DNA from: a virus
Virus record (IMG/VR): IMGVR_UViG_3300008108_004511
Coordinates: 1-20,562 of that record
Direction: 5' to 3' (one strand)
Length of the DNA stretch: 20,562 nucleotides
Shown here: one piece after another, positions 1 through 20,562 of the stretch
Numbering within the stretch: the first letter of the stretch is position 1
How the letters are laid out: each line of letters opens with the position of its first letter
The notes under the pieces: generated by a model
What the model saw: only the letters and a program-made list of their open reading frames with translations
Databases searched by the model: none
What the model was told of the DNA's origin: nothing
Made by a program: the position numbers and the translations under genes

Positions 1-72
1 TTTAAAGCGATGTGGTTGAAGAAGTTCGACGAATTGTTTTTGAATGCCGACCAGCTCTTCTTGAAGAGCTGA
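1..72 (+). CDS. 3' end of unidentified protein (partial)
   Basis: Frame 1 is open from the first base of the window to a TGA at 70-72 and encodes 23 residues beginning FKAMWLKKFDELF. The segment is too short to assign a function. The MW-containing helix resembles the last helix of SPASM-type radical SAM proteins (compare SEMWLSDKHVETI in the next gene), but no cysteines follow, so this is only a hint. The last 20 bases of the ORF form a near-perfect palindrome (52-71), described separately. Confidence 0.55.
   Translation, partial: FKAMWLKKFDELFLNADQLFLKS
52..71 (+). repeat. 20-bp palindrome/hairpin at gene end
   Basis: Bases 52-60 (CAGCTCTTC) and 63-71 (GAAGAGCTG) are perfect inverted repeats separated by TT. 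As RNA this folds into about 8 bp with a four-base loop. No T-run follows, so it is not a standard intrinsic terminator. It overlaps the last codons of the upstream gene and abuts the late-promoter-like octamer at 71-78. It may slow or end upstream transcription or stabilise an mRNA 3' end. Confidence 0.5.
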
Positions 73-78
73 TAAATA
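71..78 (+). promoter_or_regulatory. Probable T4-type late promoter (GATAAATA)
   Basis: GATAAATA differs at one base from the T4 late octamer TATAAATA, which is present exactly at three other places in the window. A start a few bases downstream would give a leader of about 25 bases carrying the GAGGTG ribosome site of the radical SAM gene. Confidence 0.45.
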
Positions 79-107
79 ACCTCAGTATCAAACACGTGAG
101 GTGAATT

Positions 108-1121
108 TTGTCGACATTTATTCGTTCTAGGTTAAAAGCATATCAAATCCAGCGCTTGGCTATCGACCTTTTTGGGTTCTGTAATGCCAAGTGCTGGTAT
201 TGTCCTGTCAGGTACATTCCTCAACCAGAATCTGGTATGAAGCAGATGCCGATTGAGGACGTCGAGAAGATCTTTCGAAAACTTATTGTCGAACGAGAGA
301 CACCAAACGGAGTCGTCAGTCCAGATTTTGATCTCTTTCTGACCACACACTACAGTGAAGTGCTGCTGTACAAAGACTTCGAGAAGCTACTCGAACTGGC
401 AAAGCACTATGGTCTGAAGACTTTCATTCTGAGCAACGGTGTCAATCTGACTCCTGATAAACTCGATATCATCAACAAGTATACTCCTTCTGTCATTCAA
501 GAAATCGCACTGAACATTCCTGCATATGAAAATGCAGAAGTCTGGTCGAAGAGATCAGGATTTCCTGCCAAGCGATTCGATGATATGATGGAGAATCTTG
601 AAAACCTGCATAATCATGCCGTAACTCGCAAACTTGCAGGAAGAGTGAAGCTTATCGTCAACGGTGTCAACGAACTCTCATTTAAGACAGGATCTTTGAA
701 GAAAGGCCCGAAGTTTGAAGAGCTTGGCATCGATCTCGACTTACAGACTGGAGAGCATCAGAGGCAAGTAGATATTGCCACGAAACTGTTCCCTAAGTTT
801 GATATAGAAAAGTCTGATCTGATTGATCGTACCGGTCTTATCGCTCAGTATATTACTGAAGAAGACTACATGAAAGATCGTATGAAGAATCGTACTGTCG
901 TAGGTTGTCAAAACTGGGGTGATCGCAACTATGAGTGGCTGAGTATCAACTCGAGTGGAGATGCCATTCTCTGTTGCAATGACTATAACTTCGACTATAT
1001 TTTTGGTAATGTTCTTGAACAAGAACTCTCCGAGATGTGGTTGAGTGATAAGCACGTCGAGACCATCGACAGAGCATATAATAACATTTGTACGAAGTGT
1101 AGCGCCTCAGTTACGAAGTAG
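108..1121 (+). CDS. Radical SAM protein with SPASM-type C-terminal cluster
   Basis: This is a 337-aa enzyme. The radical SAM motif Cx3Cx2C is at C25, C29 and C32 (FCNAKCWYC), which ligates the 4Fe-4S cluster that cleaves S-adenosylmethionine. The C-terminal part carries further cysteines at C267, C289-C290, C328 and C331 around a G-D-A-I-L-C-C motif, as in SPASM domains that bind auxiliary Fe-S clusters. SPASM enzymes usually modify peptides or proteins, but the substrate here is unknown and no small precursor peptide is obvious beside it. The start is TTG at 108, preceded by GAGGTG at 98-103. The next in-frame Met lies beyond the cluster motif, so the TTG or a similar non-ATG start is needed. 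The stop overlaps the late promoter of the curli-like operon. Confidence is high for the family and low for the role. Confidence 0.85.
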   Translation: MSTFIRSRLKAYQIQRLAIDLFGFCNAKCWYCPVRYIPQPESGMKQMPIEDVEKIFRKLIVERETPNGVVSPDFDLFLTTHYSEVLLYKDFEKLLELAKHYGLKTFILSNGVNLTPDKLDIINKYTPSVIQEIALNIPAYENAEVWSKRSGFPAKRFDDMMENLENLHNHAVTRKLAGRVKLIVNGVNELSFKTGSLKKGPKFEELGIDLDLQTGEHQRQVDIATKLFPKFDIEKSDLIDRTGLIAQYITEEDYMKDRMKNRTVVGCQNWGDRNYEWLSINSSGDAILCCNDYNFDYIFGNVLEQELSEMWLSDKHVETIDRAYNNICTKCSASVTK

Positions 1122-1129
1122 TATAAATA
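1122..1129 (+). promoter_or_regulatory. T4-type late promoter TATAAATA, drives curli-like operon
   Basis: This is an exact match to the T4 late promoter octamer, which is recognised by host RNA polymerase with gp55 and gp33 in T4. It overlaps the stop codon of the radical SAM gene. Late transcripts start about five or six bases downstream, which places +1 at or next to the ATG at 1135. No Shine-Dalgarno sequence precedes that ATG, so the transcript is probably leaderless. Confidence 0.7.
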
Positions 1130-1134
1130 GTTGT

Positions 1135-1422
1135 ATGAACTACGACGCTATTTTTAAATTGATTGCTGATGTCGGATTCCCTATCGCAGCTGCGCTGATT
1201 GCTGGGGTTTTTGTTTACTTCGTCATTAATTATATTTTAGAAAGTGTTGTGAAAGCCATTAAGGGTATGCAAGGTATTATCATGGGACTCGACAATCGAG
1301 TTCGAACGATGAACCATGACATTATCCGAATGGATGCGGTTGTAAGTTCGGCACTAGGACTGAAACCGGATCTGGATCGTATCGCTCGAGCCGACGGGAA
1401 GAACGATGCGAGAAAAGATTAA
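1135..1422 (+). CDS. Small one-helix membrane protein (YvrJ/holin-like), copy 1
   Basis: This 95-aa protein begins MNYDAIFKLIADVGFPIAAA. A short amphipathic N-terminus with the VGFPI motif leads into one membrane helix (about residues 15-40) and then a charged, probably coiled-coil tail (DNRVRTMNHDIIRMD). The plan resembles YvrJ-family and BhlA-like holin proteins, though no function is established. I chose ATG 1135 because it follows the late promoter directly and the N-terminus then aligns with the next gene; in-frame upstream codons lie inside the radical SAM gene. The stop overlaps the start of the paralogue by one base (TAATG). It could be a holin candidate, since the endolysin in this window has no signal peptide, or a membrane partner of the curli-like system. 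Confidence 0.75.
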   Translation: MNYDAIFKLIADVGFPIAAALIAGVFVYFVINYILESVVKAIKGMQGIIMGLDNRVRTMNHDIIRMDAVVSSALGLKPDLDRIARADGKNDARKD

Positions 1423-1685
1423 TGGATTTAAATACGGTTGCTGAACTTGTAAAACAATATGGTTTTCCTATTGTCTCCTCGGTGGGTATGGGATATTTTG
1501 TATGGTTTATCTACAAGTTCGTTACAGATAAATTAATGCCATTGATTGGTGAGACAAACGCTATTTTGATTGCTCTCATTGATCGTGTTCGCATGCTTGA
1601 TAATGATATGATTCGGTTACAACAGAAGGTGAGTGTAGTATTGCAGATAAAGGAAGATCACGATGAATATAAATCTAAAGATTGA
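1422..1685 (+). CDS. Small one-helix membrane protein (YvrJ/holin-like), copy 2
   Basis: This 87-aa paralogue of the preceding protein shares YGFPI before the membrane helix (about residues 15-37) and a tail with the same rhythm (LIDRVRMLDNDMIRLQQKV against LDNRVRTMNHDIIRMDAVV). It appears to have arisen by tandem duplication followed by divergence. The tail shows heptad-like spacing, so a homo- or hetero-oligomer is plausible. The ATG overlaps the previous stop (TAATG), which implies translational coupling. Its function is unknown; holin or antiholin pairing or an envelope adaptor are both possible. Confidence 0.75.
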   Translation: MDLNTVAELVKQYGFPIVSSVGMGYFVWFIYKFVTDKLMPLIGETNAILIALIDRVRMLDNDMIRLQQKVSVVLQIKEDHDEYKSKD

Positions 1686-1809
1686 AATCATTAAGATCTT
1701 CTCGCTTGAGTTTAGTCTTTCTTCTGAAAAGAAAAAGGAAGAAGAAAGTGTCGAAGAAACTAGCAATATTGACGTTATTGATATGCTTCAGCGCGCCGGC
1801 AAAAGCTGA
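1663..1809 (+). CDS. Short overlapping ORF, 48 aa, charged
   Basis: ATG 1663 has a good ribosome site (AGGAAG at 1651-1656, about 8 bases away) and opens a 48-codon frame ending in TGA at 1807-1809. It fills the space between the second small membrane protein (ends 1685) and csgF (starts 1748), overlapping both in another frame. The product starts MNINLKIEIIKIFSLEF and continues into a Lys/Glu-rich stretch, with no signal peptide or cysteines. It resembles nothing I recognise. It may be a genuine small protein, or only a coupling ORF that carries ribosomes to the csgF start. Confidence 0.45.
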   Translation: MNINLKIEIIKIFSLEFSLSSEKKKEEESVEETSNIDVIDMLQRAGKS

Positions 1810-2194
1810 TCCGATTGTACAACAGTTTAAAAGTCCTTCCTTCAATGGATATGGATGGTCACAACATGTGCAAGCAATCGATGCGCAAGAGCGTTCTCGT
1901 GAGCAAGCAATCAAAGATGCCGAAGCCGCAAAGCTAGCTCTTGCGAGATCCGAAGCAGCTAACACTCCGCTTGCCAAGTTTATGGCACTGTTTACATCTC
2001 AGGTATATGCTCAGCTGGCGACGCAGCTTTCAAACAATCTTTTTGCTGAAGGTTCTGCTCAACAGGGCATATTCACCCTCGATGGTAATACGATTAGCTA
2101 TGTAAAAACTGGTACATCAGTGACGTTGACGGTTGTCGACAAAGCTGGTAATACGACAGTCGTGACTGTTCCTATCGCAACCTTTGGGTTCTAA
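1748..2194 (+). CDS. csgF: CsgF-like curli assembly protein
   Basis: This 148-aa secreted protein has a signal peptide at residues 1-20 ending AKA, before DPIVQQFKSPSFNG. That segment matches the N-terminus of mature E. coli CsgF (TFQFRNPNFGG), which inserts into the CsgG channel. The C-terminal half (FTSQVYAQLATQLSNNLF, then an IFTLDGNTISYV strand and VTLTVVDKAGNTTVVTVPI) matches the CsgF pattern of FTQAIQSQILGGLLS, DYIVDI and LNVTDRKTGQTSTIQV. CsgF couples curlin secretion to surface nucleation. The middle (about residues 40-75) is a longer Ala/Glu/Lys-rich helix. I chose the GTG start at 1748 because AAGGA lies 8 bases upstream and the signal peptide begins there; the open frame extends back to a TTG at 1682 that would add a basic, non-leader stretch. 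The csgG gene follows after 9 bases. Confidence 0.87.
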   Translation: MSKKLAILTLLICFSAPAKADPIVQQFKSPSFNGYGWSQHVQAIDAQERSREQAIKDAEAAKLALARSEAANTPLAKFMALFTSQVYAQLATQLSNNLFAEGSAQQGIFTLDGNTISYVKTGTSVTLTVVDKAGNTTVVTVPIATFGF

Positions 2195-2203
2195 GGAAAA
2201 GCC

Positions 2204-3028
2204 ATGAAAAAACTACTCTTGCTTCCAATACTTCTTGCAACATCTGGTTGCATAGGCGGAATGCATCCTCATCTGAATCAGTCATATCTTCTACGAGAAG
2301 ATGCTGAGGTAGAAAGATTTGCAAATCCTAAGTTGTTTAAAAATCTACCAGAGCTCGATGGACAAGTGATTCCTATCGCTATCTACTCGTTCACTGATAG
2401 AACAGGACAACGTAAACCTTCTGCTACTCAAGCCAGCTTCTCGACGGCGGTAACTCAAGGCGCCGATGCTTATGTTATCAAAACATTGGCAGATACTGGC
2501 GATGGCAAGTGGTTTCGTCCAGTCGAACGCGTAGGTATCGATTCTCTTATTAAAGAACGTCAGCTTGTAAGGCAGATGAGAGAACAGCAACTCGGAGAAG
2601 GTGCAGAACCACTTCCTCCTCTCATGGTTGCAGGTATCATTCTTGAAGGCGGTATTATTGACTATAGTTCAAATACCAAGACTGGTGGTAACGGTGCACG
2701 ATTCCTTGGAATTGGTCCTTATCAGCAGTACGCAGAAGATCAAGTTACTATTAGTATGCGACTCGTCTCAGTACAGACAGGTGAAGTCCTCACCTCTGTC
2801 ACTGTTGAGAAGAATCTGCTCTCTACATCCGAGGGAGTGACAGCATTTAAATTCTTTGACATGGCAACAAAAGCTTTTGAATTTGATGGACAACAAACAT
2901 CGAATGAAGCTGGTAGTTATGCGATCCGTTCAGCCATAGAAACGGCCGTTGTGGAATTGATCAAGGATGGTGAACGTAAAGGTCTATGGAGATTTAAGCA
3001 AAAGGAAACAACAAATGAAGTTAAGTAA
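2204..3028 (+). CDS. csgG: CsgG-like outer-membrane curli secretion channel (lipoprotein)
   Basis: This 274-aa protein is a full-length match to CsgG (E. coli, 277 aa). Residues 1-15 are a lipoprotein signal ending LLATSG|C16, so the mature protein should be acylated at Cys16 and sent to the outer membrane. Recognisable CsgG segments include YSFTDRTGQRKPS, ASFSTAVTQGADAYV, KWFRPVERVGIDSLIKERQ, PLMVAGIILEGGIIDYSSN, TKTGGNGARFLGIG, TGEVLTSVTVEKNLLS and the C-terminal SAIETAVVELIKDG. In E. coli nine subunits form the ungated pore for curlin export. In the constriction loop the phage protein keeps Phe79 of F-S-T-A-V but has Ser/Ala where E. coli has Tyr and Asn, and one extra residue. AAGGAAA precedes the ATG. 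The last 14 bases overlap the start of the curlin-like gene. Confidence 0.93.
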   Translation: MKKLLLLPILLATSGCIGGMHPHLNQSYLLREDAEVERFANPKLFKNLPELDGQVIPIAIYSFTDRTGQRKPSATQASFSTAVTQGADAYVIKTLADTGDGKWFRPVERVGIDSLIKERQLVRQMREQQLGEGAEPLPPLMVAGIILEGGIIDYSSNTKTGGNGARFLGIGPYQQYAEDQVTISMRLVSVQTGEVLTSVTVEKNLLSTSEGVTAFKFFDMATKAFEFDGQQTSNEAGSYAIRSAIETAVVELIKDGERKGLWRFKQKETTNEVK

Positions 3029-3788
3029 AGCTTTATTCGTTGGCGCTGCTCTTCTTTATGGAACATCTGCGGTTGCACAAACAGTGCTACCAACAGCCCC
3101 AACACCACCAACAATCGTAACTACCTCTCCGAATGAAGTGACTGCAGCCGCAGTTGCAACCACCAACAAGGTGTATATTGATCAAGAAGGCGGAAACGTT
3201 GATGTTAACATTGTTCAGACAGGCACTGCCAACATTATTGGCGATTCTGGTGATCCTATCTACCTACGCGGCGATAATCAAAGTGTCATCGCTGTACAAA
3301 CAGGTAACGGAAACCAACTCTACATGGGAATCGTATCCGCAACTGGAGGCACAGGAGTTGCCACAGCTACAATACGCCAAATCGGCGACCTAAATACTGC
3401 AGACATTCGTTGCGGTACTTTAGTATCTGACGCGATCTGTAATCAGTTCGATATGAACGCTCGCTTTACTGGCGATTCAAACTCTCTTGTGTTCCATGGT
3501 TCGGGTGCAAATATCCGTAACTCGATGGATATCACTGGTGATAACAACACGTTCAATATCGACGCGCTGTCACCAAATGCTACGCAGACTGTTCTTGTCA
3601 CAGGTGACTACAATGACTTCGACGTGACACAAACAGGTCTCGGCGGAACATTTGGACATTCGCTCTATGTGAATCTTACAGGTACACTGAACACCATTAC
3701 AACCCAGCAATACGGAGCTTCGGAAACCGTAATCAATCTTAAGTCGACGGGTTCAAATGGTACGTTTAATATCAAGACTGGCCATTAA
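3015..3788 (+). CDS. Secreted curlin-like repeat protein (putative amyloid subunit)
   Basis: This 257-aa protein has a signal peptide at residues 1-21 (LLYGTSAVA|Q), a Pro/Thr-rich spacer (24-40) and then degenerate curlin-type repeats. Each repeat has the G-x-x-N-x-(5)-Q-x-G rhythm: DVNIVQTGTAN, QSVIAVQTGNGNQ, TIRQIGDLNTADI, ITGDNNTFNI, VTGDYNDFDVTQTG and LTGTLNTITTQQ. Curlin repeats in CsgA and CsgB stack into a cross-beta solenoid. Position directly after csgG makes it the natural export substrate. The start at ATG 3015 is supported by AAAGGA at 3001-3006. Two cysteines (C133, C142) sit between repeats and could form a disulfide. The 3' end overlaps the FecR gene by 32 bases. It could act as either a major subunit or a nucleator; these cannot be told apart here. 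Confidence 0.75.
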   Translation: MKLSKALFVGAALLYGTSAVAQTVLPTAPTPPTIVTTSPNEVTAAAVATTNKVYIDQEGGNVDVNIVQTGTANIIGDSGDPIYLRGDNQSVIAVQTGNGNQLYMGIVSATGGTGVATATIRQIGDLNTADIRCGTLVSDAICNQFDMNARFTGDSNSLVFHGSGANIRNSMDITGDNNTFNIDALSPNATQTVLVTGDYNDFDVTQTGLGGTFGHSLYVNLTGTLNTITTQQYGASETVINLKSTGSNGTFNIKTGH

Positions 3789-4893
3789 TCTCTTACTTCT
3801 GATATCGGTTCCCGCCTTTGCAGGCGTGGGATCGATATCAGAGTTTCAGGGCGGAGGTTCCGTGAAGCGTGGTGCAAAGGTCGCACCTGCTGCTAAAGGC
3901 TCGAGTATCGAAAAGAACGATACCGTCTCTACCAATTCTCAGGGTAGATTTAAGATTCGATTCGTCGATGCCACCACAGTTAACATCACACAAAATTCAA
4001 GGTTAGTCATCGATGATTTCGTCTATGATGGAAACAATAAGAGCAAAGGCAAGCTTGGTCTTAAGCTGGCTTTGGGAACTGCGAGATATACTTCTGGTGG
4101 CATTGCTCATGGCAACGCTCGCGGTGTTGGTATACGGACACCCACCGCAACGATTGCCGTAAGAGGCACAGACTTTGTCATGTCAGTCGATGAGGCCGGC
4201 AGATCGACTGTTGTCCTCGTTCCAGAATGTTATAACGATAAAGATATTACAAAGATCAACTTCGAATGCCCGTCTGGAGCTATCGATGTTATCACTGCTG
4301 CAGGTATCGTGACTCTGACTCAGCCATTCCAAGCAACGATGGTCGAGAATTCTTACGCTCCTCCTGCTCCTCCGGTCGTAATTAACCCTGCAATGAAGGG
4401 TATGGACAACAATATTCAGATCTCTCCTCTCGAAACAGACGATGGACAATCACTCATCAACGCTGCTCGCGAATCACTCAAGAAATTTGTCAATCCTGCA
4501 AAAGCCGCATCTGATGACAACCAAGATCCAAATACCGGTGGAGACGGCGTAGAAGAAGTCGCAGTTGCTACTCTTCGTTTGCCTACTCAAGATGAACTTC
4601 AAAATATCTATGCAGAGTATAATTCTGGTGCAAGACCGACAGAAACTATCTACACAAACGTATCTCCTACTTTCAAGAAACAACTGCAAGTCGGATGGGT
4701 ATACTCGAGAATCTCAGAGGATAAGAATCAATCTGTGATCGTATGGTTACCAAAAGACACAGAAATTCAACTCGTTTCTGTACAGAATGGAATCGTCGAC
4801 GCCTACAATTTTATGGATGATAAATGGACTACGACAGGTACAGGTAGACCACAAGGAAATATCACCGTAATACAAGAGTCAGGTGCAAGATGA
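3757..4893 (+). CDS. Secreted FecR-domain protein
   Basis: This 378-aa protein has a signal peptide at residues 1-22 (LLLLISVPAFA|G) followed by a FecR domain (about 24-150). The domain shows the family's succession of strands: KGSSIEKNDTVSTNSQGRF, VNITQNSRLVIDDF, LKLALGTARY, VGIRTPTATIAVRGTDF and VDEAGRSTVVLV. The rest (about 160-378) has no domain I recognise and includes Pro-rich and acidic stretches. Classical FecR relays signals from TonB-dependent receptors to FecI sigma factors, but many secreted FecR proteins lie beside CHASE2 cyclases or surface proteins, as here. No FecI or TonB receptor is visible. The ATG at 3757 lies 32 bases inside the curlin gene with no clear ribosome site, so it probably depends on coupling. 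The stop overlaps the next start (ATGA). Confidence 0.82.
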   Translation: MVRLISRLAINLLLLISVPAFAGVGSISEFQGGGSVKRGAKVAPAAKGSSIEKNDTVSTNSQGRFKIRFVDATTVNITQNSRLVIDDFVYDGNNKSKGKLGLKLALGTARYTSGGIAHGNARGVGIRTPTATIAVRGTDFVMSVDEAGRSTVVLVPECYNDKDITKINFECPSGAIDVITAAGIVTLTQPFQATMVENSYAPPAPPVVINPAMKGMDNNIQISPLETDDGQSLINAARESLKKFVNPAKAASDDNQDPNTGGDGVEEVAVATLRLPTQDELQNIYAEYNSGARPTETIYTNVSPTFKKQLQVGWVYSRISEDKNQSVIVWLPKDTEIQLVSVQNGIVDAYNFMDDKWTTTGTGRPQGNITVIQESGAR

Positions 4894-6350
4894 TCAGATG
4901 GATCTTAACACTACTACTGTTAACGTTTAGCGTACAGTTAAATGCGCAGACGCCTTCGAACTATGGTTTCGAAGATGGAACTTATGCAGGTTGGACAGTT
5001 TCTAACGGATCCACCACACTTCGAACGAGTTGGTCAGATTCTGGTCAGGGAGTTCAAGTGACAACTGGCATGCAAAACTATTGCCCAGGTGGAGGTAAGT
5101 GCTGGACAATTACACCTTATGGTTCTTATATGATATCGGTCCAAGCAGGAGGAAGTTCTCCTCAATTCAATACAGCCATGACTACGCTTGGTCTAAGCTC
5201 AACCGATATTACAACCATTCGAAATACGATCTATTCGAATGGGTCAATGTATCCTACGAATGCTTCGTCTGTGAGTAGAACCGTATTCCTACAAGCCGGA
5301 ATTACATACACGTTTGGCTGGCAATATCTGTCGACCGACTATGTTCCTTACAACGACGGCTCGATGATTACGTTGACGAATGGACCAGGAATTCCAACTT
5401 TAAACGGTCAGACACAGAATTATGCTCTGCTCGGATTTACCAATCAAGGAACTGGTAACTATTCAGTAGGATCTTATGGTGCCACTGGTTGGCAACTCGC
5501 CGTGTTTACTGTACCGACTGATGGCAACTATACGCTCGGCTTCTCGTCATTCAATCTTGGTGACACAGCTCTTTCTCCTATCTTGTTCATCGACCAGTTG
5601 CAAGGAACAACAACTCTGAATGGAACCACGTTTAATCCTATAGCTCCAAACGAAGGATCGTCTGCACCGACCACACCTCCACCTCCACCTCCAGCGCCTG
5701 CATATCCTGCTGTATCGATTACGACTAATCAGACTATTAAGCTTGGCCAGACGAATGCTATTACAAGTAACTCGATTTACATTCAAAATATCGGCGATAA
5801 TAATACCGTCAACGTCGAACAGTTCTCAAGGTTTAATGCCATCAGAGGTGTTAACGGTTCTCAAGACATGTTAATTAATGGTAGCAACAACAATATTACT
5901 ATTAATCAAGGCACTGCTACTACCGTTCTCGGAAACAATCTTGCCGAAGTGTCTGTCACTGGTAATAATAACACCGTATCTCTTACACAACAAAATAATG
6001 GTAAGTATACAGAGCTGGTAATGAATGGAACGGGAAATCAACTGACTGCTCAGCAGAAAGATGCCGGTGGAAAGTATGCGTTCTTCAATATCTTAGGTAA
6101 CTCGAATGTAATTACTACTTTGCAACAAGGCACAGGTAATCACTTCTTAGATATCAGCGCACCTTATGGCGGATTGAATGCAACCATCACTCAATCTGGT
6201 GCTTCACAAAAGCTGTTTCAACTGATAATAAATAATCCAGGAATTGGAGTCACTGTATCGCAAACTGCTGCGAGTGCTACTGACTCCGCTTCAATGACAA
6301 TAACATGCGCGACAGGACCTTGCAGTGGGTACAGCTACACAAAAAATTAA
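4890..6350 (+). CDS. Secreted adhesin-like protein: beta-sandwich plus curlin-like repeats
   Basis: This 486-aa protein has a signal peptide at residues 1-19 (TFSVQLNA|Q). Residues 22-245 look like a jelly-roll beta-sandwich of the kind used in carbohydrate binding or surface proteins: the opening NYGFEDGTYAGWTVSNGS is a typical N-terminal strand pair, with FTVPTDGNYTLGF and LFIDQLQ near its end. A proline-rich linker (about 258-272, PPPPPP) leads to repeats at about 290-455 with the G-x-x-N-x-(5)-Q pattern: YIQNIGDNNTVNVEQF, LINGSNNNITINQG, VSVTGNNNTVSLTQQ, LVMNGTGNQLTAQQ, ILGNSNVITTLQQG and LNATITQSGA. The repeats could co-polymerise with the curlin-like protein and display the sandwich domain. 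Two C-terminal cysteines (C473, C478) end the protein. AGGTG at 4881-4885 precedes the ATG. The last 26 bases overlap the cyclase gene. Confidence 0.75.
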   Translation: MIRWILTLLLLTFSVQLNAQTPSNYGFEDGTYAGWTVSNGSTTLRTSWSDSGQGVQVTTGMQNYCPGGGKCWTITPYGSYMISVQAGGSSPQFNTAMTTLGLSSTDITTIRNTIYSNGSMYPTNASSVSRTVFLQAGITYTFGWQYLSTDYVPYNDGSMITLTNGPGIPTLNGQTQNYALLGFTNQGTGNYSVGSYGATGWQLAVFTVPTDGNYTLGFSSFNLGDTALSPILFIDQLQGTTTLNGTTFNPIAPNEGSSAPTTPPPPPPAPAYPAVSITTNQTIKLGQTNAITSNSIYIQNIGDNNTVNVEQFSRFNAIRGVNGSQDMLINGSNNNITINQGTATTVLGNNLAEVSVTGNNNTVSLTQQNNGKYTELVMNGTGNQLTAQQKDAGGKYAFFNILGNSNVITTLQQGTGNHFLDISAPYGGLNATITQSGASQKLFQLIINNPGIGVTVSQTAASATDSASMTITCATGPCSGYSYTKN

Positions 6351-8388
6351 ATCGATTCTTCTGAGCCCATGGCTGGCGATCTTTACGTTCGCTCTTCTTA
6401 TGACAGTAAAGATCTCGGATCCATATCTCGTCGAAGCCACTCGCCTCAAGTTTTACGACTACCTTATGATTTCTGAACCAAAGAAGTCAGAACAGATCGT
6501 TTTGATAAATATTGGCGAGAAAGCGATTGAGAAATATGGCCAATATCCGTTCCCGCGTAAAGTCTACGCTGACATTCATTCTGAGGTCTATGGCCGAGGG
6601 GCTGCTCTTGTTGGTAGCACTATACTTTACCCTGAGCGTGATCGGTTGGGGACTGATCGAGATCTTGCGGATTCGCTAAAGCAATATCCTGTCGTTCTTA
6701 GCCAGACGGTAAGCGACTCTTGTTCACGGGCAAGCGCGACAATTCGGAAGACAGGCGTTGCCGTAATCGGCGATGGAGAAGCAACTGAATTTCTTCCTCA
6801 ATACCCATGCGTTCTAAGTAATGTCTCAGTTCTTCAAGAAGCCGCAGCCGGTGTTGGGATAACGTCAACCCTACCCGAGACTGATGGGGTTGTAAGGCGA
6901 GTTCCTCTTCTATCTGAGTCATCAGGCGAATACTATCCCGCATTTGCTCTAGAGATGCTGCGTGTAGCTGCAGGAGACTCTTCGTATCAAGCCAAGATAA
7001 ATCAGACTGGGGTTGAAGCATTACGAATTCCTTCTTTTGAAACAATTAAAACAGACGAGTATGGAAGAACCTTCATCAATCCGAACTACCAATTTCAATC
7101 ATACGAAATTGGTGCGGGTCCTTTGCCCGATCTGGCAGGTAAAATCGCGATTGTTGGAGTGACTGCAGCTGGGCTAAGTAACCCTGTAGCGACTCCTTCA
7201 GGTGCCCAACATCCCCATCAACTCCAAGCGAGTATTCTTGAGACTCTGATAAATGGGGACTCTGTGTCGATTCCGAATTGGATTCCGCTTGTAGATCTTG
7301 GCGGGTTTCTTCTTCTTTTCCTGGCATTGGTAGTTATCTCTCGATTTAAGTTCTCGTATGTATATATCGCAGCATTGATTGCTGCCTATGTGTATTTACC
7401 GGTGTACTTATTCGGCACTTATGGTATAATGATGGATATCAGCTTCAACGTATTAGGCGCGCTGCTGATCTACATTCATATCTATACAGTGAAATTTATC
7501 TCAGAGTATTTACAGAAGCAACAGATTAAGAAACAGTTCGGCACATATCTGAGCCCAGATCTGGTAGCAAGACTACAAAGACAACCAGAACTCTTGAAGC
7601 TTGGCGGAGAATCACGTGATCTTTCGATCATGTTTACAGACGTTCGCGGATTTACTACAATCTCTGAACACTACGGAGATGATGTCCAAGGCTTGACTTC
7701 TATTATGAATCGTTACATGACAGTCATGACACGGGCGATTCTCGAAAACAACGGCACACTTGATAAGTATATTGGTGATGCGCAAATGGCATTCTGGAAT
7801 GCTCCGCTCGATAACAATAAGCATGCATTAGATGCTGTTCGAACTGCCTTTCAAATGTTAAAAGATTTGGAGATTTTCAATGAAGAGATTAAAGGAGAAG
7901 GCATTCCAGCTTTCGGTATGGGTCTTGGTATTAACACTGCCACTGTGGTTGTGGGTAATATGGGCTCTGATCAGCGTTTCGATTATACTTGTCTGGGCGA
8001 CGGCGTTAATTTGGCTGCTCGTCTGGAAGGTCAAACCAAGCCTTATGGAGTTAAACTCATCGTCGGGCCACAAACGGCCGAATTGGTGGGGTCTGTATAC
8101 CAAATAGTCGAACTCGATCTGATTGCTGTCAAAGGTAAGACAGAACCAGCAAGAATCTACACCGTTCTCGATGTTTCTGACGGCGCTGGAGAATTACTAC
8201 ATAAGAAGTTCCTCGATCTCTATCGTCAAGGCAAATGGGATGAAGCTCTGAATCTTATAAAAGATCTCAAGCGATGCTGGAACGAAGAGCTCAATGCATA
8301 CTATGCTATGATGGAACAAAGAATATATGATTTGAAGACTGATGAACCACTCAAGTGGGACGGAGTTTATAGAGCTACCAGTAAGTGA
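6325..8388 (+). CDS. CHASE2-domain transmembrane class III adenylate cyclase
   Basis: This 687-aa protein has one N-terminal membrane helix (about 11-28), a periplasmic CHASE2 sensor (about 30-310), three further helices (about 321-339, 343-361, 366-388), a linker (KQQIKKQFGTYLSPDLVARL) and a class III cyclase domain (about 430-615). Catalytic residues are complete: metal-binding D439 (IMFTDVRGFT) and D485 (KYIGDAQMAFW), the adenine-selecting pair K481 and T555, and transition-state N562 and R566 (GDGVNLAARLE). Lys/Thr at those positions favours ATP, so cAMP is the expected product. A 70-aa helical tail follows. The GTG start at 6325 has AGGA at 6314-6317 and overlaps the adhesin gene. Gly GGG and Pro CCC codons are unusually frequent in the CHASE2 part. 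CHASE2 ligands are unknown; the adjacent secreted FecR and curlin-like proteins are candidate partners. Confidence 0.92.
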   Translation: MGTATQKIKSILLSPWLAIFTFALLMTVKISDPYLVEATRLKFYDYLMISEPKKSEQIVLINIGEKAIEKYGQYPFPRKVYADIHSEVYGRGAALVGSTILYPERDRLGTDRDLADSLKQYPVVLSQTVSDSCSRASATIRKTGVAVIGDGEATEFLPQYPCVLSNVSVLQEAAAGVGITSTLPETDGVVRRVPLLSESSGEYYPAFALEMLRVAAGDSSYQAKINQTGVEALRIPSFETIKTDEYGRTFINPNYQFQSYEIGAGPLPDLAGKIAIVGVTAAGLSNPVATPSGAQHPHQLQASILETLINGDSVSIPNWIPLVDLGGFLLLFLALVVISRFKFSYVYIAALIAAYVYLPVYLFGTYGIMMDISFNVLGALLIYIHIYTVKFISEYLQKQQIKKQFGTYLSPDLVARLQRQPELLKLGGESRDLSIMFTDVRGFTTISEHYGDDVQGLTSIMNRYMTVMTRAILENNGTLDKYIGDAQMAFWNAPLDNNKHALDAVRTAFQMLKDLEIFNEEIKGEGIPAFGMGLGINTATVVVGNMGSDQRFDYTCLGDGVNLAARLEGQTKPYGVKLIVGPQTAELVGSVYQIVELDLIAVKGKTEPARIYTVLDVSDGAGELLHKKFLDLYRQGKWDEALNLIKDLKRCWNEELNAYYAMMEQRIYDLKTDEPLKWDGVYRATSK

Positions 8389-8394
8389 GGTAAT

Positions 8395-9009
8395 ATGATT
8401 GACGACAGTATGTTTGCATCTTACAGAGATGAGTTTGAAAAGAATGGATTCGTAAAGATCAAAGGAGTTTTGTCTCCTGATATGATCGAGATGTATAAGG
8501 CTTTTATCGACATCACACACACAAAAGGAATGAGAAAGCCAGAATTTGGACCATATATTGATGGGCATATCGAAGAAGTCGATCGTAACTTCTTCGATGA
8601 TAGTATTCTTCTCTATTGCAAGCATATCATAGAAAAGATTTGGGGTATTGAGGACATGGTGCCATCATACTCTTATTCACGAGAATATTATCGCGGATCT
8701 GAACTCAAGATCCATCGCGATCGAGAAGCTTGTCAATACTCGATGACTTTGACTATGTCTAAACGAGGTGAAGGCAATACGTTCTTATGGTTCAGTGAGA
8801 ACGAAGACAAAAGCGATGCCATTCCTATCGACCTCGATGAAGGAGATGCCATTATCTTTAATGGCGGTCATGAGTATGGAGGAAAGTGGCATTGGCGAGA
8901 TCCACTCGAGATTGACTCATTGGTTCAGCTGTTCATTCACTATGTCCATCCTGATACGCCAGAACTTGCAGACAGAGATTTTCCGAGACCAAATTATCGT
9001 TCACGTTGA
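8395..9009 (+). CDS. Fe(II)/2-oxoglutarate oxygenase-like protein
   Basis: This 204-aa protein has a probable double-stranded beta-helix fold. ELKIHRDREACQYSMTLTMS supplies the HxD iron ligands (H-R-D), and GDAIIFNGGHEYGGKWHWRDP followed by LVQLFIHYV supplies the distal His and the closing strands. The N-terminus (YRDEFEKNGFVKIKGVLSP) is typical of phytanoyl-CoA or prolyl-hydroxylase-like family members. Such genes are common in marine T4-like phages, usually with unknown substrates. GAGG at 8387-8390 overlaps the cyclase stop and precedes ATG 8395 closely, so this gene may be read from the same transcript as the curli-like operon. Confidence 0.72.
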   Translation: MIDDSMFASYRDEFEKNGFVKIKGVLSPDMIEMYKAFIDITHTKGMRKPEFGPYIDGHIEEVDRNFFDDSILLYCKHIIEKIWGIEDMVPSYSYSREYYRGSELKIHRDREACQYSMTLTMSKRGEGNTFLWFSENEDKSDAIPIDLDEGDAIIFNGGHEYGGKWHWRDPLEIDSLVQLFIHYVHPDTPELADRDFPRPNYRSR

Positions 9010-9056
9010 TTTTTAGCATGTACATTTTATCAAAAGTTTGGTAAGGTGGACCTATA

Positions 9057-9533
9057 ATGATGAAGGACGAAAACATGAACATCACGATCACAGGTATGAT
9101 TGGCAAGCGTAAAGAAAAGGCCCTCCTCAAGGAAGCCGCAGAGTTCTTCGCCAACCAACTGATGGATCCTCGGATGGCCCGCAACATCACCCTCGACATC
9201 GAAGTTTACAACAACCTTGACGTCGAAGGCGAATGCGTAGATGAAGATGGTTTTAAGAATCCTCGGTGGTTCACCATCGGCCTCAAGAGCCAAGACATTG
9301 GTGCCATGATCAAGACTCTTGGCCACGAAATGGTCCATGTCAAACAACACGCCAAAAACGAACTTCAGACCGGTCATGCGGTTGCTGCTCGTGGCGGTCT
9401 CAAAATCTACAGCAAGTGGATGGGTGAAATCTGGAAACCAAAGAGCAAAGAAGATGCATACTTCGATGCTCCTTGGGAGATAGAAGCATATGGCCGTGAA
9501 GTTGGCCTGTATGCAAAGTGGATGAATCGTTAA
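9057..9533 (+). CDS. Putative zinc metallopeptidase (HExxH)
   Basis: This 158-aa soluble protein has a zincin motif LGHEMVHVKQ (HExxH) in the middle and a downstream PWEIEAYGRE segment that could give the third zinc ligand, as in gluzincin- or SprT-like small peptidases. No signal peptide or membrane helix is seen. The substrate is unknown; phage versions might process virion or host proteins. ATG 9057 follows AAGGTGG at 9043-9049; ATG 9060 or 9075 are possible later starts. The 47-base gap before it holds no evident gene. Confidence 0.65.
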   Translation: MMKDENMNITITGMIGKRKEKALLKEAAEFFANQLMDPRMARNITLDIEVYNNLDVEGECVDEDGFKNPRWFTIGLKSQDIGAMIKTLGHEMVHVKQHAKNELQTGHAVAARGGLKIYSKWMGEIWKPKSKEDAYFDAPWEIEAYGREVGLYAKWMNR

Positions 9534-9549
9534 TTAAAAGGAATTTGTT

Positions 9550-9786
9550 ATGAAAATTGTTAAAGAGATTTTTGAAGCCGTATTCAGCTTCGCCGGTTTT
9601 ATGACTGTTGCAATTGTTTTGTTGATGCTTATTTTGACAGCAGCTATCAAAAACGAAAATGCTGAGAAAGCTCTGGCTGAAGCAACCACGAAGGCTTGCT
9701 ATGATGGCGGTCTGATTAAGGTCGATACCGATGCAGGTTTATACTGCGTTGCTCCTGCTAACCTCGTAAAAGTAAAGGTAAACTAA
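9550..9786 (+). CDS. Small single-pass membrane protein
   Basis: This 78-aa protein has a hydrophobic helix at about residues 15-33 (FAGFMTVAIVLLMLILTAA) followed by a polar domain with two cysteines (ACYDGG and LYCVAP), which could form a disulfide if the C-terminus faces the periplasm. A strong AAAAGGA ribosome site sits 7 bases upstream. The family is not recognised. It opens a run of small genes with short spacing. Confidence 0.65.
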   Translation: MKIVKEIFEAVFSFAGFMTVAIVLLMLILTAAIKNENAEKALAEATTKACYDGGLIKVDTDAGLYCVAPANLVKVKVN

Positions 9787-9787
9787 T

Positions 9788-10000
9788 ATGAGTTTTTGGT
9801 TGATCGTATATCTGTTCACCGCCGATGGTGAGTACTTTGCAAAAGATGTCTATGAGACTAGCAGTGCGGAGCAGTGTGTAGAGTTTGCTGGACAGGTGAC
9901 AAAGACTATCGTCAATACCAGTCTGCAGGCACAGTTTCATTGTGTAAGTGACGACCATTATATGGGTCGTAAGCAGGATGACGGCATCGAGTATGACTAA
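9788..10000 (+). CDS. Small hypothetical protein, 70 aa
   Basis: The product starts MSFWLIVYLFTADGEYFAK. The hydrophobic start is more like a beta-strand of a small globular domain than a membrane helix, and two cysteines follow (EQCVEF and FHCVSD). It begins one base after the previous stop with an AAAGGT-like ribosome site about 9 bases upstream. I do not recognise the family. Confidence 0.55.
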   Translation: MSFWLIVYLFTADGEYFAKDVYETSSAEQCVEFAGQVTKTIVNTSLQAQFHCVSDDHYMGRKQDDGIEYD

Positions 10001-10112
10001 TCATCCTCGTCAACGCGAGATGTGGGACGGCCTGACTCGATCAGGCTGTCTCTATATGGTGCTTTTGCTTGTTATAGGAATGGTGATAGGAGTTTTGGTA
10101 AATGGAATCTGA
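9993..10112 (+). CDS. Very small single-pass membrane protein, 39 aa
   Basis: An open frame from ATG 9993 to TGA 10110-10112 encodes a short basic N-terminus and one strong membrane helix (CLYMVLLLVIGMVIGVLV). It overlaps the end of the preceding gene by 8 bases and the start of the cytidylyltransferase by 11, the same overlap style as its neighbours. A later ATG at 10020 is an alternative start. The ribosome site is weak, so the call rests on the clean membrane helix and on filling the gap between two real genes. Confidence 0.45.
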   Translation: MTNHPRQREMWDGLTRSGCLYMVLLLVIGMVIGVLVNGI

Positions 10113-10524
10113 AGAACGCGTAGGTATCGTAGCAAGTTGTTTTGATCTGTTTCATGCAGGTCATGTCCTTATGCTAATGGAAGCAAAGAAGGAATGCGAT
10201 CGATTGATTGTGGCTCTTCAGTCAGATCCTACAATCGATCGCCCCGAGAAAAATAAACCGATTCAAGGTATGTACGAGCGATACTTGCAGGTAGATTCGT
10301 GTGAATATGTCGATCACGTAATTCCATATGACACAGAAGCGGATCTTTATAATCTACTTGCAAGTTTCGACTGGAGTGTTCGATTCCTCGGGTCAGATTA
10401 CATTGATCGAACCGATTTCACAGGAGCTGACTTAGGCATTCCAATCCACTATTGCTGTCGCAAGCACGATTATAGTTCATCGAGCCTGCGCGAACGTATC
10501 GTTAAATCGGAGAAAAAGAAGTGA
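10102..10524 (+). CDS. Cytidylyltransferase-like nucleotidyltransferase
   Basis: This 140-aa enzyme has the glycerol-3-phosphate cytidylyltransferase fold. The HxGH motif is at residues 18-21 (FDLFHAGH), MYERYLQVDS is the conserved E-R helix, and the C-terminal YSSSSLRERI corresponds to the ISTTxIxxRI signature. Members transfer CMP (or AMP) from the nucleotide to a phosphorylated small molecule such as glycerol-3-phosphate, giving precursors for teichoic acid, capsule or lipid head groups. The phage substrate is unknown and no matching transferase is visible here. AGGAG at 10088-10092 lies 9 bases before the ATG. The stop overlaps the GTG start of the dCMP deaminase (GTGA), so the two are co-translated. 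Confidence 0.82.
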   Translation: MESEERVGIVASCFDLFHAGHVLMLMEAKKECDRLIVALQSDPTIDRPEKNKPIQGMYERYLQVDSCEYVDHVIPYDTEADLYNLLASFDWSVRFLGSDYIDRTDFTGADLGIPIHYCCRKHDYSSSSLRERIVKSEKKK

Positions 10525-10964
10525 GTAAGTGGGCTGACCGATTCATGAGTCTTGCCGAGCATGTAGCTACATGGTCGAAAGATCCTTCTACTCAGGTAGG
10601 CTGTGTGATCGTCGATAAGCAGAATCGTGTGGTATCACTGGGCTTTAACGGATTTCCTCGTGGTATCAAGGATCTCACTGATCGTTATAACGACAAAGAA
10701 ACAAAATACCTCTTCGTAGCACACGCGGAGCGTAACGCACTTGATAATGCACCGCTCTCTGTCGAAGGTTGCACACTCTTCAGTCCGCTGTTGCCGTGTA
10801 ATGAGTGTGCCAAGTCGATCATTCAGAAAGGTATCGCGAAGGTGGTATCATATGAACCTACAGAAGATCGACCGCATTTGCGTTGGGACATCACAAAACA
10901 GATGTTTCTTGAGGCTGGTGTCCAGCTTTATCTTATAAATAAAACCGTCACGCCTACTGGGTGA
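10521..10964 (+). CDS. dCMP deaminase
   Basis: This 147-aa zinc deaminase converts dCMP to dUMP for thymidylate synthesis. The catalytic and zinc motifs are HAERNAL (H68, E70) and PCNEC (C93, C96). WSKDPSTQVGCVIVD and GFNGFPRG are typical of the family. It is shorter than T4 gp-cd (193 aa), lacking the insert found there. The start is GTG at 10521, overlapping the previous stop, with GGAG 8 bases upstream. A late promoter for hsp20 lies inside its 3' end. Confidence 0.92.
   Translation: MSKWADRFMSLAEHVATWSKDPSTQVGCVIVDKQNRVVSLGFNGFPRGIKDLTDRYNDKETKYLFVAHAERNALDNAPLSVEGCTLFSPLLPCNECAKSIIQKGIAKVVSYEPTEDRPHLRWDITKQMFLEAGVQLYLINKTVTPTG
10934..10941 (+). promoter_or_regulatory. T4-type late promoter TATAAATA, upstream of hsp20
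   Basis: This exact late octamer lies within the last codons of the dCMP deaminase gene. Transcription would start near 10947 and give a leader of about 50 bases carrying the TAGGAG ribosome site of hsp20. Confidence 0.65.
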
Positions 10965-10997
10965 CACAACATAACCTCGCTTAATAGGAGAAAATAT

Positions 10998-11480
10998 ATG
11001 AAGTTTGATACAACAATGATCCCACAGATGGATCGCTATTTTGTTGGCGCGGATCGCGTCATGAAAAAGTTGGCAGATATTGCCGATCAATCGGCACAAA
11101 TGATGCCGATTAAATATCCCCCATACAATATCAAGAAAGTCGATGAAAATCGCTATGTAATCGAACTAGCCGTTGCTGGTTTCGGTAAGTCAGAGATTGA
11201 TATTGAATTGCAAGAAGGCAAGTTGTCTATCCATGGAAAGTGCGACTCGCCTGAATCTACTGAATATCTTTATAAGGGAATTGCCGAGCGAGGATTCAAA
11301 CGCGAATTCACTCTCGCTGATAACGTTGAAGTAAAGAGTTCTTCTCTCGTTAATGGCATGCTGAAGATTTGGTTGGAAGCATTTATTCCAGAAGAAAAAA
11401 AGCCGAAGAAGGTAGAAATTAACGACGAAGAATATCCGTCGCAAGCTGCCGAATTCTTGGCAGAAGGTAAAACCAAGTAA
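10998..11480 (+). CDS. Hsp20/alpha-crystallin small heat-shock protein
   Basis: This 160-aa ATP-independent holdase chaperone has an alpha-crystallin domain at about residues 35-130 (YNIKKVDENRYVIELAVAGF, LSIHGKC, ERGFKREFTLADNV) and the closing G-M-L-K-I-W-L strand followed by the EKKPKK tail. Hsp20 genes recur in T4-like phages of marine bacteria, where a role in protein folding or virion assembly is suspected. TAGGAG lies 7 bases before the ATG, and an exact late promoter upstream points to late expression. A strong hairpin begins 4 bases after the stop. Confidence 0.92.
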   Translation: MKFDTTMIPQMDRYFVGADRVMKKLADIADQSAQMMPIKYPPYNIKKVDENRYVIELAVAGFGKSEIDIELQEGKLSIHGKCDSPESTEYLYKGIAERGFKREFTLADNVEVKSSSLVNGMLKIWLEAFIPEEKKPKKVEINDEEYPSQAAEFLAEGKTK

Positions 11481-11483
11481 AAA

Positions 11484-11512
11484 GAAGGGGACCTTTCGGT
11501 CCCCTTCAATTT
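11484..11512 (-). terminator. Intrinsic terminator, oriented for minus-strand transcripts
   Basis: The 10-bp stem 11484-11493/11498-11507 (GAAGGGGACC with GGTCCCCTTC) has a four-base loop. Read on the minus strand it has a GAAA tetraloop and is followed by TTTTT (complement of 11479-11483). On the plus strand the following bases are AATTTATG, a poor U-tract. It should therefore stop leftward transcripts from the endolysin gene well, and rightward hsp20 transcripts less well. Confidence 0.8.
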
Positions 11513-11526
11513 ATGGGATGATAATT

Positions 11527-12039
11527 ATGGTAAAAATAGTAGATAATTTTTTATCAGAAGAACTTTACCAAAACTGTTATGACTCTGCGGCAAAGATTTA
11601 TGGAGCTGGAGATAATGTGTTTTTTACTAATGCAAATTGGCCGTATGAAATTGTAAAAGATAGCTATCCAGTTTTATGTCATAACATCTATAGAGATAGT
11701 TCTTTATTTGAAAATATCTACAATAGTACAATGAACTATGGATATCGACCGGTAGAAGGAGGATCTATCTTATTCTACTTTTGGACCGCACATAGCTATA
11801 TTCCCTGGCATACTGACACAGATAGACAACAGGCAGCTATCACTGTATATTTAAATCCTGAATGGGACCGCGATTATGGCGGATACTTTATGTACGAGGA
11901 TCGTGCAGAGATCAAAGCCATCTTACCTAAAAGAAATCGTGCAGTGATCAACGACCTAGGTCACGAACACTGCACGACTCCTGTGCATCCTAACGGTAAA
12001 CTGAGAGTTACTCTTCAGATATTCTGTAACAAGATTTAG
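11527..12039 (+). CDS. Fe(II)/2-oxoglutarate oxygenase (prolyl hydroxylase-like)
   Basis: This 170-aa protein has iron ligands H-T-D (YIPWHTDTDRQ), a central AAITVYLNPEWDRDYGGYF segment, and a distal His in INDLGHEHCTTPVHP followed by KLRVTLQIF, whose Arg would hold 2-oxoglutarate. This is the prolyl-4-hydroxylase-like layout common in T4-like phages; the substrate is unknown. I chose ATG 11527 because GGGA lies 8 bases upstream; ATG 11518 would add three residues. Leu is often TTA here, unlike the neighbouring genes, which suggests separate acquisition. Its stop overlaps the stop of the convergent endolysin gene, and the endolysin transcript probably runs antisense through the whole gene. 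Confidence 0.82.
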   Translation: MVKIVDNFLSEELYQNCYDSAAKIYGAGDNVFFTNANWPYEIVKDSYPVLCHNIYRDSSLFENIYNSTMNYGYRPVEGGSILFYFWTAHSYIPWHTDTDRQQAAITVYLNPEWDRDYGGYFMYEDRAEIKAILPKRNRAVINDLGHEHCTTPVHPNGKLRVTLQIFCNKI

Positions 12040-13217
12040 CCCCAGTTGGCATACTGCTTCGTCTTCTTCAGACGATCGTCAAGACCGTGTGTACCGCCAT
12101 TCACTCGCTTCGAGATTTGAGTGATCACAGCATCGGTTACACCCTTATCTGCAATTGCAAGCAATCCATTCTTACGGAAGAACCATAATGCAGACTCAAA
12201 AGCCAACTCGCCAACCACAAGATCAGGATTCTTCAAGACGTCAGGACGTTTTACGTCAGCGGCAAAAGCTGTATAGTTGTCTTTCCCGGTCAGTTGGATC
12301 GGGCCTCGACCACGCCACTTCCAACCATCTCCAGAGGCTTCTGAACCGTTCCCCATCCGATTAGCGTAAACCTTATTAGCGATCTTTTCTGGCTTACGTG
12401 CATAACCTGCAGTCGAAGCGATCGTAGGAAAATACTTCTTGAAGATGCCGTTAAGTCCCTTATCTGAGTAGTTCAGGTTTTCAGAGAATACCTTAAAGCC
12501 ACCTGACTCGTGAGCACACTGACCAAAGAAGTGCGCAGCTTGGTTGTTAGTCAGTTTGAAATAATCTCTGGCTGCCTTATAAGTGCCAGGTCCCCATTTA
12601 CCGTCGGCAGTAATGCCACATTTGGTTTGGAGTGCAGCTAATGGACCAAGTCCTGCAGCTACTGGTTTTGCTTGTGTGACAGAGTCAGTGATCTGTGAGT
12701 TGATTGCCTTGATGGTAGGTGCACCAGCTGCCTTTGTTGTCGACGGATCAAAGTCAGCAACAGTAGTATACACTGTACCACCTGCCTTCGACTTCGTGGC
12801 GATCATGCGCATCTTACGATTGCCTCCACCCTTCTTAATCGAAGCGTGAACCCAACCAGAATTCTTATCGCCCTTTGTGTAGAACTCGAGAATCACTTGG
12901 TCGAATTCAAGGTTGTCACCGATCCAGTCAGCAACTACTTTGTTGTCAATACCAGGAATTTCGAAGTCGATTGCTTGGCCGTTGACGTGTTGTGATGTCT
13001 TCGATCCGCCAACTGCCTTGTTCACCAGCGGTGCACGATAAGACGAGTTGATCTGAACAGGTTTGCCAAAGTGATTACGTACTGGTTCGAGAATCTTCTC
13101 GCAGCAGTAACGCATGTTCTCGATATGTTCTGGAGTTGGGGTATTGCTGAGTCCAAGTCTTTTTGCAGTAGGAGAAACAATCATCTCTGCCAAAGAAAAA
13201 TGTTCAGTTAGTTTCAT
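12036..13217 (-). CDS. Two-domain endolysin: M15 peptidase plus GH19 glycosidase
   Basis: This 393-aa protein has an N-terminal M15/VanY-like peptidase (about 1-130) with zinc motif SQHVNGQAIDF (H77, D84) and GWVH (H124), expected to cut peptidoglycan cross-bridges. A linker (about 150-190) leads to a GH19 chitinase/lysozyme domain (about 192-393) with the catalytic Glu in FGQCAHESGGF (E237), a second candidate Glu at E293, and the substrate-cleft signature RGRGPIQLTGKDNY (about 302-315). It would cut both the peptide and the glycan part of the cell wall. No signal peptide or membrane anchor is present, so a holin is needed. It is the only minus-strand gene in the window. The ATG at 13217 follows AAAGGCG on the minus strand. 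It diverges from the polymerase gene across 75 bases. Confidence 0.87.
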   Translation of the reverse strand: MKLTEHFSLAEMIVSPTAKRLGLSNTPTPEHIENMRYCCEKILEPVRNHFGKPVQINSSYRAPLVNKAVGGSKTSQHVNGQAIDFEIPGIDNKVVADWIGDNLEFDQVILEFYTKGDKNSGWVHASIKKGGGNRKMRMIATKSKAGGTVYTTVADFDPSTTKAAGAPTIKAINSQITDSVTQAKPVAAGLGPLAALQTKCGITADGKWGPGTYKAARDYFKLTNNQAAHFFGQCAHESGGFKVFSENLNYSDKGLNGIFKKYFPTIASTAGYARKPEKIANKVYANRMGNGSEASGDGWKWRGRGPIQLTGKDNYTAFAADVKRPDVLKNPDLVVGELAFESALWFFRKNGLLAIADKGVTDAVITQISKRVNGGTHGLDDRLKKTKQYANWG

Positions 13218-13292
13218 TTTTATCGCCTTTACTATGTACTTTATTTGGGGTTTAGAGTATAACTAATAATGCGGCCAGATACTGGAGATCCA

Positions 13293-15740
13293 ATGAATTT
13301 TTATACAAATGTCACTCGTCATCGTAATCAAATTTTAGTACGTGGAATATCGGACGGCAAACCAGTCAAGTTTTCTGTTAAATACAAACCTTATTTATTC
13401 GTTCAAGCAAGTGCACAAACCGAACATAAGAACCTGAAAGGTGAATATGTAGGCAAGATGCAATTCGATTCCATGTCCGAGACGCGAGAGTTTCTGCAGA
13501 GTTACGAGAACGTGGCAGGCATGAACATCTATGGCCTCTCTGATTGGCCTTACATGTATATTTATGACAAGTATAAGGGTGAGATCAAGTATGATCCCGC
13601 TCTCGTTTCAGTTTGTTCGATCGATATCGAGACCAGCATTGAAGGCGGTTTTCCTGATATCGAGAAGGCAGACAATGAAATCACGGCTATTACCATCGGC
13701 CGCAATGGTAGAAAGACTACGTTTGGTTGCGGTGAATATAAGGAGCATCAAGACAATGTACAATATTACAAATGCGCAGACGAGTCTGCACTCTTACTCG
13801 CCTTTCTCGAAGTCTGGAACGGATCACTCTATTCGCCTGACGTTGTCACAGGCTGGAACATCGAGTTCTTCGATATCCCATATCTTGTCAACAGGATTCG
13901 AAAAGTTCTTGGATCTGATCACGCTGAACGCCTCTCTCCCTGGAAAATGCTACGTGAATACAAAGTTAACAGCCGTGGACGAGACTGTATATGCTACGCG
14001 CCTATCGGTATCGCAGTCCTCGATTACATCCAGCTCTACAGGAAGTTTACGTACACAGAGCAGGAATCTTACCGACTTGACTACATCGCTCAAGTTGAGC
14101 TCGGCGAAGGAAAGCTTGACTACCGCGATGAAGGTTATACCGACCTCGACGACCTTCGGCTAAGAAACTTTCAACTCTACATCGAATACAACGTTCGAGA
14201 TGTGGAGATCGTCGAGCGTCTCGAAGATAAGCTAAAGTTGATCGAGTTGGTCTATGCTTTGGCTTATGACGCAAAAGTAAACTATGAAGATACCATGACG
14301 ACTGTGAAACAGTGGGACGTGATCACTCACAACTACTTGCTCGATCGCAATATCGTGGTTCCTCTTAACGATAAGAACAAGCCCGACCGAGCCTTTGTAG
14401 GTGGATACGTCAAAGATCCGAAGGTCGGCATGAGTAAATGGGTTGTGTCGTTCGATCTTAACTCCCTTTATCCTCACCTTATTATGCAGTACAACATCTC
14501 GCCCGAGACTCTTGTTACACGCTTGAAAGATAAGGTGTCGATCGACGACCTACTTGTTGGTGGCGCTAGTCAGTTCGGTGACTATCTTAATAAAACGAAC
14601 TGCACTATCGCCGCCAACCTTTGTATCTATACAAAAGAAAAGCGTGGCTTCTTGCCATCGATTATGGATCGTATGTATGATGATCGTACGAAGTACAAGA
14701 AGCAGATGATCGAGTGCAAGAAGGAATACGAGAAGACGAAGGATCCAAAGCTCGTCAAGGAAATTGCGCGTCTCGATAACATGCAGATGGCCAAGAAGAT
14801 TCAGTTGAACTCGGCTTATGGTGCTCTCGGTAACAAGTGGTTCCGTTGGTTTGACGTGAACAACGCCGAAGCCATCACCACCTCTGGTCAGCTCAGCATT
14901 CGTTGGATCGAGAACAAGATCAATGGCTATCTGAACAAGCTACTCAAGACAGAAAACTTTGACTACGTATTGGCTTCTGATACCGACTCAGTGTATATCT
15001 CTCTCGAATACCTCGTCAAGAATGTATTCGGCGATGATGTTCCTGACACCAAGAAGGTGATACAATACATCGATAAGATTTGTAAGGAACGTATCGAACC
15101 ATTCATCGATCGTTCTTATCAAGAGCTTGCCGACTATATGCATGCCTATGATCAGAAGATGCAGATGAAGCGAGAGAACATCGCCGACAAAGGCATCTGG
15201 AAAGCCAAGAAGATGTACATCCTCAACGTATGGAACTCTGAAGGCGTTGAGTATGAGAAGCCAAAGTTGAAGATGACTGGCATCGAAGCAGTTCGATCCT
15301 CGACTCCGACTGCATGTCGTGATGCCATTAAGAAGTCTCTCGAGATTATCATGGGTGGATCTGAATCGGATCTTCAGAAGTATGTGGCCAATTTCAAGTC
15401 AGAGTTTTCCTCGCTCGGATTCGAAGACGTGGCCTTCACACGTGGTGTCAAAGACATCGAGAAATATTGGGTAGGCGGTAGGTTCCAAAGCCAGACTCCT
15501 ATCCATGTCCGTGGCTCTGTCGTCTACAACGAAATGTTGAAGAAGAAAAAGCTGACAAATAAATATCAATCCATTACCAGCGGTGAGAAGATTAAGTTTG
15601 CCTATCTCAAGAATCCCAATCCGACACAAGACTATGTTATCTCGTGTCCGAATGGTCTACCAAAAGAATTGAAGATGGAAACTTACATCGACTATGCTGA
15701 ATATTATGGTGTACAAATAAAGATACATCGGTTATACTGA
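13293..15740 (+). CDS. 43: Family-B DNA polymerase, T4 gp43 type
   Basis: This 815-aa replicative polymerase has 3'-5' exonuclease motifs at SIDIET (D111, E113), TGWNIEFFDIPY (D194) and YIEYNVRDVE (D303), close to T4 numbering. Polymerase motif A is SFDLNSLYP (D388), motif B is KKIQLNSAYGALGN (about 501-514) and motif C is SDTDSVY (D563, D565). KGIWKAKKMYILNV is the thumb-proximal Lys-rich motif. It is shorter than T4 gp43 (898 aa), mainly in the palm insert and C-terminus, and lacks an obvious sliding-clamp peptide like the T4 C-terminal tail. I chose ATG 13293 because GGAG lies 5 bases upstream and MNFYTNV aligns with the T4 start; ATG 13269 is in frame but unsupported. uvsX follows after 21 bases. 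Confidence 0.97.
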   Translation: MNFYTNVTRHRNQILVRGISDGKPVKFSVKYKPYLFVQASAQTEHKNLKGEYVGKMQFDSMSETREFLQSYENVAGMNIYGLSDWPYMYIYDKYKGEIKYDPALVSVCSIDIETSIEGGFPDIEKADNEITAITIGRNGRKTTFGCGEYKEHQDNVQYYKCADESALLLAFLEVWNGSLYSPDVVTGWNIEFFDIPYLVNRIRKVLGSDHAERLSPWKMLREYKVNSRGRDCICYAPIGIAVLDYIQLYRKFTYTEQESYRLDYIAQVELGEGKLDYRDEGYTDLDDLRLRNFQLYIEYNVRDVEIVERLEDKLKLIELVYALAYDAKVNYEDTMTTVKQWDVITHNYLLDRNIVVPLNDKNKPDRAFVGGYVKDPKVGMSKWVVSFDLNSLYPHLIMQYNISPETLVTRLKDKVSIDDLLVGGASQFGDYLNKTNCTIAANLCIYTKEKRGFLPSIMDRMYDDRTKYKKQMIECKKEYEKTKDPKLVKEIARLDNMQMAKKIQLNSAYGALGNKWFRWFDVNNAEAITTSGQLSIRWIENKINGYLNKLLKTENFDYVLASDTDSVYISLEYLVKNVFGDDVPDTKKVIQYIDKICKERIEPFIDRSYQELADYMHAYDQKMQMKRENIADKGIWKAKKMYILNVWNSEGVEYEKPKLKMTGIEAVRSSTPTACRDAIKKSLEIIMGGSESDLQKYVANFKSEFSSLGFEDVAFTRGVKDIEKYWVGGRFQSQTPIHVRGSVVYNEMLKKKKLTNKYQSITSGEKIKFAYLKNPNPTQDYVISCPNGLPKELKMETYIDYAEYYGVQIKIHRLY

Positions 15741-15761
15741 ACAATATGACAAGGAGAATTT

Positions 15762-16832
15762 ATGTCCGACTTACTTAACAAACTACGCAAGAATACAACG
15801 ATCAAAGACTCAGATATCCTGTCGGATTCAAAGTTCTTTAATGCCAAGGATATGATCGCAACGACCATTCCTGCCATCAACATTGCCCTCAGCGGTAAGA
15901 TCAATGGCGGTTTCGTTCCTGGTCTCACCATCTGGGCAGGTCCATCAAAGCACTTTAAAACCTCGTTCAGCCTTCTCATGGCGAAGGCATACATGGACAA
16001 GTATCAAGACGCAGTCATGCTTTTCTATGACTCAGAATTTGGTACTCCACAATCTTACTTCGACTCATTCGGTATCGACACATCTCGAGTTCTCCATACT
16101 CCCATCACAGATGTCGAACAGTTGAAGTTTGATATTATGCATCAGTTCGAAGAGATCAAGCGCGGTGATCATGTCATTGTCGTGATCGATTCGGTCGGTA
16201 ACCTCGCTTCGAAGAAAGAAGTCGAAGATGCACTCAAGCAAAACTCTGCCGCAGATATGACTCGAGCAAAGCAGCTGAAGTCTCTGTTCCGCATGGTTAC
16301 GCCCCACCTCAATCTGAAGGATATTCCTCTGATCGTGGTCAATCACACATACCAGACTCAAGAAATGTACTCGAAGGCAGTCGTTTCTGGTGGTACTGGT
16401 ATCTACTACTCAGCCGATAACATCTTCATTCTCGGCCGTCAGCAAGAAAAAGACGGCAAGGATGTGACTGGCTACAACTTCATCATCAATGTCGAAAAGT
16501 CTCGGTTCGTCAAAGAAAAGAGCAAGATTCCTATCGAAGTATCATGGGACGAAGGCATCAGCAAATGGTCTGGTCTACTTGACATGGCTCTCGAGTCTGG
16601 TCATGTAATCAAGCCAAAGGTTGGTTGGTTCCAGAAGGTCGATATGGAAACTGGAGAGATTGGTGAAAAGTCGTATCGCATGAACGATACGTACAGCTTC
16701 AGCTTCTGGCATCCTATTCTACAGTGTCCTAAGTTCAATGAATTCATTGAAAAGAAGTATGCTGCATCGAATGGTGCTATTATGCAAGAAGAAGATGAGG
16801 TAGCAGCAGTCTATGAGATGGAGGATGAATGA
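15762..16832 (+). CDS. uvsX: UvsX RecA-like recombinase
   Basis: This 356-aa ATP-dependent strand-exchange protein drives recombination-dependent replication and repair in T4-like phages. Walker A is GPSKHFKTS (residues 60-68), matching the T4 UvsX form G-P-S-K-x-F-K. Walker B is VIVVIDSVGNL (about 138-148). Downstream, LIVVNHTYQTQEMYSKAVVSGG matches the loop region that contacts DNA. The acidic C-terminus (EEDEVAAVYEMEDE) is typical. AAGGAG is 6 bases before the ATG. The stop overlaps the helicase start (ATGA), so expression is coupled. Confidence 0.95.
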   Translation: MSDLLNKLRKNTTIKDSDILSDSKFFNAKDMIATTIPAINIALSGKINGGFVPGLTIWAGPSKHFKTSFSLLMAKAYMDKYQDAVMLFYDSEFGTPQSYFDSFGIDTSRVLHTPITDVEQLKFDIMHQFEEIKRGDHVIVVIDSVGNLASKKEVEDALKQNSAADMTRAKQLKSLFRMVTPHLNLKDIPLIVVNHTYQTQEMYSKAVVSGGTGIYYSADNIFILGRQQEKDGKDVTGYNFIINVEKSRFVKEKSKIPIEVSWDEGISKWSGLLDMALESGHVIKPKVGWFQKVDMETGEIGEKSYRMNDTYSFSFWHPILQCPKFNEFIEKKYAASNGAIMQEEDEVAAVYEMEDE

Positions 16833-18244
16833 GAATTGAACACATTATATTTGGAAATCTTATTGAAAACGAGGAGTATGGTCGCAAGGTCATTCCATTC
16901 CTCAAAGAAGAGTACTTCACAGATACTGTAGATCGTAAGATCTTCTCTGTCATTCATGAATATGTGGGAAAGTATAACAACTTTCCTACAAAATCTGCTG
17001 TTGAAATTGATATCAATGAAGTAAGTGGATTGTCTGACGACCAGTTCAAGCTGGCGAAGGAAGTGATTTCTGGCCTTGACAAGTCAGAAGATCGTGATGT
17101 GGCATGGCTCGTAGATAACACCGAGAAATTCTGTAAAGATAAGGCACTATATAATGCTCTGATGAAATCTATTCAATTGGTAGATGATAGCAAGAAGGAT
17201 AGCATCTCAGTCGGTGCTATTCCTCAGATCTTGACTGATGCACTCGGCGTTTCCTTTGATAGTCATATCGGTCATGACTTTCTGAATGATGCAGCAGAAC
17301 GTTATGAGTTCTATCATCGTAAGGAAGTTCGTATCGGTTTCGACCTTGACTTCTTTAACAAGATTACTCAAGGCGGTCTACCTCGTAAGACTCTGAACAT
17401 TGCTCTTGCTGGTACTGGTGTCGGTAAGTCATTGTTCATGTGTCACAATGCGGCTCAAAACTTGATGTCAGGTCAGAATGTCTTGTATATCACTTTGGAA
17501 ATGGCAGAAGAAAGAATCGCCGAGCGTATCGATGCCAATCTTCTTGGTGTGACACTCGATGATCTCAAAGATCTACCACAAGCCATCTATTACAAGTTGG
17601 TAGGGAAAGTCAAGGAACGAGCCAAAGGCAAGCTCATTGTGAAGGAGTATCCAACAGCATGCGCAGGATCCGCAAACTTTCGACATCTCTTGAACGAGTT
17701 GAAGATCAAGAAGAACTTTATCCCCGACATTATCTACATCGATTATCTGAACATCTGTGCATCTTCGAGGATAAAGCCGGGGTCGAACGTGAACTCGTAC
17801 ACCTACATCAAGGCGATCGCCGAAGAACTTCGCGGCCTCGCCGTCGAGTTCAACGTACCCATAGTTTCGGCTACTCAGACTAATCGTTCTGGTTTCAGCA
17901 ACTCTGATGTTGGTCTTGAAGATACTTCTGAATCTTTCGGTCTACCAGCAACGGCCGACTTTATGTTTGCCTTGATTACGAGTGAAGAACTTCGTCAGCT
18001 TAATCAGATCATGGTAAAGCAGTTGAAGAATCGTTACGGCGATCCTTCGGTGCATAAACGCTTTGTGATTGGTGTTGACTACTCGAAGATGAGACTGTAC
18101 AACGTAGAGATGTCAGCACAAGAAGATGTCCTGCAAGACGATGACGTTCCTATCTTTGATAAGTCTGATTCTGGCAGTCGTCTACTCGATGAGTCAAAAC
18201 CTGTAAACAAGTTCAATCGTAACAAATTTCAAGGATTTAATTGA
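16829..18244 (+). CDS. 41: Replicative DNA helicase, T4 gp41/DnaB type
   Basis: This 471-aa hexameric 5'-3' helicase moves on the lagging strand with the primase. The N-terminal helical domain is followed by a RecA-like core (about 165-430) with Walker A AGTGVGKS (194-201), the YITLEMAEERIAERID segment carrying the catalytic Glu, Walker B DIIYIDYLNI (about 300-309), and VPIVSATQTNRSGF with the following DTSESFGLPATADF stretch characteristic of gp41. GGAGG at 16820-16824 overlaps the uvsX end. The stop overlaps the start of the following small gene (TGATG type). Confidence 0.95.
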   Translation: MRIEHIIFGNLIENEEYGRKVIPFLKEEYFTDTVDRKIFSVIHEYVGKYNNFPTKSAVEIDINEVSGLSDDQFKLAKEVISGLDKSEDRDVAWLVDNTEKFCKDKALYNALMKSIQLVDDSKKDSISVGAIPQILTDALGVSFDSHIGHDFLNDAAERYEFYHRKEVRIGFDLDFFNKITQGGLPRKTLNIALAGTGVGKSLFMCHNAAQNLMSGQNVLYITLEMAEERIAERIDANLLGVTLDDLKDLPQAIYYKLVGKVKERAKGKLIVKEYPTACAGSANFRHLLNELKIKKNFIPDIIYIDYLNICASSRIKPGSNVNSYTYIKAIAEELRGLAVEFNVPIVSATQTNRSGFSNSDVGLEDTSESFGLPATADFMFALITSEELRQLNQIMVKQLKNRYGDPSVHKRFVIGVDYSKMRLYNVEMSAQEDVLQDDDVPIFDKSDSGSRLLDESKPVNKFNRNKFQGFN

Positions 18245-18450
18245 TGGTAGAATTCACAACGAATGTCTCCGGAAAAATACTTGAACTGCCAGAAAAGTCT
18301 GAGTGGAAAGTGTGGTTAATGGGGGATTACGGTAAGTCCCAGCATGGCGCTATCGTTTATCAACCCAATAAGGGAATGGAACCGAACTGGTTTCACCGTA
18401 AGATGCAAGAACTTTGTTTTGGATTTCAGTGGAGAAAGATTGATGGTTAA
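18244..18450 (+). CDS. Small hypothetical protein, 68 aa
   Basis: The product runs MVEFTTNVSGKILELPEKSE to FGFQWRKIDG and is rich in Trp and Lys, with no membrane helix. ATG 18244 overlaps the helicase stop and has AAGGA 8 bases upstream, so it is part of the replication operon. I do not recognise it. T4 carries small genes such as 40 near 41, but there is no visible similarity. Confidence 0.6.
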   Translation: MVEFTTNVSGKILELPEKSEWKVWLMGDYGKSQHGAIVYQPNKGMEPNWFHRKMQELCFGFQWRKIDG

Positions 18451-18685
18451 CTATAAGATCGTGAATGACAAGCAACTGATTGATATCGGTGCAGGCTATG
18501 TTGAAGTAGGCGGAGACATCCTTGAAACCAAAACAAACCAGCTTGTTTTGAAGGGATTAGGAATGCGTAAGGCCAAGGAGATGGTTCGACATCTTAACTT
18601 CGGCGGAGGATTCGACGGCTTCACACCAGAATTTTTTTTAGCCGAACGTGAAAAAACTTTGGAATTGACTGAAGAACTTGTATAA
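18443..18685 (+). CDS. Small hypothetical protein, 80 aa
   Basis: The product starts MVNYKIVNDKQLIDIGAGYV. I chose ATG 18443 because GGAG lies 8 bases upstream and it overlaps the previous stop by 8 bases in the usual style of this operon; an earlier in-frame ATG at 18344 would lie wholly inside the previous gene. The GMRKAKEMVRHLNFGGGFDG segment suggests a small alpha/beta fold, but the family is not recognised. Its stop overlaps the late promoter at 18681-18688. Confidence 0.6.
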   Translation: MVNYKIVNDKQLIDIGAGYVEVGGDILETKTNQLVLKGLGMRKAKEMVRHLNFGGGFDGFTPEFFLAEREKTLELTEELV

Positions 18686-18688
18686 ATA
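18681..18688 (+). promoter_or_regulatory. T4-type late promoter TATAAATA, start of an RNA unit
   Basis: This exact late octamer overlaps the stop codon of the 80-aa gene. With a start about six bases downstream and a strong terminator ending at 18832, it defines a discrete late transcript of about 140 bases that contains no convincing gene. Confidence 0.65.
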
Positions 18689-18693
18689 GATGT

Positions 18694-18832
18694 ACACTAT
18701 GTGGTGCGTGGATATGCAGTTTATCTGTATAAGAGGCAAGTGTCTTAATTGACGACTGGAATAGGCAGGGTCACAGGTGGGGTTCCTCCTGCTACACGCA
18801 TGATGGGCGGCTTTCGGGTCGCCCATTTTTTT
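18694..18832 (+). ncRNA. Candidate structured late non-coding RNA
   Basis: About 140 bases lie between the exact late promoter and an intrinsic terminator. By eye it folds as a multi-branched RNA. P1 pairs 18704-18710 with 18795-18801 (7 bp, one G-U). P2 pairs 18713-18719 with 18725-18731 around TTTAT. P3 pairs 18733-18737 with 18742-18746. A GC-rich hairpin lies within 18765-18792 (GCAGG with CCTGC, or CAGGTGG with CCTCCTG). The layout is cloverleaf-like, but the D-loop GG, TTCRA loop and CCA end of a tRNA are missing. Only short Cys-containing peptides of about 20 codons are open. It could be a small regulatory RNA, a highly diverged tRNA-like molecule or a leader. The family is unknown. 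Confidence 0.45.
18803..18832 (+). terminator. Intrinsic terminator
   Basis: The stem 18803-18811/18818-18826 (ATGGGCGGC with GGTCGCCCAT-type pairing, one G-U) has a TTTCGG loop and is followed directly by seven T residues (18826-18832). It ends the late RNA unit and the upstream replication operon, and separates them from the promoter that starts two bases later. Confidence 0.9.
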
Positions 18833-18833
18833 G

Positions 18834-18862
18834 TTTACAATATATTTAAAACGCGGTATAAT
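18834..18862 (+). promoter_or_regulatory. Sigma70-type promoter (TTTACA-17-TATAAT)
   Basis: The -35 box TTTACA (18834-18839), a 17-base spacer and a perfect -10 box TATAAT (18857-18862) form the best host-type promoter in the window. It lies right after a strong terminator and about 25 bases upstream of the next gene. Early expression by unmodified host RNA polymerase is expected. Confidence 0.8.
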
Positions 18863-18886
18863 GGTTCTTTAATAAGGAGAACTACA

Positions 18887-19201
18887 ATGCGCGTCACAGA
18901 TGAAATTCTTTACAACATATTTAATGAATATGATCGCGAATGCTGGTTTAGCACGCCATGCCAAGCAGCACTAGTTAGAGAAAAAATAGATGCCCTTGGA
19001 AATTTTGATAAACTGTACGCTCGATACAATAAGTTAACTGATCGGATTTGTTGGCTTCGTCGGTGCACTGAATATGACGTAACTGTCATCGAAGAAGATG
19101 GAAGAATTTGGTATGAAAACCGTTTGGACTCCGCCCGCCGATGGGGTCAAATTAGCGACAAAGACGAAAAAATAATGAAGATGGCAGGAATATCAAAATA
19201 A
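18887..19201 (+). CDS. Small hypothetical protein, probable early gene, 104 aa
   Basis: The product starts MRVTDEILYNIFNEYDRECW. It is soluble, rich in Arg, Asp and Glu, with four cysteines (RECW, TPCQ, RICW, RRCT) and two Trp next to Cys. The cysteines are spread rather than paired in a clear zinc motif. ATG 18887 follows AAGGAG at 18874-18879 and the strong sigma70 promoter; the frame is open upstream to 18749, but that stretch lies in the terminator region. I do not recognise it. As an isolated early gene it could be a host-takeover factor, which is inference only. Confidence 0.7.
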   Translation: MRVTDEILYNIFNEYDRECWFSTPCQAALVREKIDALGNFDKLYARYNKLTDRICWLRRCTEYDVTVIEEDGRIWYENRLDSARRWGQISDKDEKIMKMAGISK

Positions 19202-19236
19202 ACATGTACAATTAATCGAAATCAGTGTAAGCTGAT

Positions 19237-19311
19237 AATGGCTGAAGCGATCTCGAGTGATCTTTCGTAAATTGCTAGTGACTGCAGGGTGGATCGGTCG
19301 CTTCAGCCATT
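19237..19311 (+). repeat. Long-stem hairpin (14-bp inverted repeat) before RNA ligase gene
   Basis: 19237-19250 (AATGGCTGAAGCGA) and 19298-19311 (TCGCTTCAGCCATT) are perfect inverted repeats enclosing 47 bases, which themselves contain GATC/GATC and CTCGAG partial pairing. CTTTTAGGA follows, so the right arm ends 4 bases before the ribosome site (AGGA) of the RNA ligase gene. It may be a weak terminator for the upstream gene, a structured RNA, or a 5' element controlling ligase translation. A weak promoter-like pair, TTAATC-16-GATAAT, lies at 19212-19239. The 125-base gap contains no gene. Confidence 0.65.
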
Positions 19312-19326
19312 CTTTTAGGATTTATT

Positions 19327-20523
19327 ATGAACTACGAATTTCCACATATCACAAACATCTCTGATGTACTGCCTGCAATCGAAGGTCGTGATGAATTTGT
19401 CGTGGCTGTCAAGGAAGGCTATACTGTCATTAACTACAATGTGATGATGGCTGATACGTTCGACTGTAACATTCGTCGTGAGTGCCGTGGTATTATTTTT
19501 GATACTGCAACTGGCGAGATCATTCGTCGTCCGTTCCACAAGTTCTTCAACGTCAATGAACGCGAAGAAACTCAGGACCACGCAGTCGATATGTCTCGTG
19601 ATTATGCCATTCTTGAGAAGCTTGATGGTTCGATGATTGCTCCGTTCATTGTGAATGGTGAGATGATCTGGGGTACGAAGATGGGTGCTACTGATGTGGC
19701 TCAACCTGTCGAAGAGTTCGTAAAGAACAATCCTCAGTATGATGAGTTTCGTTATTTGATTGGTTCGGGATTTACTCCTATCTTCGAATGGTGCTCGCGT
19801 AAGCAGCGTATTGTTTTGGATTATCGAGAAGACCAATTGGTGCTAACTGCCATTCGTGATATTAAAACTGGCGGATATGCTCCGTATGATCGATTGGTTT
19901 CATTAGCAAAATCGTATGGTGTTCCTGTCATTCGTCAATGGGACTTTGCAATGGTTGAACAATGGCACAATACGGTGCAGAGGGGTAACAAGACGATGTC
20001 TTCGTTTGTTAACTTCGTTCGTGATCTTGAGGATCTCGAAGGCTTTGTTGTTCGTTTCGATGATGGGCATATGCTGAAGCTGAAGTGCGATTGGTATGTT
20101 CAGATCCACAAGGCAAAGGAAAAGATCCTTCAAGATCGTAACATTGTTGAGTTGATTCTTGACAATAACCTCGATGACGTGAAGGCTCACTTGCCTCAGG
20201 AAGATCGTGATCGTCTGACTCAGTTTGAGAGCGATTTCAATAAGGCTGTTACTGATACTGTTGCGTATATTGTGCAGATTCTTTACTACATTGATAAGGC
20301 AGGTGTTGATCGTAAGTCTTATGCTATCAATCATGCTCCTAACGTTAATGGGTATGTTCGTCCGATTGTGTTCAAAAACTTTGATACACCTTTTGATATG
20401 AATCTTGCAATTAAAATTCTCGATGATGTTCGTAACACGATTCGTAACAACTTGACGAAGACGGTGAAGTACGAAGAGATTCGTGATGTATGGTTTAAAG
20501 GAGTGACTTACAATGAAAGCTAA
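19327..20523 (+). CDS. rnlA: T4 Rnl1-type RNA ligase
   Basis: This 398-aa ATP-dependent RNA ligase is close in length to T4 RnlA (374 aa). The nucleotidyl motif I is LEKLDGS with the AMP-accepting Lys at K98 (T4 K99). RECRGIIFD precedes it. Motif III is FEWCSRKQRIV, motif IV is LEGFVVRFDDG and motif V is LKLKCDWYVQIH. The C-terminal helical domain (FESDFNKAVTDTVAYIV and DRKSYAIN) matches the T4 tRNA-binding domain, which distinguishes it from Rnl2. In T4 it reseals tRNA cut by host anticodon nucleases together with polynucleotide kinase/phosphatase; no such kinase is seen in this window. AGGA is 7 bases before the ATG. Confidence 0.95.
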   Translation: MNYEFPHITNISDVLPAIEGRDEFVVAVKEGYTVINYNVMMADTFDCNIRRECRGIIFDTATGEIIRRPFHKFFNVNEREETQDHAVDMSRDYAILEKLDGSMIAPFIVNGEMIWGTKMGATDVAQPVEEFVKNNPQYDEFRYLIGSGFTPIFEWCSRKQRIVLDYREDQLVLTAIRDIKTGGYAPYDRLVSLAKSYGVPVIRQWDFAMVEQWHNTVQRGNKTMSSFVNFVRDLEDLEGFVVRFDDGHMLKLKCDWYVQIHKAKEKILQDRNIVELILDNNLDDVKAHLPQEDRDRLTQFESDFNKAVTDTVAYIVQILYYIDKAGVDRKSYAINHAPNVNGYVRPIVFKNFDTPFDMNLAIKILDDVRNTIRNNLTKTVKYEEIRDVWFKGVTYNES

Positions 20524-20562
20524 ACATTTGGCTCAAGAGATAGAACAGTTAGTGACTACCTA
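20513..20562 (+). CDS. 5' end of unidentified protein (partial)
   Basis: ATG 20513 has AAAGGAG at 20497-20503, about 9 bases upstream, and overlaps the ligase stop by 11 bases in another frame. The visible N-terminus is MKAKHLAQEIEQLVTT, a soluble helix, cut off by the window edge. In T4 a polynucleotide kinase would be a functional partner of the ligase, but too little is visible to call it. Confidence 0.6.
   Translation, partial: MKAKHLAQEIEQLVTT

Follow-up and report, generated by a model that had tools for sequence, protein, structure and literature searches.

A late curli-type cassette with a putative FecR-CHASE2 signalling pair and a predicted exchangeable cargo domain in a T4-like phage

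A T4-like phage carries, behind an exact late promoter box, genes whose sequences predict a CsgG pore, CsgF, two secreted curlins, a secreted FecR protein and a membrane CHASE2 cyclase, and we show that these genes are kept in a fixed order and under purifying selection. We consider it fairly probable that they form a late accessory type VIII (curli) module, which coats the infected cell with glycan-aimed fibres and is monitored by the FecR-CHASE2 pair through cAMP. If this is true, a cell that is being killed receives a rebuilt surface in the form of a targeted protein fibre, and is sticky or shielded in its last hours.

The window, i.e. the whole analysed stretch of 20,562 nucleotides (IMG/VR record IMGVR_UViG_3300008108_004511), holds the cassette at positions 1122-8388 of the plus strand, in the order late box, TM1, TM2, csgF, csgG, curlin, fecR, second curlin and CHASE2 cyclase (Table 1). 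All genes lie on that strand, and neighbours overlap or almost touch in the ORF map. The start codons chosen were ATG for TM1 (by eye), GTG for csgF (open frame from 1682) and ATG for the first curlin (open frame from 2967). The initial annotation had described one operon of CsgF, CsgG, two curlin-like proteins, FecR and a CHASE2 cyclase behind an exact late promoter; Pfam matches bear out the former, for the second curlin mainly through its relatives, and the box at the head of the operon the latter. The genes that it listed are thus confirmed, but the two small membrane genes between the box and csgF had been omitted.

Table 1. Features of the phage cassette, with positions in the window
Feature	Position	Strand	Match or remark
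Exact T4-type late promoter box TATAAATA	1122..1129	+	5 nt ahead of first start codon
TM1, small membrane protein, 95 aa, one hydrophobic helix, GFP motif	1135..1422	+	phrog_18771 8.1e-31
TM2, small membrane protein, 87 aa, TM1 paralogue	1422..1685	+	phrog_18771 5.4e-30; alignment
Tiny conserved ORF, 48 aa, LKIEI motif	1663..1809	+	overlaps TM2 end and csgF start
csgF with signal peptide	1748..2194	+	PF10614 3.1e-17
csgG lipoprotein pore	2204..3028	+	PF03783 2.8e-52
First curlin-repeat cargo with signal peptide	3015..3788	+	PF07012 5.8e-6
FecR-domain protein with signal peptide	3757..4893	+	PF04773 1.4e-12, residues 55-155; phrog_37870 1.4e-57
Second curlin-type protein: N-terminal beta-sandwich (CBM-like, low confidence) and C-terminal curlin-type repeats	4890..6350	+	
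CHASE2 adenylate cyclase, GTG start	6325..8388	+	PF05226 2e-34; PF00211 (Guanylate_cyc) 3.6e-16; phrog_35576 3.1e-234

Both export profiles, on which the earlier reading depended, matched. CsgF reached 63.4 bits against PF10614 (cut-off 25.8), with no match in NCBIfam at 0.01. CsgG aligned over residues 2-268 with E. coli CsgG chains (2.4e-45), and a lipobox, LLATSGC, can be read directly in its sequence. Where dS could be estimated, dN/dS of the six cassette genes was 0.04-0.19 against four relatives, indicative of purifying selection at the sequence level. Bacterial sequence misassembled beside phage genes was rejected as an explanation: three near-identical IMG/VR contigs (L002, L003 and L012), which match the window at 99.77-99.97% in long aligned pieces covering cassette and flanks, speak against it, and the G+C content of the cassette is similar to that of the flanking DNA (about 44% for the window). 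No tRNA genes were found in the window. Among the matches listed for its polymerase, from cyanophages, identity was at most 50.7%.

The exact box occurs three times in the window against 0.74 expected, and at least three copies were obtained in one of 100 shuffles. Upstream of TM1-type genes it was present within 150 nt in 65 of 116 distinct regions (background 0.009 per 150 nt), and in 32 of the 116 at a spacing of exactly 5 nt. So short a distance between late box and first start codon suggests that the cassette transcript may be leaderless.

The co-occurrence and order of the genes, proposed earlier as a check, were confirmed in a set of 89 distinct contigs, each having a full-length cyclase preceded by 5.5 kb or more of sequence (contigs merged by name where repeats were noticed, others counted separately): in 88 of them, CsgF, CsgG, FecR and curlin lay upstream of the cyclase on the same strand. 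Two or more curlins were present in 60 of these contigs and only one in 28. Since both curlin profiles ended with an identical set of 173 ORFs, first and second curlins were separated by position.

The first curlin scored 26.6 bits with Curlin_rpt (cut-off 20.7), while the second curlin of the window, at 16.2 bits (E 0.01), stayed under this cut-off. In the alignment of second curlins, 17 of 21 members matched Curlin_rpt at E <= 0.1 (best 5.2e-8), and some relatives passed the cut-off. A weak structural model of the window's protein (mean pLDDT 62.9) shows repeated beta strands in the C-terminal half. As for its N-terminal domain, no carbohydrate-binding Pfam domain was found, and neither Foldseek nor VIA gave a confident family. 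The best Foldseek match was TmCBM61 at E 0.01, with nothing at 0.001 or below. VIA gave Z scores of 5.6-7.2 for the sandwich, for example 7.2 with the EclA sugar-binding domain (107 residues, rmsd 3.1) and 6.2 with TmCBM61 (117 residues, rmsd 3.3), and 7.9-9.0 for the repeats, mostly in a range reachable by unrelated folds.

The N-terminal parts of 59 second curlins fell into groups of 31, 10, 6 and 6 and six singles; the singles include a 39-residue piece (L290), a first curlin from a contig in which the cyclase has moved (L260) and a protein without an added domain (L288). Among 17 hand-chosen representatives, four carried PA14 and one F5/8 type C, the latter (L293) being placed in the L074-type group. 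The PA14 or F5/8 domain lay in the N-terminal half of all four proteins in which it was placed, and Curlin_rpt followed it in the two of these four where Pfam detects Curlin_rpt. The second curlin thus appears to consist of a curlin part joined to exchangeable N-terminal domains, i.e. PA14, F5/8 type C, a CBM-like sandwich (as in the window) or none.

In an alignment of 22 cyclases, D439, K481, D485 and R566 are invariant, and T555 and N562 are present in at least 90%; we take these to be the catalytic positions of class III cyclases. The exported FecR protein and the CHASE2 enzyme occur together, in the window with the second curlin gene between them. Only PF04773 exceeded the cut-off in the FecR protein, after the signal peptide and without an anti-sigma part, and no FecI or FecA partner was found among ten ORFs scanned. 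A role as the anti-sigma iron regulator of a FecIRA system is therefore unsupported. Among 64 bacterial CHASE2 cyclase loci, FecR lay directly upstream, without curli, in 27 and was not detected nearby in 26.

The published label 'histidine kinase' for TM1 and TM2 is likewise unsupported: among 40 members of the small-gene family, with 23 families matched at E <= 1, no kinase domain (HisKA/HATPase) was found. Matches to the holin family phrog_4898 (E 0.015 and 0.043) and to YvrJ (12 of the 40 members at E <= 1, best 0.027) were weak. The tiny ORF, detected by its motif pattern, followed TM2 in 32 of 108 distinct regions, mostly within the wider clade of the window phage. Four phage records that lack csgG (L221, L227, L228 and L236) still carry small genes, and three of them also hold cassette remnants; the absence of csgG from these records indicates that the cassette is dispensable. 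In bacterial curli operons of the same type (G001, G775 and G839, see below) the small genes were not found in a search run without a positive control. The small membrane genes by the promoter appear to belong to the phage side.

In these three genomes, which fall within the order of Caulobacteraceae, csgF, csgG, curlin(s), fecR and a CHASE2 cyclase gene form one operon, and the surrounding genes look bacterial by eye. G001 (contig L120) is the Caulobacteraceae MAG CANGCO010000005. A published statement places FecR and cyclase outside canonical bacterial curli operons, at least in the passage concerned, and the three operons qualify it. With phage-built profiles, neither FecR nor cyclase was found in five other alphaproteobacterial curli loci (G096, G184, G349, G067 and G305; a sixth, G180, with a weak CsgF match, is left out of this comparison). 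Close cyclases are rare, being present at 1e-120 in 2 of 398 genomes of the order and at 1e-140 in 1 of 385 of the class and in 2 of 199 and 1 of 105 of two families, where each count includes the query's own genome and the samples overlap. In the cyclase tree, constructed without G839, two bacterial curli cyclases (99/100) fall inside the phage group, HTVC008M and Melnitz branching outside this pair (97/95); a further 14 bacterial cyclases are separate (100/100), and L215 forms a long branch. Phage-to-bacterium transfer, several donors or long-branch error may each account for this placement.

According to the reading that we favour, late transcription would give the infected cell a CsgG/CsgF pore in its outer membrane, through which both curlins would be exported. 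The first curlin would be the constant fibre subunit. As for the second, its conserved curlin part would enter the fibre, while the exchangeable N-terminal domain would display a glycan-binding surface. Such fibres, predicted to be amyloid and to lie outside the cell, would coat it and, aimed at host or neighbour glycans, could bring about adhesion or receptor masking. The FecR protein and the cyclase, whose activity and coupling are putative, might act as a periplasm-to-cytoplasm pair reporting the state of envelope or fibre as cAMP. The six export and signalling genes would be a block common to phages and Caulobacterales-type bacteria, with the small membrane genes on the phage side. More tentatively, and with rather less than even confidence, we suggest that the second curlin is an aiming subunit swapped between lineages like receptor-binding proteins, that the FecR-CHASE2 circuit, block-shared with a rare Caulobacterales curli operon, senses through cAMP that fibres are out, and that lineages acquire or lose the block whole, the phage's own late promoter giving a leaderless transcript from TM1.

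What the fibres would serve can be viewed in several ways. Sibling capture, in which fibres aggregate dividing hosts so that released virions meet new ones (proposed in passages of PMC7029224 and taken up in PMC9599517), is possible though on balance doubtful: cargo and export set are complete, and the PA14 or F5/8 type C domains of some second curlins would suit cell-to-cell adhesion, but passages of PMC9004378 report no clumping of Melnitz-infected cultures in cytograms or TEM. The second curlin of Melnitz, a cultured OM43 phage, has no added N-terminal domain. Superinfection exclusion, itself raised in a passage of PMC9599517, is about as plausible. Here, fibres and binding domains would cover host surface polysaccharide and block competing phages; aggregation would be unnecessary, and exchangeable binding domains would fit surfaces that differ between hosts. 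A late box, however, means late timing for exclusion, and the only defence-profile match among eight cassette proteins was a generic one of the cyclase domain to Pycsar PycC profiles (8.2e-24), PADLOC models at 0.001 giving none for the other seven.

Two further proposals concern the pore. Depolarisation or opening of the envelope by CsgG/CsgF, triggering lysins (a passage of PMC9004378), is improbable. The pore would be ungated if CsgE were absent, and the small genes are weakly holin- or YvrJ-like; yet this proposal leaves unexplained the cargo genes beside the pore in nearly every contig and their exchangeable domains, and the window encodes its own endolysin, the region of which also aligns in the csgG-less L227. 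Least likely is a channel admitting nutrients or siderophores with FecR as iron regulator (passages of PMC7029224 and PMC9599517). A FecR domain is indeed present, but it stands alone after a signal peptide, the nearest bacterial relatives of the cyclase often adjoin FecR, and import does not require curlin cargo.

The initial annotation had regarded the full set with cargo, FecR and cyclase as new. This does not hold: csgF and csgG in phages were discussed in passages from 2020 (PMC7029224) and 2022 (PMC9004378), a passage of PMC9599517 (2022) describes CsgF, CsgG, CsgA/B, FecR, often a second CsgA/B, and adenylate cyclase in the same order in podo- and myo-pelagiphages, and GenBank records KC465899 (HTVC008M) and MZ577097 (Melnitz) carry all six genes. 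In the open literature, with subscription papers mostly outside it, only PMC9599517 was found for curli with phage, adenylate cyclase and FecR, and likewise for an alphaproteobacterial curli operon with FecR; none was found for CHASE2 with phage and curli, for phage curli combined with PA14, or for leaderless late-promoter phage transcripts with the box. As far as this literature shows, the exchangeable domain of the second curlin, the bacterial curli-fecR-cyclase operon, the csgG-less relatives with non-kinase small genes, and the late box 5 bases from the start with its hint of a leaderless transcript look new. A published guess thereby becomes testable in related phage genomes that have or lack the cassette, in a modular second curlin whose binding domain can be assayed by itself, and in a bacterial operon where the FecR-cyclase circuit is open to genetic study.

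Among known systems, E. coli curli share CsgG, CsgF and curlin-repeat cargo with the phage cassette, whereas FecR and the CHASE2 cyclase are extra in the phage, its cargo is longer and divergent, and no CsgE-like, CsgC or CsgD gene occurs among the ten phage ORFs scanned. FecR/CHASE2 partnerships are described in passages on a Campylobacterota cAMP cluster (PMC9239204), the Burkholderia biofilm operon BiofilmReg (PMC5192318) and the S. meliloti cyaD1 region (PMC5498481, in which the FecR-domain gene smc02177 was dispensable for plant-signal perception). The likeness lies in the pairing of a CHASE2 sensor enzyme with an extracytoplasmic FecR-domain protein, their genes being adjacent or close to each other; unlike the phage cassette, these passages do not mention curli genes, and the Burkholderia enzyme is a CHASE2 histidine kinase rather than a cyclase. 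In the bacterial operons presented here, all curlins precede fecR, whereas phage curlins flank it; the G001 cyclase is 55% identical to that of the phage, and the two bacterial curlins scanned had no added domain. The pelagiphage T8SS module of HTVC008M and Melnitz has the same order, including the two small genes before csgF, with CsgG 45-49% and cyclase 40% identical to those of the window, and differs in the N-terminal domain of the second curlin, which is PA14 in HTVC008M, absent in Melnitz and of another kind in the window.

The window, an IMG/VR virus record of 20,562 bases, carries T4-like replication genes, including a DNA polymerase and a UvsX-like recombinase, together with the curli-type cassette (coordinates are collected in the table). 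In agreement with the initial annotation, both CsgG and CsgF families were found by Pfam in the expected ORFs, as were Curlin_rpt, FecR, CHASE2 and Guanylate_cyc. The second curlin-type gene, located between fecR and the cyclase gene, fell below the Pfam cut-off by itself; some of its relatives exceeded it. Residues 2-268 of the phage CsgG were alignable to E. coli CsgG, and csgF, csgG, fecR and the cyclase gene each belong to a PHROGs family with function unassigned there. All cassette genes lie on the + strand, with neighbours overlapping or almost touching. Three other contigs, spanning the cassette and its flanks, were 99.77-99.97% identical to the window over long aligned pieces, and the suspicion of misassembly raised at annotation is therefore rejected. 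Where dS was estimable (several values were saturated), dN/dS of six cassette genes against four relatives was 0.04-0.19.

Features of the window and their positions
Feature	Position	Strand	Remark
Radical SAM/SPASM protein	108-1121		immediately before the late box
Cassette	1122-8388	+	late box to CHASE2 cyclase
TM1	1135-1422	+	small membrane protein
TM2	1422-1685	+	small membrane protein
48-codon ORF	1663-1809		conserved LKIEI motif; overlaps TM2 end and csgF start
CHASE2 cyclase	6325-8388	+	Pycsar cyclase profiles match its cyclase domain (8.2e-24)
Endolysin-like protein	12036-13217	-	two halves match two different endolysin families; flanked by + strand genes

Scanning of viral_contigs with CsgG, cyclase and small-gene alignments (best 80 kept for the cyclase and for the small genes) yielded at least 194 loci on 169 distinct contigs; as these were retrieved via similarity to cassette parts, the counts show linkage, not prevalence. 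A full-length cyclase with 5.5 kb or more of sequence before it was present on 89 contigs, and 88 of them carried CsgF, CsgG, FecR and curlin upstream of the cyclase on the same strand: 59 in the arrangement csgF-csgG-cur-fecR-cur, 28 with a single curlin and one with two csgG matches. In the exception, L260, the cyclase is found on the far side of the small genes, and in L249 the cyclase and csgG are apart on the record, CsgG being outside the TM locus. Thus, the cyclase is able to leave the operon. The radical SAM/SPASM neighbour was present in only 12 of 120 searched sequences (window, locus L001 and repeated contigs counted), so the surroundings of the cassette vary. Contigs of 236-361 kb (L111, L117, L089, L288) also carry the cassette, which is therefore not restricted to T4-sized phages.

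Of 116 distinct regions upstream of TM1, 65 contain an exact late box no more than 150 nt from the TM1 start, and 32 have the box exactly 5 nt before it, these 5-nt cases coming largely from the wider clade of the window and not being independent. No exact box was present in 51 regions, and many others had a longer spacer. In a second count, the 5-nt spacing was seen for 26/53 TM boxes versus 4/156 boxes elsewhere in viral loci, one of the four (L270) being a TM gene missed by the filter. The sequence preceding the box varies among many of the 5-nt cases. T4 late transcription starts at a set distance from the late box; with the 5-nt spacing, it would therefore start at the TM1 start codon, and the first gene would presumably be read from a leaderless message.

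In alignment, the paralogues TM1 and TM2 share a single hydrophobic helix and a GFP-type motif, which is followed by a charged stretch that is also conserved. Their published 'HK' label is unsupported, since no kinase domain was found in any of 40 family members scanned; weak YvrJ similarity was seen in 12 of the 40 (best E 0.027). Of the 89 cyclase contigs, 72 have the TM pair upstream in the orientation of the cassette and 15 have it on the opposite strand; it follows downstream in one contig, and in the last it was not seen. CsgG occurred within the locus in 85 of 90 TM-pair contigs having at least 7 kb downstream. No CsgG was detected on four records of 33-79 kb, perhaps fragments (L221, L227, L228, L236), nor on L259, a 20-kb record, perhaps also a fragment, which stops just past the cyclase.

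Among the four longer records, L228 retains a csgF piece (profile 5-66) that continues in frame into a cyclase end (602-680), L236 a csgF stub (4-39) and L221 a cyclase piece (242-288); from these remnants, the cassette has probably been lost in these three. A csgF-like leader in L221 was seen by eye alone, with no CsgF profile match. L227 contained no cassette remnant: it aligns to the window at 1123-1712 and resumes from 9033, 113 bases replacing 7,320; in this record the site is empty, and its neighbours are those of the window. Each of the four records keeps an intact TM pair, and the LKIEI-motif ORF also occurs in L221, L227 and L228. Near the curli-fecR-cyclase operons of three bacterial genomes (G001, G839, G775), or elsewhere in them, no TM-gene match was found, the genome-wide search being without a positive control. 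Most simply, the TM genes would be partners of the site on the phage side, outside the bacterial module. A functional tie to the cassette is also possible, because the linkage is long and survives even inversion.

Apart from a signal peptide, the phage FecR protein shows nothing above cut-off but the FecR domain; the nearest NCBIfam names, surface proteins Lsa33 and LipL45, were both below cut-off. For bacterial relatives of the cyclase, 64 loci had room (15 were too short, and L120, the G001 locus, was set aside). With a phage-built profile, FecR was immediately upstream in 27, divergent in one, one or two genes up in five and farther in five; it was not found near the cyclase in 26. This partnership is also described in the available text of PMC9239204, PMC5192318 and PMC5498481, the last reporting for S. 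meliloti signal perception without need of the FecR-domain gene. Catalytic positions are kept in the aligned phage cyclase, which is matched by solved adenylate cyclases. No Pycsar effector gene was found within the cassette.

The C-terminal curlin part was alignable in 59 proteins encoded between fecR and the cyclase gene, and their residues 21-190 formed groups of 31, 10, 6 and 6 plus six singles, three of which are no separate kinds. Median length, pieces counted, was 239 (56-369) for first curlins, encoded before fecR, and 465 (39-712) for second curlins. Among 17 chosen second-curlin representatives, Pfam detected PA14 in four (at 35-144, 98-171 and 83-178 in three proteins) and F5/8 type C in one (201-280 of 627); the N-terminal domain of the window type matched no Pfam name. 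PA14, GLEYA and F5/8 C domains are frequently glycan-binding. The AlphaFold model of the window protein (19 sequences, mean pLDDT 62.9) consists of a beta-sandwich and C-terminal repeated strands, weakly resembling carbohydrate-binding modules and beta-helices. We read the second curlin as a putative fibre-anchored binding subunit.

From the gene content demonstrated here, we infer export, fibre formation, binding and signalling. The cassette would be expressed as a late transcript, CsgG/CsgF would form a pore exporting one constant and one aimed curlin, and the FecR-CHASE2 pair might give a cAMP readout, the purpose being perhaps adhesion or receptor masking.

At 1e-5, the CsgG search gave seven matches among 50,697 phage records: four Melnitz entries, two HTVC008M entries and one short Salmonella-phage record; the TM2 query matched these six Melnitz and HTVC008M entries and no others. 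The Salmonella-phage record, GenBank OR851715, has 1,499 bases with the csgG match inside, probably a host fragment, because Salmonella has csgG. The cassette gene order is visible in GenBank HTVC008M and Melnitz. PMC9599517 (2022) reportedly has Wittmers as first author. In its available text, this paper describes podo- and myo-pelagiphages with one or two 'histidine kinases', CsgF, CsgG, CsgA/B and FecR, the last frequently followed by a second CsgA/B, plus adenylate cyclase. The earlier claim that the full set is new is contradicted by these sets and by the HTVC008M and Melnitz gene order. As far as their available text goes, PMC7029224 (2020) found csgF/csgG and suggested sibling capture, and PMC9004378 (2022) treated csgG/csgF of Melnitz, put forward a lysis role and reported that clumping was absent.

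The bacterial curli-fecR-cyclase operon is rare. On an 82.6-kb Caulobacteraceae MAG contig (G001), the order is csgF-csgG-curlin-curlin-fecR-CHASE2 cyclase, among neighbours judged by eye to be bacterial-looking. G839, of the same family, has the same operon in different surroundings (TonB-receptor- and glycosyltransferase-like ORFs, by eye) and a cyclase 93% identical to that of G001. In G775, of the same order, csgF-csgG-curlin-fecR-cyclase is flanked on both sides by TonB-receptor-like ORFs, its cyclase being 49% identical to that of G001. FecR and cyclase genes are said, in the available text of PMC9599517, to be absent from canonical bacterial curli operons; given these three operons, that statement needs qualifying.

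Follow-up and report, generated by a model that had tools for sequence, protein, structure and literature searches.

A putative stand-alone late non-coding RNA gene beside gp41 in an uncultured clade of T4-like phages

Described phage RNAs and the locus in this study

Phage T4 encodes the stable RNAs C and D, which are structured, have no known function and lie within the early tRNA cluster, and phage phi29 has the pRNA, a small RNA with a junction fold and a role in packaging. In T4, late promoters are the class that serves virion genes. The phage RNAs GOLLD and ROOL, whose function is also unknown, were defined by covariation; GOLLD, which exceeds 800 nt in many members, rises during phage lysis, and both RNAs are often found near tRNA islands (PMC12286853). 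The manA and wcaG RNAs are structured, occur in T4-like phages and in marine metagenomes, and were described as leaders of metabolic genes (PMC2864571), and the Methylophilales phage Melnitz carries a glutamine riboswitch together with a permuted tmRNA (PMC9004378).

In this study, we analysed a stretch of 20,562 nt (20.6 kb) from the IMG/VR virus record IMGVR_UViG_3300008108_004511, here called the window, which carries T4-type genes for the gp43 polymerase, UvsX, the gp41 helicase and RNA ligase 1, and in which a small folded RNA is predicted next to gp41. Like the T4 stable RNAs C and D, it is a phage-encoded structured RNA of a T4-type phage, with unknown function; unlike them, it has a late promoter of its own and adjoins gp41, and our covariance model R2 matched nothing in the whole T4 genome, so that it is not one of these two RNAs. 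It resembles GOLLD and ROOL in being a phage RNA defined by covariation whose function is unknown, but its core measures ~100 nt, it lies beside gp41, and it has no Rfam match. The manA and wcaG RNAs are likewise structured and from T4-like phages; however, their Rfam models were not matched here, and the new RNA has a terminator of its own at its 3' end and is not followed by any constant gene. The phi29 pRNA is also small and junction-folded, but phi29 belongs to an unrelated phage group and the Rfam match is again lacking. Melnitz offers another case of a functional RNA in a T4-like phage of aquatic bacteria, and a csgG gene is found in both phages, whereas the RNAs differ and the new one is absent from Melnitz.

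The csgG gene lies in a region of the window (2204-8388) that holds CsgG, curlin-repeat, FecR-domain and CHASE2-adenylate/guanylate cyclase genes in a T4-like contig. CsgG is known from pelagimyophages and Melnitz, both without csgA and csgB (PMC9004378), and its company here, a curlin-repeat protein and a CHASE2-cyclase, appears unusual. The window also encodes a radical SAM protein with a SPASM domain (108-1121) and, on the minus strand and opposite to the replication block, a likely two-domain lysin combining peptidase M15 and glycoside hydrolase family 19 (12036-13217). A second structured element was observed at 19232-19323, in the leader of the RNA ligase gene, with a long stem that varies yet stays paired, a T-rich tail and a conserved inner CGARTGRNMTTTCGTAWATKGCT. 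Its pattern occurred in 59 stretches of viral contigs (40 distinct), some before rnlA and others elsewhere; it had no match in Rfam, and it may be a special type of terminator or a further stand-alone phage RNA.

Promoter, terminator and inheritance of the RNA

A preliminary description of this DNA had proposed a self-contained late RNA unit with an exact late promoter and a strong terminator ending in seven T residues, and had implied that the downstream gene is promoted separately. As shown in Table 1, the promoter and the terminator were both confirmed, and the next gene 3' of the RNA was found to have its own sigma70-like promoter (TTTACA-17-TATAAT, 18834-18862, 11 of 12 matches). Because the TATA box of T4 late promoters lies about one helical turn 5' of the start (PMC2988020), the RNA is inferred to begin near 18694. 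The stop codon of the small ORF upstream falls within the late promoter, this ORF being a neighbour that lies outside the RNA. The unit from 18694 to 18833 folded at -53 kcal/mol, which surpassed all 200 of 200 dinucleotide shuffles (z = -3.8), and the folding energy of the core without the terminator gave z = -2.5.

Table 1. Coordinates of the predicted RNA unit, its structural parts and its neighbours in the window
Feature	Position	Strand	Basis or remark
gp41 DnaB-like helicase gene	16829..18244	+	phrog_19, E 1.7e-123; constant neighbour of the RNA
Small ORF with GGGFDGFTPEF motif	18443..18685	+	phrog_29065, function unknown; directly 5' of the RNA
T4-type late promoter TATAAATA	18681..18688	+	exact match
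Predicted primary transcript, ~138 nt	18694..18832	+	inferred from where the promoter and the T-run lie, without transcript data
Conserved RNA core, four-way junction P1-P4	18704..18802	+	covariance models R1 and R2; 90.5 bits, E 3.5e-20
P1 (7 bp), 5' strand	18704..18710	+	pairs with 18795-18801; compensatory double changes
P2 hairpin	18713..18731	+	18713-18719 with 18725-18731; double changes at 7/7 pairs
J2/3 junction strand AGAGGCAAG	18732..18740	+	GGC invariant, next A in 59/60
P3 hairpin	18741..18755	+	18741-18744 with 18751-18753 and 18755; double changes at 4/4 pairs
J3/4 junction strand GGAATA	18758..18763	+	GGAA in 60/60, in sequences found without it in the pattern
P4 and P4c	18764..18793	+	P4 18764-18769 with 18788-18793, P4c 18775-18777 with 18785-18787; covariation
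Apical heptaloop UGGGGUU capping P4	18778..18784	+	60/60
Intrinsic terminator (11-bp stem, 4-nt loop, seven T)	18802..18832	+	stem 18802-18827, T-run 18826-18832

Related loci were gathered by RNA ligase and gp41 protein searches. In near relatives the RNA was 89-98% identical, compared with 70-83% for the flanking sequence, and the distant loci shared CAGGTGGGGTTCCTCC, preceded by a TATAAATA-like box. A gapped pattern scan of viral contigs returned at least 120 stretches, and the family was found in roughly 200 uncultured viral contigs (an approximate count, with some loci coming from one contig). When the same pattern was run against 257 Gb of bacterial and archaeal genomes, 41 matches were obtained versus ~60 expected by chance (our own estimate), and all of them scored ≤22 bits with the model; because these matches are near chance and score no higher, the RNA is taken to be viral.

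The signals flanking the RNA were then compared among relatives. Of 67 members, 56 carried an exact TATAAATA no more than 60 nt upstream (1.05 expected), mainly 8-15 nt before P1, and the remaining 11 had an xATAAATA or xCTAAATA box. Moreover, in a second set, TAAATA was found within 45 nt upstream in 77 of 77 members (6.6 expected). The late consensus of phage Aeh1 has a/gC in place of TA, and the ACTAAATA and GCTAAATA boxes of the relatives equal that consensus (PMC2988020). If a T4-type late promoter is defined as the 8-bp TATAAATA or its Aeh1 variant, placed roughly one helical turn 5' of the start, the predicted promoter meets this definition, with the start site unmapped. A terminator-like hairpin followed by a T-run lay 3' of the RNA in 59 of 65 relatives. 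The requirement for a stand-alone RNA gene, namely a promoter and a terminator of its own that are conserved along with the RNA, is met at the level of sequence, and the self-contained unit of the preliminary description is supported to the same extent; no transcript data are available.

Wherever gp41 was present in the retrieved DNA, the RNA lay just beyond its 3' end, usually less than 1 kb and at most ~2 kb away. It was co-directional with gp41 at most loci and convergent in 16 of 65 (L073, L082, L084, L107, L108 and L114 among them), and it occurred once per contig in ten contigs of 40-152 kb. In a gp41 tree (FastTree; of 87 rows, 26 carry the RNA and 40 lack it), the distribution of the RNA followed one part of the tree and required 3 label changes versus 20.7 in shuffles, which shows clade-wise inheritance; near-copies in the tree inflate this clustering. 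Two loci, L052 and L055, lie inside the RNA clade yet lack the RNA. In L052, TATAAATA comes after the small ORF with the next gene directly behind it, and the locus looks like an empty site.

The small protein with the GGGFDGxTPxF motif (phrog_29065) was seen near the RNA at 76 of 120 RNA-bearing gp41 loci versus 2 of 41 loci without the RNA, in a count for which the choice of loci was biased. The possibility that this upstream protein is a strict partner of the RNA was rejected because it persists in L052 and L055, where the RNA is missing. At another locus, L140, the gp41 reading frame seems to open with intein-like sequence ahead of the helicase part (bases 1-1313).

With regard to cultured phages, a search by DNA similarity to named phages gave no relative, only terminator-like or short chance fragments being matched, and the named T4-like phages (T4, HTVC008M, Melnitz, DLP6, S-SM2, P-SSM2, Bellamy and others) yielded no match above 14 bits. 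Among the matches listed, the closest named phage by gp41 reached ~63% at best. Given that no named phage exceeded this value and that the T4-like phages tested lack the RNA, the RNA appears to belong to a clade for which no cultured member was found; in the absence of a cultured carrier, host and phenotype are lacking.

Covariation-supported fold and invariant letters

The fold was read from an alignment of 27 members (A1, made with MAFFT), in which 90.1% of cells were paired and compensatory changes fell in 19 of 29 pairs; none of 500 shuffles equalled this result. RNAalifold, run without guidance, recovered P3, P4 and P4c. Model R1, built from A1, recovered more members with differing P4c, and P4c variants among members comprised AGG/CCU, CGG/CCG, CCG/CGG, CAG/CUG and UGG/CCA. 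When 60 members were aligned, compensatory double changes were found in 28 of 29 base pairs, and the covariation score was 0.629, compared with 0.209 in shuffled alignments and at most 0.147 when the partners were slid. In these 60 members, P1 showed double changes at all 7 of its pairs with 94% of cells paired (its outermost pair is G-U in the window sequence), and P4 had every cell paired (100%), as many as 4 pair types occurring at a single position.

A second scan, employing another pattern and model R2, provided 78 more matches, 66 of them distinct. In these 66 members, which as loci stood outside model building, the covariation score was 0.659 versus 0.203 in shuffles; a few of the second-set loci, however, were other stretches of first-set contigs. 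Mutual information was also calculated for all column pairs of the model-fitted 60-member alignment. The top 17 places were all taken by pairs of the proposed fold, and the scan showed no additional covarying helix that would indicate a pseudoknot. None of these covariation statistics is tree-aware.

The minimum-energy fold of the single window RNA is -34.8 kcal/mol, compared with -25.7 kcal/mol for the fold supported by covariation. The latter is preferred because the relatives' covariation supports it, and of the four inner helices of the minimum-energy fold the relatives confirm P2 only. Thus, the cloverleaf-like fold of the preliminary description was retained in part: its 7-bp closing stem (P1) and P2 stand, and its other inner helices were replaced by P3, P4 and P4c. 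The expected covariation among homologues was observed, and was repeated in the 66 distinct members. Compensatory base changes across homologues, the mark by which we judged a structured non-coding RNA, are present, and the element qualifies as one by this measure.

Several unpaired letters were also kept (Table 1). The GGC of J2/3 was invariant in the 66 additional distinct sequences as well, whose search pattern did not contain GGC, and the UGGGGUU loop was retained in 16 members that were recovered by the model and missed by the sequence pattern. The search patterns themselves fix letters (GGCAAG and AGGTGGGGTTCCT in the first scan, GGAAYAG and GGTGGGGTTCC in the second); the invariance of the junction strands was read from the set whose pattern omitted them, and that of the loop from the 16 model-only members. 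Part of the sequence invariance stems from the search patterns, and the covariation is independent of them. The first five letters of the loop are those of the 23S P-loop UGGGGCG, which is possibly chance and is offered as a lead only. A UGGGGU strand can form four-stranded G structures, so self-assembly of the RNA is possible. Mimicry of rRNA was considered separately, as some members recall 16S (GGAATTGACGGGG), and was put down to chance, given that the best unfiltered score of the model on rRNA was 9.2 bits and that P4 varies freely.

Other identities were examined as well. A tRNA or tmRNA would show acceptor, D, anticodon and T arms with a T-loop; ARAGORN, applied to the window and to the RNA locus of 30 relatives, detected neither, in agreement with the earlier remark that tRNA hallmarks are absent. 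A scan of the window against Rfam 15 gave no match at the gathering cut-off; the best permissive scores at the element were 16.9 bits for PhrS (cut-off 37) and 17.7 bits for freshwater-2 (cut-off 49.9), and one relative scored 24.3 bits with BjrC68, under the cut-off of 39. A protein-coding ORF was rejected, since the lengths (91-121 nt) run across all three phases and most members have stops in every frame. No published description of the RNA was found in the literature searched, which largely excluded subscription papers; the closest phage RNAs on record there were GOLLD, ROOL, manA, wcaG and the Melnitz riboswitch. As judged from these comparisons, the RNA matches no known RNA family and appears to be a member of a previously undescribed one.

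Possible roles of the RNA

In our view, the element is likely to be a stand-alone late gene for a non-coding RNA in an uncultured T4-like clade; its product would most probably work in trans, as a folded molecule with an unknown partner. According to this proposal, the phage late RNA polymerase (host core, a gp55-like sigma and the sliding clamp) would start at TATAAATA, and transcription, which is inferred, would end at the intrinsic terminator to give an RNA of ~130-140 nt. The RNA would fold into the four-way junction and present the invariant strands GGCA and GGAA and the loop UGGGGUU; it may then act in trans in the late phase by holding a protein, ribosomal or RNA partner. Both the action in trans and the recognition through loop and junction are inferences, whereas the fold, the conservation of promoter and terminator, the single copy, the position by gp41 and the clade-wise inheritance rest on the sequences themselves.

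Ranked second is the use of the loop as a seed, whereby UGGGGUU of a small RNA would base-pair with phage or host transcripts at AACCCCA-like sites, turning late translation up or down. This mode is conceivable, given a seven-nt loop kept letter for letter atop a freely changing stem and a 3' intrinsic terminator such as many bacterial small RNAs have, but we regard it as doubtful: the invariant junction strands GGCA and GGAA suggest a compact fold and not a lone seed, no target was identified, and G-rich seeds are unusual.

The order of promoter, folded domain, terminator and gene is also that of a transcriptional riboswitch, and a cis-acting riboswitch or attenuator, with the junction as aptamer and the terminator as the switch for the next gene, could be imagined for the co-directional members, most of which have a gene starting 60-110 nt after P1. 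A cis role in these members is not formally excluded. However, a transcriptional riboswitch would call for a co-oriented gene downstream in all members, and this was not met: a quarter of one sampled set is convergent to gp41 without a co-oriented gene close behind the terminator, which makes a riboswitch unlikely and implies that the conserved thing is the RNA itself. Moreover, a second TATAAATA follows right after the terminator in 13 of 49 co-directional members (0.45 expected), the downstream genes belong to mutually unrelated families, and in the window the next gene has the sigma70-like promoter noted above.

A virion- or packaging-associated RNA or an RNA scaffold, comparable to phi29 pRNA or to the GOLLD and ROOL cages, is still harder to sustain; the late promoter and the strong folding would suit it, and GOLLD and ROOL are examples of phage RNAs able to assemble unaided (PMC12286853), but the RNA matches none in Rfam, and virion or oligomer data are lacking. 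Finally, a DNA-level or transcription-boundary element that insulates the replication operon and makes a useless RNA would explain the constant position where the gp43-uvsX-gp41 block ends, but is very improbable because such an element has no need of an invariant loop or of compensatory changes at 28 pairs and is contradicted by the covariation.

The trans-acting folded RNA remains our preferred reading. Whether it is the first dedicated gene for a late non-coding RNA to be described in the T4 superfamily, one that is single-copy, old and vertically kept, with a new four-way-junction fold, an invariant UGGGGUU loop and a late function as yet unknown (it might, for instance, form the core of a phage ribonucleoprotein or touch the ribosome or tRNA ends), we consider evenly balanced. 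The novelty lies at the level of the RNA family, in that the fold, the promoter class and the locus match no described family that was found; as a broad kind, phage RNAs without an assigned function are already known. Few viruses have been studied as well as the T4-like phages, yet the RNA is missing from those model members that were tested, and an entire uncultured clade keeps it as firmly as its replication genes. With the consensus, the family can readily be found in other data and its function put to the test. Such strong structural selection on a late-phase RNA would point to a step in the phage cycle that RNA handles and that has so far gone unseen.
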